DNA of 64,000 nt from Mesorhizobium sp. (GTDB lineage: Bacteria; Pseudomonadota; Alphaproteobacteria; Rhizobiales; Rhizobiaceae), in assembly GCA_004020315.1 (NCBI GenBank), contig SAQG01000001.1, forward strand, positions 310,001 to 374,000, given 5' to 3'. Of this stretch, positions 1-64,000 are shown in pieces. The notes under the pieces are model-generated. The model saw nothing but the letters and a program-made list of their open reading frames with translations, searched no databases and was not told where the DNA came from. Both the position numbers and the translations under genes were made by a program. How positions within the stretch are numbered: position 1 is the stretch's first letter; the number at the start of each line of letters is the position of its first letter.

Positions 1-1
1 G

Positions 2-415
2 GCCGGCGCCATCGGCGTCAGCGGCGAGTTCGGCGGCGGCGGCACTGCCACAGTCGATACGATGGCGATTACCGCTCGCGCGATCGACAGTCTGATGGTC
101 GCCATCGGCGTGGTCGAGGCGCCGGTTCTCGCGCCGGAGTCAAAGCCTTCGGCGCCGACGCGATTGCTCTCGCTTTCGCGGCACAGTCAGGGCCTCTACG
201 CCAGTCGCCGCGGCTGGTTCGAACCAGCAGTAAGGCTCGGCGACGGCGTGAGCGCCGGACAACTGGCTGGCTGGTATCACGACCTCGAACGGCTCGATTG
301 TGCCGAGGAAGCCCTGCATTTCGCCGAAAGCGGCATCGTACTTTCACGCCGGCTGCACACGATGTGCGAGGCAGGAGATTGCCTTTTGCAGGTCGCCGAA
401 CCGGTGGAAGGCTGA
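2..415 (+). CDS. Succinylglutamate desuccinylase/aspartoacylase family protein, C-terminal part
   Basis: The reading frame is already open at the left edge, so the start lies outside the window; about 137 residues remain. The first visible residues contain a Gly-Glu-Phe-Gly-Gly-Gly-Gly stretch, which matches the conserved E-x-GGGG segment of zinc-dependent aspartoacylase/AstE-type deacylases. The rest fits the small C-terminal beta domain of that family (GWFEP.V..GD.VSAGQ.AG, then a GD near the end). Family members remove acyl groups from amino acids or related osmolytes; DoeB-type ectoine deacylases are one possibility. The zinc ligands are upstream of the window and cannot be checked. The gene ends 55 bp before the next one on the same strand, so the two may be co-transcribed. 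Confidence 0.75.
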   Translation, partial: AGAIGVSGEFGGGGTATVDTMAITARAIDSLMVAIGVVEAPVLAPESKPSAPTRLLSLSRHSQGLYASRRGWFEPAVRLGDGVSAGQLAGWYHDLERLDCAEEALHFAESGIVLSRRLHTMCEAGDCLLQVAEPVEG

Positions 416-470
416 CGGGAACCAACCGGCATTTGCTCACGGCGCCGTTGCAGAGGATTGAGGATATTTC

Positions 471-1649
471 ATGCAGCTTTCGATGTGGACCTATCCCTGG
501 GATGTCCAGGATCTTGGTTTGGAAGCCGTTGAACGCGATCTCGTCGAGCGCGCCGGGCTCAACATGATCAGTCTCGCGACTTCCTATCATGCCGGTCGTT
601 TCCTGCAGCCGCGCAGCCCGCGCCGCAAAGCCTATTTCCCGGAGGACGGCACGATCTACTTCAAACCAACCGCCGCGCGATGGGCCGACCTCGTGATCCA
701 GCCCAAGGTGGCGGGCGTGATCACGGAAGGTGGCGACGTTCTGGCCGAACTTGTCCAACGGCGCGAGGCAGGCGGCCTCCAAGTGTCGTGCTGGACGGTC
801 TGCCTGCACAACACCCGCCTCGGCATGCTTTATCCGCAAGCCGTCACCCGCAACGCCTTTGGCGATGCCAACTATTACAATCTCTGTCCGTCACATCCGG
901 ATGCGCGCGCTTATGTCCGCGCGCTCGTCGCCGACGTTACGCACACTTACAAGCCGGACAGGATCGAACTTGAAAGCCCGTCCTTCATGGGCTTCGCCCA
1001 TGAATACCATCACGAGAAGGACGGTGTCGGGCTGACGCCGGAAGACGACTTTCTTCTGTCGCTGTGCTTCTGTCCGTCCTGCCTCGCCCGCGCCGCTGGT
1101 GCCGGCATCCAGGGCGAGGCGGCGCGTGAGCTCGTCAAGCAGTGGATTGCCGAGGCGTGCGAGCGCGCAGTGCCCGAACGGCGCTTTCCCGAATTTCCCG
1201 CAAGTGGCCTAGACGCCTTTCTGCCCTGGCCGCAGCTCCACGCCTATCTGTTGTGGCGGTTCGAGCCGGTGACCAGCCTTGTCGCCGAACTGCGCGAGGT
1301 CGCCGATCCCGGGACACGTGTCCTCATCATCGACCTGAAAGACGGCTGGCTCGGCGGCTGCGATCTGGCAGCGCTCGGCAAGGTCTGCGACGGGGCGATC
1401 CTGTGTGCCTACGACATGCAGGCCGACGATGTCGCAGGCCTGATGGCGGCGGGCCGCACCGCGCTCGGAGCAGAGAAATTCCTCGGCGTCGGCTACCGGC
1501 TCTTCTATCCGGAAATGGCGGCTCCTGAAATCCTCGCCGCCAAGATGAAACCGGCGCTGGCGCCGGACGTCGACGGCATCAATTTTTACAATTACGGCCT
1601 TGTCCCCGCCGCACGACTCGATTGGGTGCGTGCAGCACGAGCTGTTTAA
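471..1649 (+). CDS. Uncharacterised protein, probably a TIM-barrel (glycoside-hydrolase-like) fold
   Basis: A 392-residue protein with no signal peptide or membrane segment; a GAGGA-like ribosome site lies just upstream of the ATG. I do not recognise a named family. The spacing of predicted strand/helix units, the N-terminal 'MQLSMWTYPWD' barrel-like strand, an 'ELESPSFMGFAHEYHHEKDG' region with two Glu and several His, a Cys-Phe-Cys-Pro-Ser-Cys cluster near residue 200, and a C-terminal 'GINFYNYG' strand resemble putative glycoside hydrolases in which a CPxC-type cluster follows a substrate loop. It follows the aspartoacylase-family gene closely on the same strand. Catalytic function is not assignable from sequence alone. 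Confidence 0.6.
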   Translation: MQLSMWTYPWDVQDLGLEAVERDLVERAGLNMISLATSYHAGRFLQPRSPRRKAYFPEDGTIYFKPTAARWADLVIQPKVAGVITEGGDVLAELVQRREAGGLQVSCWTVCLHNTRLGMLYPQAVTRNAFGDANYYNLCPSHPDARAYVRALVADVTHTYKPDRIELESPSFMGFAHEYHHEKDGVGLTPEDDFLLSLCFCPSCLARAAGAGIQGEAARELVKQWIAEACERAVPERRFPEFPASGLDAFLPWPQLHAYLLWRFEPVTSLVAELREVADPGTRVLIIDLKDGWLGGCDLAALGKVCDGAILCAYDMQADDVAGLMAAGRTALGAEKFLGVGYRLFYPEMAAPEILAAKMKPALAPDVDGINFYNYGLVPAARLDWVRAARAV

Positions 1650-1668
1650 ACAAATCGATCGGTGTGCC

Positions 1669-1727
1669 GCAGTCTCGCTGCAGTCCAGGTCCGGTCCTCG
1701 AACCCGTGAACCTGGGAACGAGACTGC
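1669..1727. terminator. Nested hairpin between two convergent genes
   Basis: A 9-bp inverted repeat (GCAGTCTCG / CGAGACTGC) encloses a second 6-bp pair (CCAGGT / ACCTGG). It lies exactly in the 97-bp gap between the plus-strand gene ending at 1649 and the minus-strand regulator ending at 1747. There is no clear T-tract, so it may act as a transcript end-stabiliser or a weak bidirectional terminator. Confidence 0.45.
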
Positions 1728-1746
1728 ACAGCGCAACACATAGTCT

Positions 1747-4700
1747 TCAGCGCGTGTAGCGCACGAGATAGGGGTCGACCAGGGCGCGTATTTCCGCAGC
1801 GGGCGCCGCTTCGCCGGCAGCACGCAGCGCCCGCTCGTAGCGCGCATAGTCGTCGACCGCGCCTTCGAAATCACGGCGCGACAGCCGCTCCTTGATCAGC
1901 GCCCTGCAGACGGGTCCGGCATCCGGATAGAGGTCCAACGTCCTCAGATAGACCGAGCGCGCTTCCCCGGCGTTGCCGGTCGTTTCCAGCCGCTGGCCGA
2001 TCCGCAATGCGAGATCGATCAGATCGCGGCGCACTTTTTCAGCGGCGGCGAACGACCAGAAGCTGGCTCGCTCGTGCAGAAACAGCGGACCGGGGAATGC
2101 AAGGAAGAGCGCTTCCGCTTCCGGGCGCGGTCCGGCCGCCTCGCCATTGGCGGTCGCGACGGATTTGAGCCGTGCATCCCAGTCGGCGAGGTCGACCCAG
2201 ACCTTGTCCGATGCGAGGCGAAGCTTGCCTTCGCGCTGGACGATGAGGTCGGTCCGCCCGAGCAGCTTACGCAGCCGATGCAGCGCCTGCTCGCACGCCG
2301 CCCGCGCCTGGTCGCCGTCGAGGTCGGGCCACAGCCAGTCCTGAAGGGTCTCCAGCGAGCAGGTGTTGTCTTTCGAGATCGCCAGCACCCGCAGGATGTC
2401 GAGAGCCTTTGTCGGTGGCTTGGCGCCGAGAGGGAGGGGGTTTCCGTCGAGTTCGAGCCGAAAGCCTCCGAGAACGTGGACCTTGAGCGGCCATGGCCAT
2501 GTCGCGGGCCGCCGCTGCGGCACGTCCAGCCGGCGTTCCCGGATCAGCGACCGGCAAAGCTTGGGCTCGATGCCGCGCTCAAGCGCATCACCAAGCAGTT
2601 CGGCGAGCAATTCCGGAACGTTGAGGAGCACCATTGGCCAGCTGATGTCTCGCAGCGCCTCCATAAAGACCTTCAGTCGGTCGCCATAGCGTGGCTCCTG
2701 GTCCCACAGGCTCTCCAGCGCGGCGGCCGCCAGAATGCATATCTCCGTACGCTTGCGGGCGCCGCCGTCCAGCCGCGGCAGCAGGTCGCTGAGTAGCGTG
2801 GCGGCTTCGCGCGGCTTCCTGTCGGCGAGCAGCACCTGGAACTTCGTGATGTAGTGCGCCCAGCGCTCGACCATTGGCTCGTTGGCGGCCTCGCTCGCCG
2901 CCATGAAGCGCTCGCAATCCTCATATGCGGCCGCGAAATCGCCTTGCCTGGCATGAAGCGCGGCATAGCAATTGGCGACAATGGCGACCTGCGTGCTGAA
3001 ACGGCTGTCGGCGATCTCGGCCAGGCGCTCGACCACCTGGTGGAGCTCGGCAAAGTCGTTGCGGAACTTCATCTGCATTTGCAAATGGTAGAGCCCACCG
3101 AATTCCACGCCCTTGAGCGACTCGCGCTCACCGATGGCGATTGCCTCCCGCAACGCCGCTTCGGCCGATGGATAGGGAAAACCCCGTCTCTTATACGGGA
3201 AATAACGGCCACTCTTGGCGCCAAACTCGACCAGCCACATGCCGAGGACCCAAGGCAGCACCTCCTTGTCGCTCAAATCGTCGACAACGCTGTCGACGGC
3301 CTTGGTAAACAAATCGGCGCGCATGGTCGATACCGAATGCTCGATCAAGGATACGCTGGCAAGCAGCCGTAATCCGCTCGAATCGTGCTCCGGATTCCGG
3401 GTCAGCCGCTCCAGAAGTTCGGTTTCCAGCACTTGTCCGGCCGGGCTGTTGCTATAGTAGTCGTCGCCGAAGTTCAGCGCCCGCACCATGCCGATGCGAA
3501 CCAGCATCGCTTCCTCGGAAGGCAAATCCGGGAGGCCGCGCTCGATGATTTCGAACGCCCAGCGGGTCCAGGCCGAAAGCCCTTCGTAGGTGCGCCAGCT
3601 GTCCGTCTTGACCAGCACCGCGCGCGACACCGTAAGACAAAGCCCGCGCTGATCGTCGGCCTCGCTAAAGGCATGCCATGCCTTCGACAACCAGTGCTCT
3701 GCCGCTATGTCGTCCGGCATGTGCGCCACGCCCAGCCAATAGAAATGCCAGCCGTTCATGAAAGCTTGCGGCAACCGGCCGACCCATTCGATGAAGGTTG
3801 CCCGATGTCCCTGTGCCAGCACGGCCTCCGCCCGGCTCAGCATCAGCTCGCTCGCCCGGTCCCAGTCCTCGGCCTGCAGGGCGAGGTGTATGGCTTCGTC
3901 ATAACGACCGGCGTCGGCGAGCACCTTTGCCGCCCTTTGTTTGAGCGACTTCTGCTCTTCTGCCGTCGCACGCTGCGCGAAGCGTCGGTCGAGGAAGTCC
4001 CGCAAGAGGTCGTGCAGGTGGAAGACGTCGCGGCTGTTTTCCGTTCGCGTGACCAGCAATTGCCGCTTGTAGAGCCTGTCGAGCAGCTTGCCCGCTTCGC
4101 CCGACCCGATCATCACGTCCGCCAGTTCGGTGCTGATCTCGGGCAGAAGATTGAGTTTCAGCAGCATGTCCTGATCGGCGGCGGGGAGGGAAAGGAAGAA
4201 ATGGCGGCCGAGAACGTCCGACAGCGTGTTCTGCCCGCCGGGTGCTGTCCCGCTCGTCTCGTCAGGTCCGACCGCCGAGCCATGCTCTGCGAGGAGAACC
4301 AGCCCGATCGCCCAACCGCGCGCCGCTTCGACATCGACTGAAACGGCACCGTTGTTAGAACGCAGATTAACGAAATCGCGTGCCTCCGATGTCGAGAATT
4401 CGAGCGCCGATCGGTCGATAACGGCCATCTGGCCCTTGAGAACGAGGTCGCCCAATTCCTCCTGGGGCAGCGTGCGCGAGACGCAGATGCAGCGGACCGT
4501 GTCAGGAAGTTCGCGGAACATGACGGAAAGCACCGCCCGGAATTCAGGCGTGTCGGCGTCCTGCAAATCGTCGAGAACCAGAATGGTACCGGGCCTCAGC
4601 CGCGCGAAATAGGCTCTGAAGAAGCGCCTGGCGAACTCCTTCGGCTGCTCGGCATATTCGACGCCGAAGACCGGCATGTTTCCAACCGCGGGTGAGGCGA

Positions 4701-4995
4701 TCGACTGCGCCAGATACTGAAAGAAGCGCGCAATATCCTGGTCGCCCTCGTCGATGCGGAACCAGACATACGGTGCCTCGACGCTTGCGAGATAGTCGAT
4801 GACCGCCGTCGTTTTGCCGTAGCCGGCCGGCGCGGCCACCCAGCATACGCTCGATCGCGATTTTAGGTCGATCGCTTCGAGAACGCGGTTCCGCCTCAAT
4901 ATCCTGGCGCTGCGCGGCGCCGCCAGCTTGGCGATCCAGCCTGTGCCCGACAGCGGGCGCCTCGCATCGGCTTCAACGGCGTCTAGGGGGGTCAT
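1747..4995 (-). CDS. Large MalT-type ATPase transcriptional regulator with C-terminal BTAD domain
   Basis: A 1082-residue signalling protein. The N-terminal third is a MalT/LuxR-type STAND ATPase: Walker A 'APAGYGKT' at about residues 55-62, Walker B 'ILVLDDLQ' at about 138-145. A long helical TPR-like middle follows. The last ~240 residues hold an OmpR-like winged helix ('LGGFRLELDG...') plus a bacterial transcriptional activator domain (BTAD). Such proteins bind an inducer through the TPR region and activate neighbouring genes. The frame stays open upstream to 5427, but I chose the ATG at 4995: a GGGAG ribosome site lies 5-6 nt upstream, the ATPase domain begins normally there, and the upstream translation is a degenerate copy of an internal segment. 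Its target is unknown; it is convergent with the hypothetical gene at 471-1649. Confidence 0.85.
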   Translation of the reverse strand: MTPLDAVEADARRPLSGTGWIAKLAAPRSARILRRNRVLEAIDLKSRSSVCWVAAPAGYGKTTAVIDYLASVEAPYVWFRIDEGDQDIARFFQYLAQSIASPAVGNMPVFGVEYAEQPKEFARRFFRAYFARLRPGTILVLDDLQDADTPEFRAVLSVMFRELPDTVRCICVSRTLPQEELGDLVLKGQMAVIDRSALEFSTSEARDFVNLRSNNGAVSVDVEAARGWAIGLVLLAEHGSAVGPDETSGTAPGGQNTLSDVLGRHFFLSLPAADQDMLLKLNLLPEISTELADVMIGSGEAGKLLDRLYKRQLLVTRTENSRDVFHLHDLLRDFLDRRFAQRATAEEQKSLKQRAAKVLADAGRYDEAIHLALQAEDWDRASELMLSRAEAVLAQGHRATFIEWVGRLPQAFMNGWHFYWLGVAHMPDDIAAEHWLSKAWHAFSEADDQRGLCLTVSRAVLVKTDSWRTYEGLSAWTRWAFEIIERGLPDLPSEEAMLVRIGMVRALNFGDDYYSNSPAGQVLETELLERLTRNPEHDSSGLRLLASVSLIEHSVSTMRADLFTKAVDSVVDDLSDKEVLPWVLGMWLVEFGAKSGRYFPYKRRGFPYPSAEAALREAIAIGERESLKGVEFGGLYHLQMQMKFRNDFAELHQVVERLAEIADSRFSTQVAIVANCYAALHARQGDFAAAYEDCERFMAASEAANEPMVERWAHYITKFQVLLADRKPREAATLLSDLLPRLDGGARKRTEICILAAAALESLWDQEPRYGDRLKVFMEALRDISWPMVLLNVPELLAELLGDALERGIEPKLCRSLIRERRLDVPQRRPATWPWPLKVHVLGGFRLELDGNPLPLGAKPPTKALDILRVLAISKDNTCSLETLQDWLWPDLDGDQARAACEQALHRLRKLLGRTDLIVQREGKLRLASDKVWVDLADWDARLKSVATANGEAAGPRPEAEALFLAFPGPLFLHERASFWSFAAAEKVRRDLIDLALRIGQRLETTGNAGEARSVYLRTLDLYPDAGPVCRALIKERLSRRDFEGAVDDYARYERALRAAGEAAPAAEIRALVDPYLVRYTR

Positions 4996-5084
4996 GAGGG
5001 CTCCCGCTCGACCAATCATCGAGCGTCGGTCGTGCCGCGATGACCGTCCCGCCGCCCAGATTGACCTTAGGGTAGCGTAATCAA

Positions 5085-5124
5085 GCGACAATTCGTAGTG
5101 GCTTCGCGGATGAAGCGGCAACGG
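5085..5124 (-). repeat. 40-bp dispersed repeat, copy 1
   Basis: Matches 5636-5675 at 37 of 40 positions. On the minus strand both copies encode a peptide ending AKPLRIVA followed immediately by TGA. Most differences between copies fall at codon third positions, as expected if this was once the 3' end of a coding sequence. The source gene is not recognised. Confidence 0.7.
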
Positions 5125-5125
5125 C

Positions 5126-5227
5126 AACGTGCGCGATCCGCAGACACATCGGACCGCCTCTGGAGGCTCGCGGAACGTCACAGAAAGCACCCCTTGAAAC
5201 TCGGGCGTGTCGGCATCTTGTAACTCG
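5126..5227 (-). pseudogene. Partial duplicate of the MalT/BTAD regulator coding sequence
   Basis: Read on the minus strand, this ~102-bp segment translates to LQDADTPEF.GVLSV.FREPPEAVRC, closely matching regulator residues ~144-178 (DNA copy at 4469-4570). The DNA is clearly homologous along the whole segment with scattered substitutions. It has no ATPase Walker motifs and no start or end of its own, so it is a fragment of a lost paralogue or an aborted tandem duplication. Confidence 0.8.
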
Positions 5228-5635
5228 CCGGCGTCCGCCAAGCGATGGGAAAGGAGCGCCATTTCGATCCTGGTCATAGCAACCTCGTGGACTTTTAAGA
5301 AAGCACTCGATGTCCGGCGGTTCGGCGCCCGGGCTTGATCTCGGCGTCCGTTGCCCCAGAGTCGAGGCCATCCTTTTCGGTGCCTTGCGTGAAGGCAGCG
5401 TGATTCCTCCCGTCGATTGCCAATCACGTGCTGTTCACGAGCCGCTGACGACGACCCGGTTCAATCGGTGCAAGTCCCGATCTGGAGGCCAACCCGATGT
5501 TCTCCTGGCGAGCTCATGGACTGCCTGGCAGTCCTCCCCAAACTCACGAGCTCATCCTGCGCATCGGCACGGTCATCTGGGTTCCCCGGCAGCGGATCTC
5601 CCAGTTCTCGCGAGCTCGCCTGGTTTTTCAATCAT

Positions 5636-5675
5636 GCGACAATTCGTAGGGGCTTCGCAGATGGAGCGGCAACGG
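5636..5675 (-). repeat. 40-bp dispersed repeat, copy 2
   Basis: Second copy of the element at 5085-5124, 3 mismatches, same orientation. It also ends a short minus-strand frame with AKPLRIVA-stop. It lies 43 bp past the stop codon of cysH. Confidence 0.7.
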
Positions 5676-5717
5676 CCGACTCTACGCGTCGACTGGATGC
5701 CTTGGGCGATCGCGAAA

Positions 5718-6431
5718 TCAGGACGCGGAGGAGACCGAATTGTGTGAGGCAGCGCCGGCGGGCGACCGATGAATCCCGCACTCCATCTTCGACAGTCCGC
5801 TCCAGCGGCCCGCGCGCGGATTGTCGGCGCTGCCGCACGCGACCGTGCACGGCGCGCAGCCGATCGAGAAGTAGCCTTTTTCGACGAGCGGATGCCGGGG
5901 AAGATCATGGTAATCGAGATAGGCTTCCATCTGCCGGCGGGTGAAGCGGGCAAGCGGATCGATCTTCAGGCGTTCGTCAGTTTCCTCGAGCGTCGGAACA
6001 TCCGCGCGGAGCCCGCCATGATATCGCTTGCGACCGGAAATCCAGGCCTTGAACCCGGTCAGGGCATTTTCGAGCGGCAGAACCTTGCGGATGTGGCAGC
6101 ATCGATCCGGGTCGCGGCGGTGCAGCGTCCCAGCGCCGTCGAGCGCTCGCAAGACATTCGCCCGAGGTGTGATGATGCGCAGATCCGTCAGGCCGAGCAG
6201 AGCCGTCAGCTGCGCGCGATAGGCGATCGTTTCCGAAAACAGCTTGCCGGTGTCGAGGGTGATGACGGGAAGCGAACGGTCGATCGAGGCCGCCATATGC
6301 AGCAGCACCGCGGACTCCGCGCCGAACGAGGACACAAGCGCAATGTTTCCACAAAACAGATCGGTGACGAGCGGCGCCAGCAGGTCGGGTCCGTCGAGAT
6401 GGTTCAGCTCTGCGATGACGGCTTCATACAT
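5718..6431 (-). CDS. cysH: Adenosine 5'-phosphosulfate (APS) reductase, thioredoxin-dependent
   Basis: A 237-residue cytosolic enzyme that reduces APS to sulfite and AMP in assimilatory sulfate reduction. It carries the four-cysteine iron-sulfur signature that separates bacterial/plant-type APS reductases from PAPS reductases: Cys111-Cys112 in 'RCCHIRK' and Cys192/Cys195 in 'GCAPCT'. It also has the 'KRYHGG' substrate loop and the catalytic Cys218 in the C-terminal 'ECGIH' motif, so it should be active. I took the ATG at 6431 rather than a TTG at 6449. It is the last gene of a three-gene minus-strand set, 45 bp after the YeiH-haem fusion. The link to a putative sulfur-oxyanion exporter is suggestive. 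cysH is more often found with cysDN or cysI, which are absent here. Confidence 0.93.
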   Translation of the reverse strand: MYEAVIAELNHLDGPDLLAPLVTDLFCGNIALVSSFGAESAVLLHMAASIDRSLPVITLDTGKLFSETIAYRAQLTALLGLTDLRIITPRANVLRALDGAGTLHRRDPDRCCHIRKVLPLENALTGFKAWISGRKRYHGGLRADVPTLEETDERLKIDPLARFTRRQMEAYLDYHDLPRHPLVEKGYFSIGCAPCTVACGSADNPRAGRWSGLSKMECGIHRSPAGAASHNSVSSAS

Positions 6432-6476
6432 GGCGGTTCGGCCGGTCAAAAACGATGGTGGCGTGATAAAGCCGCA

Positions 6477-7907
6477 TCATAGCTTCGCCACGAAATCGAG
6501 GATCGCCTGGCGGTCGGTCTCGTCCAAGTCGAAGAAGCGGTCGCGCACGATCTGCGCCGTGCCGCCATGGGCGAAGACGGCATCGCGCAGCGTGGTCGCG
6601 CGGCCGTCGTGCAGATAGCGTTGGCGCAGGCGGATGCCGACGAGCGGTGCGGTCCGCCATTCGGCGCCGATCGCGTCGCCCTGGACGATCTTGTCGTCGA
6701 GCGCCGGGCCCATGTCGTGCAGCAAAAGGTCGGAGTAGAGCCGGACTTCGCCGTTGATGCCCTCCAGCGCCGGCACATGGCATTTGGCGCAGCCGATCGA
6801 GGCGAAAAGCCGCCCGCCATGGCTGCCGAGCATCGCGCTTTGGCTCGATGAAGGCGATGCGGCCCGGAAGGTCGCCGAGAAGGGGATCAGTGCGCCATAG
6901 GCCAGGGCCGCCGACAGAGCCACCCCGACGAAACCGACGCCGATCAGGCGCCAGGCGCCGCCGGTCCCTCCGAGCCGGCCGACCCGGGTGGTGATGCCGA
7001 GCGCGATCATCACCATGAGGAACAGGAATTGGTCGACGTCGAGAATGACGCGGCGCAGTTGCGGATTGAGGGTTATCTCCGAATTGAACATCACCACGCC
7101 GATGAACGCGACGATGAACCACGGGAACGGGATCGGCGCGGCCTCTTGCGCCTTGTCACGGTTGCGGAGGATCAGGCTGGCCGTCAGCAGAAGCGGGACG
7201 AGCATCAGCACTTTGCTGAGTTTGACCAGCGTGGCGGTGTTCAGCGCGTCATCGGAAACGGCAAAGGAGGCGCCGTAGACCTGCGCCAGCTCGAAAATGC
7301 TCGCCCCGACGAATACGCCATAGAGGCGATCGTCGAGGTGCGGCAGCCATCCGCCCAGGAACATGACCGGATAGGCGAGCAACGCCACGGTGCCGCCCAG
7401 CGTGATCAGTGCGATGGCGATGCCGGCGCTCTGGTCGCGTGCACGCACGAGCGCGGCCATCGAGAGGATCGCCGCGGCACCGCAGACAGCGCTGCCGACC
7501 GCGACAAGCAGCGCGATCTCGGCGTCGAGCCTGAACAGCTTGCGCGCGATGGCGTAGAGCAGCGTCAGCACCAGGACCAGCTCGACAGCCGCCACCGCGA
7601 GCGGCATGAATCCCAGATCCAGGAACAGCCGCGTCGTGATGCGGAAGCCGACCAGCACCACGGCGAGCCGCAACAGATAGCGCTTGGTGAAGTCGAGCCC
7701 TGGGCGCAAGGCGCCCGGGCAGGCGAAGCTGCTGCCTATCAGCAGCCCGAAGAGCATGGCGACGAGGACCGGGTTGCGCGACAACGGCTCGCCCAGTCCG
7801 CCGGCGATCCAGCCGGCCGCAAGGGCGAGTGCCGCCGCGACGATGACGCCAGGCAAGACCGGGTGCATTTTTTCCGGCGCATGGGAGAGCGTCAGGGTGA
7901 GGCTCAT
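6477..7907 (-). CDS. YeiH-family putative sulfate exporter fused to a c-type haem domain (second half of a di-haem oxidoreductase)
   Basis: A 476-residue membrane protein. Residues ~15-345 form about ten hydrophobic segments typical of the YeiH/UPF0324 family (GLLIGSSFACPG, KLFRLD, AVGSAVCGAAAI, ASIFELAQVYGAS, KLSKVLML). The C-terminal ~115 residues are a haem domain with one CAKCH site (Cys373-His377), then 'LLLHDMGPALDD', 'AEWRTAPLVGIRLRQRYLHDGRA' and 'DAVFAHGG'. This is the C-terminal half of a DUF1111/COG3488 di-haem oxidoreductase. The matching N-terminal haem half is at the end of the upstream gene, which overlaps this one by ATGA. The haem must lie on the periplasmic side to be matured. 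Electron-transfer-coupled export of a sulfur compound is an inference only. There is no frameshift; both frames are clean. Confidence 0.85.
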   Translation of the reverse strand: MSLTLTLSHAPEKMHPVLPGVIVAAALALAAGWIAGGLGEPLSRNPVLVAMLFGLLIGSSFACPGALRPGLDFTKRYLLRLAVVLVGFRITTRLFLDLGFMPLAVAAVELVLVLTLLYAIARKLFRLDAEIALLVAVGSAVCGAAAILSMAALVRARDQSAGIAIALITLGGTVALLAYPVMFLGGWLPHLDDRLYGVFVGASIFELAQVYGASFAVSDDALNTATLVKLSKVLMLVPLLLTASLILRNRDKAQEAAPIPFPWFIVAFIGVVMFNSEITLNPQLRRVILDVDQFLFLMVMIALGITTRVGRLGGTGGAWRLIGVGFVGVALSAALAYGALIPFSATFRAASPSSSQSAMLGSHGGRLFASIGCAKCHVPALEGINGEVRLYSDLLLHDMGPALDDKIVQGDAIGAEWRTAPLVGIRLRQRYLHDGRATTLRDAVFAHGGTAQIVRDRFFDLDETDRQAILDFVAKL

Positions 7908-10081
7908 GGCTTTGCCCCATCGGGCAGGCGCAGCGTTCGCAGATAGGAAGCGACCGCCTTGATCTGTGCGGAATCGTCTTCGATCGGCTCCGCGCCCGCC
8001 TCGCGGCTGCCAGTCGCGCTGGTGACGCCGAGTTCGTTTGCGAAAGCGTTCGCCACCATGTCTTCGAGATTGGCTATGTCGGCCTTCCAGCCGTACCGGC
8101 CGACCCGCGATGCACCTTGAGCGTCGACGACATGATGCGCGCGGCCTTTGATCCCATCGCCTTTGCTGACCGCCTGCGCTTCGATGACGCTGTCGGGTAT
8201 CTCGTCGATCCTGGCAATTCCGTAGAGAGCGAGCGGCATGCGCAGCGAGATCACGTTGGCCTGGCTTGGCATCGCCGCCGACACGATCCCCATGCCATCG
8301 CGCAAGGCATGGCGTCTGGCGACTGGACTGTTGGGATGATCGATCGGAACGGTGCGCCCAGACCCCGGATCCATGTGGGCTATCCTGCGCGCAAAGAGGC
8401 TTTCATCGATGCTCGCGCCGCCGGGGCCGGGATGGCAGGCCACGCAGGACGTCGCATTGAACAATGGGCCGAGCCCTGTCTGCGGCGTGAAGTCGGTCTG
8501 AAACACCTGTTTTCCGCGCTCCGCAAGAGTGGCGTCGGCTTGTGTGCCTTGCGTCTCCTGCATCGTCGCCGACGCGCCATGCTCGCCGAAGGTGGGGATT
8601 TCGATCAGCGCCCCTGCGCGACCCGAAAATCCCGGAAGGTCGCCGCTTATCGTTATCCAGATCCGCTGCGCGTCAGCCGACGTTGCGATCGCGCGAAGGC
8701 GATCGGGGCCGAGGGGTCCAAGACCGGGAACATCGATCGTCGCCCGGGCGAGAAGCCGGCCGTCCTGGCTCAAGCGCAGCAAGGAGCCGTCGCCGCGATT
8801 GGCGACGAACAGATCGGACCCGCCGGCGAGCGTCGTATGGCTCGAGAATTGCGGATTGGCGATTTCGGGGATGGCGGCGGCGACGTCGACCGGACGGTCG
8901 AATTCCGGCAACGAGATCGTGCGGGTGCTGGCGACCGTGAAATGCCGCCGGTCGTCTTCCAGTTCAAGCAGCACCAGCCGATCGCGGCCCGGGTCGGCAA
9001 TGTAGAGAGCGCGGTCCGGGTTCCACTTGAAGGCGATGCCGATGACGCCGGGATCGTTGCCGTTGCTGTGGTCGGTCACCGTGCCCTGGCCGGTGCTTAC
9101 CGTGCCCTGGCCGGTGCTTACCGTGCCAGGCCCGGCCAAGCCGTCGACGCCGTCCTGGACATGGATTTGAACCACGCCGCCATCCGCGGTGACGGCGGCG
9201 AACACGGCAAAGCCGCTGCCGTCCGGCGACGGACCGAGAAACGCCGTTCCAAGCGCGCCCGTCTGCATCCCGCCCGATGTCAGCTGGCCGCTGGCCTGAT
9301 AGTTCAGCAGCTTGCCAAGCCAGCCGCTGGGCTGCGCTTTCGGCGTCTGCTCGCGATCGGTATGCCGGCCGGCGAACACGCCGCCGGCCTCGCGGCTTGG
9401 CGCGTTGGCGAGCGGCGCACCGTCGGGGTCGACGACCGTGACGCTGCCCTCGCCAGCCACCCCGTTCGGCGCGTTAGCGATCCAGGGCCTTCCGAAGGCG
9501 TTGTTGATCGAAATGTATCGCGGTCCGGATGCGGCTGCGAGGCGCGCGGTTCGAGCTCCGGCATTGTACCGCCGGTTGAGAAACCGTTCGCTCTGCGCCG
9601 TGTAGAGCTGAATCCTGGCATCTCCGCCGTTGCTGGTGAGGTCTTGCGGAACGATTATCGTGCCACCGGACTTGCCCGCGCGCGGATCGATGGACAGGAT
9701 CGCCCCGACCTCAAGCGCGGGATCGCCCGGTGGTGCGCCGAAATTGCTGCCCACGGCGACGAGAACCCTGAGCGGATCGAGCACTCGCCCTTCGCGCGTT
9801 GCCATCAGGAATTCCGGATTTCCCGGTATCGGCCCGCCGACATGAAAGCGTCCCACCTCGCGCACGCCGGCCACCTCGGGCAGCCCGACCGCGACGATCC
9901 GAGCGTTCAGGCGCCAGTCGGGGATCTGATCTCCAGCGATCCCCGAAACCGGCAGCAGGCTGAGAAATATCGCCGCTGCCGTCGACAGCGTCCGGCGTGA
10001 AGAAAAACCCGGCACGGACCATCGCCGGGCCTGACGAGTCCCGACGAAATCTGTTGCGGCCACTGCACTGCCCGTCCGCAT
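7904..10081 (-). CDS. Exported beta-propeller-like protein ending in the first haem module of a di-haem oxidoreductase
   Basis: A 725-residue protein. A signal sequence with a twin-arginine-like 'SRRTLS' start and a hydrophobic 'AAAIFLSLLPVSGIAG' stretch targets it to the periplasm. Residues up to ~500 contain repeats of the kind seen in NHL/YVTN propellers ('PDRALYIADPGRDRLVLLELE', 'SDLFVANRGDGSLLRLSQDGRLLA'). The last ~200 residues hold one haem site, CVACH (Cys546 with this start), then 'GRYGWKADIANLEDMVANAFANELGVTS', a hallmark of the N-terminal half of DUF1111/COG3488 proteins. It stops at 'YLRTLRLPDG', exactly where the second haem half would normally follow; that half is on the next gene. 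I chose the ATG at 10081 (GGAGA upstream) over a GTG at 10129. Confidence 0.82.
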   Translation of the reverse strand: MRTGSAVAATDFVGTRQARRWSVPGFSSRRTLSTAAAIFLSLLPVSGIAGDQIPDWRLNARIVAVGLPEVAGVREVGRFHVGGPIPGNPEFLMATREGRVLDPLRVLVAVGSNFGAPPGDPALEVGAILSIDPRAGKSGGTIIVPQDLTSNGGDARIQLYTAQSERFLNRRYNAGARTARLAAASGPRYISINNAFGRPWIANAPNGVAGEGSVTVVDPDGAPLANAPSREAGGVFAGRHTDREQTPKAQPSGWLGKLLNYQASGQLTSGGMQTGALGTAFLGPSPDGSGFAVFAAVTADGGVVQIHVQDGVDGLAGPGTVSTGQGTVSTGQGTVTDHSNGNDPGVIGIAFKWNPDRALYIADPGRDRLVLLELEDDRRHFTVASTRTISLPEFDRPVDVAAAIPEIANPQFSSHTTLAGGSDLFVANRGDGSLLRLSQDGRLLARATIDVPGLGPLGPDRLRAIATSADAQRIWITISGDLPGFSGRAGALIEIPTFGEHGASATMQETQGTQADATLAERGKQVFQTDFTPQTGLGPLFNATSCVACHPGPGGASIDESLFARRIAHMDPGSGRTVPIDHPNSPVARRHALRDGMGIVSAAMPSQANVISLRMPLALYGIARIDEIPDSVIEAQAVSKGDGIKGRAHHVVDAQGASRVGRYGWKADIANLEDMVANAFANELGVTSATGSREAGAEPIEDDSAQIKAVASYLRTLRLPDGAKP
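9080..9121 (-). repeat. Perfect in-frame 21-bp tandem duplication
   Basis: Two identical 21-bp units followed by 7 bp of a third, encoding GTVSTGQ-GTVSTGQ-GTV on the minus strand. It lies in a loop of the propeller protein, between 'DGLAGP' and 'TDHSNGNDPGVIG'. The identity suggests a recent slippage event. Confidence 0.9.
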
Positions 10082-10247
10082 CGCGAGGTCTCCGGCAGTC
10101 GCAAGCGCTTGGTGACGCCTGCCACTCACGGTGCAACGTTTCGAACACGCGCGCTTACGGATCGCTTACGGCATCGGCGTGACCGGCTCGCCATACCAAC
10201 TGCGAGCCGAGGATAGCTTGACGTTGCCGGCGCGAACGGTCGGTCGT

Positions 10248-12077
10248 TCAATCGGCCGGAACGCTCTCCAGTCGCTCTCTGCCGGCTTTTGCGATGAAAC
10301 TGCGCCAACCGCCATAGGCCGAAATGTCGATAGCCTGTGACAACCCGGCGGTCTCGACCAGGAAGCCCTTGGCCGATGTCCCGTCGTCGAGTTCGATCGT
10401 GCCTATGCCGAGTGGCGGCGGGATCGCGGCCACGAACCGTCCGAACGCGTCTGCTGAAAGCCGCCAAACCTCGACATCGATCGCCGCCCCGTTGCCATCG
10501 GCAACACGCACGAGCCCCGGCTTCGGCACGGACTGGCCGGCGAGCGCATAAAGCTGATAGGAGGCAACCGTCTTGGCGGCCCTGCCCATTCGGCCGCCCA
10601 GCGCGCAGAGCTGGCCGTTGAACGGCATTCCCGACAAATGCGCGCCGACGACCACGATCTCGATCATGCCGTCATCGAAATCAGGCGTTTTGGCGACGCT
10701 GGCGGGCATCGCCCAGCCAGTCGCGCCAAGACCGAGGCCGCTGGCTGCATGGAGCTCGCTGGCCAGCGCCGCCGTCAGGGCGTCCTTGCCGGCGGCGGCG
10801 AGCAAGGTGACGCTCATCGGCAAGCCGTCGTCGCGCTTTCCCGTCGGTACGGCGATGCCGCACATGTCGAGCAGATTGACGAAGTTGGTGTAGGTGCCGA
10901 GCCGGCTGTTGGTGACGATCGGATCGGCCAAGACGGCGCCGGTGGTGTAATGCGTCGGCGCCGTCGGCACGCAGAAAAGGTCGACCGAGGCGATGACAGG
11001 CGCGAGCCTGGCCTTGTAGGCCTGCAGCGCATAGAGGCCTTTGAAAGCATCCGCGGCGGAAAGTTTTCGTGCGCCGCCGATGATCTGGCGCGTCACCGGG
11101 TGCATGGCTGCTTCGTTCGCTTCCATGAAATCCGCGATCGCCGCATAGCGCTCGGCCACCCAGACGCCTTCGTAGAGAAGATTGGCGGTGGCATAGAAAT
11201 CGCCGAACGGGATTTCGACCAATCGGCAGCCGAGCTGTTCTAGCACCCGCAGCGCCGTTTCGAACCCCGCCTGCATGGCCGCGTCGCCAAAAAATTGCCG
11301 GTCTGTCTTTGCCGGAATGCCGACAGACAACACCGGCGGACGCGGACCGAGCGGCGCCGCCGCGATAGCGCGCGAATAAGGATCTACGTCATCCTTTGCC
11401 GCTGCGGTCCTGAAGACAGCATAGGCGTCATCGACTGTGAGCGCGAAGACGGAGACACAGTCGAGCGTGCGGCAGGCCGGCACGACGCCTGCGGCCGACA
11501 GGGCGCCGACAGTCGGCTTCAGCCCGACGATGTTGTTGAGGCCGGCGGGAATACGGCCGGATCCTGCGGTGTCGGTTCCGAGCGCGAAGGAAACGATGCC
11601 GTGCGCCGTCGCTACAGCCGAGCCGCACGAGGAGCCACCCGGCACCAGTTTCGGATCGATCGCGTTTCTAGGGATCGGATAGGGCGTGCGCACGCCGACC
11701 AGCCCGGTGGCGAATTGGTCGAGATTGGTTTTTCCGACGACCAGCGCGCCGGCTGCCCTCAGACGCGCGACAACGGTGGCGTCTATCGCCGGCAAGTAGG
11801 CATATTCGGCGCAGGCCGCCGTGGTCGGCATGCCGGCAACATCGATGTTGTCCTTGACCGCGAACGGCACGCCCCAGAGCGGCTTTGCCACGGGATCGAA
11901 TCCGCCAAGTGCCTCGGCGTCGGCGAGCATATCTGCCTGGCTCGCCAGATGGATGAAGATGCCGGGATCGTCCGCTTCCGCTATGCGGTGGAGCACGGTT
12001 TCGATGACGGCCGCAACCGACATGCCGGAGGCATAGGCCGCGTGCAGGCTCCCGATATCAAAACGGATGTCGCTCAT
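10248..12077 (-). CDS. atzF: Allophanate hydrolase
   Basis: A 609-residue amidase-signature enzyme that hydrolyses allophanate to ammonia and carbon dioxide. The catalytic Ser-cisSer-Lys triad is visible: Lys75 in 'FAVKDN', Ser149 in 'PGGSSCGSA', nucleophile Ser173 in 'GTDTAGSGRIPA'. After the amidase domain (to ~residue 450) comes the C-terminal AtzF-specific domain ('FNGQLCALGGRM', 'DVEVWRLSADAFGRFVAAIPPPLGIGTIELDDG'), which distinguishes it from ordinary amidases. It is the last gene of the minus-strand biuret-type operon, and its ATG at 12077 overlaps the cupin stop by ATGA. It would remove the product of the biuret hydrolase encoded five genes upstream. No biotin-dependent urea carboxylase gene accompanies it, which argues for a biuret/triuret route. 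Confidence 0.94.
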   Translation of the reverse strand: MSDIRFDIGSLHAAYASGMSVAAVIETVLHRIAEADDPGIFIHLASQADMLADAEALGGFDPVAKPLWGVPFAVKDNIDVAGMPTTAACAEYAYLPAIDATVVARLRAAGALVVGKTNLDQFATGLVGVRTPYPIPRNAIDPKLVPGGSSCGSAVATAHGIVSFALGTDTAGSGRIPAGLNNIVGLKPTVGALSAAGVVPACRTLDCVSVFALTVDDAYAVFRTAAAKDDVDPYSRAIAAAPLGPRPPVLSVGIPAKTDRQFFGDAAMQAGFETALRVLEQLGCRLVEIPFGDFYATANLLYEGVWVAERYAAIADFMEANEAAMHPVTRQIIGGARKLSAADAFKGLYALQAYKARLAPVIASVDLFCVPTAPTHYTTGAVLADPIVTNSRLGTYTNFVNLLDMCGIAVPTGKRDDGLPMSVTLLAAAGKDALTAALASELHAASGLGLGATGWAMPASVAKTPDFDDGMIEIVVVGAHLSGMPFNGQLCALGGRMGRAAKTVASYQLYALAGQSVPKPGLVRVADGNGAAIDVEVWRLSADAFGRFVAAIPPPLGIGTIELDDGTSAKGFLVETAGLSQAIDISAYGGWRSFIAKAGRERLESVPAD

Positions 12078-12424
12078 TTGGATTCGTCCAGAATGACCAC
12101 CGGCAGATTCCACTGGATCAGCACAACGCAGCCGTCTTCGGTCCATACCGAATGCTCGGTCCCGACCGGGTTCAGGATGACGCTGCCCGCAGGGTAGTCA
12201 CCGTTCTCGTCGCTCTGGGTGCCTTCCAGCACGACGATGGTTTCCAGTGCGACATGGCGATGGCGCGGCACACCGGCGCTGGGCCGATAGTTCAGGATGG
12301 CGACGGACGGTTCAGCCGGCCCACCCTTGAGCAGCCAATGCACCGTGATGCCTTCGCGAAAATTCTCGAATGCCAGATCGCGCCAGCCCCCATGGATGAG
12401 AGCCGGGTATGGAATGTTAGGCAT
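12074..12424 (-). CDS. Cupin-domain protein of a biuret/triuret-type operon
   Basis: A 116-residue single-cupin protein. The two cupin motifs are visible: '[18 protein letters not shown]' (with His-x-His and a downstream Glu) and '[23 protein letters not shown]', giving a plausible metal-binding His/Glu set. It overlaps the upstream hydrolase by 8 bp and atzF by ATGA, so it is translationally coupled on both sides. The family includes ChrR-like sensors, isomerases and small dioxygenases; the precise role is unknown. Conserved linkage between two hydrolysis steps suggests a part in substrate sensing or in handling an unstable intermediate, but that is inference. The ATG at 12424 is preferred over a TTG at 12430. 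Confidence 0.8.
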
Positions 12425-13085
12425 CGGCAATTCCTTTGAGCACCTGGTCAGTCGTCGCCGTCCAGCCGACGATCGCGCCCTGCGCCCTGATCATGGCCAG
12501 CGCGGCCGCCTTGAATTCCGGAAAATAGCTCTCCGTCGCATCCTCGGCCAGCAGGCATTCGTAGCCGCGGTCGTTGGCCTCGCGCATCGTCGTCTGCACG
12601 CAGACTTCGGTGGTGACCCCTGCAAAAATGAGTTGCTGCACGCCGAGGCGCTTGAGGTCTTCACCAAAGCTTGTCGCATAGAACGCGCCCTTGCCGGGTT
12701 TCTCGATGACGATTTCGCCCGGCAATGGCGCAAGCTCGTCGAGGATCGCAGTTCCAGGCTCGCCGACGATCAGCACGCGGCCCATCGGACCGACATCGCC
12801 GATCCTGATCGACGGATTGCCACGATTGCGCTTGGCCGCAGGCAGATCCGAAAGGTCTGGCCTGTGGCACTCCATCGTGTGGATCACCGGCAGGCCGGCA
12901 GCGCGAAATCCCTCAATCAGCCTTTTCACCGTCGGCACGATCGCCACCACCTGGCTGACGTCGTTGCCGAGGCTGGCGCCGAAGCCGCCCGGCTCGGCGA
13001 AGTCGCGCTGCATGTCGATGACGACCAGCGCCATCGCCTCAGGCCTGAAGGCAAACGGAAACGGCAGCGCGTCGATCTCGGCCAT
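12417..13085 (-). CDS. Isochorismatase-like cysteine hydrolase, probable triuret (or biuret-type) hydrolase
   Basis: A 222-residue cytosolic amidohydrolase of the isochorismatase-like superfamily. The Asp-Lys-Cys triad is Asp24 ('VVIDMQRDF'), Lys129 ('[10 protein letters not shown]') and Cys162 ('[19 protein letters not shown]'). It is a paralogue of the biuret hydrolase at 14624-15325, from which it differs at the N terminus and in the substrate-loop region. Two such enzymes with allophanate hydrolase in one operon is the arrangement expected for triuret to biuret to allophanate breakdown, so I propose the TrtA role. Ureidoacrylate hydrolase (RutB) is the main alternative, but no other rut genes are present. 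Its start codon overlaps the ABC ATPase stop (TGATG). Confidence 0.75.
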
Positions 13086-14614
13086 CAGTGATGACCAGCC
13101 ATATGTTCGCCGATCGTCTGCACGCTCGCCTGGGCGATCGGCGTCTCGTAGACCAGCGCGCCGTCGGACATGACGAAGATGCGGTCGGAGAGTTCGAGCA
13201 ATTCGTCAAGGTCCTCCGACATCAAGAGCACGGCGGCGCCGGCGTTGCGCGCCTTCATAATACGGGCGCGGATTTCGGCGACGGCGGAGAAGTCGAGGCC
13301 GAAGCACGGGTTCGAAACAATAAGCAGATCGACCTCGCCGGTCAGTTCGCGGGCGAGCACCGCACGCTGCACATTGCCCCCGGACAGCGATGAAATCGGC
13401 GAGGCGAGCGAGGCGGTCTTGACCTTGAACTGTTCGACCAGGCGCGTCGCATAGTTCCTGATAGCACTCATCCTGATCCAGTTGATCTGTTTGCCGGCCT
13501 CGTTCAGGTCGAAGGTCCGGAAAGCTATGTTTTCGGCAACCGTCATCCTCGGTGCGCAGGCATTGCGCAACGGTTCCTCCGGGATGAAGCGCACATTGAG
13601 CGTGCGGGCCTCGGCGCGGCTGGCGCCATAGGGCGATCCCTTCACCAAAACGTCGCCGGCATCACGCGTACGCTGCCCGGCAAGGACTTCTAAAAACTCC
13701 TTCTGGCCGTTGCCGGAGATACCGGCGACGCCGACGATTTCGCCGGATTTCACATCGAGTTCGCCGATATTGATGGTCTTCAGGCCGGTGCGGTCGGGCG
13801 CCTTCAGTGCCTTCACCGTCAAGATTTGCCTGGCGCCGACCGGCACTGGAGCGCGCGAGTCGAGCGCGGCGATCGGTTGGTCGCCGATCATCATCGCCGC
13901 CATCTGCTTGTGAGAGAGTTCCGAGACTTTCCCCGTTCCCGTCAGTCTGCCCTTGCGCAACACCGTGATGTCGTCGGCGAACGCCGTCACCTCGTGGAAT
14001 TTGTGCGAGATCATCAGCACGGTGAGGTCGCCCGCCTTGGTCATGCCGCGCACGAGGCCCAGCACTTCCTGTGCCTCGCCGGGGCTCAGCACGGACGTCG
14101 GCTCATCCAGCACCAGGAAACTGCGACCGAGATAAAGCTGTTTGATGATTTCGAGCTTCTGTTTCTCCCCGGCGGCAAGTTCCGCCACCTTGACGTCGAG
14201 CGGCAGCTTGAACGGCATCCGCTCCATGAATTGGGCCAGTGCGGCGCGCTCCTTGCGCCAGTCGATGATATCAGGCACCTTTTCGCGGGAAATGACCAGG
14301 TTCTCCGCACCCGTCAGCGACGGGACAAGGGTAAAATGCTGGTAGACCATGCCGAGGCCAAGCGCCGAGGCATCCTTCGGACTGGCGATCCCGACCTCGC
14401 GGCCGTCGACCAGAATGTCGCCGGCGGTCGGGTGATAAAAACCCATGATGCATTTGACCAGGGTCGACTTGCCCGCGCCGTTTTCGCCAAGCAGCGCATG
14501 AAACGATCCCGCCGGCACCTTGATCGAGACGTCGCCCAGCGCGGTGAGGGCGCCGAAGCGCATCGTCATGCCGATGGTCTCGACGCCGACTGCTTTTTTG
14601 CCGCGGTCACTCAT
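13085..14614 (-). CDS. ABC transporter ATP-binding protein with two ATPase domains (BMP/nucleoside-type)
   Basis: A 509-residue protein with two tandem ABC domains, as in sugar and BMP-family nucleoside importers. The first domain has Walker A 'GENGAGKST', Q-loop 'MVYQHFTL', Walker B '[15 protein letters not shown]' and a divergent signature '[11 protein letters not shown]'. The second has a degenerate Walker A ('GISGNGQKE'), signature '[15 protein letters not shown]' and Walker B '[14 protein letters not shown]'. One functional and one degenerate half is normal for this subfamily. It energises the two permeases at 15350-17453. It lies between the two cysteine hydrolases, 9 bp after biuH and overlapping the next hydrolase by one base, so enzymes and importer are a single transcription unit. 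Confidence 0.92.
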
Positions 14615-14623
14615 GATCGAACC

Positions 14624-15325
14624 TCATGGCAACTCGGCCACGAAGGACACCGAGTTCGACACCGCGCCGAACACCCCGCCTTGCATCTTGATCATCTTGA
14701 TCGCGGCGAGATGGTTGCCGTAGTCGGTCGCCCCGCAGCAATCCTCCAGCATCACACATTCGAAGCCGCGGTCGTTGGCCTCCCGCATCGTCGTGTGCAC
14801 GCAGACATCGGTGGTGATGCCGGTGAGCACGATGTTTTCGAGGCCGCGCTGGTTGAGGATCAATTCCAGGTCGGTGGCGCAGAACGAGCCCTTGCCCGGC
14901 TTGTCGATGATTGGCTCGCCCTCGGCCGGATAGAGATCGGGGATGATGTCCCAGCCCGGCTCGCCGCGCACCAGGATGCGCCCGCAGGGTCCGGGGTCGC
15001 CGATGCCGGCATTGATGCGGCGCGAGCGCCAGCGCTTGTTGGCCGGCAGGTCGGCGAGATCGGGCCGATGGCCCTCGCGCGTGTGGATGATGGTGTAGCC
15101 CTTTGCCCGCATGGCGGAGAGCACCGACTTGATCGGCTCGATCGGCGCCCGCACCAGCGAGAGATCGTAGCCCATATGGTCGACGTAGCCGCCCGGCCCA
15201 CAGAAATCGGTCTGCATGTCAATGATGATCAGCGCCGTGTTATCGGGCCGAAGCTCGCCATTGTAGGGCCATGGATAGGGATCGGCATCGATATAGCGCT
15301 GCGTGATCTCGGCTCTGGCGTTCAT
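14624..15325 (-). CDS. biuH: Biuret amidohydrolase
   Basis: A 233-residue isochorismatase-like cysteine hydrolase that converts biuret to allophanate and ammonia. The triad sits at Asp36 ('[10 protein letters not shown]'), Lys142 ('[10 protein letters not shown]') and Cys175 ('[19 protein letters not shown]'), with Gln215 in 'IKMQGGVFG'. To my recollection these are the same residue numbers as in the characterised Rhizobium leguminosarum biuret hydrolase, so length and register also match. The product feeds allophanate hydrolase in the same operon. It lies 24 bp after the broken permease gene and 9 bp before the ATPase gene. Confidence is high for the family and good for biuret as substrate. 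Confidence 0.87.
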
Positions 15326-15349
15326 TGAGAAAACTCCAGTTGCGGGCGG

Positions 15350-16275
15350 TCATTTGGTGATCGAAAGTTCGCCCGGCGCGCCGGCCAGCGAACGGCTCGG
15401 CGACGAGGTGGCGATCATGATGACGAGGGTGAGGATGTAAGGTGCGGCGTAGAACAGATAGTAGCCTTGCGTGACGCCGACCGATTGCAGCGCCGGCCCG
15501 AGCGCGCCGGCGCCGCCAAACAGCAGCGCGGCGGCAAAGCAGCCGAGCGGATTCCAGCGCGCGAAGATGACCAGCGCCACCGCCATCAGCCCCTGTCCCG
15601 ACGAAATGCCTTCGGTCCAACTGCCGGGATAGTAGAGCGAGAGGTAGGCGCCGCCGATGCCGGCCAGCGCGCCGCCGATGCCGGTGGCGATGAGGCGCAC
15701 CGTTTCGGATTGAGGCCCATGGCGCACGCGGCGTCGGAACTGTCGCCGACCACGCGCACGATCAGGCCGGCGCGGGTGTTGCGGAAAGCCCACCACAGGA
15801 ACACGGCAAGCGCTGCGCCGACCAGGAACAGCACATTGACGTTGAGCGCCGCCTGCACCTGCGGAATATCGGACCATCCGCCAAAGGGGATCGCCGGCAG
15901 GTCGGGCGCCGAGGGCTGGATGAACGGCTTGCCGAAGAAGAAGGCGAGACCCGAGCCGAACAGCATCAGCGCAATGCCGATGGCGATGTCGTTAACCCCA
16001 CGGAATTTGCAGATCCAGCCATGGAACAGGCCGAAACAAAGACCGGCAGCTGCGGCCGCCAGCAGACCGAGCCATGGCGAGCCGGTCATCACCGCCACGG
16101 CATAGGCGGTCATCGCGCCGAACGCCAGCGTTCCTTCGAGACCGAGATTGATGCGCCCCGAACGTTCGGTGATGGCTTCGCCCAGCGACACGAAGATGAA
16201 GGGCGTCGACACGCGGATGGCGCCGCCGAGCATGGCGAGTGGAACGCCCCAGAGGCCGATCTCGGTTGCGTCCAT
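15350..16275 (-). pseudogene. ABC transporter permease (BMP/nucleoside-type), interrupted by a one-base frameshift
   Basis: This encodes the second inner-membrane permease of the importer. It starts with ATG at 16275 (MDATEIGLWG), sharing one base with the upstream stop. The frame is good through 'RVVGDSSDAACAMGLNPK', then shifts at the short T-run 15703-15705 (AAA on the coding strand). The correct continuation 'TVRLIATGIGGALAGIGG...' is in the +1 frame and runs to the stop at 15350. Restoring one A (AAA to AAAA) would give an uninterrupted 308-residue permease ending 'GELSITK'. As written, translation ends at 15586 after 229 residues. It could be a real lesion or a homopolymer sequencing error. 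All neighbours are intact, which favours an error or a very recent mutation. Confidence 0.85.
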
Positions 16276-17453
16276 CAGGCAATCCTCTTCAAGAGATCTG
16301 GCCCCTTCAAGAGATCGGGTCCCTTCAAGAGATCGTCCCTCTGCCAGAGGTCGGGATTGAAGGCCTTGAAGCGGCCGTAGAAGGTTTCGCTGAACAGGAT
16401 GACGACGAAGAGCATGCCCTGCAGCACCAGCACGGTAGCGTCGGGCAGGTCCATGCGGCGCTGGATCAGCCCGCCGGAGGCGTCGATGCCGCCAAGCAGG
16501 AACGCGACCGGGATGATGGCGAGCGGATTGTGGCGGGCGAGGAAGGCGACGAGGATACCGGTATACCCGTAGCCGGAAGCGAGCGAGGCGTTGGCGCTGC
16601 CTTGCACGGCGGCGACTTCCAGCATGCCGGCAAGACCGGCGAAGCCGCCGGCCAACGCGGTGAAGCCGACGATCAGCGGTCCGACGGCAAGTCCCTGCAC
16701 CTGGGCTGCCCTGACATTGCCGCCGGCGATGCGGGCGGCGAACCCCCAGCGTGTCTTTTCGATCAGCAGCCAGGACAGAATGCAGGCAATGATGCCGACG
16801 ACCAGCCCCCAATGCACGTCCATGCCCGGGATGTTGCCGATGCGGTAGGCCTCCGCCAGCGGCTCGGTCGAGGGTTTGTTGAGCGAGGCGGGATCGCGCA
16901 GTGGCCCTTCCACCAGATGGTTCATCAGGGCGATGGCGATATAGGCCATCAAAAGGCTCGATATGGTTTCGTTGACGGCACGGTAGTGGCGTAGCGCGCC
17001 GACGGCACCGATCCAGATGCCGCCGGCGGCCAGGCCCGCCACGCCCATGGCAAGAATAACGAAAAAGGCGGGGGCGCCGCTGGCGGCCACGCCCATGGCA
17101 GCCGCGGCGACGCCGCCCAGCACGATCGCGCCTTCGCCGCCGATGACGACGAGGCCGAGCCGGGCCGGCAGTGCCACGCAGAGCGCCGCAAGCAGCAAGG
17201 GTGCGGCCCGCGACAGCGAGTTCTGGATCGAGAACCACGAGCCGAAGCCGCCGCGCCACATCGTTTCATAGAGCTGCACGGGCGACTTGCCGACCAACGC
17301 GATGAACAGGCTGAACAGGGCCATGCCGACGATCAGCGCCGCGAGCGGGATGACGAAGGCTTCCGCCCGCCGGGCGATCCATTCGAGCGCCGTCGGGTAG
17401 CCCCGGGCGCCGAGCATCACTGGCACGCTCGCACTGCTCACCGTGTCTGCCAT
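16275..17453 (-). CDS. ABC transporter permease (BMP/nucleoside-type)
   Basis: A 392-residue inner-membrane protein with about ten hydrophobic segments, matching the larger of the two permeases in BMP-family (nucleoside/purine-type) importers ('GGEGAIVLGGVAAAAMG', 'NETISSLLMAYIAIALMNHLVEGPLRDP', 'GYGYTGILVAFLARHNPLAIIPVAFLLGGI'). I chose the ATG at 17453, 22 bp after the binding-protein stop; an in-frame upstream start would overlap that gene. The C terminus carries an odd short tandem repeat, LLKGPD-LLKGPD-LLKRIA, encoded by an 18-bp DNA repeat. It works with the frameshifted permease downstream and the two-domain ATPase at 13085-14614; the substrate is probably biuret, triuret or a related ureide. 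Confidence 0.9.
   Translation of the reverse strand: MADTVSSASVPVMLGARGYPTALEWIARRAEAFVIPLAALIVGMALFSLFIALVGKSPVQLYETMWRGGFGSWFSIQNSLSRAAPLLLAALCVALPARLGLVVIGGEGAIVLGGVAAAAMGVAASGAPAFFVILAMGVAGLAAGGIWIGAVGALRHYRAVNETISSLLMAYIAIALMNHLVEGPLRDPASLNKPSTEPLAEAYRIGNIPGMDVHWGLVVGIIACILSWLLIEKTRWGFAARIAGGNVRAAQVQGLAVGPLIVGFTALAGGFAGLAGMLEVAAVQGSANASLASGYGYTGILVAFLARHNPLAIIPVAFLLGGIDASGGLIQRRMDLPDATVLVLQGMLFVVILFSETFYGRFKAFNPDLWQRDDLLKGPDLLKGPDLLKRIA
16287..16334 (-). repeat. 18-bp tandem repeat at the 3' end of a permease gene
   Basis: Two full copies (16287-16304, 16305-16322) and a partial third of a unit beginning CTTCAAGAGATC on the plus strand. It adds hydrophilic LLKGPD repeats to the extreme C terminus of the permease. 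The length is a multiple of three, so the frame is kept. Confidence 0.85.
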
Positions 17454-17475
17454 GGCCCCCGTCTCCGATCCATGC

Positions 17476-18603
17476 TCATGCGGTCGAGCCGACGACACCC
17501 TCGACGAGATAGTCCATGCTTTCCAGTTCGATCGCGGCCTCGACGAAAGTCTGGCCCTCGGTTGCGACGACGTCGCCCTTGTTGTTCTTCAACGGCCCCT
17601 TGATGACGGAAAAGCCGCCCTTCATCATTTCGGCGAGCGTGCCGTCGAACTGTGCGCGCGCCGCCTCGCTGACGGCGGGGCCGAGCGGGCTCATCTTGAC
17701 GAAGCCGTCGGCCAGTCCGCCGCGCGTGAAATTGGGCAGCGGCTTGCCGGCCATGAGGTCGTCGACGAACATCTTGTAGACCTTCGCCCAGTTCCACTCC
17801 GCGCCGGTCAGATATTTTTCGGGCGCCAGCAGGCTCTGGTTGGCATGGTAGCCGCAGATGAAGGCGCCACGCCCCGCCGCCGTTTCGACCACCACCTTCG
17901 GGCTGTCGACATGGCAAGTGATGACGTCGGCACCCTGATCGACCAGTGCATTGGCGGCTTCCGCCTCCTTGACCGCCAGCGACCATTCGCCGGTGAAGAT
18001 CACCTGGCAGGTGATGGCCGGGTCGACCGAGCGTGCACCGAGCAGGAAGGAATTGATGTTGAGCAGAACCTGCGGAATGGGCTTTGCCGCGACGAAGCCG
18101 AGCTTCTTGGTCTTGGTGGCGTGGCCGGCGGCGACGCCGTTGAGATACTGGCCCATACCGATATAGCCGAAATAGGAACCAGCATTCATCGGATGCTTGT
18201 CCTTGTTCCACATGCCGCCGCAATGGCGGAACTGCACGTCGGGGAATTTCGCGCACATGGCCAGCATGTGCGGATCGAAATAGCCGAACGAGGTCGGGAA
18301 GATCAGCGAGGCGCCGTCGAGGTTGATCATCGATTCCATCGTCTTCTGGACATCGACCGTTTCGGGGACGTTCTCCTCCTCGACCACGGAGATGCCCTCG
18401 ATGGCCCTCAATGTGGCGGCACCCTCGGCATGCGCCTGGTTGTATCCGTAGTCGTCCTTTGGCCCGACATAGATGAAGCCGACCGTGACGGCAGCGGCGA
18501 ACGCCCTGCTGATCGGGAATGATGCCGAGGCCAGACCGATCGCCGCTCCGGCGGCGGAGGTCTTGAGCAGATCGCGGCGGCTAAGCATGAATCTCTCGGT
18601 CAT
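17476..18603 (-). CDS. BMP-family ABC transporter substrate-binding protein, Tat-exported
   Basis: A 375-residue periplasmic binding protein and the first gene of the eight-gene minus-strand operon. The N terminus has a clear twin-arginine signal ('LSRRDLLKTSAAGAAIG', then a hydrophobic stretch and 'RAFAA'), so it is folded before export. The mature part fits the PF02608 basic-membrane-protein family ('VGFIYVGPKDDYGYNQAHAEGA', 'HVDSPKVVVETAAGRGAFICGYHANQ'), which binds nucleosides, purines and ureido compounds. In the context of biuret and allophanate hydrolases the ligand is probably biuret/triuret or a similar carbamoylurea. Transcription should start at the sigma-54 site near 18666-18681. 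Confidence 0.92.
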   Translation of the reverse strand: MTERFMLSRRDLLKTSAAGAAIGLASASFPISRAFAAAVTVGFIYVGPKDDYGYNQAHAEGAATLRAIEGISVVEEENVPETVDVQKTMESMINLDGASLIFPTSFGYFDPHMLAMCAKFPDVQFRHCGGMWNKDKHPMNAGSYFGYIGMGQYLNGVAAGHATKTKKLGFVAAKPIPQVLLNINSFLLGARSVDPAITCQVIFTGEWSLAVKEAEAANALVDQGADVITCHVDSPKVVVETAAGRGAFICGYHANQSLLAPEKYLTGAEWNWAKVYKMFVDDLMAGKPLPNFTRGGLADGFVKMSPLGPAVSEAARAQFDGTLAEMMKGGFSVIKGPLKNNKGDVVATEGQTFVEAAIELESMDYLVEGVVGSTA

Positions 18604-18664
18604 GTTAAATGCTCCCTGTTGGACCCTTTTCCGGGTCGATTAATTCCCTTCTCGTAAAAGTGCA

Positions 18665-18681
18665 TGCAATCACTGTGCCAG
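18665..18681 (-). promoter_or_regulatory. Sigma-54 (-24/-12) promoter for the biuret-type operon
   Basis: On the minus strand the sequence reads CTGGCACAGTGATTGCA: TGGCAC, seven bases, TTGCA-type ending, with GG (18679-18678) and GC (18667-18666) exactly 10 nt apart. This is an essentially perfect RpoN element. Transcription would start near 18654, about 50 nt before the binding-protein start codon. An activator such as NtrC would be needed; I could not find a convincing NtrC box. Confidence 0.8.
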
Positions 18682-18741
18682 TTTAAAAGCTATAATTTAT
18701 TCAATAAAATCAATTGATGTGCCGGCCGGCCCTGCTCAAGC

Positions 18742-18772
18742 GAAAGGCAATTGCATACACTTTTTGCCTTTC
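18742..18772. promoter_or_regulatory. Inverted repeat in the divergent promoter region, likely GntR operator
   Basis: A perfect 9-bp inverted repeat (GAAAGGCAA / TTGCCTTTC) flanks a 13-nt centre containing ATTGCATACACT. That core is close to the ATTGTATACAAT-type site of FCD-class GntR regulators. It lies between the biuret-type operon and the gntR gene at 18886. The core recurs at 26074 beside the other gntR gene in this window. Confidence 0.5.
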
Positions 18773-18885
18773 AAATAGCCAGTTTGACATGTAGATTAAA
18801 ATGAAGGCATAGAGGGCGGGCCCGAGTCGAAACTTCCGGCGAGCCACCTGCCGCACGGCCGAGAAAAAGACTGGACGGAGGAGAA

Positions 18886-19590
18886 TTGTCGGGGAAGCGC
18901 AGCTTGATCAGGTCGGGCACGACCGTCGATCAGATGGTGAGGGCGATCGGCGACCGGATCGTTACCGGCTTCCTGCGCCCCGGCGAAAAGCTCGACGAGG
19001 CCTCGCTCGCTGCCCGTTTCGACGTGTCGCGCACCCCTGTCAGGGAGGCGCTTGGCCGGCTGAGCGCCATGGGGCTGGTCGAAAGGCGGCCCAATCGGGG
19101 CGCCACCGTCGCCGTGGTAACGCAGGAGCATCTTGCCTCGATGTTCGAGAGCATGGCCGAGCTTGAAGCGATTTGCGCGCGGTTCTCAGCCGAGCGCATG
19201 ACCACTGCCGAGCGCCGCGCGCTCGAGATCGAGCATCAGGCATCGGCGCGCCTTGTGCAGTTGGGTGCGGAGGAGGACTACGAATATTTCAACACGGAGT
19301 TCCACACCCGGCTCTATCGCGGCGCTCACAGCAAGCATATCTATGAACTGACTGTCATGACGCGCAGCCGGCTGGCGCCGTTCCGGCGCGCGCAATTCAT
19401 GCTGCCGGGCCGCCTGGCCAAATCCTGGCAGGAGCATGACGTCATCGTTACCGCAATCATGCGCGGTGACGGCGCTGCCGCAGGACAGGCAGCCAAGGAT
19501 CACGTTTCCATCGTCAGCGAGGCGAGCGCCGTTTTTGCCGCGGTTGACCCGATGAAACCGGAGACGGATTCGATCGGGATGTCTTCCTAG
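18886..19590 (+). CDS. GntR-family transcriptional regulator (FCD subfamily)
   Basis: A 234-residue regulator. The N-terminal winged helix-turn-helix is canonical ('IVTGFLRPGEKLDEASLAARFDVSRTPVREALGRLSAMGLVERRPNRGATVA'). It is followed by the all-helical FCD ligand domain, with probable metal-ligand residues in 'FNTEFHTRLYRGAHS' and 'HDVIVTAIMRGD'. The start is an unusual TTG at 18886 with a strong GGAGGAG site 5-6 nt upstream; no ATG is well placed. It is divergent from the biuret-type operon and precedes the guanidine operon, so it probably controls the former, and possibly itself, through the inverted repeat at 18742-18772. Ligand unknown; allophanate or biuret are candidates. Confidence 0.9.
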   Translation: MSGKRSLIRSGTTVDQMVRAIGDRIVTGFLRPGEKLDEASLAARFDVSRTPVREALGRLSAMGLVERRPNRGATVAVVTQEHLASMFESMAELEAICARFSAERMTTAERRALEIEHQASARLVQLGAEEDYEYFNTEFHTRLYRGAHSKHIYELTVMTRSRLAPFRRAQFMLPGRLAKSWQEHDVIVTAIMRGDGAAAGQAAKDHVSIVSEASAVFAAVDPMKPETDSIGMSS

Positions 19591-19702
19591 CAATCAGGCA
19601 AACTGCCCAATCCGTCGGCGATGCGATGATTTTCGCGTCACTCGTGTGAATGCTCGAAGCCGCACAGCTCCGCAAATGCCGGCCTTTTGGCACAATTCGG
19701 CT

Positions 19703-19720
19703 TTGGCATGCTCCTTGCTT
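19703..19720 (+). promoter_or_regulatory. Sigma-54 (-24/-12) promoter for the guanidine operon
   Basis: The sequence TTGGCATGCTCCTTGCTT has GG (19705-19706) and GC (19717-19718) separated by exactly 10 nt and matches the RpoN consensus TGGCAYR-N4-TTGCW. Predicted transcription starts near 19729-19730, a few bases before the conserved riboswitch begins, so promoter and leader fit together. Confidence 0.8.
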
Positions 19721-19737
19721 CGTTGACCGTGTGCAGA

Positions 19738-19845
19738 GCGTCTAGGGTTCCGGCCGCAGCAAAGCGGTGCTGGTCCAAGAGATGCGACCGCCAAGGGTGC
19801 ACTGAGGCATCCGGCGGAACACGGCGGGCCAAAATCCCGGGAGAA
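19738..19845 (+). promoter_or_regulatory. Guanidine-I riboswitch (ykkC aptamer)
   Basis: The leader contains all the diagnostic ykkC/guanidine-I blocks in order and spacing: CTAGGGTTCCG at 19742-19752, CTGGTCCAAGAG at 19770-19781, and ACACGGCGGG..AAAATCCCGGGAGA at about 19819-19844. Class I aptamers bind free guanidinium and switch on export or degradation genes. Here the regulated unit is an importer plus a guanidine hydrolase, so the logic is induction of assimilation. The gene-free stretch 19591-19945 otherwise holds only the sigma-54 promoter upstream and the expression platform downstream. Confidence 0.95.
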
Positions 19846-19880
19846 CCCTGCACGGGTTTGCTGGCGCGAACCTCTCCCGG
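19837..19880 (+). promoter_or_regulatory. Candidate expression platform of the guanidine riboswitch
   Basis: CCGGGAGA (19837-19844), which includes the conserved 3' end of the aptamer, can pair perfectly with TCTCCCGG (19873-19880). The hairpin AACCC/GGGTT (19844-19848 with 19854-19858) sits inside. Such pairing would be mutually exclusive with the ligand-bound fold. There is no U-tract after it, so a classic intrinsic terminator is not evident; translational control or Rho-dependent control is possible. Confidence 0.55.
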
Positions 19881-19945
19881 ATGCGCGCTTCGCAAACCCC
19901 AACATAAAGTCCGGTCGCAATCCGGATCGCGAACAGGGGTACGCA

Positions 19946-21010
19946 ATGCTTCGCAAGCTGGCCGCAATCATCCTAGCCGCATCACTCAGCCTTCCCATGA
20001 TTTCCGCCGCTGACGCGGCACCCAAGAAAGACTTCAAGATATGCTGGTCGATCTATGTCGGCTGGATGCCGTGGGGGTATCTCTCCGACAGCGGCATCAT
20101 GAAGAAATGGGCCGACAAATACGGCATCAATGTCGAGATCACCCGTATCAACGACTATGTCGAAAGCATCAATCAGTACACCGCCGGCGGCTTCGACGGC
20201 TGTTCGATGACCAACATGGACGCGCTGTCGATCCCCGCTGGCGGCGGCGTCGACACCACCGCTTTGATCATCGGCGACTTCTCCAACGGCAACGATGCCG
20301 TGATCCTCAAGGACAAGGCCGCGCTCGCCGACATTGCCGGCCAGAAGGTCAATCTCGTCGAACTCTCCGTCTCGCATTACCTGCTGGCGCGGGCGCTGGA
20401 CACGGTCAAGCTCGCCGAGAAGGACATCACCGTCGTCAACACCTCCGACGCCGACATGGTCGCCGCCTACGGCACCAGCGACGTCACCTCGGTCGTTACC
20501 TGGAACCCGCTGGTGTCCGAGATCGTCGCCATGCCGGGTGCGCACAAGGTTTTCGATTCCTCGCAAATTCCCGGTGAGATCATCGACATGATGGTCGTCA
20601 ACACCGAGACGTTGAAGGACAATCCGGCATTGGGCAAGGCTCTTGCCGGCGCGTGGTACGAAGCGATGGACCTGATGACCTCGGACACGCCGGAAGGCAA
20701 GGCAGCCAAGGAGGAGATGGCCAAGGCGTCCGGCACGGACCTCGCCGGCTTCGACGCGCAGCTCGCGTCGACAGCGATGTTCTTCGACCCGGCCAAGGCG
20801 GTCGAGTTCACCAAAGGCACCGAATTGCCGAAGACGATGGATCTTGTCCGCAACTTCCTGTTCAGCCACGGAATCCTCGGCACCAACGCAACGAGTGTCG
20901 ACGTGGTCGGCATGAGTTTTCCCGACGGATCCACGCTGGGCGACGCCAAGAACGTCAAGCTGCGTTTCGATCCAGCCTTCATGGCCGAGGTCGCGACCGC
21001 AACGCCCTGA
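19946..21010 (+). CDS. ABC transporter substrate-binding protein of the guanidine operon (NitT/TauT-like)
   Basis: A 354-residue periplasmic binding protein with a Sec signal peptide (hydrophobic 'LAAIILAASLSLPMISAADA', cleavage near AAPKKD). The mature protein has the SsuA/NitT-type two-lobe pattern ('WSIYVGWMPWGYLSDSGIMKKWADKYGINVEI', 'GGFDGCSMTNMDAL', 'DVTSVVTWNPLVSEIV'). It is the first gene after the riboswitch and is followed by its permease and ATPase. Homologous SBP-permease-ATPase sets sit beside ykkC riboswitches and guanidine hydrolase in cyanobacteria and other bacteria, so guanidine or a guanidine-like cation is the probable ligand. An AGGGG site precedes the ATG. Confidence 0.9.
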   Translation: MLRKLAAIILAASLSLPMISAADAAPKKDFKICWSIYVGWMPWGYLSDSGIMKKWADKYGINVEITRINDYVESINQYTAGGFDGCSMTNMDALSIPAGGGVDTTALIIGDFSNGNDAVILKDKAALADIAGQKVNLVELSVSHYLLARALDTVKLAEKDITVVNTSDADMVAAYGTSDVTSVVTWNPLVSEIVAMPGAHKVFDSSQIPGEIIDMMVVNTETLKDNPALGKALAGAWYEAMDLMTSDTPEGKAAKEEMAKASGTDLAGFDAQLASTAMFFDPAKAVEFTKGTELPKTMDLVRNFLFSHGILGTNATSVDVVGMSFPDGSTLGDAKNVKLRFDPAFMAEVATATP

Positions 21011-21016
21011 CGCGAC

Positions 21017-21928
21017 ATGCTGGCCAAGGAAATGAGTGCCAGGGATGAAGTCTCCGAGACGGGCGGGGAGGGCACCGTGCGTCCTTCCCGGCCAAGGCCG
21101 AGAGTGCGTCTTCGCATGATCAATGCGAAGGTCTCGCGCGGCAGCGCCTTGTTCCTCGGCTGCTTGCCGTTCTTGTTCGTGGCGGTCGCCTATCTGATCG
21201 CTTCGGCGCAACGACTGGCCGTCAATCTCAGCGATAAGCTGCTGCCTTCGCCGGCACAGATGTGGTCGGCCTTTCTTGACCTGGCCACGGTGCCGGATAA
21301 GCGCTCCGGCGACCTTATCCTGTGGGTCGACACCTATGCCAGTCTCCTCAGGCTGTTCGCGGGCGTGGGCGTGGCCACGTTCGCCGCGCTTTCGCTCGGC
21401 ATCGCCATCGGCTTCATTCCGCGGGTGCGGGCCTTCCTGCTGCCGCTCGTCACCGTCGTCTGCGTCATTCCTCCGCTGGCGCTGCTGCCGATCCTGTTCA
21501 TCGCGCTTGGCCTCGGCGAAACGGCCAAGATCACGCTGATTGCCCTTGGCGTCGCGCCGGTGATGGTGCGCGACATTGCCAACCGGGTGATGGAGTTGCC
21601 ACCAGAGCTGGTGGCCAAGGCGCAAACGCTTGGCGGCAACAGCTGGACCATGGTCTTGCGGCTGGTGCTGCCGCAAGTCATGCCGCGCCTCATCACCTGC
21701 GTGCGGCTGGCACTCGGGCCGGCCTGGCTGTTCCTGATCGCCGCCGAAGCCATCGCCTCGACTGAAGGGCTGGGCTACCGCATCTTCCTCGTCCGCCGCT
21801 ATCTCTCGATGGACGTCATCCTGCCCTATGTCGCCTGGATCACGCTGCTTGCCGTCATCACCGACTGGCTGCTGGTGCGGCTTTCCCAAGCGGTGTCCCC
21901 CTGGGCACATCCGGCGGAGGCCAGATGA
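21017..21928 (+). CDS. ABC transporter permease of the guanidine operon
   Basis: Up to 303 residues, with six predicted membrane segments and the cytoplasmic EAA loop typical of NitT/TauT-type permeases ('ELPPELVAKAQTLGGNSWTMVLRLVLPQVMPRLITCVRLALGPAW'). The first ~38 residues are polar and poorly conserved in character. In-frame ATGs at 21032 and 21116 are alternatives, and 21116 would still leave all membrane segments intact. It lies 6 bp after the binding-protein gene, and its stop overlaps the ATPase start by ATGA. Confidence 0.9.
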   Translation: MLAKEMSARDEVSETGGEGTVRPSRPRPRVRLRMINAKVSRGSALFLGCLPFLFVAVAYLIASAQRLAVNLSDKLLPSPAQMWSAFLDLATVPDKRSGDLILWVDTYASLLRLFAGVGVATFAALSLGIAIGFIPRVRAFLLPLVTVVCVIPPLALLPILFIALGLGETAKITLIALGVAPVMVRDIANRVMELPPELVAKAQTLGGNSWTMVLRLVLPQVMPRLITCVRLALGPAWLFLIAAEAIASTEGLGYRIFLVRRYLSMDVILPYVAWITLLAVITDWLLVRLSQAVSPWAHPAEAR

Positions 21929-22734
21929 GCCGCATCGTCGTTCACGGGCTGGAAAAGAGTTATGGCGATGCCCGCGTGCTCGAGCGGGTCAACGTCACCG
22001 CCGAAGCCGGCGAATTCCTGTCGCTGGTCGGCGCCAGCGGCTGCGGAAAATCGACGTTCCTGCGCATCCTGCTCGGCCAGGAGCAGCAGAGCAGCGGTGT
22101 CGTCATCGTCGGCGATCGGCCCATCATTCCGGAGCCGACGCCGCAGCGCGGCATCGTCTTTCAGCGCTATTCGGTGTTTCCGCATCTGACCGCCGTCCAG
22201 AACCTGCTGCTGGTCGCAGACTTTCGCTCGGGCGGGCCGTTTGGCCGCGTCTTCGGCGCCAGGCGCAGAAGCGCCAGGCAAGAGGCCGAGGCCATGCTGG
22301 AGCGGGTCGGCCTTGCCCATGCGCGCGACCTCTATCCCGCATCGCTCTCCGGCGGCATGCAGCAGCGGCTAGCGATTGCGCAGACCTTGCTCGGCCGTCC
22401 GCAGATCCTGCTTCTCGACGAGCCGTTCGGTGCGCTCGATCCGGGCATCCGCGTCGAGATGCACGAACTGCTGACCGAGCTCTGGACCGAGCACGGCATG
22501 ACGGTGGTGATGGTCACCCACGATATCGGCGAGGCCTTCAAGCTCGGCACCCGCGTGCTGGTCTTCGACAAGGTGCGTCACGATCCGCAGTTCCCGTCCG
22601 CTTACGGCGCGACGATCACCTACGATTTGAAGCTCGATCGCAAGACCCGGGCTTCCTCTCATCACTTGGCCAAGGTGGCCGCGATGGTCGGGACGACCCG
22701 GCCTGATACAGCAATGGCGACGACGGCGTCGTAA
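21925..22734 (+). CDS. ABC transporter ATP-binding protein of the guanidine operon
   Basis: A 269-residue NitT/TauT-type ATPase. Walker A 'GASGCGKST', Q-loop 'IVFQRYSVFPHLT', signature 'LSGGMQQRLAIAQTLL', Walker B 'ILLLDEPFGALDP' and H-loop 'VMVTHDIGEAF' are all intact. The last ~50 residues form a polar tail without a recognisable regulatory domain. It completes the importer whose permease it overlaps, and is followed after 12 bp by the guanidine hydrolase gene. Confidence 0.93.
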   Translation: MSRIVVHGLEKSYGDARVLERVNVTAEAGEFLSLVGASGCGKSTFLRILLGQEQQSSGVVIVGDRPIIPEPTPQRGIVFQRYSVFPHLTAVQNLLLVADFRSGGPFGRVFGARRRSARQEAEAMLERVGLAHARDLYPASLSGGMQQRLAIAQTLLGRPQILLLDEPFGALDPGIRVEMHELLTELWTEHGMTVVMVTHDIGEAFKLGTRVLVFDKVRHDPQFPSAYGATITYDLKLDRKTRASSHHLAKVAAMVGTTRPDTAMATTAS

Positions 22735-22746
22735 CGGAGACCGTGA

Positions 22747-23955
22747 ATGTCCAGAAATATCCCAGAACGCAGCCACCGCCGTGCAGGGCTGGTCGCCCGG
22801 GAGGCCAAGGAACGCTTTCACCACCCCGATTTCGATGCCCGCGGCACGCAGGGCTGGAAGTCGATCGAAGCCGAGGGCAAGCTGCCGGAAAGCGGCTGGC
22901 GCAAGGAGCAGCAATGGGCGCTCGACATGGGCCTGCCGGGATCGGAATCGATCGTCGACAAATCGATCCCGACATTCGCGCGCGGCGAGCTGCCGCATTT
23001 CGCCGGCATCAACACCTTTCTCAAGGCGCCCTATGTCGAGAATGTCCGCGATGTCGGCAAATACGATGCTGCCGTTATCGGCATTCCTTTTGACAGCGGC
23101 ACCACCTACCGGCCGGGAACCCGCTTCGGCCCGCAAGGCATTCGTCGCATCTCGGCGCTCTACACGCCGTACAACTATGAGCTCGGCGTCGACCTGCGCG
23201 AGCAGATGACCCTGTGCGACGCCGGCGACGTCTTCACCATTCCCGCCAACCTCGAAAAGAGTTTCGACCAGATCACCAAAGGCGTCAGCCATGTCGCCTC
23301 GTCCGGCGCGCTGCCGATCATGCTGGGCGGCGACCATTCGATCGGATTTCCTTGCGTGCGCGGCATCGCCGACGTGACCTCGAAACGCATCGGCATCATC
23401 CATTTCGACCGCCATATCGACATCCAGGAAAAGGATCTCGACGAGCGCATGCACACCACGCCCTGGTATTGGGCGACCAACCTGCCGAATGTCTCGGCGA
23501 CCAATCTCGTCCAGCTCGGCATCGGCGGCTGGCAGGTTCCCCGCTACGGCGTCGCCGAGGCGAGGAAGCGCGGCACCAACGTGCTCACCATCGCCGATAT
23601 CGAGCAGATGGGTATCGAGAAGGCGGCTGAAATCGCGCTCGAACTCGCATGGAAAGACACCGACGCCGTCTACATCTCCTTCGACGTCGACAGCCTCGAT
23701 TGCGGTTTCGTGCCCGGCACGGGCTGGCCGGAGCCGGGCGGCTTCCTGCCGCGCGAGGCGCTCAAGCTGCTTGGGCTGGTGACTGCACCCGGCATTTGCG
23801 GGCTGGAAGTGGTCGAGGTTTCGCCGCCCTACGACACGTCGGACATCACGGCGCTATTCGGCGTGCGCGTCGTCGTCGAAGCGCTCGGCTCGATGGTCGC
23901 CCATGGCAATCTCGGCAAGCATAAATCCATCATCGACAAACCGGTGAGTTTTTGA
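22747..23955 (+). CDS. gdmH: Guanidine hydrolase (nickel-dependent ureohydrolase family)
   Basis: A 402-residue arginase/agmatinase-fold enzyme expected to hydrolyse guanidine to urea and ammonia. Metal ligands are present: His197 in 'GGDHSIGF', Asp221, His223 and Asp225 in 'HFDRHIDIQ', Asp313 and Asp315 in 'SFDVDSLDCGF'. Three traits point to guanidine hydrolase rather than agmatinase: a ~100-residue N-terminal extension, Arg instead of Ala in the DxHxD motif followed by 'DLDERMHTTPWYW', and 'FVPGTGWPEPGGF' after the last ligand motif. The known cyanobacterial enzyme needs nickel. Control by a guanidine-I riboswitch and linkage to a HupE permease support this assignment over ureohydrolases acting on other guanidino compounds. 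Confidence 0.9.
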   Translation: MSRNIPERSHRRAGLVAREAKERFHHPDFDARGTQGWKSIEAEGKLPESGWRKEQQWALDMGLPGSESIVDKSIPTFARGELPHFAGINTFLKAPYVENVRDVGKYDAAVIGIPFDSGTTYRPGTRFGPQGIRRISALYTPYNYELGVDLREQMTLCDAGDVFTIPANLEKSFDQITKGVSHVASSGALPIMLGGDHSIGFPCVRGIADVTSKRIGIIHFDRHIDIQEKDLDERMHTTPWYWATNLPNVSATNLVQLGIGGWQVPRYGVAEARKRGTNVLTIADIEQMGIEKAAEIALELAWKDTDAVYISFDVDSLDCGFVPGTGWPEPGGFLPREALKLLGLVTAPGICGLEVVEVSPPYDTSDITALFGVRVVVEALGSMVAHGNLGKHKSIIDKPVSF

Positions 23956-23957
23956 TC

Positions 23958-24494
23958 ATGCATGACGATCACCACCACAGTCACGATCATGGCGACGGCC
24001 ATCATCATCTCGGGCCGAACGGTCATCATGACCATCCGCACGCCCTCGGCCACAACGGACCCGCGGGCAAGCCGCTGCAATGGCAGACGCCGCATCTGCC
24101 GCCCGACCAGGCTCACGAGCCGCCGGTTGATCCAGCGACGGTCGACCTCGATCTTGTCGAAACCGCCTTCCTCGAAGGCTTTGCGCGGGCGCCGGATCCA
24201 TCCAGCTTTCTGCGGCTTGCCGGCATACCCTTTGTCGGCGAGATGCCGGACGGCGTGCGGCTTCATCTGCTTCGCGTCGAGACCGAGGATCTGGTCGATG
24301 TCGGCGCTGTCATGCCGCTCGTCGGCGGCACCGGCGTCGCCTATCACCCGTTGCCGGCGCGCCTGACATCGCACCGACGCCGCCTCGCTTTCATCTATCA
24401 CGATGGCAGCGAGCAAAAGCCGCTCGGCTTCGCCGCGGCGCGCGCCCTCGCGGACCGTTCCGCCGCTTCGCAATTCGCCGTTCCCGGGCACTGA
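23958..24494 (+). CDS. Histidine-rich protein of the guanidine operon, candidate nickel chaperone or store
   Basis: A 178-residue soluble protein of no family I recognise. Its first 34 residues contain 14 histidines in HHH and HDH clusters, a classic Ni/Zn-binding tail like those of UreE, HypB or CooJ. The remaining ~140 residues look like a folded domain ('LDLVETAFLEGFARAPDPSSFLRLAGIPFVG', 'GVRLHLLRVETEDLVDVGAVMPLVGGTG'). The ATG at 23958 lies 2 nt after the gdmH stop; a TTG at 23952 is the alternative. In cyanobacteria the guanidine hydrolase is activated by HypA/HypB-like helpers. None are present here, so this protein together with the adjacent HupE permease is the obvious substitute. That role is inference. 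Confidence 0.8.
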   Translation: MHDDHHHSHDHGDGHHHLGPNGHHDHPHALGHNGPAGKPLQWQTPHLPPDQAHEPPVDPATVDLDLVETAFLEGFARAPDPSSFLRLAGIPFVGEMPDGVRLHLLRVETEDLVDVGAVMPLVGGTGVAYHPLPARLTSHRRRLAFIYHDGSEQKPLGFAAARALADRSAASQFAVPGH

Positions 24495-24531
24495 AACCAG
24501 AACCCGTCACTCTCATCGAACAGGTACAACC

Positions 24532-25116
24532 ATGAAAACATTTGCAAGATTTGGCATCCTTTCAGCTCTCGCCGCCGGCATACCGTCGCTGGCGTTTGCC
24601 CATAGCGGCGGCGCTCACGTCCACGGCTTTTTCGCCGGCCTCGAACATCCGCTCTTCGGCATGGATCATCTGCTCGCCATAATCGCAGTCGGCATGATCG
24701 GCGCTCGCGCCGACGGGCGCAGTATTGTCCTTGTGCCGCTGTTCTTTGTCTCGGCCATGGTCGCCGGAGCCTTGCTCGGCATGGCTGGGATCGCCTTGCC
24801 TTCCATTGAAACCGGCATCGCGCTGTCGCTTGTCGTCTTCGGCGCCATGATCGGCCTTGCCAGGCCGCTGCCGCTGGCCGCCGCCGCGGCGCTGACGGCG
24901 CTGTTCGGCCTCTTTCACGGCAACGCCCACGGCCTTGAGATCCCAGGGAGCGCCAGCGGCATCGCCTACGCCGCTGGTTTCATGCTCGGCACGTCGATGC
25001 TGCATGCGATCGGGGTCTTGTCCGTGTTCAAACTCGCCCGTTGGCCGATGACGGTCCGCACCGCTGGGGTCGCTACCTCGCTGGTTGGAATGGCCATGGC
25101 GGCACAAACTCTCTGA
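24532..25116 (+). CDS. hupE: HupE/UreJ-family nickel transporter
   Basis: A 194-residue inner-membrane protein with a cleavable signal ('FGILSALAAGIPSLAFA') followed by the family motif 'HPLFGMDHLLAIIAVGMIGA' (H-P-x-x-G-x-D-H) and a second 'FGLFHGNAHGLEIPG' motif. Both are histidine motifs required for nickel passage in HupE/UreJ proteins. Six hydrophobic segments are visible. HupE genes usually accompany hydrogenase or urease; neither is nearby. Placement 37 bp after the His-rich gene in a guanidine hydrolase operon indicates that it supplies nickel to GdmH. Confidence 0.93.
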   Translation: MKTFARFGILSALAAGIPSLAFAHSGGAHVHGFFAGLEHPLFGMDHLLAIIAVGMIGARADGRSIVLVPLFFVSAMVAGALLGMAGIALPSIETGIALSLVVFGAMIGLARPLPLAAAAALTALFGLFHGNAHGLEIPGSASGIAYAAGFMLGTSMLHAIGVLSVFKLARWPMTVRTAGVATSLVGMAMAAQTL

Positions 25117-25243
25117 ATGAGGCGATCAACGCAGCAGTTGGCAAACAGAACTGGAATGCAGATGAGCCAAATATGGTTGATGAGGCTGCGGCGCATTCGC
25201 GATATGCTGTACCAGATATTGAAGATCCGGGCACAGCGGCTTT

Positions 25244-25268
25244 GAGGGTCGCGGTTTTCGCGTCCCTC
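25244..25268. terminator. Hairpin between convergent hupE and gntR genes
   Basis: GAGGG-T-CGCG and CGCG-T-CCCTC form a nine-pair stem with one T-T mismatch around a GTTTT loop. It sits in the 166-bp gap between the end of the guanidine operon and the end of the minus-strand gntR. The position suits a terminator for either direction, although the T-run is in the loop rather than after the stem. Confidence 0.5.
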
Positions 25269-25282
25269 CGACGGAATGACCT

Positions 25283-25996
25283 TCAGAACTCGAGCGCCTG
25301 CCTGAGCGCTGGACCGCTCCTGACGCGCAGATCGAGGTCGGCCTCGATATGGTCGATGTGGTGCAGCATCAGTGCGCTGGCGCGTTCGGAATTGCCATTT
25401 TCCAGCGCCTCCAGGATGTTCATGTGCTCGCTATGACCGCAGCTCGAGACACCCGAGCGGCCATAAAGCGCGATCACCAGCGATGAACGCGCCACCAGCT
25501 CCTCCATAAAGCGCTGGAGGATGACGTTTCCGGCAACCGAAGCCAGCAGCAGGTGAAAATCGCCCGAAGCTTTGATTTCCGACCGTCTTGCGCTCGGCCC
25601 GCGTTCGGCAATGAAGCGGCCCTCCTCATCGAGCTGAGCCTTGAAGGCAGCGACATGGGCCGGCGTCATCCGCCCGGCTGCGGCAATCGCGATGCCGGGC
25701 TCGATGAGCCGGCGCGAAGCGAAGACCTGACGCGCTTCCTCCGGCGACGGATTGGCGACGAAGGCGCCGCGATTGCGCTCGGTCCGCACCAGACCTTCGA
25801 AGGAGAGCATCTGCAGCGCCGCGCGCGCCACGGTGCGGCTGACATCGAATAAAGTGCCGACCTCGCCTTCCGACAGCTTGGTTCCGGGCGCCAGCCGGCG
25901 ATCGACGATCGCGTCGCGCAACTGGTCGCGGATCGCTTGGGCGCGATCCTCGTTGGCACTTTCGACAGCAGGGAAAGTCTGGTCGGCTATGTTCAT
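25283..25996 (-). CDS. GntR-family transcriptional regulator (FCD subfamily)
   Basis: A 237-residue regulator with an N-terminal winged helix ('LRDAIVDRRLAPGTKLSEGEVGTLFDVSRTVARAALQMLSFEGLVRTERNRGAFVA') and a C-terminal helical FCD domain ('GDFHLLLASVAGN', 'SEHMNILEALENGNSERASALMLHHIDHIEADL'), whose Asp/His residues usually bind a metal. It is divergent from the ABC importer/racemase operon starting at 26258 and probably represses it in the absence of substrate. Paralogous in type, but not close in sequence, to the regulator at 18886. Confidence 0.92.
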   Translation of the reverse strand: MNIADQTFPAVESANEDRAQAIRDQLRDAIVDRRLAPGTKLSEGEVGTLFDVSRTVARAALQMLSFEGLVRTERNRGAFVANPSPEEARQVFASRRLIEPGIAIAAAGRMTPAHVAAFKAQLDEEGRFIAERGPSARRSEIKASGDFHLLLASVAGNVILQRFMEELVARSSLVIALYGRSGVSSCGHSEHMNILEALENGNSERASALMLHHIDHIEADLDLRVRSGPALRQALEF

Positions 25997-26073
25997 GATG
26001 GTGGTCCCTGCGCCTTTCTACCCTGAATCGGGGCGCTTGCACGAGGGCCAAAGTGAATACGACACAAAAAAAG

Positions 26074-26133
26074 ATTGCATACGATTTTTGCGAGAATCGC
26101 CGGCTATCGCCTATATTTTGTGCATAGCACAAG
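26074..26133. promoter_or_regulatory. Promoter/operator region of the importer-racemase operon
   Basis: Three elements lie close together: ATTGCATACGAT at 26074-26085, matching the core of the site at 18750 and near-palindromic in the style of FCD-GntR operators; a plausible sigma-70 promoter TTGCGA (26088-26093), 18 nt, TATATT (26112-26117); and a perfect palindrome TTGTGC-ATA-GCACAA at 26119-26133 directly over the expected start. The 261-bp divergent gap holds no gene. Confidence 0.5.
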
Positions 26134-26257
26134 CGTGCCATTTCGGCGGGCGGCCGGATGTAGTCCCGATTTACCCAAGGAATCAGTCGTTTGAGGCCGA
26201 TGCAGGGCAATTGGCATGCATGATGCTTTGCTTAAGTTGATTTAGAGAGGAAGCCGG

Positions 26258-27346
26258 ATGTCCAAAGCCGCCGAAATCGACATCGTGTCCGTTTCGAAGA
26301 TCTATGGCGCAACGACTGCCGTCGAAGACATCAGCCTGAAAATTCCCGCGGGAACCTATTGCTGCCTGCTCGGGCCGTCCGGCTGCGGCAAGACTTCGAC
26401 GCTGCGCATGATTGCCGGGCACGAAAGCATATCGAGCGGCGACGTGCGTCTCGGCAACACAGTGGTCACCGACCTGCCGCCTGCCAGGCGCGGCACCGCC
26501 ATGATGTTCCAGTCCTATGCGCTGTTTCCGCATCTCGACCTGATCGACAATGTTGCGTTCAGCCTCAAGATGAAGGGCGTCGGCAAGGAGGAGCGCCGTG
26601 CCAAGGCGCTCGACATGCTGAAGCTGATGCAGATGGAAGCCTATGCCGGCCGCCGTCCGGCGCAGCTTTCGGGCGGACAGCAACAGCGCGTCGCGCTGGC
26701 CCGGGCGCTGATCACCGACCCCGAGGCGCTGCTGCTCGACGAGCCGCTATCGGCACTCGATCCGTTCCTGAAGATCAGGATGCGGGCCGAACTGAAGAAG
26801 CTGCAAACATCGCTCGGCATCACCTTCGTTCACGTTACCCATAGCCAGGAGGAGGCCATGGCGCTTGCCGACCTGATCGTGGTGATGAATGACGGCCGCA
26901 TCGAGCAGGCGGCGCATCCGCGCACCGTCTTCGAGCGACCGGCCACGGCGTTCGTCGCCCGTTTCATGGGCGATCACAACGTCGTCTCCGGCCGCGTCAG
27001 CGGCAGCCGCGACGGCATGGTGGTCTTCGATGTGCCGGGTGGCGCCTCGCTTGCGGCCAGCGGGCAGGGCAGGGCGATCGGCGAGCCGATCGATATCGCC
27101 ATTCGCACCGACCATGTGCGGATCGACGACCCGCCGGCCTCCGGGCTGGGTTTCACCGGCATCGTCTCCAACGTCGAATACCGCGGCTCGACCGTGAAGC
27201 TCTCGGTCAATGGTGCCGGCATCGAGGATTTTACCGTGATCGTCGACGACACCAGCTTCTTCGCCAAGCCGGTTGCCGTCGGCGACGCCGTGCCGATCGC
27301 CTGGGATGCCGAGGACGCGATCGTCCTTGGCCGTCTCGATTCCTGA
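26258..27346 (+). CDS. ABC transporter ATP-binding protein (polyamine/PotA type)
   Basis: A 362-residue ATPase with intact Walker A 'GPSGCGKTST', Q-loop 'MMFQSYALFPHLD', signature 'LSGGQQQRVALARAL', Walker B 'ALLLDEPLSALDP' and H-loop 'VHVTHSQEEAMALAD'. A C-terminal TOBE domain starts near residue 245 ('FMGDHNVVSGRV...'). This is the PotA/FbpC-like architecture used for polyamine-like or organic-cation import. A GAGAGGA ribosome site precedes the ATG. It heads a five-gene importer/racemase operon. Confidence 0.93.
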   Translation: MSKAAEIDIVSVSKIYGATTAVEDISLKIPAGTYCCLLGPSGCGKTSTLRMIAGHESISSGDVRLGNTVVTDLPPARRGTAMMFQSYALFPHLDLIDNVAFSLKMKGVGKEERRAKALDMLKLMQMEAYAGRRPAQLSGGQQQRVALARALITDPEALLLDEPLSALDPFLKIRMRAELKKLQTSLGITFVHVTHSQEEAMALADLIVVMNDGRIEQAAHPRTVFERPATAFVARFMGDHNVVSGRVSGSRDGMVVFDVPGGASLAASGQGRAIGEPIDIAIRTDHVRIDDPPASGLGFTGIVSNVEYRGSTVKLSVNGAGIEDFTVIVDDTSFFAKPVAVGDAVPIAWDAEDAIVLGRLDS

Positions 27347-27379
27347 ACCAGAACAACCGATCAAAACAGGGGAACTGAC

Positions 27380-28669
27380 ATGACCAACACCACCGACAAG
27401 AAGACAGGAATTTCCCGCCGCTCGCTGCTCAAGACGGGTGCCGCCGCCGTCGGTTTTGCCGCCGGCTCGGGTGTCATATCTGGCTTCCCGACGATCTGGG
27501 CGCAGAACCCGATCACGCTGCGCCAGTTCGGCACCGGCGTGTCCAACCTCAACGCCATCGCCGACAAGTGCAAGGCCGACCTCGGCATCACGCTGGAGAT
27601 GACGGCGACCGACTCCGACGCCGCCGCCCAGCGCGCGGTGACGCAGCCGGACAGCTACGACATCGCCGACATCGAATACTGGATCGCCAAGAAGGTCTAT
27701 CCGTCCGGGGTGATGCAGCCGATGGATGTCAAGAAGCTGAAATATTACGACAAGATCGTGCCGCTGTTCATCACCGGCAAGCTGACGCCCGACAGCGTCA
27801 TCGCGCAGGGCACCGCGCCGCATACGGTCGGCTTCGTCGAGGCGCAGGACGCCAAGACCTTCGCCAAGGAACCGACGCAGTGGATGACGATGGTTCCGAC
27901 CATCTACAATGCCGATACGCTCGGCATCCGCCCCGACCTTGTCGGCCGCGACATCACCACCTGGGCCGACATCATGGATCCGGCCTTCAAGGGCAAGGCC
28001 GCCATCCTCAACATCCCGTCGATCGGCATCATGGATGCGGCGATGATCATGGAAGCCCTGGGCAACATCAAATATGCCGACAAGGGCAACATGACCAAAG
28101 AGGAGATCGACCAGACGATCGACTTCCTGATCAAGGCCAAGCAGGACGGCCAGTTCCGGGCGTTCTGGAAATCGTTCGACGAGAGCGTCAACCTGATGGC
28201 TTCAGGCGAAGTGGTCATCCAGTCGATGTGGTCGCCGGCGGTCGCTGCGGTGCGCTCCAAGGGCATCGCCTGCAAATACCAGCCGCTCAAGGAAGGCTAT
28301 CGCTCGTGGGGCGGCGGCCTTGGCCTGGCGGCACATCTCAAGGGCGCCGAACTTGACGCCGCCTACGAATACATCAACTGGTACCTGTCCGGCTGGGTCG
28401 GCGCCTATCTCAACCGCCAGGGCTACTACTCGGCCGCCATGGACACGGCCAAGCAGTTCATGTCCGAGGACGAATGGGGCTACTGGGTCGACGGCAAGCC
28501 GGCAAAGGGCGATATCCTGGCGCCGGACGGCAAGATCATGGAGAAGGCGGGCGCGGTGCGCGACGGCGGCTCCTTCGTCGAGCGCATGGGCAAGGTCGCT
28601 TGCTGGAACTCGGTCATGGACGAGGACCGCTACATGGTGAGGCGCTGGAACGAATTCATCGCTGCTTGA
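27380..28669 (+). CDS. Tat-exported ABC transporter substrate-binding protein (PotD-like)
   Basis: A 429-residue periplasmic protein with a clear twin-arginine signal 'ISRRSLLKTGAAAVGFAAGSG' and a processing site near 'IWAQ'. The mature part matches the extracellular solute-binding family 1/PotD group ('YDIADIEYWIAKKVYPSGVMQPMDVKKL', 'TWADIMDPAFKGKAAILN', 'YEYINWYLSGWVGAYLNRQGYYS'). The ligand is not determinable from motifs. The co-transcribed hydantoin/Asp-Glu racemase suggests a hydantoin, allantoin-like or amino-acid derivative. It is followed by a large inverted repeat before the permease genes, which may let it be made in excess. Confidence 0.9.
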   Translation: MTNTTDKKTGISRRSLLKTGAAAVGFAAGSGVISGFPTIWAQNPITLRQFGTGVSNLNAIADKCKADLGITLEMTATDSDAAAQRAVTQPDSYDIADIEYWIAKKVYPSGVMQPMDVKKLKYYDKIVPLFITGKLTPDSVIAQGTAPHTVGFVEAQDAKTFAKEPTQWMTMVPTIYNADTLGIRPDLVGRDITTWADIMDPAFKGKAAILNIPSIGIMDAAMIMEALGNIKYADKGNMTKEEIDQTIDFLIKAKQDGQFRAFWKSFDESVNLMASGEVVIQSMWSPAVAAVRSKGIACKYQPLKEGYRSWGGGLGLAAHLKGAELDAAYEYINWYLSGWVGAYLNRQGYYSAAMDTAKQFMSEDEWGYWVDGKPAKGDILAPDGKIMEKAGAVRDGGSFVERMGKVACWNSVMDEDRYMVRRWNEFIAA

Positions 28670-28701
28670 TGCAAGGCAGGCAATAGCTGAGATGTTGCAT
28701 T

Positions 28702-28860
28702 CCTTCGCGCCCCCCTCTGTCCTGCCGGACATCTCCCCCACTTGGGGGGAGATTGGCAGCTTCGCTGTTGGCTCTTCTGGAGATTGGCGAAAGCAGCGGC
28801 GACGGCCGATCTCCCCCCAAGTGGGGGAGATGTCCGGCAGGACAGAGGGGGGTGCGAAGG
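28702..28860. repeat. Large inverted repeat (52-bp arms, one mismatch) inside an ABC transporter operon
   Basis: The arm at 28702-28753 is repeated in inverted orientation at 28809-28860 with a single mismatch, around a 55-bp centre. It contains the words CCCCCTCTGTCCTGCCGGAC and its complement, and fits a type of intergenic repeat I associate with Mesorhizobium genomes. The RNA would form a very stable stem between the binding-protein and permease genes, suited to protecting the upstream mRNA or limiting read-through. Confidence 0.9.
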
Positions 28861-28912
28861 ATCACAGCTTGCCAGGCTATCGGCCCTCCGCGCCACCTCA
28901 AGGCTGTTCCAG

Positions 28913-29827
28913 ATGACCGTGGCTCTCGACCAGCCTGCAGCCATGACTGCCGCCAAACCCACCAGACGCCGTCGGCTCTCGATCGGCGCGATGGTCCCCT
29001 ACCTCCAGGCGGCGCCGCTGGCGCTGATCCTCGGCGCATTCCTTCTGCTGCCGATCCTGATGATCACCGTGGTCTCCTTCTGGGACTACGATTTCGCGGC
29101 GATGTACCCGGATTTCCTGACCACCAACTACGCCGACACGCTCGGCTCCTGGGTCACCTGGAAAACCTATCTGAACACGCTGAAATACGCCGCCATCGTC
29201 TGGGCGCTGACGCTGTTCGTCGGCTTCTGGGTCGCCTATTTCCTCGCCTTCCACATCAGGACCACCGCCATGCAGATGGTGCTGTTCCTAGTCTGCACGG
29301 TGCCGTTCCTGACCTCCAACATCATCCGCATGATCTCGTGGATTCCGGTGCTTGGCCGCAATGGCCTGGTCAACACGACGCTGGTGCAGATCGGGCTGAT
29401 CCCGAAGCCGATCGAGTGGCTGCTCTATTCCGAATTCGCTGTGGTGCTGGCCATGGTGCATCTCTACACGCTGTTCATGGTGACACCGATCTTCAACACG
29501 CTGATGCGCATCGACAAGTCGCTGATCGAGGCCGCGCGCGATGCCGGCGCTTCCGGCTGGCAGGTCCTGTGGAACGTCATCATCCCGCTTGCCAAGCCCG
29601 GCATGGCTATCGGCACCATCTTCGTCGTCACGCTGGTGATGGCCGACTTTTCGACAGTGCAGGTGATGTCCGGCGGGCAAAGCGCCTCCGTCGCGCTGAT
29701 GATGAAGAACCAGATGTCTTTGCTGCAATATCCGGCGGCCGCCGCCAACGCGGTCGTGCTCCTGGTGCTGGTGCTCTTGATGGTTGCCGGCATCCTGCGC
29801 ATCGTCGACATCCGCAAGGAGCTGTGA
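28913..29827 (+). CDS. ABC transporter permease (PotB-like)
   Basis: A 304-residue inner-membrane protein with six predicted membrane spans and a canonical EAA loop ('LIEAARDAGASGWQVLWNVIIPLAKPGMAIG'). The ATG at 28913 follows the big inverted repeat by about 50 bp; a second ATG at 28943 is possible, and longer upstream frames run through the repeat and are rejected. It pairs with the permease at 29832, from which it is separated by 4 bp. Confidence 0.92.
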   Translation: MTVALDQPAAMTAAKPTRRRRLSIGAMVPYLQAAPLALILGAFLLLPILMITVVSFWDYDFAAMYPDFLTTNYADTLGSWVTWKTYLNTLKYAAIVWALTLFVGFWVAYFLAFHIRTTAMQMVLFLVCTVPFLTSNIIRMISWIPVLGRNGLVNTTLVQIGLIPKPIEWLLYSEFAVVLAMVHLYTLFMVTPIFNTLMRIDKSLIEAARDAGASGWQVLWNVIIPLAKPGMAIGTIFVVTLVMADFSTVQVMSGGQSASVALMMKNQMSLLQYPAAAANAVVLLVLVLLMVAGILRIVDIRKEL

Positions 29828-29831
29828 GGCG

Positions 29832-30650
29832 ATGAGCCGGGACAAGCGCACCCTCGAATTCTACGTGCTGGCGGCGTTCTTCGCTATTTTCGTGCTGTTT
29901 CTCTACGGCCCGCTTTCGGCGATCCTGATCCTGTCCTTCCAGGGCGAGAATGGCGGGCTGACGTTTCCGTTGAACGGCGTTTCGCTGCACTGGTTCGCCA
30001 ATCTGTTCGAGCGCCAGGCGGTCGGCGATTTCGGCGGCAGCTTCAAACGCTCCTTCATCCTTGGCCTGATGGTGATGATCGTGACCGTCGGCGTGTCGCT
30101 TCTCGCCGGTCTTGCCTTCCGCCAAAAATTTCGCGGCGCCACCGCGCTGTTCTATCTGGCCGTCGCCAGCCTCGTCGTGCCGTCGATCATCATCTCGCTC
30201 GGCATCGGCGTCGTCTTCCAGCAGATCGGCTTTCGCCCCGCTTGGTACACGTCTGCTTTCGGAGCGCACCTGACCTGGACCTTGCCTTTCGGCGTGCTGA
30301 TCATGTTCGCCGTCTTCAACCGGTTCTCACCGGCCTATGAGGAAGCCGCGCGTGATCTCGGGGCGACCTCCTGGCAGACCTTCGCGCATGTCGTGCTGCC
30401 GATGATCGCGCCCAGCCTGATCGGTGTCGGCCTGTTCGGTTTTACCCTGTCCTATGACGAGTTTGCCCGCACGCTGATGACCTCGGGCACGTTCAACACG
30501 CTGCCGCTCGAAATTTACGGCATGACGACGAACGTGACGACGCCGGTGCTCTATGCGCTGGGCACCGTGACGACAGTATTTTCCTTCCTGGTGATCCTGC
30601 TGACGCTCGGCGCAATCGTCTATGTCGGCCGCCGCCGGGCGCGTGCATGA
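29832..30650 (+). CDS. ABC transporter permease (PotC-like)
   Basis: A 272-residue second permease with six membrane spans and the EAA loop 'YEEAARDLGATSWQTFAHVVLPMIAPSLIGVGLFGFTLSYDEFARTL', the latter part typical of PotC-group proteins. The start at 32 nt into the 298xx interval (ATG 29832) follows the upstream stop closely. Its stop overlaps the racemase ATG (ATGA), tying uptake to the enzyme. Confidence 0.92.
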   Translation: MSRDKRTLEFYVLAAFFAIFVLFLYGPLSAILILSFQGENGGLTFPLNGVSLHWFANLFERQAVGDFGGSFKRSFILGLMVMIVTVGVSLLAGLAFRQKFRGATALFYLAVASLVVPSIIISLGIGVVFQQIGFRPAWYTSAFGAHLTWTLPFGVLIMFAVFNRFSPAYEEAARDLGATSWQTFAHVVLPMIAPSLIGVGLFGFTLSYDEFARTLMTSGTFNTLPLEIYGMTTNVTTPVLYALGTVTTVFSFLVILLTLGAIVYVGRRRARA

Positions 30651-31405
30651 GACCCCCAGTGCAAATCCTCGTGGTGAATCCCAATACGACCGCCAGCATG
30701 ACCGAGACCATTGCAGCGGCGGCGCGGCTCGTGGCCGGCGCCGGTACGGGCATCATCGCGGTCACCTCGTCGATGGGGCCTGTATCAATCGAAGGCTATT
30801 ATGACGAGGCGCTCGCCGTGCCGGGCCTGCTGGTCGAGATCGCCGCCGGCGAGCGCTCTGGCGCGCAGGCCGCGATCATCGCCTGTTTCGACGACACCGG
30901 TCTGGATGCCGCGCGCGCCATGGCCAACATTCCGGTCATCGGCATTTGCGAGGCAGCGCTCAGCACGGCCTCGTTCATCGCCCAGCGCTTCACTGTCGTC
31001 ACCACGACCGAGCGCTCGCGCGTGCCGGTCGAAGGGCTGGTGCAACGCTATGGCATGGCGGGGCGGGCACGCGTGCGCGCCGCGGACATTCCGGTTCTTG
31101 CCCTCGAAGACCCGGCATCCGATGCGATCCTGAAACTGCGCGGCGAGATCGCGCGCGCACTCGAGGAAGACCGCGCCGAGGCCATCGTGCTCGGCTGCGC
31201 CGGTATGGCCGATCTCGCGGCCGAGCTGCAGCGGGAGTTCGGCGTTCCGGTCATCGACGGCGTCGGCGCCGCGGTCAAGCAGGCCGAGGCACTGATCGCG
31301 CTTGGCCTGTCGACGTCCAAGCGCGGCGCCTATGCAAACCCACTGGCAAAGCCTTATCGTGGCGCATTGAAATCCTTCGCCCCCGGTATAGTTGCCGCCG
31401 AGTGA
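30647..31405 (+). CDS. Aspartate/glutamate/hydantoin racemase family protein
   Basis: A 252-residue cytosolic enzyme of the Asp/Glu/hydantoin racemase superfamily. Two catalytic cysteines are visible: one in 'AAIIACFDDTGLDAAR' and one in 'AIVLGCAGMADLA'. The N-terminal 'ILVVNPNTTASMT' and 'VPVIDGVGAAVKQAEALIALG' are typical of hydantoin/allantoin racemases. It would interconvert stereoisomers of the imported substrate. No hydantoinase, carbamoylase or allantoinase gene is present in the window, so the rest of the pathway must be elsewhere. It is translationally coupled to the permease upstream. Confidence 0.9.
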   Translation: MRPPVQILVVNPNTTASMTETIAAAARLVAGAGTGIIAVTSSMGPVSIEGYYDEALAVPGLLVEIAAGERSGAQAAIIACFDDTGLDAARAMANIPVIGICEAALSTASFIAQRFTVVTTTERSRVPVEGLVQRYGMAGRARVRAADIPVLALEDPASDAILKLRGEIARALEEDRAEAIVLGCAGMADLAAELQREFGVPVIDGVGAAVKQAEALIALGLSTSKRGAYANPLAKPYRGALKSFAPGIVAAE

Positions 31406-31410
31406 TCGCA

Positions 31411-32241
31411 ATGTCCCGAACCATCAGAATGCTCGCACTTGACGAAGTGGAAACGCTTGTCGACTGGGCGGCAGCGGAAGGCTGGAATCCTGGCCTTGGC
31501 GATGCCGTGGCGTTCCAGGCGGCGGATCCCGACGGCTTCATCGGCGCCTTTGTCGATGGCGAGATGGTGGCCGGTATTTCGGCTGTGGCCTATGGCGACG
31601 ATTTCGGTTTTATCGGCCTCTACATCTGTCGGCCGGACAGGCGTGGAGAGGGTCATGGCAAGGCGGTTTGGGACGCCGGTATGGCGCGGCTCGGCAACCG
31701 CACGATCGGCCTCGATGGTGTCGTCGAACAGCAGGCCAACTACCGCAGCATGGGCTTTGCGCCGGCCTATCGAACGATCCGGTTCGTCGGATCGCCGAAC
31801 GGTCCGGCAGAAGCCGACAGCGACATCCGTGCCATAGGCCCGGAAGCGAATGTCCTGGACTACGACAGCCGGTTCTTTCCCGCTCCTAGGCGATCCTTCC
31901 TGGAACATTGGCTGCGCCCGCCGCATATGGCACTTGCGATCATCAGGGATGGCGTCATTGAGGGATACGGCGTCGCGCGCCGATGTCGAGACGGCTGCAA
32001 GATCGGGCCGCTCTTTGCCGCCAGCCTAGACGCGGCAAGCCGCCTTTTCGCGGCGCTCGCCAACGCCCCGGGACCCGGAAATGTCTATCTCGACGTTCCC
32101 GAGACCAGTGGAAGTTTTGCAGCTTTGCTGTCGTCCGTGGGCCTTCAACCGGGCTTTGAAACGGCTCGAATGTACAGGGGAAAAGCGCCGCAGGTCGCGC
32201 AGTCCGGCGTCTTTGCGATAACGACCTTGGAGCTTGGTTGA
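31411..32241 (+). CDS. GNAT-family N-acetyltransferase with C-terminal YitH/HolE-like domain
   Basis: A 276-residue protein. The N-terminal ~130 residues are a GNAT fold with the acetyl-CoA loop 'ICRPDRRGEGHGKAVWDAGMARLG'; the C-terminal half resembles the second domain of YitH-type acetyltransferases ('PHMALAIIRDGVIEGYGVARRCRDGCKIGPLFAAS'). It starts 5 bp after the racemase stop and is probably the last gene of the importer operon. Substrate unknown. It is convergent with the Lrp gene, with only 19 bp between stops. Confidence 0.85.
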   Translation: MSRTIRMLALDEVETLVDWAAAEGWNPGLGDAVAFQAADPDGFIGAFVDGEMVAGISAVAYGDDFGFIGLYICRPDRRGEGHGKAVWDAGMARLGNRTIGLDGVVEQQANYRSMGFAPAYRTIRFVGSPNGPAEADSDIRAIGPEANVLDYDSRFFPAPRRSFLEHWLRPPHMALAIIRDGVIEGYGVARRCRDGCKIGPLFAASLDAASRLFAALANAPGPGNVYLDVPETSGSFAALLSSVGLQPGFETARMYRGKAPQVAQSGVFAITTLELG

Positions 32242-32260
32242 TGCGATGCCGGTCGGGCTC

Positions 32261-32800
32261 CTAATACAGCGGCTTGGCCATGTGCCGGGGCGACGGCCAT
32301 TCGGTCGTGATCCCGGGCTGCACCGGCCGCTCGAGATAGGTCGACAGAACCACATAACTTCGCGTCGAGGTGACGCCGGGCGTTTCGTAGAGACGTGACA
32401 ACAGCCCTTCGAGCGCCCGAGTGTCCTCGGTTCGGACCTTGATCAGCATGCATGTGTCGCCGGCCACCGAATGAATTTCCTCGACTTCGGGGTGTTCGGA
32501 GATCGCCATCAGTTCGGGAGTCTTTCCCCAGCCCTTGGTGTCGATGTGCACGAAAGCGAGCAACGGCTTGCGCACCGCCTTGGGGTCGATGATAATCGCG
32601 GTGTTGCGAATGGCGCCGCTGCGCCGAAGGCGCTTCACCCGTTCATGGGCTGCCGGGGGTGACAGGCCGACACGTTCGCCGAGCTCGGCATAGCTGATCG
32701 TGGCGTCATCGACCAGAACGCCTAATATTTTTCGGTCGATCGGGTCGATGCCACGGGCAGCAGGCCTGTTCTGCAGAATGCCATCTGTTTCTTCATCCAT
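32261..32800 (-). CDS. Lrp/AsnC-family transcriptional regulator
   Basis: A 179-residue regulator with an N-terminal helix-turn-helix ('IDRKILGVLVDDATISYAELGERVGLSPPAAHERVKRLRRSGAI') and a C-terminal RAM ligand domain ('HPEVEEIHSVAGDTCMLIKVRTED'). I chose the ATG at 32800; further-upstream starts would run into the divergent MFS promoter. It most likely controls the divergent MFS gene 48 bp away. Confidence 0.9.
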   Translation of the reverse strand: MDEETDGILQNRPAARGIDPIDRKILGVLVDDATISYAELGERVGLSPPAAHERVKRLRRSGAIRNTAIIIDPKAVRKPLLAFVHIDTKGWGKTPELMAISEHPEVEEIHSVAGDTCMLIKVRTEDTRALEGLLSRLYETPGVTSTRSYVVLSTYLERPVQPGITTEWPSPRHMAKPLY

Positions 32801-32804
32801 ATCG

Positions 32805-32828
32805 AAATTCCTGATTGATACAGAATTT
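32805..32828. promoter_or_regulatory. Inverted repeat between lrp-like and MFS genes, probable Lrp-type operator
   Basis: AAATTC-N12-GAATTT lies in the 48-bp divergent intergenic region, followed by ACGGC-N7-GCCGT. Lrp/AsnC proteins bind such AT-rich dyads. Confidence 0.45.
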
Positions 32829-32848
32829 AATACGGCCATTATTGCCGT

Positions 32849-34054
32849 ATGACGAACAGTGATCAAGTCGCAACATTGACGGCAAGGCCGCCCATCCCGG
32901 CACTCGCTTATCTCCTGACCGGATGCATTGCCGTGATCGGCTCCAACTCGCTGGTTCTCGGTCCGATAGCACCGGCAGTGGCCGCGTCGTTCGCGACAAG
33001 TGTGCCGGCCGTCATGATCGCGTCCGCTGCGTTCGGCCTCGGAACATCCGCAAGCGCCTTGTTCCTGGCGCGCTATATCGACCGGCTTGGCGCCCGTCGC
33101 ATGCTGCAAGCGGCGTTGCTGCTGCTGGCGATAGCGCTTCTCGCCAGCGCCGTCGCGCCGACGGTAACGACGCTGGTTGCGGCCCAGCTTCTCGCAGGCA
33201 TCGCCGCCGGCGTCGCCATGCCGGCAATCTACGCCAGCGCCGCGGTGATCGCGCCGCCTGGTCGCGAAAGCGGGACGATCGGCGTCGTGCTGACCGGCTG
33301 GACCCTGAGCATGGTGGCCGGCGTCTCACTGTCGGCGGTGCTGGCCGATCTCGTGCATTGGCGCGTTGTTTTCGCGGTGGTCGCGGTCCTTGCGGCGCTC
33401 GCGTTGACTGGCCTTACGCTAACGTCGCTGAGCGATGCCAGGAAAAGCGGCCCGGCGCCGACGCCGCTCGGCGCTTTGGCAGTGCCCGGCATAGTGCCGC
33501 TTCTGGTCGCCTGCGGCGCCTTCATGACCGCGTTCTACGGCGTCTATGGCTATCTTGGCGATCACCTTCACAATAGCTTGGGACGGCCGGTCAGTGCCAA
33601 TGGCTTCGCCGCCCTCGCCTATGGCGCGGGCTTCGGCACGGCGGCACTTCTTGACGGCGTTATCGATCGCGTTGGCGCGCGGCGCGTCATGCCGTTCGCC
33701 TATCTTCTCGTCGCGGTCGTCTATGTCGCGCTTGCGGCATCAAGCGGCAGCTTCGGCCTGACCATCGCGATGGTGGCGGTCTGGGGCCTTGCCAATCATT
33801 TCGGGCTGAACGTCCTGGTGATGCGCCTCTCGGCGCTCGATCCTGCGCGGCGCGGCACGATCATGGGTCTGAACAGCGCGGTGACTTATCTCGCGGTGTT
33901 TGTCGGCACCACCGCTTTCGGACCGCTTTATTCCAGCTTTGGTTTTGCGGCATCCGCAGCGGTTGCAGCCTTGCTCATGCTGGTTGCCGCTTCGGCGGCG
34001 GCGTGGCATTCGCCGCGCTCGACAGTCGTTCGGCAAGACGCCGCCGACGGTTGA
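32849..34054 (+). CDS. MFS transporter (DHA1-like, probable drug/amino-acid efflux)
   Basis: A 401-residue inner-membrane protein with about 12 hydrophobic spans. The MFS signature between TM2 and TM3 is recognisable ('ARYIDRLGARRMLQAALLLLAIALLAS') and repeats in the second half ('DGVIDRVGARRVMPFAYLLVAVV'). The acidic and basic pattern resembles DHA1-type multidrug or sugar/amino-acid exporters. Divergent pairing with an Lrp regulator favours efflux of an amino acid or related metabolite. Confidence 0.88.
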   Translation: MTNSDQVATLTARPPIPALAYLLTGCIAVIGSNSLVLGPIAPAVAASFATSVPAVMIASAAFGLGTSASALFLARYIDRLGARRMLQAALLLLAIALLASAVAPTVTTLVAAQLLAGIAAGVAMPAIYASAAVIAPPGRESGTIGVVLTGWTLSMVAGVSLSAVLADLVHWRVVFAVVAVLAALALTGLTLTSLSDARKSGPAPTPLGALAVPGIVPLLVACGAFMTAFYGVYGYLGDHLHNSLGRPVSANGFAALAYGAGFGTAALLDGVIDRVGARRVMPFAYLLVAVVYVALAASSGSFGLTIAMVAVWGLANHFGLNVLVMRLSALDPARRGTIMGLNSAVTYLAVFVGTTAFGPLYSSFGFAASAAVAALLMLVAASAAAWHSPRSTVVRQDAADG

Positions 34055-34096
34055 CTCGGCTGGCCTGACACAGGTTCGAACCGGCGTGCTCCAACC

Positions 34097-35053
34097 TCAC
34101 GTCGGGTCGGCAATGACAACCTTGCCGGCCTCCGGCATCATCCAAGGGCAGGCATAATAGTCGGTGATGCGATTGATGATCCCGTCGGTGGCTTCGATCC
34201 GAACTGGATGGGCCGGTTCCCAGCCGTCGCCGCCCGGGTGAAGCACGAGCAGCACCGCCTCGCCATCGATTTCACCCACAACCATCTTCCAGGTCACTTG
34301 CGCCTTCTCATACTCGACAAAATAAGGTGACTCCGAAAGTTGGCCCCTGAAGCAATCCGTGACCCGCAGCTGGGCATCGGCGCTCGTCAACGCTCGCACG
34401 CCGTCCCAGTCGCGGCGGTTGAAAAGTTCGACATAGCGATTGAGCAATCTTGACAGCTCAGGATCGCGCTGGGGCTCCAGGCGGACGATTGGTCCGCTCG
34501 GCAGCGCGGCTAGCTTCGAGCGGCCGCGGCTCAAAGCCGCCTTGACGCCGCCCACCGTCGAGCCGACAAGGTCGGCAATCTCTTCCAGGGAATAGTCGAA
34601 GACGTCCTTGAGCAGGATGCAGGCGCGCTCCTTGGGCGGCAGGTGGATCACCAGCCGTTCGATCGCGCGGTCGGCGCCCCGGCCCGCCGACTCGACGGGC
34701 AGGACGATCTCTTCTTCGACGAAACCTGCTTCGGCACGCTCGCGCACCTGCCGGTTCCGCAGGAAATCGATGCAGCGATTGTGTGCGATACGAAACAGCC
34801 AAGGGCGAAGGGCGCTTATGTCGTCAAGCTTCTCGATCTTCCGATAGGCCTCGAACAGCGCTTCCTGCATGATATCCTCGGCGTCCAGGATCGAACCTGT
34901 CATGCGTGCGCAGTAGCGGTGCAGCCGTCCACGCAAACACGCTACCGTTTCCAGGAACGCGGCATAGCGAACGTCGAAGAGCCCGGTAGGGGAGAGTCTT
35001 GGTTGCATCTTCATCGTATCCAACCGTAAGGCACGTCTGGCCGGCAGGGTCAT
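34097..35053 (-). CDS. ECF-type RNA polymerase sigma factor with SnoaL-like C-terminal domain
   Basis: A 318-residue sigma factor. Region 2 ('DAEDIMQEALFEAYRKI', 'LRPWLFRIAHNRCIDFLR') and region 4 ('LPPKERACILLKDVFDYSLEEIADLVGSTVGGVKAALSRGRSKL') are intact. The last ~110 residues resemble a SnoaL/NTF2 domain ('LLNRYVELFNRRDWDGVRALTSADAQLRV'), as in ECF41/SigJ-like groups where it replaces a separate anti-sigma factor. The ATG at 35053 overlaps the stop of the reductase-like gene (ATGA); a shorter start at 35014 is possible. The two genes form one unit. Confidence 0.9.
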   Translation of the reverse strand: MTLPARRALRLDTMKMQPRLSPTGLFDVRYAAFLETVACLRGRLHRYCARMTGSILDAEDIMQEALFEAYRKIEKLDDISALRPWLFRIAHNRCIDFLRNRQVRERAEAGFVEEEIVLPVESAGRGADRAIERLVIHLPPKERACILLKDVFDYSLEEIADLVGSTVGGVKAALSRGRSKLAALPSGPIVRLEPQRDPELSRLLNRYVELFNRRDWDGVRALTSADAQLRVTDCFRGQLSESPYFVEYEKAQVTWKMVVGEIDGEAVLLVLHPGGDGWEPAHPVRIEATDGIINRITDYYACPWMMPEAGKVVIADPT

Positions 35054-35589
35054 CGCGGGACATAGGTCAGCGTGATGACACCGTTCTTGAACCGATGCGT
35101 GCCCACCAGCTCCAGATTGACCAGAGACGGATCGACATCGTCGAAAGCGTGTTTGCCATGTCCCACGCGGGTTGGCACGATAGAGAGCTGGTACTCGTCG
35201 ACAAGCCTGTTGGCGAGCAGCGTGTGGTCGAGATTGCTTACCCCATACTTCAATATGTTCCCACCGGGCTGTTGCTTGATCCTGGCGATTTCGGCGGCGA
35301 CATCACCCTCGATCAGCGCGGCGTTCCAGTTCACCTCCTTGAGGGTTCGCGATGCAACCAGTTTTTTCAGCCCGTTCATCCGATCCATGTACTTGCTGCC
35401 TTTGACCTGCGGCCAGCGCGTCGAAAACATCTCATAGGTGACGCGACCGAGCAGGAAGAAATCCGCCTCGCCGGCCTTTTCATAGGAATGCTCCCTGGCT
35501 TCGTCGTCGAAGAAAGGGGAGACCCAGTCCATTGGTGCTTCGATGACGCCGTCCAGCGAAATGAAGCTGCCCACGATCAATTTTCTCAT
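35050..35589 (-). CDS. Dihydrofolate reductase/RibD C-terminal-like protein
   Basis: A 179-residue protein of the YyaP/YwjB group, related to the RibD reductase domain ('MRKLIVGSFISLDGVIEAP', 'ADFFLLGRVTYEMFS', 'GGNILKYGVSNLDHTLLANRLVDEYQLSIVPTRVGHGKHAF'). It lacks some true folate-reductase residues, so its substrate is unknown. It is co-transcribed with, and probably regulated by, the downstream ECF sigma factor; such pairs are common in Actinobacteria and rhizobia. Confidence 0.88.
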   Translation of the reverse strand: MRKLIVGSFISLDGVIEAPMDWVSPFFDDEAREHSYEKAGEADFFLLGRVTYEMFSTRWPQVKGSKYMDRMNGLKKLVASRTLKEVNWNAALIEGDVAAEIARIKQQPGGNILKYGVSNLDHTLLANRLVDEYQLSIVPTRVGHGKHAFDDVDPSLVNLELVGTHRFKNGVITLTYVPR

Positions 35590-35781
35590 TCATATCTCCT
35601 GATGCGCAGAGTCCATGGTTGAGACGTTCCTGGTTGGGTTTTGGATACGCGGCCTCGCGCTGCTTGTGGGTTTGGCGGACCGTAGCCCTGGGCTCTGGCG
35701 GCGGCGCAGCTTGCAATCCTGCCCGTCTTGTCCTTCGGTAGCGCCTGGCGATATCTGGCGCCGCGCTCGTCTGGACCTGCG

Positions 35782-36207
35782 ATGAACACGACGCTTGAAA
35801 CCACCGCCGACCCGTCGCCGAACGAGCTCGCTTTTCTCGGGGAGCGGCTCAGCGCGTTCAACGACAGCGATGTCGGTGCGGCCGGGAGGAAGGCGCTCGC
35901 CGTGTTCGTGCGCGACGAGCACGGCGCGGTTGTCGCCGGCATCTCGGGATACACCGCCTGGGGCTGGCTTTATGTGCAATGGCTCTGGGTCGATGAGCGA
36001 CTGCGCGGCCAGCACATGGCCGGCAGGATGCTGGACGCAGCCGAACAGGAAGCCGTCGCGCGCGGCTGTCACGGCGCCTTGATCGACACGTTCAATCCGA
36101 AAGCCGTCAAGGCCTATGAGCGTCAGGGATATCGCCCTTTCGGCGAGCTCCCCGATTTTCCCATCGGCCGCGCCCGCGTCTTCCTGCAGAAGAAACTGCT
36201 GGCTTGA
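35782..36207 (+). CDS. GNAT-family N-acetyltransferase
   Basis: A 141-residue single GNAT domain with an acetyl-CoA motif 'LWVDERLRGQHMAGRMLDAAEQEAVARGC' and the C-terminal strand pair 'NPKAVKAYERQGYRPFGEL'. The ATG at 35782 is the first that leaves a normal N terminus. The 192-bp gap from the minus-strand reductase gene contains no other gene. Its stop codon abuts the convergent anmK stop (36208) with no spacer. Substrate unknown. Confidence 0.88.
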   Translation: MNTTLETTADPSPNELAFLGERLSAFNDSDVGAAGRKALAVFVRDEHGAVVAGISGYTAWGWLYVQWLWVDERLRGQHMAGRMLDAAEQEAVARGCHGALIDTFNPKAVKAYERQGYRPFGELPDFPIGRARVFLQKKLLA

Positions 36208-37338
36208 TTAGCCGGCAAGGCGTCCGCCGCGCATCGGCTGTGGCACACCGGTGGTGGTCGGGAAGCTGATCGGCAGGCCCCTAAGCACGCGAACCGCAAG
36301 GAAGGCAAAGCACTCCGCCTCCACCGCGTCACCTTTCCAGCCGAGCGCCTCAGCCGGCACCGCGTCGACGCCGGCGCGGCTGGCAAGCATGGCCATGATC
36401 GTCGGGTTGTGGCGGCCGCCGCCGCTGACCACCAGCCGCTTCGGCCGGTGCGGCAGGAGGTCGAGCGCCTTGCCGACGGCTGCGGCGGTGAAGGCCGTCA
36501 GCAGTGCGGCGCCATCCTCGGCGTTCATCCCGTCCGCCATCGCCGCGCCGAAATCGAACCGGTCCAGCGACTTTGGATAGGGCTTGGCCAGATAGGGATG
36601 CTGCAAGAGCTTGGCCAGCCGGGCTTCGTCCACGGTTCCGGCACGGGCCAGCGCGCCGTCGCGATCCATTTCGCCAAGCCCTTTCCCCTTGATGAAATCG
36701 TTCAGCGGCGCGTTGGCCGGTCCGGTGTCGAAGGCAACGACATTGTCCTTGCCGTCCCACCAGGTGATATTGGCGACGCCGCCGAGATTGAGGACCGCCG
36801 TGTCGCCGCTGGTATCGGCATCGCGCAGCAGCGCGGCGTGATAGGCGGCCGACAGCGGCGCTCCTTGCCCGCCGGCGCGCATGTCGGCCGAACGGAAATC
36901 GTAGGCAATTTTGGTCCCGAGGATGCCATGCATCAGAACACCATCGCCGAGCTGACGGGTCTGGCCGAGCTGACCGCCGCGCGGAGCACGATGCAGCACG
37001 GTCTGGCCGTGGAAGCCGACGACCCCGATGTCGGCCATCGCCAGACCGTAGCCTTCGACAAGGTCCTTGACGGCTGCTGACTGGGCGCGCGTCAGCGCTT
37101 CTTCAGCTTCGCGAAAGATTGCCGGCTCCGGTCCGGTGAAATTCCATGCCCTGGCCCGATCCAGCGTCTCTTCCAGGAGGGTTCGGATCGACTGGGGGTA
37201 GGGCGCCAGCGTGTAGGTGCCGAAATCCGCGATCCGCTCGCCATCGGTCTTGATCAGCGCGACGTCGATATTGCCGTCGAGGACGGTGCCGGTCATCAGG
37301 CCTACGGCCCAGATAGGTTCCCCACTTTTCGCAATCAT
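36208..37338 (-). CDS. anmK: Anhydro-N-acetylmuramic acid kinase
   Basis: A 376-residue sugar kinase that converts 1,6-anhydro-MurNAc released from peptidoglycan into MurNAc 6-phosphate. Diagnostic segments: N-terminal '[18 protein letters not shown]' (a variant of MSGTSLDG), '[12 protein letters not shown]', '[11 protein letters not shown]', '[13 protein letters not shown]', and '[16 protein letters not shown]'. Length is typical. Its product is the substrate of MurQ, encoded 164 bp upstream on the same strand, so the pair forms a complete recycling module. The 164-bp gap shows no gene. Confidence 0.95.
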
Positions 37339-37502
37339 GACTTGTTAGGCTCCGTTGACGAGATCGCCGACCGATTGGCGAATCTCGATAATCCCGCTGT
37401 TGAAATGACGTGTCGGATGGATCCGTTTGGTGAGCAAGTCCATGCCTTGCCTTTGTTGAAGTCCCTGTTCCTGTATACCAGTGTTCCGGTATCCAAGCGG
37501 CT

Positions 37503-38426
37503 TCACAGCGTCTTTACACCTATCGCCTTTCGCAGGAACCCTCCCGCGTTGGCAAGCGCCTCGCGCGCCTCTTTGACGCCCATACCGGTGATTGTCACCA
37601 GTATCGCCAGCTTCACGTCCTTGCCGGTCTGGTCGAGCGCCTGTCGTGCCTGCTGCGCTGTGCAGCCGGTGGTCTGCATCACGATCCCAACCGCCCTGGC
37701 GACGAGTTTCTTGTTGCTCGGATTAAGGTCGACCATCAGGTTCTGGTAGCTCTTGCCGATCCGGATCATGCTGGCGGTCGTCAGCATGTTGAGGACCAGC
37801 TTTTGCGCGGTTCCCGACTTCAGCCGGGTCGAGCCAGCGAGAACCTCGGGGCCGACGAGCGGCGAGATGGCGATGTCGGCTATACCGGCAATGGCTGACC
37901 TGGGATTGCAGGAGAGCGCCACGGTCGTTGCTCCCACCTGCTTTGCATAGGTCAATCCGCCGATGACATAAGGCGTGCGCCCGCTGACCGCGATGCCGAC
38001 CACCACATCGTCGGCGGTCAACTTGATATCCTGCAGTGCCTTCACGCCTTGTTGAGGTTCATCCTCGGCGCCTTCCACCGCCCGCACCAGCGCTTTGGGG
38101 CCGCCAGCGATCAGGCCGAGCACCATGTCCTCGGGCACGCCAAATGTCGGTGGACACTCCGAGGCGTCGAGAACTCCCAACCGGCCGCTCGTGCCGGCGC
38201 CCATATAGACAAGCCGCGCGCCTTTTTGAAACGCACTAACGATCCGGTCTACCGCGGCAGCAATTTCCGGAATGACCTTCTCGACGGCGGCCGGAACGCC
38301 GCTGTCCTCGTCATTGATCTTGCGCAGGATCTCGATGGTTGGCAGCAGGTCGATATCCATCGTCTTCGGGTTCCGGTCCTCGGAAACCAACCGCCCCAGC
38401 TCCGACATCAACTCCTGTTCGTTCAT
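37503..38426 (-). CDS. murQ: N-acetylmuramic acid 6-phosphate etherase
   Basis: A 307-residue SIS-domain lyase that cleaves the lactyl ether of MurNAc 6-phosphate to give GlcNAc 6-phosphate and D-lactate. Visible motifs: '[24 protein letters not shown]', '[20 protein letters not shown]', '[15 protein letters not shown]', '[27 protein letters not shown]'. The D-lactate released could be used by the GlcD-like flavoprotein at 40689-42080, but that is a guess. It shares a 174-bp divergent promoter region with psuK. Confidence 0.95.
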
Positions 38427-38600
38427 CCGCTTGCTTTCAAAGTTCTTGCCGTCGGCAATAAGTAATGTGATGCGGCGCCAGGCGTCGACCAGTACCAGCG
38501 GCTGTCATTACGGGAGACCTCCTGTCGCTTCAAACGAATGTTGACAAGATCATCTGTTGTCGTTCAACGTTAGCGATGAATGGACAGGCCGGGTGAGACG

Positions 38601-39710
38601 ATGGACGATCTTGGAGCACAGGAACAGGCAGTTCTCGACCTCATCGCAGCGAACCCGTTCGCCGGCCAGCAGGACATAGCAACCGCGCTCGGCATTGCCC
38701 GTTCGACCGTCGCGGCCCACATCGTGCAGCTCGTAAATAAGGGCTACATTCTTGGTCGCGGCTATGTCTTGCCGGCCTCCAAGCGCATGATCTGCATCGG
38801 CGGCGCAGTCCTGGACCGTAAGTATCACGCCAAGAAGGATCTGATCTTCGAAACGTCGAACCCGGTCGACGGCTATCGCAGCTTCGGCGGGGTCGCCCGC
38901 AACGTCGCCGAGAACCTTGTCCGCCTTGGCATCGACGTAAGCTTCGTCTCGATTGTCGGCGATGATGAAACCGGCCGCTCGCTGGTGCGGCATCTGCGCG
39001 ATCTCGGCGCCGACGTCAGCCAGGTCATCACCACCACGGAGCGGCCGACGGCGGAATATGCGGCCATCCTCGATCTCAACAACGATCTCGTGCTCGGCAT
39101 CGCCGACATGGAGATCTTCGATCTGTTTTCGCCGTCCTATCTCGACCGCTTCTGGCCGCATCTGGCTTCGGCGACATGGGTGTTCATCGACTGCAACCTG
39201 CCGGCTGCAACGATCGCAGCGCTGATGTCACGTAAGCAGGGCGCGCGCTTCAAGCTCGCTGTCGACACGGTGTCGTCGCCGAAATCGGCGCGCTTGCCGA
39301 AGGACCTGACCGGCATCGACCTGTTGTTCACCAATCACGACGAGGCCAATTCGATGCTCGGCATCACCGACGCCGACAAGCGGCTGAAGCCGAAAGAGGC
39401 AGCGGCGGCGCTGCGCGCGGCCGGCGCCAGCGAGGTGATCGTGACCATGGGCGCGCATGGATTTGCGGTCGCGACCGAAAGCGGCGTGACGACAATGCGT
39501 TCCGTCCCGGCCCGCACCGTCGATATCACCGGCGCCGGCGACGCGATGATTGCCGGCACCATGTACAAGGTGCTTTCGGGAGATCCCGTGCTCGACGCAG
39601 CGCGCACCGGCGCGCTGCTCGCCACGCTGACCACCGAAAGCGAATCCAGCGTCCATCCCGATCTGTCGCCGCGCTTCCTCACCGCCGGCATGTACCGCAT
39701 TCCCACCTGA
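38601..39710 (+). CDS. psuK: Pseudouridine kinase with N-terminal helix-turn-helix
   Basis: A 369-residue PfkB-family kinase that phosphorylates pseudouridine to pseudouridine 5'-phosphate. An N-terminal winged HTH ('AVLDLIAANPFAGQQDIATALGIARSTVAAHIVQLVNKGYI') precedes the kinase domain, which carries 'GGVARNVAENLVRLGIDVSFVSIVGDD' and the catalytic 'DITGAGDAMIAG'. E. coli YeiC/PsuK is also preceded by an HTH, so a dual enzyme/autoregulator role is plausible. A TTGACA at 38541-38546 is a possible -35 element. I chose the ATG at 38601 over a start at 38580. It lies 13 bp before psuG. Confidence 0.9.
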   Translation: MDDLGAQEQAVLDLIAANPFAGQQDIATALGIARSTVAAHIVQLVNKGYILGRGYVLPASKRMICIGGAVLDRKYHAKKDLIFETSNPVDGYRSFGGVARNVAENLVRLGIDVSFVSIVGDDETGRSLVRHLRDLGADVSQVITTTERPTAEYAAILDLNNDLVLGIADMEIFDLFSPSYLDRFWPHLASATWVFIDCNLPAATIAALMSRKQGARFKLAVDTVSSPKSARLPKDLTGIDLLFTNHDEANSMLGITDADKRLKPKEAAAALRAAGASEVIVTMGAHGFAVATESGVTTMRSVPARTVDITGAGDAMIAGTMYKVLSGDPVLDAARTGALLATLTTESESSVHPDLSPRFLTAGMYRIPT

Positions 39711-39723
39711 AAGTGAGACGACC

Positions 39724-40650
39724 ATGAAATCTTCCCTTCTCCACCTGAACGACGAAGTCGCGGCAGCACTTCGTGAAGGCCGCGCGGTGGTGGCACTGGA
39801 ATCGACGATCATCACCCATGGCATGCCTTATCCTGCCAATCTGGAGACTGCGCGCGGCGTCGAAACCGTGGTGCGCGAGAACGGCGCAGTGCCCGCCACC
39901 ATCGCGGTGGTCGCCGGCAAGATCAAGGTCGGGCTCGACGACTGTGAACTGGAACAGCTGGCAGCGGCAAAAGACGTGGTCAAGGCGTCTGGGCGCGACC
40001 TCGCCGCCATCATGGTGCGCGGCGGTTCGGCCGGAACCACCGTCTCGGCGACGATGCGGATCGCCGCACTCGCCGGCATCGGCATTTTCGCGACCGGTGG
40101 CATCGGTGGCGTGCATCGTGGCGCCGAGGCCACGTTCGATGTCTCGGCCGACCTGACCGAGCTAGGCCAGACCGGCACGACCGTGGTCTGCGCCGGCGTA
40201 AAATCGATCCTCGATATTGCAAAAACGCTGGAATATCTGGAGACACAACGCGTGCCGGTGATTGCCTATCAGAGTGATGATTTTCCGGCCTTCTACACCC
40301 GCTCCAGTGGACTGAAAGCCGATCACCGCCTCGACACGCCGGGGGACATTGCGGGGGCCATGCTGCTGCACGAGCAGATCGGCTCGGGCACCGGCATCCT
40401 CGTCGCCAATCCGATTCCCGAGGCGGATGCGCTCGATCCGGCCTTCATCGACGGCACGATCGCCGCGGCCGTGGCTGAAGCTGGGACACGCGGCATCGGG
40501 CGCAAGGAGCTGACCCCGTTCCTGCTCGCCCGCATCAACGAGCTTTCGCAGGGCCGCAGCCTGAAAGCCAACATCGCGCTGGTCCGCAACAATGCCGCGC
40601 TTGCCGCTCGCATCGCAGTGGCGCATGCGGAATTGAAGGACATGAAATAG
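39724..40650 (+). CDS. psuG: Pseudouridine 5'-phosphate glycosidase
   Basis: A 308-residue enzyme that splits pseudouridine 5'-phosphate into uracil and ribose 5-phosphate. Family landmarks: 'VALESTIITHGMPYPANLETA', 'GTTVSATMRIAALAGIGIFATGGIGGVHRGAE', 'VCAGVKSILDIAKTLEYLET', 'GILVANPIPEADAL'. Length is standard. With psuK it completes pseudouridine salvage. No dedicated nucleoside transporter is adjacent. Confidence 0.96.
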   Translation: MKSSLLHLNDEVAAALREGRAVVALESTIITHGMPYPANLETARGVETVVRENGAVPATIAVVAGKIKVGLDDCELEQLAAAKDVVKASGRDLAAIMVRGGSAGTTVSATMRIAALAGIGIFATGGIGGVHRGAEATFDVSADLTELGQTGTTVVCAGVKSILDIAKTLEYLETQRVPVIAYQSDDFPAFYTRSSGLKADHRLDTPGDIAGAMLLHEQIGSGTGILVANPIPEADALDPAFIDGTIAAAVAEAGTRGIGRKELTPFLLARINELSQGRSLKANIALVRNNAALAARIAVAHAELKDMK

Positions 40651-40654
40651 AGAA

Positions 40655-40690
40655 AAACCTGCCGGCCGGAGCTACCGGCCTTCGATTTTC
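40655..40690. terminator. Bidirectional intrinsic terminator between psuG and the GlcD-like gene
   Basis: A GGCCGG-AGCTA-CCGGCC hairpin (40664-40680) is preceded by AAAAA and followed by a TTCGATTTT stretch, so it has an A-tract/T-tract for both directions. It fills the 38-bp gap between convergent stops. Confidence 0.75.
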
Positions 40691-42080
40691 AGACGGGCGC
40701 GAGATCGAAGACCCGACCGGCATTGAGGATATTGTTCGGGTCGAGGGCCGCTTTCAAGCGCCGCATGGCCGCGATCTCGGCATCGCTGCGCACCAGGTGC
40801 AACCATTCCTTCTTGTCGACGCCGATGCCATGCTCGGCCGAGACGCTGCCGCCGGCTGCCGCCACGCCACGATAGACGATGTCATACACCGCCGCCGGAT
40901 CCACGGTGCGCACCTGATAATGCAGATTGCCGTCGCCGAGATGGCCGAAGACGTAGATTTCGGCGTTGCGGTCGATGGCCCGGATTGCCGCTTCCGCTTC
41001 TCGCAAGAAACTTCCCATCCTTGCCAGGGGGAGGCTGATGTCGACGCTGATCAGGCCTTTTATCGAAAACAGGAAGCGGTTGGCGTCTTCTCGCACCGCC
41101 CACAGCGCGCGGAATTCGCGCGGCGACTGCGAGACGACCACGTCATCGATCACCCCGTCTTCAACCGCCTGCATCAGCACGCCGGCAAAACGGTCGCCGT
41201 CGCGGTCGGGCTCGCTGCCCTGTATCTCGGCGAGCACATAGACGGGCGAGCCGGCGGGCAGCGGCGCCGGCGCGTTCATGCCGGCGACCATGGCGCCGTA
41301 GAGCGGTGCGAAATTCACCTCATAGGCCGACAGCAACGGTCCGAGCTTCTGCCTGAGCAGCGTAAGCAGCGCGATCGCCGCGTCGAGCGACGCGAGCGCG
41401 CAGAAGGCGTTGACCTCGGTGGCCGGCTTCGGGTGCAGCCGCAGGCAGGCGCGCGTGACGACGCCCAGCGTGCCTTCGCTGCCGATGAAGAGCTGGCTGA
41501 GGTCATAGCCGGAATTGTCCTTGGGCAAGCCCTTGAGCGACGTCAGGATGCTGCCGTCGGCAAGCACCGCTTCCAGGCCGAGCACCTGCGCCCGGTACAT
41601 GCCGTAGCGCAGTACGCGGATGCCGCCGGCATTGGTGGCAACATTGCCACCGACGGTGGCCGTGCCGCGCGCGCCGATGTCGACGCCGAATAGCAAGCCG
41701 GCCGCATCGGCCGCGTCCTGCACCATTTGCAGTGGCGCGCCGGCCTCGGCGATGATCGTCGCCGCCTCGCGGTTGGGGGTTTCGATCGCCGTCATGCGCT
41801 CCAGCGACAGCACCGCTTCGCCGGGCTGGATGCGAGCCGCACCGGCAAGCCCGGTCCGGCCGCCCTGGATGACGAGCCTCTGCCGCGTCTCGTTGCACAG
41901 GCGCAGTATGTCCGACACCTCGCCGGCCGTGCGCGGACGCAGCACGAACTCCGGCGGTGCGCCTGTCTTGCCGTCTGGGTCTTCCCGGTAGCGTGGTCCG
42001 GCCTCGTCGGCCGAAACAACCGCTGACCTGTCCGGCCGCTTTTCCAGCCGCGACAGGAGCTCGGCAAGCCTCTGAGACAT
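40689..42080 (-). CDS. FAD-binding oxidoreductase, glycolate/D-lactate dehydrogenase (GlcD-like) family
   Basis: A 463-residue flavoprotein. N-terminal FAD-binding type 4 domain: 'VIQGGRTGLAGAARIQPGEAVLSLERM', 'TVGGNVATNAGGIRVLRYGMYRAQVLGLEAVLADG', 'FIGSEGTLGVVTRACLRL'. C-terminal FAD-oxidase domain: 'YVFGHLGDGNLHYQVRT' and 'SAEHGIGVDKKEWL'. Members oxidise 2-hydroxyacids (D-lactate, glycolate, D-2-hydroxyglutarate). No glcE/glcF or iron-sulfur partner is adjacent, so a stand-alone D-lactate or D-2-hydroxyacid dehydrogenase is likelier. I chose ATG 42080 over an upstream TTG. Confidence 0.88.
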   Translation of the reverse strand: MSQRLAELLSRLEKRPDRSAVVSADEAGPRYREDPDGKTGAPPEFVLRPRTAGEVSDILRLCNETRQRLVIQGGRTGLAGAARIQPGEAVLSLERMTAIETPNREAATIIAEAGAPLQMVQDAADAAGLLFGVDIGARGTATVGGNVATNAGGIRVLRYGMYRAQVLGLEAVLADGSILTSLKGLPKDNSGYDLSQLFIGSEGTLGVVTRACLRLHPKPATEVNAFCALASLDAAIALLTLLRQKLGPLLSAYEVNFAPLYGAMVAGMNAPAPLPAGSPVYVLAEIQGSEPDRDGDRFAGVLMQAVEDGVIDDVVVSQSPREFRALWAVREDANRFLFSIKGLISVDISLPLARMGSFLREAEAAIRAIDRNAEIYVFGHLGDGNLHYQVRTVDPAAVYDIVYRGVAAAGGSVSAEHGIGVDKKEWLHLVRSDAEIAAMRRLKAALDPNNILNAGRVFDLAPV

Positions 42081-42085
42081 GGGGT

Positions 42086-42223
42086 TCAAGGACGCAAATA
42101 GGCCGGACGCACCGTGCGGCCGGACGAAGGAGGCGACGGCTGGGAGATCGGCCGGAACTGCTTTTTGCCGTCAAGCAAGCGTGCGAAAAACCCGCCAAAA
42201 ATGCAGCCGGTTGTCTTCGTCAT
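42086..42223 (-). CDS. Possible 45-residue small protein upstream of the GlcD-like gene
   Basis: An ATG at 42223 preceded by AGGAG 7 nt upstream opens a 45-codon frame ending at 42086, 5 nt before the GlcD-like start. The peptide is polar to basic with one 'GCIFGGFFARLL' hydrophobic patch and a Pro/Ser-rich end. Good ribosome site and tight spacing support translation or translational coupling; there is no recognisable family. Confidence 0.35.
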   Translation of the reverse strand: MTKTTGCIFGGFFARLLDGKKQFRPISQPSPPSSGRTVRPAYLRP

Positions 42224-42269
42224 GCGCCGCTCCTGTAACAGGCCGACCATAGGCGCGGGCTGCTGTTTG

Positions 42270-43505
42270 TCAAACCTGTATGGGAGTTGGGTGACTCGGC
42301 GCTTCGGCCTCGGCGCGAACCAGCTTGATGTCGGCTGCCGCCGCCCAGGCGCCGATATCTTCCCGGCGCAATGCCGCCGCCATCATATCCGGGAACAAAT
42401 CCGGCGTGCAGGCGAAGACCGGCATGCCAAGTGCGGCAACCGAACCTGCCATTGCCGCGTCATAGCCGGGCCGGCCCTGATCGGTCAGCGCCAGAAGCAC
42501 GACGACATTGACGCCGGATCGAACCAGCGCCGCCAGCCGCCGCAGCAACTCCTGGCCATTGCCGCCCTCGTAGAGGTCGGTGATCAGTACCAGATGCGAC
42601 TTGGTTGGCCGCTCGATACGGTCGGCGCAGTAGGCCACGGCCTGGTTGATGTCGGTACCGCCGCCAAGCTGCACGCCGAACAGCACTTCGACGGGATCGC
42701 TGAGTTCCTCGGTAAGATCGACGATGGCCGTATCGAAACAGACGAGCTTGGTGCGCACAACCGGCAGCGAGGCCATGACCGCCGCGAAGATCGAGGCGTA
42801 GATCACCGAGCTTGCCATCGAGCCGGACTGGTCGACACAGAGAACGACTTCGTCAAGATCGACCAGCCGGCGCTGCTTGCGCATAAAGCCGACCAGCTTC
42901 TCCGGCACGATGGTCTTGTGCTCGGGTTGGTAGTGGCGAAGGTTCGCCGAGATGGTGCGCTGCCAGTCGATATCGCGTGCACGCGGGCGGTTGGTGCGCC
43001 TCGATCGGTCAAGCGCTCCGCGTATCGCCTCGGCGGTCTTCTGCTCCAGCCTTTGCATCAGCTTGGCGACGATATCGGCGATGATCGTGCGGGCGATGTC
43101 CTTGGTCTTGGCCGGCATGACCGAGCGGAGCGAAATCAGGTCGGCGACGAGGTTGACGTCGGCCTCGATGGCCTTGAGGAATTCCGGCTCCATCAGCATC
43201 TGCTTCAGGTCCAGCCGTTCGAAAGCGTCCTTCTGGACGATCTGAACGACCTGCGCGGGAAAGAAGGAGCGAATGTCGCCCATCCACTGTGCAACGCGTG
43301 GCGCCGAGCGGCCGAGCCCGCCGCGCCGCTTGCGCGGGTCACTGGCCGCGGCGCTGTCGCCATCGCCGTAGAGAGCATCGAGTGCCGCCGAAAGCCGTTT
43401 GTCCTCGCTCGAAAGTGACAGCGGTGCCTCATCGGCGGCGCCGATCGCCAGGCGCCAGCGGCGCTCCCTTCCGACATCGGCAGTCAATGGGCCGGGCTCG
43501 TTCAT
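42270..43505 (-). CDS. VWA-domain protein (YehP/CoxE-like), last gene of a MoxR-VWA-SWIM system
   Basis: A 411-residue protein. The N-terminal ~210 residues are helical and charged; the C-terminal half is a von Willebrand A domain with a complete MIDAS: 'CVDQSGSM' (Asp225, Ser227, Ser229), 'GGGTDINQA' and 'LVLITDLYEGG'. Such proteins are metal-dependent adhesion/adaptor partners of MoxR AAA ATPases. I chose the ATG at 43505, 10 bp after the DUF5682 stop. Order and domain content match the E. coli yehL-yehM-yehP-yehQ set (here VWA corresponds to yehP). Confidence 0.85.
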   Translation of the reverse strand: MNEPGPLTADVGRERRWRLAIGAADEAPLSLSSEDKRLSAALDALYGDGDSAAASDPRKRRGGLGRSAPRVAQWMGDIRSFFPAQVVQIVQKDAFERLDLKQMLMEPEFLKAIEADVNLVADLISLRSVMPAKTKDIARTIIADIVAKLMQRLEQKTAEAIRGALDRSRRTNRPRARDIDWQRTISANLRHYQPEHKTIVPEKLVGFMRKQRRLVDLDEVVLCVDQSGSMASSVIYASIFAAVMASLPVVRTKLVCFDTAIVDLTEELSDPVEVLFGVQLGGGTDINQAVAYCADRIERPTKSHLVLITDLYEGGNGQELLRRLAALVRSGVNVVVLLALTDQGRPGYDAAMAGSVAALGMPVFACTPDLFPDMMAAALRREDIGAWAAAADIKLVRAEAEAPSHPTPIQV

Positions 43506-43515
43506 TTCGCCCTCG

Positions 43516-45774
43516 TCATCCACTGCTGTTTCCTCCCATGAGCAATGGTCCAAGCCGCTCCAGGTGCCGGCGCCATGCTTCGCCACCATCCGGCGTCGGC
43601 GTCAGGCCAGCCGGCAAGCGGGCGGCGCGGCCAAGAACCGCCTCGATCAGCCGCCGGCGCTCCATGCTGTCCAGATTGGAAAAGACGCGGCGCAGCAACG
43701 GCAGATGCGCGATGAAAGCATCTTCGTCGAGCGATTTGAGCCACGAATCGACCGCGCCGCGCAGACCCTCGTCATAGATCAGCCGTTGACCGGCTGTGCT
43801 GAAGAAGCCCTCGAAGAACCCGGCCGCCTCGGCGACCGGCGTGCCCGGCGACAGGCGTCGCCCGAGCAGCCCGGCCGCGGCTTCGGCGGGCAGCCGGCCG
43901 GCTTCGTAGAGCAGGTGCGCGGCGCATCCGGCCAGCAGCGCCGTCGACCGCGACCCCTCCAGCACGGCAGCCAGCCCGTTGCGCCATCCGTTCAGCACGT
44001 CTTCCCCGGGCTCGACCAGCCGGATCGCCTCATCGGCCTTGCGCATCGCGCCAACCAGCGTCGCGGCGGCCTGCTCATCCAGATCGCGTGCAGCATAGGG
44101 AAGCGCGATCGCACCTTCGACGATCAGCCGTTCCATGAGGTCCGACAGCCGGCTCGTCTCCGTTTTGCGGGCCTCGCCGTAGCGGATGATGTCGGCGAGC
44201 GGCGGCACCGATGCCAGGATCTCCAGGCATTCGCTGCTGCGCGCCGCGCGCGCCTCCAACGCCGCAAGACCGGCTGTCGATGCTTCCGACAGGCCTGCCG
44301 TGATGGCGCCCTGGACCAGTGCCGCAAGCGTATCGAGGGTCGCCGCCGCTTCGATCATCTGGATCAGGCGGCCGTTGGCAGCCTTTTCGATGGTCGGCCC
44401 GTAAATCAGGTTCTCCACCAGGCGAACGGCATATTCCGGCTCCCAGGCCAGCGTCCACCGCTCGCGAAAGGTGCCACGGCTGCGACCGGCGTCCGTCAAC
44501 TTGCCCCAATGCACACCAAGCACATTCAGCCGATGCAGCAATGTCGAGCGAAACAGCCCGCTGTCACTTCGCAAATCGACGGACAGTTCCCGCTCCAGCG
44601 CCTCAGGCTTCAGCCGCGCCGCCTTCTGGTTGCGCTGCAGATCCTCGATCAATGGCGCCAGCGGCGTGTCGGGTGGAATTTCGCCGACGTCTGCACCCAG
44701 AAGCAGCTCGGCCTCGACCACAGCCCACAGCAACGCTTCGCCATTGAACAGAGCCGCAATCGCGGCGTCGCGCAATTCCTCAAATCCGGGTTTCGGCCGC
44801 TCGCGAATCGCGGCGAGCGTGCGGGCGAGCCGCTCAGCTTCGATCAGCGAAGCGGTCGAGACCAGGTGACCCTTCAGCCGCAGCACTGCGGCGATCATAG
44901 CAAGCCACAAGGTTGCTGAATCGCGCCGGCCGCGCGTGCGCCAGAGGTGCTTGCACCAGCCGGGTGCGACGACGCCCGCGCCATAGCCGTAGCCCAGCGC
45001 CAGACGCGGTCCCGTCCATGGCGCCCAGGTCATCGTGCTCTTGCGCCTTGCAATCCCCTTGAGCAGGGCTTGATCGTTTTTCTGCATGTGGGTGGCCTGC
45101 AGTGCTGGCACGTGCCATGCCCCGCAGACGACAGCGATCGGTCCGTCGAATTGCTTTCGCGCCTGAGCGATTTCGAGCCGCATATGCGCTTCGCGCTGGG
45201 CCTCGAACTGCGCGATCGAGCCTTCATCGTCCCTTAGCGTCGTCATCGCGTCGGAGATGGCGGCGAATATGGGGCCTGGTTCCGGATTCTGCTCGATGAG
45301 GTCCGACCACCAGCTTTCGCCATCCTCATAGCCGGCGGCGCGCGCCAGCGTGCCTATCGGATCACGCCGATGGGGAGCCACGTCATCATGCTCGCTTGCT
45401 TCTTTCGCTTCGCCAGCATCGACTTTTTCTGCGCCGTCGGCCGCCGCTGCCATAAAGCGCGCCGACGACGGCAGGTCGATGAAGCGCAACGCCGCCTTGT
45501 TGTCCACGGCCCAAAGGACCGCCTGGTATTCGGGCGAGAACTCGGCGAAGGGCCAGAAGCTTGTCGAAGCCGGGTCCTCCTCCGGATAGCAAAGCAGTGC
45601 CACCGGCGGCTGCATTTCCGGGCGTGCCAGCAACGGCAGCAGCGGGGAGGCGTCGATCGGCCCCTCGATCAGCACGGCGACGGGTTGTAAATCCTGCAAT
45701 GCCTGCACAAGGCTGTCAGCGGAACCCGGCCCGTGATGGCGTATGCCGAAAAAGACGACGTCGCTGTGCCCCAT
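43516..45774 (-). CDS. DUF5682-family protein (YehM-like)
   Basis: A 752-residue cytosolic protein. The N terminus ('VVFFGIRHHGPGSADSLVQALQDLQPVAVLIEGP') resembles the TraB/ChaN-like start of DUF5682, with a conserved His-His after Arg and an acidic Glu-Gly-Pro; a later 'AVVCGAWHVPAL' block completes a possible metal or active site. The remaining ~450 residues are alpha-helical repeats. Biochemical function is unknown. It lies 6 bp after the MoxR gene and 10 bp before the VWA gene, consistent with one complex or pathway. Confidence 0.82.
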   Translation of the reverse strand: MGHSDVVFFGIRHHGPGSADSLVQALQDLQPVAVLIEGPIDASPLLPLLARPEMQPPVALLCYPEEDPASTSFWPFAEFSPEYQAVLWAVDNKAALRFIDLPSSARFMAAAADGAEKVDAGEAKEASEHDDVAPHRRDPIGTLARAAGYEDGESWWSDLIEQNPEPGPIFAAISDAMTTLRDDEGSIAQFEAQREAHMRLEIAQARKQFDGPIAVVCGAWHVPALQATHMQKNDQALLKGIARRKSTMTWAPWTGPRLALGYGYGAGVVAPGWCKHLWRTRGRRDSATLWLAMIAAVLRLKGHLVSTASLIEAERLARTLAAIRERPKPGFEELRDAAIAALFNGEALLWAVVEAELLLGADVGEIPPDTPLAPLIEDLQRNQKAARLKPEALERELSVDLRSDSGLFRSTLLHRLNVLGVHWGKLTDAGRSRGTFRERWTLAWEPEYAVRLVENLIYGPTIEKAANGRLIQMIEAAATLDTLAALVQGAITAGLSEASTAGLAALEARAARSSECLEILASVPPLADIIRYGEARKTETSRLSDLMERLIVEGAIALPYAARDLDEQAAATLVGAMRKADEAIRLVEPGEDVLNGWRNGLAAVLEGSRSTALLAGCAAHLLYEAGRLPAEAAAGLLGRRLSPGTPVAEAAGFFEGFFSTAGQRLIYDEGLRGAVDSWLKSLDEDAFIAHLPLLRRVFSNLDSMERRRLIEAVLGRAARLPAGLTPTPDGGEAWRRHLERLGPLLMGGNSSG

Positions 45775-45780
45775 GGCGCG

Positions 45781-46860
45781 TCAGATCGCCGCGTTCAAGG
45801 CCGCATAGTAGCCGGCATAGTCGGGCCGCTTCTTGAGCACCGTTTCCAGATATTCTTCCAACACGATCTTGTCCTGTACAGGGTCTTTCACGATCGCGCC
45901 GACAAGGCTGGCGGCGAGACCTTCGGCGCCGAGCTTGCCGCTGTCGAACCATGCCGCCTGGCTGAGGCCGCCAACCATCGTCGCAATCGCCTCTGCGGTC
46001 GACAGCGAGCCCGAAGGCGTCTTCAGCGTCACCTTGCCGTCGGCAGTCGCACCGGACCGCAATTCGCGAAAGATGGTCAGCACGCGAGCTATCTCCTCGC
46101 CGACATTTTTCGGCACCGGCAGGTCGAGCCCGCCGGCCATCTCATCGACCCGCTTGGAGACGATCGCCACCTCTTCAGCCATGTCTTCCGGCAATGGCAG
46201 CACCACGACATTGAAGCGACGCTTGAGTGCCGAGGAGAGCTCATTCACACCTTTGTCCCGGTTGTTTGCCGTGGCGATGATGTTGAAGCCGCGCTGGGCA
46301 TAGATCGATGTGTTCAATTCCGGAATCGGCATCATCTTTTCGGAAAGCACGGTGATCAGCGTGTCCTGCACATCCGAGCCCATGCGCGTCAGTTCCTCGA
46401 GCCGGCAAAGCTTGCCGGTCTGCATGGCGCGGTAGAGCGGCGTCGGCACCAATGCTTCCTGGCTTGGGCCCTTTGCCAGAAGTTGCGCATAGTTCCAGCC
46501 ATAGCGGATCTGGTTCTCGTCGGTGCCGGCCGTGCACTGCACGATCAGCGTCGAGTCACTCATGATGGCAGCGGCGAGATGTTCCGACACCCAGGATTTG
46601 GCCGTTCCGGGAACGCCGAGCAGCAACAGCGCGCGGTCGGTGGCGAGCGTTGCCACCGCGGTCTCCATCAACCGGCGACGACCAACATATTTTGGCGTTA
46701 CCGGGGTGCCGTCGCCGGCCTTCCCGCCCAGCAGATAGGTCAGCACAGCCTGCGGTGAGAGGCTCCAGCCGGCAGGCTTTTGCCTGTCGTCACCGCGCGC
46801 CAGCGCCTGCAATTCACTGGCATAAGCCTGCTCGACCGGAAGACGGATGGCAGCGTTCAT
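45781..46860 (-). CDS. MoxR-family AAA+ ATPase (YehL-like)
   Basis: A 359-residue ATPase: Walker A 'GVPGTAKSW' at residues 82-90, Walker B region 'LCRLEELTRMGSDVQDTLITVLSE', sensor 1 'FNIIATANNRDKGVNELSSALKRRF'. MoxR proteins act as chaperones or remodelling engines together with VWA proteins. Here the VWA partner is two genes downstream. The gap to the upstream DUF5691 stop is 18 bp. Confidence 0.9.
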   Translation of the reverse strand: MNAAIRLPVEQAYASELQALARGDDRQKPAGWSLSPQAVLTYLLGGKAGDGTPVTPKYVGRRRLMETAVATLATDRALLLLGVPGTAKSWVSEHLAAAIMSDSTLIVQCTAGTDENQIRYGWNYAQLLAKGPSQEALVPTPLYRAMQTGKLCRLEELTRMGSDVQDTLITVLSEKMMPIPELNTSIYAQRGFNIIATANNRDKGVNELSSALKRRFNVVVLPLPEDMAEEVAIVSKRVDEMAGGLDLPVPKNVGEEIARVLTIFRELRSGATADGKVTLKTPSGSLSTAEAIATMVGGLSQAAWFDSGKLGAEGLAASLVGAIVKDPVQDKIVLEEYLETVLKKRPDYAGYYAALNAAI

Positions 46861-46878
46861 ATGAATTCTCCGGATTGA

Positions 46879-48324
46879 TCATGTATCGGTTAGAGACTGA
46901 TGTTCGGCCAGCGCCGCGTTGAGACGCAGGACACCGAGTGATGGCGCCGCGGGCGGCATTCCGGCTGCGACGACCTCGTCGATCAGTTTTGCTGCTGTGG
47001 TCGCGGTGGCAAGGAAGCCGATCGTTTCCAGTATATCGTCGGCGCCCCGGCGCCTGGCGTCGTCGTTTCCCGCAACGGCGGAACGCAGCGCGGCAAGAGC
47101 CTGCCCATTCGAAAGATCTCCCCATTCCAGCCAGCCGGCATCAATGCCTTCCGCCAGATTGATCGCGCTGAGGTAATTTGCTTGCTTGAGGACCAGCCGG
47201 ACGAGGGCCCGTCTTCTGCGGCTGTCCAGGCGCGGCGTGAGGTGCAGTACGAGCAGCGCTGGTTTGCCGCCATCGGCGACAAGTGCGTCCGCCATATGCG
47301 TCACCGCGGCATCACTGCCTGAAGCGGCGACCATTTGTGCGATCTGGATGTCGGCATTGTCATCGGCGCCAAATTGCCAGGCTCCTATGAATTCGGGTTC
47401 CGTAGCGCCGAACCGTGCGGCAAGCTCGACCAGGTTGCAGGTTTCAAACAATTCGGCGCGACGCTTTTCCTGCGCCGGCGATTTCAATTTCGCCGGCGTG
47501 TAGATGCTGCGGCGGCGGATGAAGCCGGATTTGCCTTCACTGATGAACGCGGCGAGTTCAGTTGCGGGATCGTCCGGTCCGCCATCGCTTGGGCGGCCGT
47601 GCTCTCCCAGCCTTGCCAGCATCCGGTCAGCCAGTTCGCGCACCTTGCCGGACCGGTCGGCGGAGAGGCTTTTAAGGAACGGCGCGTCCTCAGGTTTCAG
47701 GCCGAAGCGCATGAGTTCGATGAGCGCAAGCCTGACCTCGGCGGACTCGCCCGATGCCTTGGCCTCGATCAGCAATCGAGCCGAAGCCGGTTCGCTGCGG
47801 CGCATGTCTGCCAGCGCGATGCATCGCGCGGCGGGATAGAACTCATCCCAATTTTCCACCGTCAGGTTGTCTTGCGGGGCATGTCTCTCCCCGTCCACGT
47901 TTGCTTGCCAGTCGATCCAGGGAGCGTAGACATCCGGACTGTTCTGATCCGAGGCGGCAGGCATCCAGTCCATCGGGTGGAGCACGAAGCCGCGGCTGGC
48001 GACAAGCGTCACCACGCGCGTCTTGCGTCTGGCGTCGGCGGCTTGTTTCAGAGCGGCTCTCAGCAGCGGCCGCAACCGCTCCGGCAGCATAGGGGGCGAA
48101 AGCCTGGGCAGCGGCGGCCGCCGCTTGAGCGTCTTCGGCGCCGCAGGCCGCAGGGCGACGTCGAGCGCTTGCGCTGCGATTGCCAGCAGCCGGCGCTCCT
48201 GCTCGTCGGGACTTGCATCGCAGGCGATTGTCTTCCAGGCGGTCGGAGCCAGATCGAACGTGGTCCCGCCGGTGATCCAGCAGTCGCGCATTGTCGCCAG
48301 GCCGGTTTGCTCGCCCTCATTCAC
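46879..48324 (-). CDS. DUF5691-family protein
   Basis: A 481-residue cytosolic protein without catalytic motifs that I can recognise. It appears to be built of helical repeats ('DAPFLKSLSADRSGKVRELADRMLARLGEHG', 'LALIELMRFGLKPE'), HEAT-like in texture, with a 'VTLVASRGFVLHPMDWMPA' segment. It begins with ATG at 48324, overlapping the SWIM gene stop by ATGA. It is the component of this set that E. coli lacks in the same form. Function unknown; a scaffold role is likely. Confidence 0.75.
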   Translation of the reverse strand: MNEGEQTGLATMRDCWITGGTTFDLAPTAWKTIACDASPDEQERRLLAIAAQALDVALRPAAPKTLKRRPPLPRLSPPMLPERLRPLLRAALKQAADARRKTRVVTLVASRGFVLHPMDWMPAASDQNSPDVYAPWIDWQANVDGERHAPQDNLTVENWDEFYPAARCIALADMRRSEPASARLLIEAKASGESAEVRLALIELMRFGLKPEDAPFLKSLSADRSGKVRELADRMLARLGEHGRPSDGGPDDPATELAAFISEGKSGFIRRRSIYTPAKLKSPAQEKRRAELFETCNLVELAARFGATEPEFIGAWQFGADDNADIQIAQMVAASGSDAAVTHMADALVADGGKPALLVLHLTPRLDSRRRRALVRLVLKQANYLSAINLAEGIDAGWLEWGDLSNGQALAALRSAVAGNDDARRRGADDILETIGFLATATTAAKLIDEVVAAGMPPAAPSLGVLRLNAALAEHQSLTDT

Positions 48325-49721
48325 GACAGGTCAAGCCTCCCGAACCCGCTTTGCGCCGCCAGAAGGTCAAGCCGGGCGCCATCCCAGAGCGCTGCCGTGG
48401 CGGCAAGGTCGAGGCCGAGCAAGGTTTGATTGACCGCGCCTGCGATCGGCAAGGCGATCCCTTGCGGATCATCCGCGGCCTGCCACCAGCCCGTGCCCCG
48501 GTCGTCGACCAGGATCGCACCAGGCGGCAGCATAAGGGGACAGTCGGTAATCCAAGGCGCGGCATCCTGGTAGGAAGCATGCGCGGCGAGTGGGTCTTTT
48601 GCAGCGCCAAAGGCGAAATCAGGCCACGCGCCTGATATCACTTCACCCATGCGTTCCGCCACCAGTGCGCGCAGCGGCTTGCGTGATGGATAGAAGACCA
48701 GCCGGGCATCGAAGCGATCGCCCGGAGCAAAAGCGTTGGACCGGCGCCCGGCAGAAGCCGGAAAATAATCAAGCAGCACGGCAAATTGCGGGGTAGTGCT
48801 CTTCAGATCGAGCAGCCAGGTCGAATGACTGACGAGACCGTCGCGGCGGCTCTCGATCTTCTCGCCCAGAACTTCCCAGAAGCTTTCGACCTGTCTTGCA
48901 TCGGGATTGGCCAGAACCTGTTCCCGGGTCTCAGACGTCGATACGAGGCGCTTCAACTCGGGATCGTCGGGCGCCGACCGCCACGCCTTGGCCAGCAGCA
49001 CAAGCTTGCCGAGCTCGCGGATCGCCGCATCCGGTCTTTCTTCGCTGCGCAGCGCCATCAGCCGCGATGGGATCTCGTCGATGCGACCGGCAAGCGCGGT
49101 TGCCTTCATGTCGACCAGCCGCGCGGCAATCCGGCGGCAACGTTCGCTGCTGCCGTCGACAAAACCCGAAAGACCAAGCCGCAACTGATCGGCGATCCAT
49201 TGGTCGAGCTCATCGAGCGCCGCCGACACTGCTTGCCGTGTGTCTTCTGCCCGCTTGCGCTGCGCTGCCTCGCGACGCTCTACCGCCGCGATGTCTTCGA
49301 CGGCGGCGCTCTCGTCCGTCCGTGCGGCTTCATCGATGCTCTTGGCTGCCGGGCCGGGTATCGATTGCGCTGGCGGTGGCGTCGTCTTCCTGCGCCTGCC
49401 AAGCCAGTCATTCACCCATTCCGGCGTCGATTCAGCGGCTGCAAAACTGGCTGGCACGGTGGCGGCAATCCACATCAGGGCCAGTGTGTGCTTGCACGGG
49501 AATTTTCGCGACGGGCAGGTGCATTTGTAGCCGTGATCGCCAGTGTCGACCACGACCCGATAAGGATTGGAGCCGGAGCCCTGGCATTCACCCCAGATGA
49601 GCGCCTGCTGCTCATTCTGTTCGAGCCGCGGCCAGTTCGATCGCTTGGTCAGCTTGGAGGCAGCGTTCAGCGACGCCTGATCGGGAGCAAGCGCCTCAAT
49701 GGTCTTCAAATCGAATTCCAA
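48321..49721 (-). CDS. SWIM zinc-finger protein (YehQ-like), first gene of the MoxR-VWA system
   Basis: A 466-residue protein. A SWIM zinc finger lies near the N terminus: Cys67-x-Cys69-x6-Cys76-x-His78 in 'YKCTCPSRKFPCKHTLALMW'. A charged linker of ~70 residues (rich in Ala/Glu/Arg) leads to a C-terminal helical domain with 'ELDQWIADQLRLGLSGF' and 'SFWEVLGEKIESRRDGLVSHSTWLLDL'. SWIM domains bind DNA or protein. It heads the five-gene operon running to 42270. Confidence 0.88.
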   Translation of the reverse strand: MEFDLKTIEALAPDQASLNAASKLTKRSNWPRLEQNEQQALIWGECQGSGSNPYRVVVDTGDHGYKCTCPSRKFPCKHTLALMWIAATVPASFAAAESTPEWVNDWLGRRRKTTPPPAQSIPGPAAKSIDEAARTDESAAVEDIAAVERREAAQRKRAEDTRQAVSAALDELDQWIADQLRLGLSGFVDGSSERCRRIAARLVDMKATALAGRIDEIPSRLMALRSEERPDAAIRELGKLVLLAKAWRSAPDDPELKRLVSTSETREQVLANPDARQVESFWEVLGEKIESRRDGLVSHSTWLLDLKSTTPQFAVLLDYFPASAGRRSNAFAPGDRFDARLVFYPSRKPLRALVAERMGEVISGAWPDFAFGAAKDPLAAHASYQDAAPWITDCPLMLPPGAILVDDRGTGWWQAADDPQGIALPIAGAVNQTLLGLDLAATAALWDGARLDLLAAQSGFGRLDLS

Positions 49722-50149
49722 GCTGCGCCCCTCGTGACTCGAACCAAATGCCTGTCGTCAGGATAGATCGCCGTTTGTGAAGAATTATTGTAGCTCTCTC
49801 GAAGTGTGATCGGCACTTCTCGATGTTGTCTTTATGTGCCCGAACCCGACTGATCCGCAAGCGATGTCCACCGCCGTAAGACGCGGCGTTTGCCATTTCC
49901 AGCTATTCGCTCAGTGTCGGACGCGGCGCAGGCCCTAGCGACCCATTCAACCGGTTCGCTGGAGCGAGCCATTCGCCTTGCCCTTCAGGTCTATAGGCAT
50001 GACGCTTCAAAACGGGCGCTAACCCGCACGATCGCTCTTCCGCGCTGAATTTTTTGGCCCCTGGTGCGATTTGAACGATGCAGCGCTTGACTCCTGCATC
50101 GCCTTGTGAAAAATTTTGCATCAACTGATAAAAATATCTTAGGGCGGAA
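49722..50149. other. 428-bp divergent intergenic region
   Basis: It separates the minus-strand SWIM operon from the plus-strand EryD-like regulator. I see no gene; the short frames here have no ribosome sites or family resemblance. It should hold two divergent promoters. The A/T-rich stretch at about 50108-50140 just before the regulator is the most promoter-like segment. Confidence 0.6.
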
Positions 50150-51124
50150 ATGGTTGGTTTTGGGAACGGCCTCCTGCGCGACGATGAAACCAGTATGGCG
50201 ACGCGTGCCGCCTGGCTTCATTATGCTGGTGGCCTGACCCAGTCGGAGGTCGCCAAGCGCTTGGGCCTGACCAGCCTCAAGGCGCATCGCCTCATCACCA
50301 AGGCCAATCAGGAAGGCCTGGTCAAAGTTTATATCGACGGCGAAGTGTCGGAATGCGTCGCGCTTGAAGATGAATTGTCGAGCCGCTACGGCCTCGACTA
50401 TTGCGAGGTCGTTCCCGACTTCGATGGCGAAGACTTGCCGCTCAAGGCGCTCGGCATTGCCGGCGCGCAGTTCCTCAAGCGTGAGATCGAACGCGGCGAG
50501 GACACGCTGATCGGCGTCGGTCATGGCCGCACGCTCGCCGCCTGCGTCGAATATCTGCCGCGCATATCGGCCGAAAAGACCCGCTTCGTTTCCCTGCTTG
50601 GTGGCCTGACGCGCAAGTTCTCGGCCAATCCGCATGATGTCATTCACCGCCTGGCCGAACGGACCGGCGCGGAGGCCTATGTGATGCCGGTGCCGATGTT
50701 CGCCAATACGGTCGAGGATCGAACCGTGCTGCTCGGGCAGAAGGGCATCAGCGAGGTCTTCGATCTCGGCAAGGCCGCCGACCTTCTCATTGCGGGTATC
50801 GGCACCGCCGAGCGCGAGGCGTCGCTGGTCGCCACCGGCATGATCGAGAAGGGCGAAATGGAAGAGATCCGCCGCAAGGGCGGCGTCGGCGAACTGCTCG
50901 GCCATTTCTTCGACGATGCTGGAAAAGCGGTCGAGACGACGCTTTCCAACCGGGCGCTGGCGCTGGCGCGCGAAGACATCAGCAATCGCAGGATTGTCGC
51001 CGTTGCCGGCGGCAAGGTGAAGGTTCGTGCCATCAAATCGGTGTTGGAGGGCCGCTATCTCAAGGGCCTGGTCACCGATGAGCGGACGGCGCGATCACTC
51101 GTGGAGCAGACGCCGGTCGGGTAG
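50150..51124 (+). CDS. SorC/DeoR-type sugar-binding transcriptional regulator (EryD-like)
   Basis: A 324-residue regulator. N-terminal HTH 'ATRAAWLHYAGGLTQSEVAKRLGLTSLKAHRLITKANQEGLVKVYIDG' followed by a large SorC sugar-phosphate-binding domain ('LIGVGHGRTLAACVEYLPRIS', 'FVSLLGGLTRKFSANPHDVIHRLAERTGAEAYVMPVPMFAN'). The pattern strongly resembles EryD, which represses erythritol genes until a phosphorylated intermediate accumulates. It opens the polyol locus, 44 bp before the binding-protein gene. The ATG at 50150 follows an AGGGCGG site; ATG 50195 is an alternative. Confidence 0.88.
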   Translation: MVGFGNGLLRDDETSMATRAAWLHYAGGLTQSEVAKRLGLTSLKAHRLITKANQEGLVKVYIDGEVSECVALEDELSSRYGLDYCEVVPDFDGEDLPLKALGIAGAQFLKREIERGEDTLIGVGHGRTLAACVEYLPRISAEKTRFVSLLGGLTRKFSANPHDVIHRLAERTGAEAYVMPVPMFANTVEDRTVLLGQKGISEVFDLGKAADLLIAGIGTAEREASLVATGMIEKGEMEEIRRKGGVGELLGHFFDDAGKAVETTLSNRALALAREDISNRRIVAVAGGKVKVRAIKSVLEGRYLKGLVTDERTARSLVEQTPVG

Positions 51125-51168
51125 CCGGCAACCATTCAATTGAAACTACCCTGTGGAGGAGAAGACAA

Positions 51169-52614
51169 ATGCATGAGAAAGAGAAAGACCTGATCGACGC
51201 GTTTCTGCGCGGACAAGTCGATCGCCGTGGGCTGATCAAGGGCCTTGGCGCGATGGGCCTTGCCGCCGGCACGGCCGGCACGCTGCTCAATCTGGGGCAG
51301 ACCCGCGCGCTGGCGGCGGATTTCGACTGGCAGGCGCACAAGGGCAAGACCATCAAGCTCTTGCTCAACAAGCATCCTTACGCCGATGCGATGATCGCCA
51401 ACCTCGACAATTTCAAGCAGCTGACCGGCATGAATGTCGTCTATGACGTGTTCCCCGAAGACGTCTATTTCGACAAGGTCACCGCTGCGCTGTCGGCCAG
51501 CTCGCCCGAATACGATGCCTTCATGACCGGCGCCTACATGACCTGGACCTACGGCCCGGCCGGCTGGATCACCGACCTCAACGAGTGGATCAAGGATCCG
51601 ACCAAGACCAACGTGAACTATGCCTGGGACGACTTCCTGCCCGGCGTCAGGAAATCCTGCGCCTGGAACGGCCAGCCTGGCGGAGTGCTCGGTTCCGATG
51701 ACGCCAAGCAGTGGTGCATTCCGTGGGGCTTCGAACAGAACAACATCACCTACAACAAGGGTATGTTCGACAAGGTCGGCGTCAGCGTTCCCGGCAATAT
51801 GGATGAGATGGTCGCTACGGCGGCGAAACTTACCAAGGATGTTGGTGGCGGCGTCTACGGCATCGGCGTGCGCGGCTCGCGCTCCTGGGCGACGATCCAT
51901 CCCGGCTTCCTCTCGGCTTACGCCAACTTTGACCAGAAGGACCTGAACGTCTCGGCCGACGGCAAATTGTCGGCCGCCATGAGCACCGCCGAATCCAAGG
52001 CTTTCCACAAGCAGTGGGTCCAGATGATTCAGGAGAGCGGCCCCAAGGACTGGTCGACCTACACCTGGTATCAGGTCGGCACCGATCTCGGTGCAGGCGC
52101 CTCGGCGATGATCTACGACGCCGACATTCTCGGCTACTTCATGAATGGCGGCGACAACAAGATGGCCGGCAAGCTCGCCTTTTCGGCCTTCAAGGCCAAT
52201 CCCGCCGCCAAGGCTCCGACACCCAATATCTGGATCTGGTCGCTGTCGATGTCCAATTTCTCGAAGGACAAGGACGCCACCTGGTACTTCATGCAATGGG
52301 CATCCGGGCCCGAGCATGCACTGTTCGGTGCGACCAAGATGGACTTCGTCAATCCGGTCCGCCAATCGGTCTGGAACGACCAGATGTTCCGCGAGAAGCT
52401 CAACAAGAGCTATCCGGGCTATGTCGAGATGTTCGACGTCTCGGCGCCGGGCGCCAGCATCAAGTTCACCCCGCAGCCGCTGTTCTTCGATCTGACCACC
52501 GAATGGGCGGCGACGCTGCAGAAGATGGTGGCCAAGGAAGTGCCGGTCGACGAAGGCCTCGACAAGCTCGCCGAGAGCATCAACAGCCAGCTCAAGGAAG
52601 CCGGGCTCGGCTAG
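51169..52614 (+). CDS. ABC transporter substrate-binding protein of the polyol locus
   Basis: A 481-residue family 1 solute-binding protein with a Tat-like leader ('VDRRGLIKGLGAMGLAAGTAG', processing near ALAAD). Mature segments such as 'MTGAYMTWTYGPAGWITDLNEWIKD', 'CIPWGFEQNNITYNKGMFDKVGV' and 'WALFGATKMDFVNPVR'-type ends fit sugar/polyol binders. A GTGGAGGAG ribosome site precedes it. The context (kinase, FAD polyol-phosphate dehydrogenase, EryC-like enzyme) indicates a polyol such as erythritol, threitol or glycerol as ligand. Confidence 0.9.
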   Translation: MHEKEKDLIDAFLRGQVDRRGLIKGLGAMGLAAGTAGTLLNLGQTRALAADFDWQAHKGKTIKLLLNKHPYADAMIANLDNFKQLTGMNVVYDVFPEDVYFDKVTAALSASSPEYDAFMTGAYMTWTYGPAGWITDLNEWIKDPTKTNVNYAWDDFLPGVRKSCAWNGQPGGVLGSDDAKQWCIPWGFEQNNITYNKGMFDKVGVSVPGNMDEMVATAAKLTKDVGGGVYGIGVRGSRSWATIHPGFLSAYANFDQKDLNVSADGKLSAAMSTAESKAFHKQWVQMIQESGPKDWSTYTWYQVGTDLGAGASAMIYDADILGYFMNGGDNKMAGKLAFSAFKANPAAKAPTPNIWIWSLSMSNFSKDKDATWYFMQWASGPEHALFGATKMDFVNPVRQSVWNDQMFREKLNKSYPGYVEMFDVSAPGASIKFTPQPLFFDLTTEWAATLQKMVAKEVPVDEGLDKLAESINSQLKEAGLG

Positions 52615-52624
52615 GCCCTCAGGA

Positions 52625-52652
52625 TGGCTGGCCGCTTTTGCCCGGCCAGCCA
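52625..52652 (+). terminator. Hairpin after the polyol-binding-protein gene
   Basis: A perfect 10-bp stem (TGGCTGGCCG / CGGCCAGCCA) with an 8-nt loop starts 11 nt after the stop codon. There is no T-tract, so it probably stabilises the binding-protein mRNA or attenuates read-through into the permease genes. Confidence 0.6.
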
Positions 52653-52681
52653 GACCTAGAACCTATGCGAAGCGGCGCCTG

Positions 52682-52722
52682 GAGCATCGGACACAAACCG
52701 GTTTCGGGAAGATCCGATGCTC
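52682..52722. repeat. Rhizobial-type small palindromic element
   Basis: GAGCATCGGA at 52682-52691 is matched by its inverse TCCGATGCTC at 52713-52722, around a centre with AAACCGGTTT. This resembles the abundant 'GAGCAT..CCG..CGG..ATGCTC' elements of rhizobial intergenic DNA. It lies in the 199-bp gap between the binding-protein and permease genes. Confidence 0.65.
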
Positions 52723-52813
52723 AACCACTGGCGGTGCCGCCACTCGCCCAACCGGCCGCCTTGCTCCCTGGGCGGCCGGTAGGGCGAAGCAACAGAGATG
52801 ACGGAACAGCACG

Positions 52814-53737
52814 ATGACTGCAGCGACAATGCAAAGAAGAAGGCCTTCCGGCTTCAGGATCAGCAAGAAAGTGCTGCCCTATGTGCTCAGCCTGCCGGCC
52901 TTGCTCGTCTGCATCGGTATCCTGATCCCGTTCTTCACATCGGTCGTCTATTCGTTCCAGCGCTACCGGCTGAGCCAGCCCTGGGCGCGGCAGTTCAACT
53001 GGGGCGACAACTACATCTCCTTTTTCACCGACCCGAAGTTCTGGAACACGCTTGAGATATCGCTGCTCTATGCGGGCATCACCGTCCTGCTCGAACTGCT
53101 TCTCGGTCTCGGCATCGCCATGCTGCTGCAGAAGCGCTCGACGCTGAACAACTTCATCTCGATCATGCTTTTGATGCCGCTGATGACGGCACCGGCGCTC
53201 GCCGCGCTGATGTGGAAGCTGATGACCAACCCCGGCTTCGGCGTACTGAGCTATCTCGCCAGCCTGATCGGACTGCAGGATTTCCGCTGGGCCTCGTCCC
53301 CGTCGACCGCCCTTTTCACAGTGGTCCTTGTCGACATCTGGGTCTACACGCCCTTCATCATGATCCTGCTGCTTGCCGGCCTGCGCAGCCTGCCGACGCA
53401 GCCCTTCGAGGCGGCAGCACTCGACGGCGTGCCGAGGAGTTTCGTGTTCTTCCGCATCACCTTGCCGATGCTGACGCCCTACATCCTGACGGCGACGCTG
53501 TTTCGCCTGCTTGATTCCATCCAGCAGTTCGACATCATCTATGCCATGACCCAAGGCGGTCCGGGTGACACGCTGACCGTCTTTCAGGTCGAGGCCTATC
53601 TCAACTTCTTCCAGTCGACCAATGTCGGCCGCTCGGCGGCGCTGATGATCATCCTGTGGGCGATCACCTATTTCCTGTCGAACATTTTCATCAAGAACTG
53701 GCTGCGGCTGCGCGAACGCGCCCGCGGCCAGGCATAG
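52814..53737 (+). CDS. ABC sugar/polyol permease 1 (MalF-type)
   Basis: A 307-residue inner-membrane protein with six spans. It has a basic N terminus, a periplasmic loop ('YRLSQPWARQFNWGDNYISFF') and the EAA loop 'FEAAALDGVPRSFVFFRITLPMLTPYILTATLFRLLDSIQQFDIIYAMTQGGPG', characteristic of MalF/UgpA-type sugar permeases. It forms the transmembrane pair with the next gene, 9 bp downstream. Confidence 0.93.
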   Translation: MTAATMQRRRPSGFRISKKVLPYVLSLPALLVCIGILIPFFTSVVYSFQRYRLSQPWARQFNWGDNYISFFTDPKFWNTLEISLLYAGITVLLELLLGLGIAMLLQKRSTLNNFISIMLLMPLMTAPALAALMWKLMTNPGFGVLSYLASLIGLQDFRWASSPSTALFTVVLVDIWVYTPFIMILLLAGLRSLPTQPFEAAALDGVPRSFVFFRITLPMLTPYILTATLFRLLDSIQQFDIIYAMTQGGPGDTLTVFQVEAYLNFFQSTNVGRSAALMIILWAITYFLSNIFIKNWLRLRERARGQA

Positions 53738-53746
53738 GAGGCCGAG

Positions 53747-54604
53747 ATGGAACACACCTCGCTTCTCGAACGCATCCTGCGCGGCATAGCGCTGACGCTG
53801 GTCGTGATCTTCTTCATGTTCCCGATCGTCTGGATATTCATGATGTCCTTCCAGACCAACGAGACCATCTTGCGGATCCCACCGCAGCTTGTCTTCAAGC
53901 CGACGCTGGCCAACTACACCGCGCTCATCACCGGGAAGCTGACGACGGCAGCCGGCACGCTCGACATCGCCTTCATGCGCAACCTGTGGAATTCGGTGTT
54001 CCTGTCGGTCACTTCGGTCGCCGTTGCGCTGCTGCTCGGCGTTCCCGCGGCTTACGCCTTTGCACGGCATAAGTTTCGCGGCTCGGAGGACATCGCCTTC
54101 ACGCTGCTGTCGTTCCGGTTCGCGCCGGCGCTGCTGGTGCTCCTGCCGCTCACTCTCTATTTCCAGAAGCTGGGACTGGCCAACACCTATATCGGGCTGA
54201 TCTGGGTCTATCAGCTGATCTGCCTGCCGCTGATCCTGTGGATCGTGCGCGGCTATTTCGAGGACATCCCGGCCGACATCGAATATGCCTATCGCATCGC
54301 CGGTCATTCCTGGTTCGCCACCTTCCGCAAAATCGCGCTGCCACTTGCCGGCCCCGGCATTGCGGCCGCCGGCCTGCTCGCTTTCATCTTCGCCTGGAAC
54401 AATTTCGTCTTCGCGCTCGTGCTCGCCTCGGCCGACAAGCAGCCGGTGACGGTCGGCGCGCTGGCCTTCATCACCTCCTCCGGCATCCAGTATGGCCAGA
54501 TCTCGGCGGCGATCGTGCTTTCGATCACGCCGACGCTGGCGCTCGCCCTCTATGCACAGCGCTATCTCGTCGAAGGCCTGTCGCTCGGCGCGGTAAAGGG
54601 ATAG
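53747..54604 (+). CDS. ABC sugar/polyol permease 2 (MalG-type)
   Basis: A 285-residue inner-membrane protein with six spans; EAA loop 'DIEYAYRIAGHSWFATFRKIALPLAGPGIAAAGLLAFIFAWNNFVFALVLAS' and N-terminal 'FPIVWIFMMSFQTNETI', both typical of MalG/UgpE-group permeases. It ends 5 bp before the first ATPase gene. Confidence 0.93.
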   Translation: MEHTSLLERILRGIALTLVVIFFMFPIVWIFMMSFQTNETILRIPPQLVFKPTLANYTALITGKLTTAAGTLDIAFMRNLWNSVFLSVTSVAVALLLGVPAAYAFARHKFRGSEDIAFTLLSFRFAPALLVLLPLTLYFQKLGLANTYIGLIWVYQLICLPLILWIVRGYFEDIPADIEYAYRIAGHSWFATFRKIALPLAGPGIAAAGLLAFIFAWNNFVFALVLASADKQPVTVGALAFITSSGIQYGQISAAIVLSITPTLALALYAQRYLVEGLSLGAVKG

Positions 54605-54609
54605 TTCTC

Positions 54610-55728
54610 ATGGCCAGCCTCGAACTGCGAAATGTCGTCAAGCGCTACAAGAGCCAGACTGTCCTCGACAATCTGTCGCTGACCGTCGCCGACGGCGAAA
54701 CCCTGGTCCTGTTCGGACCGTCCGGCGCCGGCAAGACGGTGCTGCTGCGGCTTGTCGCCGGCGTCATCGATCCCGATGAAGGAAAGATCCTCATCGGCGG
54801 CGAGGACATGACCGACCTCGACGCCGAATTCCGCGGCGTCGGCATGGCGTTCCAGAATTTTGCGCTGTTTCCGCATATGACGGCCTTCGACAACATTGCG
54901 ACACCGCTTCAGGCAAACCGCTCGTCGCAAAGTGCGATCAAGACCGGCGTCCAGAGCGTCGCCAAGCTGCTCAAGATCGGCCATGTGCTCAGCCACAAGC
55001 CACGGGCGCTGTCCAACGGCCAGAAGCAGCGCACCGCGCTCGCCCGCGCCCTGGTCGGCTCACCGCCGGTGCTTCTGCTTGACGACCCGCTGCGCAACGT
55101 CGATGCCAAACTGCGCTTCGAAATGCGGCTCGAACTGCCGAGGCTGCTGGCCGACCGTGGCGCGACCGTCGTTTACGTCACCCAGGATTATAAGGAGGCC
55201 ATGGCGCTCGGCGATCGCATTGCGGTGATGTCGCAAGGTGTCATCAAGCAGCTCGGCACACCCGAGCAGATCTATCGTGAGCCGGCGAACATCGAGATCG
55301 CGCGGCTGTTCGGCGACCCGACAATCAACCTGCTCGATGTCAAGCCGTCGCGCGATGCCAAGGGCATCTATGTCGGCCTGTCGAATGTCCAGGTCCATCT
55401 GGCAGGCGCTTACGAGACGGCGGTCGGCCGCGACTGCGTGATCGGCCTACGGCCTGAAGCGCTGAGCTTCGTCGACGAAGGCACGCCGGCCGCCATTCCG
55501 GTGACGATCGAGGCGGAGACGCCGCTCAACGAAAAGATCGTCACGCTGGTGCGCACCGTGCGCGGCCGCGAAATCCTGGTCTCCCGTCCGGCCGGGACAC
55601 CGGGTCAAACCGAGGGCAGGGCCCATATCGGCGTCGACAGCAAAAGCGCCCTTCTGTTCGATCGTGCCAGCGGCGACCGCATCGGCTCGAAGAACGTCGT
55701 CAATTTGCGCAGCGGAGAAGCGGCATGA
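54610..55728 (+). CDS. ABC transporter ATPase 1 of the polyol importer (divergent catalytic motifs)
   Basis: A 372-residue MalK/UgpC-type ATPase with a C-terminal TOBE-like region from ~235. Walker A 'GPSGAGKTVLL' and Q-loop 'MAFQNFALFP' are normal. The signature is 'LSNGQKQR' instead of LSGGQ, and the Walker B end is 'LLLDDP', with Asp where the catalytic Glu normally is. It overlaps the second ATPase gene by ATGA, and the two probably form a heterodimer with unequal sites, as in the two-ATPase GlpS/GlpT glycerol importer of Rhizobium. Confidence 0.92.
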   Translation: MASLELRNVVKRYKSQTVLDNLSLTVADGETLVLFGPSGAGKTVLLRLVAGVIDPDEGKILIGGEDMTDLDAEFRGVGMAFQNFALFPHMTAFDNIATPLQANRSSQSAIKTGVQSVAKLLKIGHVLSHKPRALSNGQKQRTALARALVGSPPVLLLDDPLRNVDAKLRFEMRLELPRLLADRGATVVYVTQDYKEAMALGDRIAVMSQGVIKQLGTPEQIYREPANIEIARLFGDPTINLLDVKPSRDAKGIYVGLSNVQVHLAGAYETAVGRDCVIGLRPEALSFVDEGTPAAIPVTIEAETPLNEKIVTLVRTVRGREILVSRPAGTPGQTEGRAHIGVDSKSALLFDRASGDRIGSKNVVNLRSGEAA

Positions 55729-56849
55729 GCCAGAGCGCACTCACCATTTCCGGCGTCGACAAATTCTATGGCCCGATCGACAGGGGCGTGCACGCCGTTC
55801 AGAATCTGACGATGGAAATCGACAGGGGTGAGATCGTCGCACTGCTCGGCTCGTCCGGTTGCGGCAAGACCTCGACATTGCGCATGATCGCCGGCTTCGA
55901 AGAGGTCTCGCGCGGCACCATCTCGGTTGCCGGCCGCAAGGTGCACACGCTGCCGCCGGTCAAGCGGAATGTGGCGATGGCATTCGAGGGCTATTCGCTC
56001 TATCCGCCGCTGACCGTGCGAGAGAACATGGCGTTTGCGCTGAAGGCGGCCAAGCTGCCGAAAAGCGAGGTCGATGCGAAGGTTGCCAGCATCGCCAAGC
56101 TGCTCGAGATCGAGGACATTCTTGAGCGCTATCCGAGCTCGATCTCCGGCGGCCAGCAGCAGCGCGCCAGCCTTGGCCGGGCGCTGATCCGCAAGGCCGA
56201 TCTGCATCTGCTGGATGAACCGATGGGCCAGCTCGAACCGCAGCTTCGCGCCGTGCTGCGCGGCCGCATCAAGCACTTCATCAAGGAGCGCGGCCTGACC
56301 GCGATCCTAGTCACCCACGACCAGACCGAGGCCAATGCATTGGCCGACCGGATCGCGGTGATGGAAGGCGGCGTGCTGCAGCAGTTCGACACGCCCGACA
56401 TGCTCAAGCAGCGGCCGGCAAACCTGTTCACCGGCACGTTCGTCGGCGAGCCGCCGATGAATGTCTTCGAGGCCTATGTCGGCACGGCTGCAGACAAGAT
56501 CAATCTGCGACTGCCCGACGGGCTTTCACTCGACTATGACAAGGACGCGTTCAGCGGCTCGGTTCGCGACGAATTGCTCAAACGGGAGCGGGTCGTCATC
56601 GGCATCAGGCCCTATGCGGTTCGCCGTTCTAAGGACGGCGTGCCGGCCACGGTGTCGGCCAACCAATGGCTCGGCGACCAGACGCATATCGCGGCGGATT
56701 TCGCCGGCGGATCGCTGGTCCTGGTCGAACACGACCGGACCCGGCTGGAACTTGGCGCGCCGATCAATATCAGCATCGATCCGAAAAACCTGCACGTCTT
56801 CGATCAGTCCAGCGGCATGGCCATTTCGCACGGCATGGAGCTTGCCTGA
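55725..56849 (+). CDS. ABC transporter ATPase 2 of the polyol importer (Q-loop variant)
   Basis: A 374-residue MalK-type ATPase with TOBE region. Walker A 'GSSGCGKTST', signature 'ISGGQQQRASL', Walker B 'LHLLDEP' and H-loop 'LVTHDQTEANALAD' are intact. The Q-loop reads 'MAFEGYSLYP', replacing the usual Gln by Glu, and the D-loop 'GQLEPQL' is unusual. It complements ATPase 1, in which other positions are altered. Its stop overlaps the kinase start (TGATG). Confidence 0.92.
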   Translation: MSQSALTISGVDKFYGPIDRGVHAVQNLTMEIDRGEIVALLGSSGCGKTSTLRMIAGFEEVSRGTISVAGRKVHTLPPVKRNVAMAFEGYSLYPPLTVRENMAFALKAAKLPKSEVDAKVASIAKLLEIEDILERYPSSISGGQQQRASLGRALIRKADLHLLDEPMGQLEPQLRAVLRGRIKHFIKERGLTAILVTHDQTEANALADRIAVMEGGVLQQFDTPDMLKQRPANLFTGTFVGEPPMNVFEAYVGTAADKINLRLPDGLSLDYDKDAFSGSVRDELLKRERVVIGIRPYAVRRSKDGVPATVSANQWLGDQTHIAADFAGGSLVLVEHDRTRLELGAPINISIDPKNLHVFDQSSGMAISHGMELA

Positions 56850-58402
56850 TGCGGGATGTGCTGATCGGCATCGACGCCGGCACATCTGTCATCAAGTCCG
56901 TCGCCTTCGACACGGCGGGCCGGCAGCTCGCGGCCGCGGCGGTGCCGAACCGGTATGAGACCTTGCCGGGCGGCGGCGCCGAGCAGGATCTGGCGCGCAC
57001 CTGGGCCGATACTGCGACTACCTTGCGCCAGCTTGCCGACAAGGTGCCGGACCTCGCCAGCCGGACCATTGCCATCGCCGTGACCGGGCAGGGCGATGGC
57101 ACCTGGCTGATCGACAAGGACGGTGAACCTGTTGCCAAAGGCTGGCTGTGGCTCGACGCGCGCGCTGCCGCGATCGTCGAGGAGATCCGCGCGCGGCCCG
57201 ATGACCGGCTCCGCTTCGAAAAGACCGGCAGCGGACTCGCCGCCTGCCAGCAGGGGCCGCAGCTTGCCTTCATGAAGCGCAACGCGCCTGACATGCTTGC
57301 CGGCGCCACGACGGCATTTCATTGCAAGGACTGGCTCTATTTCAACCTGACCGGCGAACGCGCAACCGATCCGTCCGAGGGGACCTTCACCTTCGGCGAC
57401 TTCCGCACCCGCGGCTATTGCGATGAGGTGCTTGCAGTGCTCGGCGTCGCCGACCTCAGGCATCTGCTGCCGCCGATCGTCGACGGCACCAGGCACAGCG
57501 CCGGCCTGTCGGCGGCGGCTGCCGAAGCGACCGGGCTGCTTTCCGGTACGCCGGTCGTGCTGGCCTATGTCGACGTGGCCTGCACCGCGCTCGGCGCCGG
57601 CCTGCTCGATCGCGAGCGCAAGCCCGGCTGCTCCATCATCGGCTCCACCGGCATGCATATGCGGCTTGCGCAGACGCCGGACGAGGTGCTGCTCAACGAG
57701 GCGGCGACCGGCTATACGATGACGATGCCGGTGCCCGGCGTCTTTGCGCAGATGCAGTCGAACATGGCGGCGACACTCAACATCGATTGGGTCCTTAGCC
57801 TCGCCTCCGGCATTCTCGCCTCGCAAGGCATCACCCGCACCAATGGCGAGATGATCGCGCTGGTCGATGAATGGATATCGTCATCTGAGCCGGCCTCTTT
57901 GCTCTATCAGCCCTACGTGTCGGAGGCCGGCGAGCGGGGGCCGTTCGTCGATGCCAACGCCAGGGCCGGCTTCGTCGGCATTTCGTCGCGGCACGGCTAT
58001 GGCGATCTGGTTCGCGCTGTTTTTGAGGGGCTGGCCTTCGCGGCACGCGATTGCTATGCGGCCATGGGGCCGCTGCCGAACGAAATCCGGCTGACCGGCG
58101 GTGCCGCCAGAAGCCCGGCTCTGCGCAAGATCCTGGGCGCTGTCGTCGGCGCCGACATTCGCACCGGCCAACGCGAGGAAGCCGGTGCTGCCGGCGCAGC
58201 GATGATCGCTGCAGTCTGCATAGGTCAATACAAGTCGATGGACGAATGCGTCGGCGAATGGGTCACGCCGCTGCTTGGCGCGGCGGAGCCGAGTGACCGA
58301 GAGCTTGCCGCCGTCTATGAGCGGGTGGCTCCGGCCTACACATTGGCGCACGAGGCGCTGCGGCCGGTCTGGCGTTCGATGGCCGCATCCAAGGCAAACT
58401 GA
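56849..58402 (+). CDS. FGGY-family carbohydrate kinase, EryA-like polyol kinase
   Basis: A 517-residue kinase. N-terminal phosphate loop 'IGIDAGTSVIKSVAFDTAGRQ', substrate region 'AVTGQGDGTWLIDKDGEPVAKGWLWLDARA', 'HCKDWLYFNLTGERATDPSEGTFTFGDFRTRGYCDE', and C-terminal nucleotide segment 'IRLTGGAARSPALRKILGAVVGADI' are all present. The middle blocks closely resemble erythritol kinase EryA, which makes L-erythritol 4-phosphate. A related tetritol or pentitol is possible. It is coupled to the importer upstream and lies 10 bp before a dehydrogenase gene. Confidence 0.88.
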   Translation: MRDVLIGIDAGTSVIKSVAFDTAGRQLAAAAVPNRYETLPGGGAEQDLARTWADTATTLRQLADKVPDLASRTIAIAVTGQGDGTWLIDKDGEPVAKGWLWLDARAAAIVEEIRARPDDRLRFEKTGSGLAACQQGPQLAFMKRNAPDMLAGATTAFHCKDWLYFNLTGERATDPSEGTFTFGDFRTRGYCDEVLAVLGVADLRHLLPPIVDGTRHSAGLSAAAAEATGLLSGTPVVLAYVDVACTALGAGLLDRERKPGCSIIGSTGMHMRLAQTPDEVLLNEAATGYTMTMPVPGVFAQMQSNMAATLNIDWVLSLASGILASQGITRTNGEMIALVDEWISSSEPASLLYQPYVSEAGERGPFVDANARAGFVGISSRHGYGDLVRAVFEGLAFAARDCYAAMGPLPNEIRLTGGAARSPALRKILGAVVGADIRTGQREEAGAAGAAMIAAVCIGQYKSMDECVGEWVTPLLGAAEPSDRELAAVYERVAPAYTLAHEALRPVWRSMAASKAN

Positions 58403-58412
58403 GAAGTCGAGC

Positions 58413-59453
58413 ATGCGTAAGAAGATTGCAATCATTGGCGACCGCTTCATGCTTCCCCAGGTGTTTCGAGAGAAAATCGAGAAGGCCTGCGGCGACAATC
58501 TCGACATTCGTACCCTTGAGGCGGCCTGGCCAGACGAGCCGATGGAATTCGGCAATGCGGCGCTCGGCCTCGATAAGGTCAAGGAATATTTTGGCGATCC
58601 GGACGAGGTGGTCGATTTCATCGGCGACGCCGAGATCTTCGTCACGCAGCTTGCGCCGCTCTCCGAGACCATGATGCGGCGTCTACCGGCACTGAAGCTG
58701 GTTGCGGTCTCGCGCGGCGGCCCGATCAACATCGACATGGCCGCCGCCAAGGCCCATGGCATCACCGTGGTCAACGTGCCCGGCCGCAATGCAAGTGCTG
58801 TGGCCGAGTTCACCATCGGTGCCATCCTCGCCGAGACGCGGCTGATCCGGGTCGGGCACGAAGCATTGCGCAAGGGGGAATGGCGCGGCGATCTCTACCG
58901 GGCCGACCGTACCGGCCGCGAGCTCAATGAAATGACCGTTGGCGTCATCGGCTACGGCAATATCGGCACAAAGGTGGTCCGCCTGTTGCGCGCCTTCGGC
59001 TGCCGCATCCTGGTCACCGATCCCTATGTGCAACTGAGCGCCGAAGACCGCAATGGCGGCGTCGAACTGGTCGCGCTGGACGATCTCCTGTCCCGCTCCG
59101 ATGTGGTCACGCTTCATCCCCGGGTGACCGAGGAAACCCGCGACCTAATCAATAAGGACACTATCGCCCGGATGAAGCCGGGGGTGATTTTCGTCAACAC
59201 CGCGCGCGGGCCGCTGGTCGACTACGACGCGCTTTACGATTCGCTCGTCTCAGGCCATATCGGCAGCGCGATGCTGGAGACTTTCGCGGTCGAGCCGGTG
59301 CCTGCCGACTGGCCGCTGCTGCAGCTTCCGAACGTCACGCTGACACCGCATATCGCTGGCGCGTCGGTGCGCACGGTGACCTATGCGGCCGAGCAGGCGG
59401 CCGAAGAGGTGCGCCGCTTCATCGCTGGGCTCCCACCGGTCAACCCGTGCTGA
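58413..59453 (+). CDS. D-isomer-specific 2-hydroxyacid dehydrogenase (phosphoglycerate-dehydrogenase-like)
   Basis: A 346-residue NAD(P)-dependent oxidoreductase. The Rossmann motif 'VGVIGYGNIGTKVVRLLRAFGCRILVTDPY' and the active-site set (Arg in 'VNTARGPLVDY', Glu in 'ETFAVEPVP', His in 'LTPHIAGAS') are intact. The N-terminal 'AVSRGGPINIDMAAAKAHGITVVNVPGRNASAVAEFTIG' is PGDH-like. No such step exists in the known erythritol pathway, so its presence suggests a side product, a different polyol or a sugar-acid intermediate. Confidence 0.88.
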   Translation: MRKKIAIIGDRFMLPQVFREKIEKACGDNLDIRTLEAAWPDEPMEFGNAALGLDKVKEYFGDPDEVVDFIGDAEIFVTQLAPLSETMMRRLPALKLVAVSRGGPINIDMAAAKAHGITVVNVPGRNASAVAEFTIGAILAETRLIRVGHEALRKGEWRGDLYRADRTGRELNEMTVGVIGYGNIGTKVVRLLRAFGCRILVTDPYVQLSAEDRNGGVELVALDDLLSRSDVVTLHPRVTEETRDLINKDTIARMKPGVIFVNTARGPLVDYDALYDSLVSGHIGSAMLETFAVEPVPADWPLLQLPNVTLTPHIAGASVRTVTYAAEQAAEEVRRFIAGLPPVNPC

Positions 59454-59502
59454 AGGTCGCCGCAGCCATGAAACACAATACAGGCACTGAGGACCCGGCG
59501 AG

Positions 59503-61020
59503 ATGAGCGGCGCCACCGAAATCGTCGATCTCTTCGTCATCGGCGGTGGCGTCAACGGCGCCGGCATCGCACGCGACGCAGTCGGCCGCGGCCTTTCCGT
59601 CATTCTGTGCGAAAAAGACGATCTTGCTGAAGGCACCAGTTCGCGATCGGGAAAGCTCGTCCATGGCGGCCTGCGTTATCTCGAATATTACGAATTCCGG
59701 CTGGTGCGCGAGGCGCTGATCGAGCGCGAAGTGCTGCTTGAATCCGCGCCGCACATCATCTGGCCGATGCGCTTCGTGCTGCCGCACAGCCCTGACGACC
59801 GGCCGGCTTGGCTGGTCCGGCTCGGCCTGTTTCTCTACGATCATCTTGGTGGCCGCAAGCGGCTGCCGGCCACCCGCACGCTCAACCTGCGCACCGCGCC
59901 CGAAGGCGCACCGATCAAGGATGCGTTCAAGCGCGGTTTCGAATATTCCGATTGCTGGGTCGACGATGCCCGTCTCGTCATCATCAATGCGCTCGACGCC
60001 GCGGAACGGGGAGCCAAGATATTCACCCGGACCGCCTGCACCGCCGCCCGCCGTGAAAACGACCTGTGGTCGGTCGAGATGCGCGACGGCCGAACCGGCG
60101 TCAGGACGACGGTTCGAGCACGGGCACTGATCAACGCCGCCGGTCCCTGGGTCAACGACATCATCAACCGCGTGGCCGGCCAGAACTCAAAACGGAATGT
60201 GCGCCTGGTCAAGGGCAGTCACATCGTCGTGCCGAAATTCTGGGAAGGGCGGCAGGCCTATCTTGTCCAGAACAGCGACAAGCGCGTGATCTTCATCAAT
60301 CCCTACCAGAACGATCTGGCCCTGATCGGCACCACCGACATCCCCTATGAGGGGCGGCCGGAAGACGTAGCGGCTGATACCAGCGAAGTCGACTACCTGA
60401 TCAAAATCGTCAATCGCTACTTCAAGCGCGAACTTGCCCGCAGCGATGTCATCTACTCGTTTTCCGGCGTCCGGCCGCTCTATGACGACAACGCCGACAA
60501 TCCAAGCGCGGTAACCCGTGACTATATTTTCGAACTTGACGCCTCGGCGGGGCAGGCGCCGCTGCTCTCCGTCTTCGGCGGTAAGATCACCACCTTCCGC
60601 AAACTGGCCGAGCACGCGCTGGACCGGATCGCCCCATTCTTTCCGAAAATGGGCAAGCCGTGGACGTCGAAAGGCTACCTGCCGGGTGGCGATATCGCCA
60701 ATGCCGACTTTGAGCAGTTTCTCGGCGATCTCGGCCGCGAATTTCCCTGGATGCCGGCATCGCTGGTCAAACACTATGGCCGGCTTTACGGCACCAGGAC
60801 ACGCGTTCTGGTCGGAGCGGCCAAGTCGCTCGCCGATCTGGGGCGGCGCTTCGGCAAGGACTTTTTCGAACGCGAAGCCAATTATTTGTTCGAGCACGAA
60901 TGGGCGCTGACCGCTGCCGATATTCTCGAACGGCGCACCAAGCATGGGCTGCATCTGTCCGCCGCAGAAAGAACCGCCTTCGAGAACTGGTGCGCGAGCC
61001 GACTGGTGAAAGCAAGCTGA
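59503..61020 (+). CDS. FAD-dependent glycerol-3-phosphate dehydrogenase family protein, EryB-like
   Basis: A 505-residue flavoprotein with FAD motif 'VIGGGVNGAGIARDAVGRGLSVILCEKDDLAEGTSSRSGKLVHGGLRYLE' at the N terminus. It also has the GlpD core ('INAAGPWVNDI', 'KGSHIVVPKFWEGRQAYLVQNSDKRVIFINPY', 'LIGTTDIPYEG', 'SFSGVRPLYDD') and a C-terminal helical domain. GlpD and EryB share this architecture; the adjacent EryA- and EryC-like genes favour a polyol-phosphate dehydrogenase feeding electrons to quinone at the membrane. A true glycerol-3-phosphate dehydrogenase is the alternative. Its stop overlaps the next start (TGATG). Confidence 0.87.
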   Translation: MSGATEIVDLFVIGGGVNGAGIARDAVGRGLSVILCEKDDLAEGTSSRSGKLVHGGLRYLEYYEFRLVREALIEREVLLESAPHIIWPMRFVLPHSPDDRPAWLVRLGLFLYDHLGGRKRLPATRTLNLRTAPEGAPIKDAFKRGFEYSDCWVDDARLVIINALDAAERGAKIFTRTACTAARRENDLWSVEMRDGRTGVRTTVRARALINAAGPWVNDIINRVAGQNSKRNVRLVKGSHIVVPKFWEGRQAYLVQNSDKRVIFINPYQNDLALIGTTDIPYEGRPEDVAADTSEVDYLIKIVNRYFKRELARSDVIYSFSGVRPLYDDNADNPSAVTRDYIFELDASAGQAPLLSVFGGKITTFRKLAEHALDRIAPFFPKMGKPWTSKGYLPGGDIANADFEQFLGDLGREFPWMPASLVKHYGRLYGTRTRVLVGAAKSLADLGRRFGKDFFEREANYLFEHEWALTAADILERRTKHGLHLSAAERTAFENWCASRLVKAS

Positions 61021-61961
61021 TGGCCTTTACACTTTCCCTCAACACCAATCCGCTGGTCAACCGTTTCGCCGAACCGGACGATCTGATCGATGCGATCGCT
61101 TATGACATCGGCATCCGGGACGTGCAGCTTACGCATGAATTCGTCAATCCCGGCTGGCCCGCGGCGACGATCTCGAAATTTGTCCGCCTGTTCCGCACCG
61201 CGCTCGATCGCACGGGCGTGCGCGTAACATCGGGGATGACCGGTCCCTACGGCAGGCTCAATCATTTCGGCCATCCCGACGCCGACGTGCGCCGCTACTA
61301 CGTCGATTGGTTCAAGACCTTTGCCGACATTTCGTCCGAGCTCGGCGCCAGCGGCATGGGCACGCAGTTCGCCATCTTCACACATAGGGATTTTGACGAT
61401 CCCGAGCGTCGCGCGCAGCTTTTCGCCATCGCACTGGAATGCTGGCGCGAGGTCGCCGAGCACGCCAAGGCGGCCGGATTAACCTATCTGTTCTGGGAGC
61501 CTATGTCGGTCGGCCGCGAATTCGGCCACACCATCGAGAGCTGCCGGGCCCTGCAGAACCAGATCGAAGCAGCCGGCATGGCCATCCCGATGAAGATGAT
61601 GGTAGATATCGACCATGGCGACGTGACCTCGAGCAATCCGGCCGACATCGATCCCTATGTCTGGGCCGAAGCGTTTCCCAAGGTGTCGCCGATCATCCAC
61701 ATCAAGCAGTCGTCGATGAACAAGGGCGGCCATTGGCCGTTCATCGCCGCCTACAACAAGGACGGTCGTATCACGCCGGAAAAATTCCTGGAGACGGTTC
61801 GCCGCGGCGGCGGCGTCGACAACGAGATCTGCCTCGAACTGTCGTTTCGCGAACGCGAGCCGGTCGACCACCAGGTCGTCGCCATGATCCGCGAGTCGGT
61901 CGACTACTGGGCGCCGTTCATCGAGACCGGCAGGGCGGCGATTGTGCCGCGAGCAGGATAG
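61020..61961 (+). CDS. TIM-barrel sugar-phosphate isomerase/epimerase family protein, EryC-like
   Basis: A 313-residue AP-endonuclease-2/xylose-isomerase-like barrel. It opens with 'LSLNTNPLVNRFAEPDDLIDAIA', which I recognise as close to Brucella/rhizobial EryC, and continues with 'TSGMTGPYGRLNHFGHPDADVRRYYVDWFKTFADI'. Metal-ligand candidates include Glu in 'LFWEPMSVGREF', Asp/His in 'MVDIDHGD' and His in 'IIHIKQSS'. EryC isomerises the tetrulose phosphate made by EryB. It is the last plus-strand gene of the operon. Confidence 0.87.
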   Translation: MAFTLSLNTNPLVNRFAEPDDLIDAIAYDIGIRDVQLTHEFVNPGWPAATISKFVRLFRTALDRTGVRVTSGMTGPYGRLNHFGHPDADVRRYYVDWFKTFADISSELGASGMGTQFAIFTHRDFDDPERRAQLFAIALECWREVAEHAKAAGLTYLFWEPMSVGREFGHTIESCRALQNQIEAAGMAIPMKMMVDIDHGDVTSSNPADIDPYVWAEAFPKVSPIIHIKQSSMNKGGHWPFIAAYNKDGRITPEKFLETVRRGGGVDNEICLELSFREREPVDHQVVAMIRESVDYWAPFIETGRAAIVPRAG

Positions 61962-61963
61962 AT

Positions 61964-61990
61964 AAGCAGGAGCCGATGCGGCTCCTGCTT
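61964..61990. terminator. Bidirectional hairpin terminator between eryC-like and aldolase genes
   Basis: A perfect 12-bp inverted repeat (AAGCAGGAGCCG / CGGCTCCTGCTT) with a 3-nt loop begins 3 nt after the EryC-like stop and ends 14 nt from the convergent aldolase stop. The stem is very stable. It ends CTT with no longer T-run. Confidence 0.75.
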
Positions 61991-62004
61991 AGAACCGGAA
62001 TGTG

Positions 62005-63069
62005 TCAGCCGAATTTCGGGTCGAGACTGCCCGATTTGTAGCGTTTGGCCATTTCCGAGACCGGCAGCGGCTTGATCTTGGGAGCGTTGCCGGCGGTGCC
62101 GAACTGCTCGAAGCGCTCCTTGCACAGCTTCCTCATCGCGGCCATTGCCGGCGTCAGATACTTGCGCGGGTCGAATTCGCTCGGGTTCTCGGTCAGCACC
62201 TTGCGGATCGCGCCGGTCAGCGCCATGCGGTTGTCTGTGTCGATGTTGATCTTGCGCACGCCGTGCTTGATGCCGCGCTGGATCTCCTCGACCGGCACGC
62301 CCCATGTCGGCTTCATCTGGCCGCCATATTTGTTGATGATCTCCTGCAGCTCTTCCGGCACCGAGGACGAGCCGTGCATGACGAGATGCATGTTCGGCAG
62401 GCGGCGATGGATTTCCTCGATCACGTTCATGGCCAGCACCGCGCCGTCCGGCTTGCGCGAGAACTTGTAGGCGCCGTGGCTGGTGCCCATGGCGACGGCC
62501 AGGGCATCGACATGCGTGTCTTTGACGAACTGCACCGCCTGCTCCGGATCGGTCAGCAACTGGTCGTGGCTGACGGCGCCCTCGACGCCATGGCCGTCTT
62601 CCTGTTCGCCGCCGCCCATCTCCAGGGACCCGAGAACGCCGATCTCGCCTTCCACCGACACGCCGCCCCAATGCGCCATGTCGACGACGCGTCGCGTGAT
62701 CCCGGAATTATAATCGTAATCGGCCGGCGTCTTGCCGTCTTCCTTCAGCGACCCGTCCATCATCACCGAGGTGAAGCCGTACTGGATCGCTGTCACGCAG
62801 GTGGCTTCGTTGTTGCCGTGGTCGAGATGCATGCAGACCGGGATATCGGGATGAATTTCGACCAGCGCGTCGATCAGCTTGGCAAGCACAACATCGTTGG
62901 CATAGGCGCGGGCGCCGCGGCTCGCCTGGAGGATGACCGGTGATTTGGTCTCCTCGGCCGCCTCCATGATGGCGAGGCCCTGTTCCATATTGTTCATGTT
63001 GAAGGCAGGCACGCCATAGCCGTGTTCAGCGGCATGGTCGAGCAATTGTCTCAATGTGATGCGAGCCAC
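62005..63069 (-). CDS. fba: Class II fructose-bisphosphate aldolase
   Basis: A 354-residue zinc-dependent aldolase that interconverts fructose 1,6-bisphosphate with dihydroxyacetone phosphate and glyceraldehyde 3-phosphate. Landmarks: '[12 protein letters not shown]', zinc/active region '[31 protein letters not shown]', '[11 protein letters not shown]', 'GTSHGAYKF', '[11 protein letters not shown]', '[14 protein letters not shown]'. The best start is GTG at 63069 with a GGGAG site; this gives the standard family length, whereas the upstream open frame reads through non-coding sequence. Next to the polyol genes it may process their triose or tetrulose phosphate products. Confidence 0.93.
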
Positions 63070-63356
63070 CCAATAGTCTCCCGTATCTGGTTTCAAGCCT
63101 GGTGTGAGCCGTCCGGTCGTCGTTCGGCCTGCTGATGCTTCTGGCCGGATTTCCGGAGAACCGCAACCTTTGGTCATGCCGCCGGGAGCAATTCTTGTTA
63201 CAAGGCAGCGATCAGAAGCGAGTAATATCCCAAAGAAACATAACATCATCACAAAAGATATGACATCTATGCAATTTGCTCTGTTATAATGGCTTGGCTC
63301 GCCGCTTCCGCCATAGCGGTTCGCAGCGAGCCGGATTTAGGAAACAGGCTGGACAA
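63070..63356. promoter_or_regulatory. Divergent promoter region between aldolase and DeoR-type regulator
   Basis: The 287-bp gap holds no gene. A TATAAT at 63285-63290 lies about 67 nt before the regulator ATG and is a good -10 element. An ATGACA at 63260-63265 is a weak, slightly distant -35. A small dyad AGAT-ATGAC-ATCT overlaps it and could be an operator. Confidence 0.5.
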
Positions 63357-64000
63357 TGAAGAGCGACGGCCGGCGGCAAGGCATCATGGATTTTCTGATG
63401 GACACTGGCACGGCCAGTGTCGATGACCTTGCGTCGCGATTCGGCGTGTCGAAGATGACCGTCCATCGCGACCTCGACGAGCTCGAGGAAAGCGGCTTCC
63501 TGCGCAAGGTGCGTGGCGGTGCCTCGATCCAGCCGAGCGGCCTTTTCGAAAGCGATTTCCGCTACCGTCAGAAGCAGGCCGGCGAGGAGAAGCAGCGCCT
63601 GGCGGCTGCCGCAGTGGCGATGATCGAACCGGGCCAGACGGTGATCATCGACGACGGCTCGACGGCCGGCGGCATTGCGCGCCACCTTGCGGATCTCCGC
63701 CCTCTGACGGTGATCTCCAACAATCTGGCTGTCATACAGGATCTGGCAGGCGTTGGCGGCATCACCCTGATTGCACTCGGTGGCCAGTACAGCAAGAAGT
63801 TTCACGGTTTCTTCGGCCTGCTTGCCGAGGACACGTTGCGATCGTTACGCGCCGATGTGGCCTTCCTGTCGTCGTCGGCCATCCACGGCGCTTCCGCCTT
63901 CCACCAGGACCAGGAAGTGGTCCATACCAAGCGGCTGATGATGGCCGCCGCCGCCCGCAAATATCTGCTGGTCGATCACGGCAAGTTCGGCCGCACGGCC
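63357..64000 (+). CDS. DeoR-family transcriptional regulator (EryR-like), 3' end outside window
   Basis: About 214 residues are visible before the right edge, so the gene is partial. N-terminal winged HTH 'IMDFLMDTGTASVDDLASRFGVSKMTVHRDLDELEESGFLRKVRGGAS' is followed by a DeoRC sugar-phosphate sensor ('VIIDDGSTAGGIARHL', 'VISNNLAVIQDL', 'LLVDHGKFGRTA'). In Brucella and rhizobia an EryR regulator of this family sits beside triose- and ribose-phosphate isomerase genes of the erythritol pathway; those would be expected just beyond the window. Confidence 0.88.

Follow-up and report, generated by a model that had tools for sequence, protein, structure and literature searches.

A predicted guanidine-assimilation operon of Mesorhizobium and the histidine-rich protein that probably supplies nickel to its guanidinase

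The guanidine gene set analysed here occupies positions 19704-25116 of the + strand of the window, by which we mean the whole stretch of 64,000 nucleotides that was studied, from a Mesorhizobium sp. related to root-nodule bacteria, with a genome of 6.8 Mb. It comprises, in this order, a sigma-54 promoter, a guanidine-I riboswitch, an ABC importer encoded by three genes, the ureohydrolase gene gdmH, the gene for a histidine-rich protein that we call HISR, and a gene for a HupE permease (Table 1). A previous sequence-only reading had described this gene order and its tight spacing, and the ORF coordinates bear both out. The parts that it had named were also recovered: the -24/-12 promoter as an exact match to TGGCAYRNNNNTTGCW, the complete guanidine-I aptamer as RF00442 over its gathering score, the SBP-permease-ATPase set as matches to TIGR03427, PF00528 and PF00005, and the HupE permease as a PF04955 match of 174.6 bits. 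The TIGR03427 model, whose cut-off the SBP passes, is named for a putative urea importer.

Table 1. Features of the guanidine gene set, in positions of the window
Feature	Position	Strand	Evidence
Sigma-54 (-24/-12) promoter TGGCATGCTCCTTGCT	19704..19719	+	Exact consensus
Guanidine-I (ykkC) riboswitch aptamer	19731..19845	+	RF00442, 67.5 bits, gathering score 63
Expression platform without U-run terminator	19837..19945	+	Constrained folding; mechanism inferred
Substrate-binding protein (SBP), predicted guanidine importer	19946..21010	+	TIGR03427, 552 bits, cut-off 334
ABC permease	21017..21928	+	PF00528
ABC ATPase	21925..22734	+	PF00005
Guanidinase GdmH (ureohydrolase)	22747..23955	+	PF00491, PDB alignments, residue check
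HISR, His-rich protein, proposed nickel supplier for GdmH	23958..24494	+	Co-occurrence, no Pfam/NCBIfam family
HupE/UreJ-family permease, predicted nickel uptake	24532..25116	+	PF04955, 174.6 bits, cut-off 23

By its consensus and its conserved place, the -24/-12 element is a sigma-54 promoter. Over both strands, the window contains two exact matches to the consensus, against 0.05 expected. Sigma-54 transcription is expected to start 12 nt after the -12 element, and the predicted start, at about 19730, would be the first base of the aptamer, whose P1 begins at 19731. We have screened 81 sequences, that is, the window and the best 80 of 162 HISR loci, with an aptamer core pattern. The core is present in 71. 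In 44 of them a sigma-54 site with at most one mismatch precedes the core CTAGGG, invariably by 20-24 nt, while 12 of 14200 single-base shuffles were positive in the control. Mesorhizobium and the window contribute 27 of the 44 promoter-joined aptamers; the other 17 include Bradyrhizobium, Methylopila, Chthonobacter, Rhodomicrobium, Jiella and Geminicoccaceae. No site with 0 or 1 mismatch was found in the remaining 27 of the 71 sequences, and the Ancylobacter loci, the four from Sinorhizobium/Ensifer and some others are without one near the aptamer. Of the double control that had been proposed from the sequence, the joining of a sigma-54 promoter to a guanidine riboswitch stands and is conserved beyond the host genome. 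The nitrogen-status part fares less well, since several relatives have no sigma-54 site and the stretch just upstream of the promoter contains no NtrC-like site with 2 mismatches or fewer. At up to 3 mismatches, 82 matches were present in the window against 113 expected by chance, and these were rejected as NtrC binding sites. Nitrogen status may control the operon.

The RF00442 match (67.5 against 63 bits) is the only Rfam match over threshold within the window, and the genome's only match to this family at E up to 0.001; the aptamer is predicted to bind guanidine and to act as a switch. The G+C-rich hairpins of the leader have no following U-run when inspected by eye, so an intrinsic terminator was rejected and a translational switch was therefore modelled. 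In the folding model an alternative stem, CCGGGAGA/UCUCCCGG (19837/19873), competes with P1. GGGUUUGC (19854) pairs with GCAAACCC (19892) or, alternatively, its GGUUUGC pairs with GCGAACC (19866), and the freed ACCCC would be able to pair with the ribosome-binding site AGGGGUA (19935-19941). Constrained folding gave -96.1 (ON) versus -93.0 (OFF) kcal/mol, 3.1 kcal/mol apart: the ribosome-binding site is largely accessible when P1 is formed (ON; 0.69 unpaired) and largely closed when the aptamer's CCGGGAGA pairs downstream (OFF; 0.28 unpaired). These models suggest a translational switch acting on the ribosome-binding site of the first gene. The leader is, overall, only modestly more stable than its shuffles (z -1.8). 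In 27 of the 71 sequences, nearly all of them from Mesorhizobium, CCGGGAGA/TCTCCCGG ranks first among the alternative stems; in the other 44 the mean shuffle p for the alternative stem is 0.35, and the helix is therefore weakly supported outside Mesorhizobium and near relatives.

GdmH had been read as a ureohydrolase with guanidine-hydrolase traits, and comparison with enzymes of known structure agrees with this. Among PDB sequences it is nearest to the guanidinases of Synechocystis (7oi1/7esr, 545 bits) and Nitrospira (9fek, 524 bits), and the next enzyme, a guanidinobutyrase, reaches 173 bits; GdmH is closer to the characterised guanidinases than to other ureohydrolases. All six metal ligands (H197, D221, H223, D225, D313 and D315) are present, as are T120, H236, W327 and E357, a T, H, W and E that the available part of Palatinszky et al. 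(PMC11410670) lists as important for guanidine hydrolysis. All ten residues occur in 118 of the 122 GdmH-like sequences from the collected loci, a total in which some genes are counted twice because the unnamed and named locus sets overlap. Two of the exceptions, L092 and L142, do not cover the T position, and the other two lack the specificity W, with Ser in L091 and Thr in L191. These features point to nickel-dependent guanidine hydrolysis by GdmH.

HISR and gdmH travel together. A pattern scan of GTDB contigs yielded 162 HISR relatives, of which the best 80 were analysed and the 82 weaker ones left out; the nearest named relatives of HISR are in Mesorhizobium. In all of these but one (79 of 80), gdmH is the gene immediately upstream of HISR, and the two are separated by a median of 8 nt (range -4 to 298). 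The 80th locus is that of Jiella endophytica, whose gdmH lies at another place in the genome and has no HISR within 1.5 kb. In the order sample of 297 genomes, a GdmH-like gene was called (E up to 1e-90) in 32. The genome search found HISR in 29 of them and a local search beside gdmH added G127 and G204, so that HISR stands beside 31 of the 32 gdmH-like genes of the order. The other 265 genomes gave a single HISR match (G110, 20 bits), which is weak and broken by stops. Of the 32, all but G031 and G140 (hence 30) also have a guanidine-I match, versus 41 of the 265 others. The lone GdmH-like gene without HISR, that of G140 (L091), is the one with Ser in place of the specificity Trp and has no guanidine-I match. 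At this locus the enzyme itself is His-rich in an N-terminal stretch and in an insert, and its gene is followed by that for HupE.

A similar scenario is observed in the phylum sample of 398 genomes, where the same 7 have both gdmH and HISR and 391 have neither. Fisher tests gave 9e-40 for the order, with G110 counted against the link, and 3e-15 for the phylum, in both cases ignoring kinship. The sets overlap: three of the 7 phylum positives (G000, G229 and G077) and part of the rest are also in the order sample, with which the best-80 named HISR set apparently has ten contigs in common. Among plasmid records, gdmH is beside HISR in all 7 that carry HISR, whereas 4 of the 11 with a GdmH-like gene are without HISR, all four being Actinomycetota. 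Two Rubrobacter and one Nonomuraea plasmid records encode a guanidinase-like protein with the specificity W and no HISR within 5 kb, and the link therefore does not extend to those Actinomycetota.

The HISR ATG follows the gdmH stop after two bases, and the 14-His N-terminal protein that had been announced is indeed there, with 14 His among its first 33 residues as counted by eye. HISR consists of a His-rich N-terminus, a GHN...QWQTPH motif and a conserved alpha/beta C-terminal domain; in a divergent subgroup (e.g. L079, L084 and L094) QWQTPH is absent and the other elements, namely His tract, GHN and C-terminal domain, are retained. The AlphaFold model has two helices and then mostly strands, with pLDDT block means between 88 and 97 for residues 71-170 and near 50 for the His-rich part. 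None of 33 HISR members matched Pfam or NCBIfam at E up to 0.01, and Foldseek with two AlphaFold models returned zero matches at E up to 0.001. VIA-align reached at best Z 5.5, with kinetoplastid mitoribosomal chains, and tudor-, FeoA- and SloR-type barrels are among its rows at Z 4 or lower; neither structural search links the C-terminal domain to a chaperone through a known fold. When PDB sequences were searched with a HISR profile, one match (E 0.75) came up and was dismissed as chance. No description of HISR was found among the matches listed for titles and abstracts on guanidine and nickel, GdmH or HupE, a coverage outside which Funck 2022 falls; this founding guanidinase paper may mention HISR. 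The available parts of PMC12186494, PMC11399263, PMC11271267, PMC11410670, PMC8390497 and PMC11018352 (reference list) contain no His-rich partner.

Of the order's 32 genomes with a GdmH-like gene, 7 encode HypA and 6 encode HypB over the cut-off, in each case on a different contig from gdmH or separated from it by 250 kb or more; 25 of the 32 have neither. One of these 25 is the window's genome, in which the search gave zero HypA matches, zero HypB matches over the cut-off and hence no loading operon of the HypA/HypB type. We read the weaker HypB matches as falling in the UreG range. Urease alpha is over the cut-off in 28 of the 32, with weak matches only in G031 and G140 and fragments in the incomplete genomes G204 and G232. 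The urease of the window's genome is encoded on another contig, and the unit is therefore not self-contained, contrary to how it had been read.

The broader claim, that the operon serves guanidine assimilation and obtains its nickel by other means than HypA/HypB, is supported by the enzyme matches, the gdmH-HISR adjacency and the absence of HypA/HypB. In its more specific form HISR and HupE would jointly replace HypA/HypB, but conservation singles out HISR as the replacement and not HupE, which adjoins the HISR locus in only 41 of the best 80 of 162 relatives (36 downstream, 5 upstream) and was not found in the other 39, some of these loci being incomplete. HupE, which is predicted from its family to transport nickel, is thus an optional part of the guanidine locus. 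Among the 45 of 50 ORFs scanned downstream of HISR at loci without HupE, only an aminotransferase family recurs, in 6. Of the best 80 of 162 HISR loci, some of whose contigs end early, 56 have the SBP gene, 57 the permease gene and 58 the ATPase gene within 7 kb upstream, and the gdmH-HISR pair stays together at loci where importer genes were not found. In Sinorhizobium fredii NGR234, importer, gdmH, HISR and hupE are all grouped on pNGR234b.

The near-strict pairing with gdmH in these samples and the absence of HypA/HypB thus make HISR the best candidate for a HypA/HypB-independent nickel supplier, which would bind nickel and transfer it. His-rich tracts bind Zn, Co and Cu too, so it is the enzyme and HupE that speak for nickel here. 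HISR could instead be a nickel store or buffer guarding the cell from HupE-imported nickel, and not an insertase of GdmH; Hpn and the UreE tail are nickel stores of this kind. As in a sink, the number of His among the first 60 residues varies, from 6 to 25 with a median of 17 in the best 80 of 162 relatives (with start codons chosen by script), and HupE adjoins about half of these loci. However, conservation is concentrated in the C-terminal domain, where 23 of 126 columns are invariant across 47 sequences (8 over the whole of HISR when divergent members are included), HISR persists at the 39 loci where HupE was not found, and in the order and phylum samples, with the exception of the weak and broken G110 match, it occurs only in guanidinase-bearing genomes. 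We therefore consider a store unlikely.

We give little credence to HISR being a structural or regulatory subunit of the guanidinase whose histidines are secondary. The strict gdmH-HISR pairing and order would suit a subunit, the conserved C-terminal domain could serve for docking, and metformin hydrolases need a second subunit for activity (available text of PMC11399263), but the Nitrospira guanidinase is described as a homohexamer resembling the Synechocystis enzyme (in the accessible part of PMC11410670), and the His-rich start is kept in all of the best 80 of 162 HISR proteins. That the operon serves another guanidino compound is scarcely credible: some nearby ureohydrolases do lack the specificity Trp (L091 and L191), but neither specificity residue is missing from the window's enzyme, the two PDB sequences closest to it are guanidinases and the aptamer is of the guanidine-I class.

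Guanidine operons of this type are already known, and HISR is the new part. New as well are the proposed replacement of HypA/HypB by a family for which no Pfam or NCBIfam model and no description was found, and the joining of a sigma-54 site to the aptamer. Three described systems, each as given in the available portions of the papers, show both the similarities and the differences: (i) The Synechocystis guanidinase operon (GdmH/Sll1077) has in common with that of Mesorhizobium its guanidine-I control, an ABC importer and a homologous Ni guanidinase, and accessory nickel or HypA/HypB genes are described for the cyanobacterial enzyme (PMC12186494, PMC8390497). However, where Synechocystis has HypA/HypB-like accessory proteins, Mesorhizobium has HISR, which belongs to no Pfam family, and the optional HupE; it also differs in the sigma-54 promoter joined to the aptamer. 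(ii) The Nitrospira inopinata locus likewise has a guanidine-I riboswitch, a homologous enzyme and no nickel chaperone genes, but it encodes an APC permease where Mesorhizobium has the ABC importer, and HISR is not mentioned in that part of the source (PMC11410670). (iii) The metformin hydrolase clusters of Aminobacter and Pseudomonas, with hypA, hypB, two ureohydrolase genes and hupE, share a Ni ureohydrolase with a downstream HupE homologue, whereas they differ in their HypA and HypB chaperones and their heteromeric enzyme, HISR not being described in the available text (PMC11399263).

Taken together, we consider it probable that the locus is a guanidine-assimilation operon in which HISR supplies nickel to GdmH instead of HypA/HypB. 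In such an operon, sigma-54 RNA polymerase would start the transcript at the first base of the guanidine-I aptamer, and guanidine would stabilise P1, so that GGGUUUGC pairs with GCAAACCC and the ribosome-binding site of the first gene is left open. The ABC importer would take up guanidine, nickel-dependent GdmH would split it to ammonia and urea, and the urease encoded elsewhere would complete the breakdown. HISR, translated just behind GdmH, would capture Ni2+ on its His-rich N-terminus and hand it to GdmH via its conserved C-terminal domain, in place of HypA/HypB, while HupE, where present, would feed nickel into the cell. It is in our judgement as likely as not that HISR represents a novel kind of nickel metallochaperone, one that has no GTPase partner of its own, is dedicated to guanidinase and replaces HypA/HypB, and that it would account for the maturation of guanidinase in the mostly alphaproteobacterial genomes lacking them. 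According to the accessible passages of the two papers, the Nitrospira guanidinase has no chaperone gene and nevertheless shows activity if nickel is added during expression (PMC11410670), and the chaperones of metformin hydrolase are unneeded in vitro, although a knockout strain could not grow on metformin (PMC11271267); a helper may thus matter only at low nickel.

How the chaperone-less Nitrospira guanidinase is loaded with nickel is called unclear by its authors in the available part of their paper (PMC11410670). On the regulatory side, with a sigma-54 start at the aptamer a single short leader would answer in series to an external signal and to guanidine. On the side of nickel, a single family without a Pfam or NCBIfam model is near one-to-one with guanidinase in the searched genomes, so that nickel delivery in these bacteria would be testable with the deletion of one gene.

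Beside the guanidine operon and divergent from it lies a biuret unit, whose BiuH has close relatives in PDB 6azo and 6azn and whose ABC-importer-like genes score below the NCBIfam cut-offs; the unit and the operon look like a nitrogen-scavenging island. Two GntR/FCD-family regulators bracket the operon.

Coordinates of features (window unless a locus is named)
Feature	Position	Strand	Remarks
Biuret unit	13085-18680	-	divergent, upstream of guanidine operon
BiuH biuret amidohydrolase	14624-15325	-	NF050097, 419 bits (cut-off 370)
Sigma-54 site of biuret unit	18665-18680	-	exact match, motif search of window
GntR/FCD-family regulator	18886-19590	+	one side of guanidine operon
GntR/FCD-family regulator	25283-25996	-	other side of guanidine operon
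HISR gene detached from gdmH	L161 6932-7405		Jiella endophytica

At locus L091 (genome G140), where HISR, the His-rich protein, is absent, the ureohydrolase is divergent, carries Ser for the specificity Trp (residue check), itself bears a His-rich N-terminal stretch and a His-rich insert, and is followed by a HupE gene; it is possibly a built-in form of the HISR-type nickel solution. On the Rubrobacter indicoceani plasmid (L189), sodium:solute symporter, formamidase and urease genes lie near a guanidinase-like gene with no HISR within 5 kb, a different layout for guanidine use. In Jiella endophytica, gdmH occupies another genome site than HISR, with no HISR adjoining it (within 1.5 kb), and this split is a natural test of separate expression.
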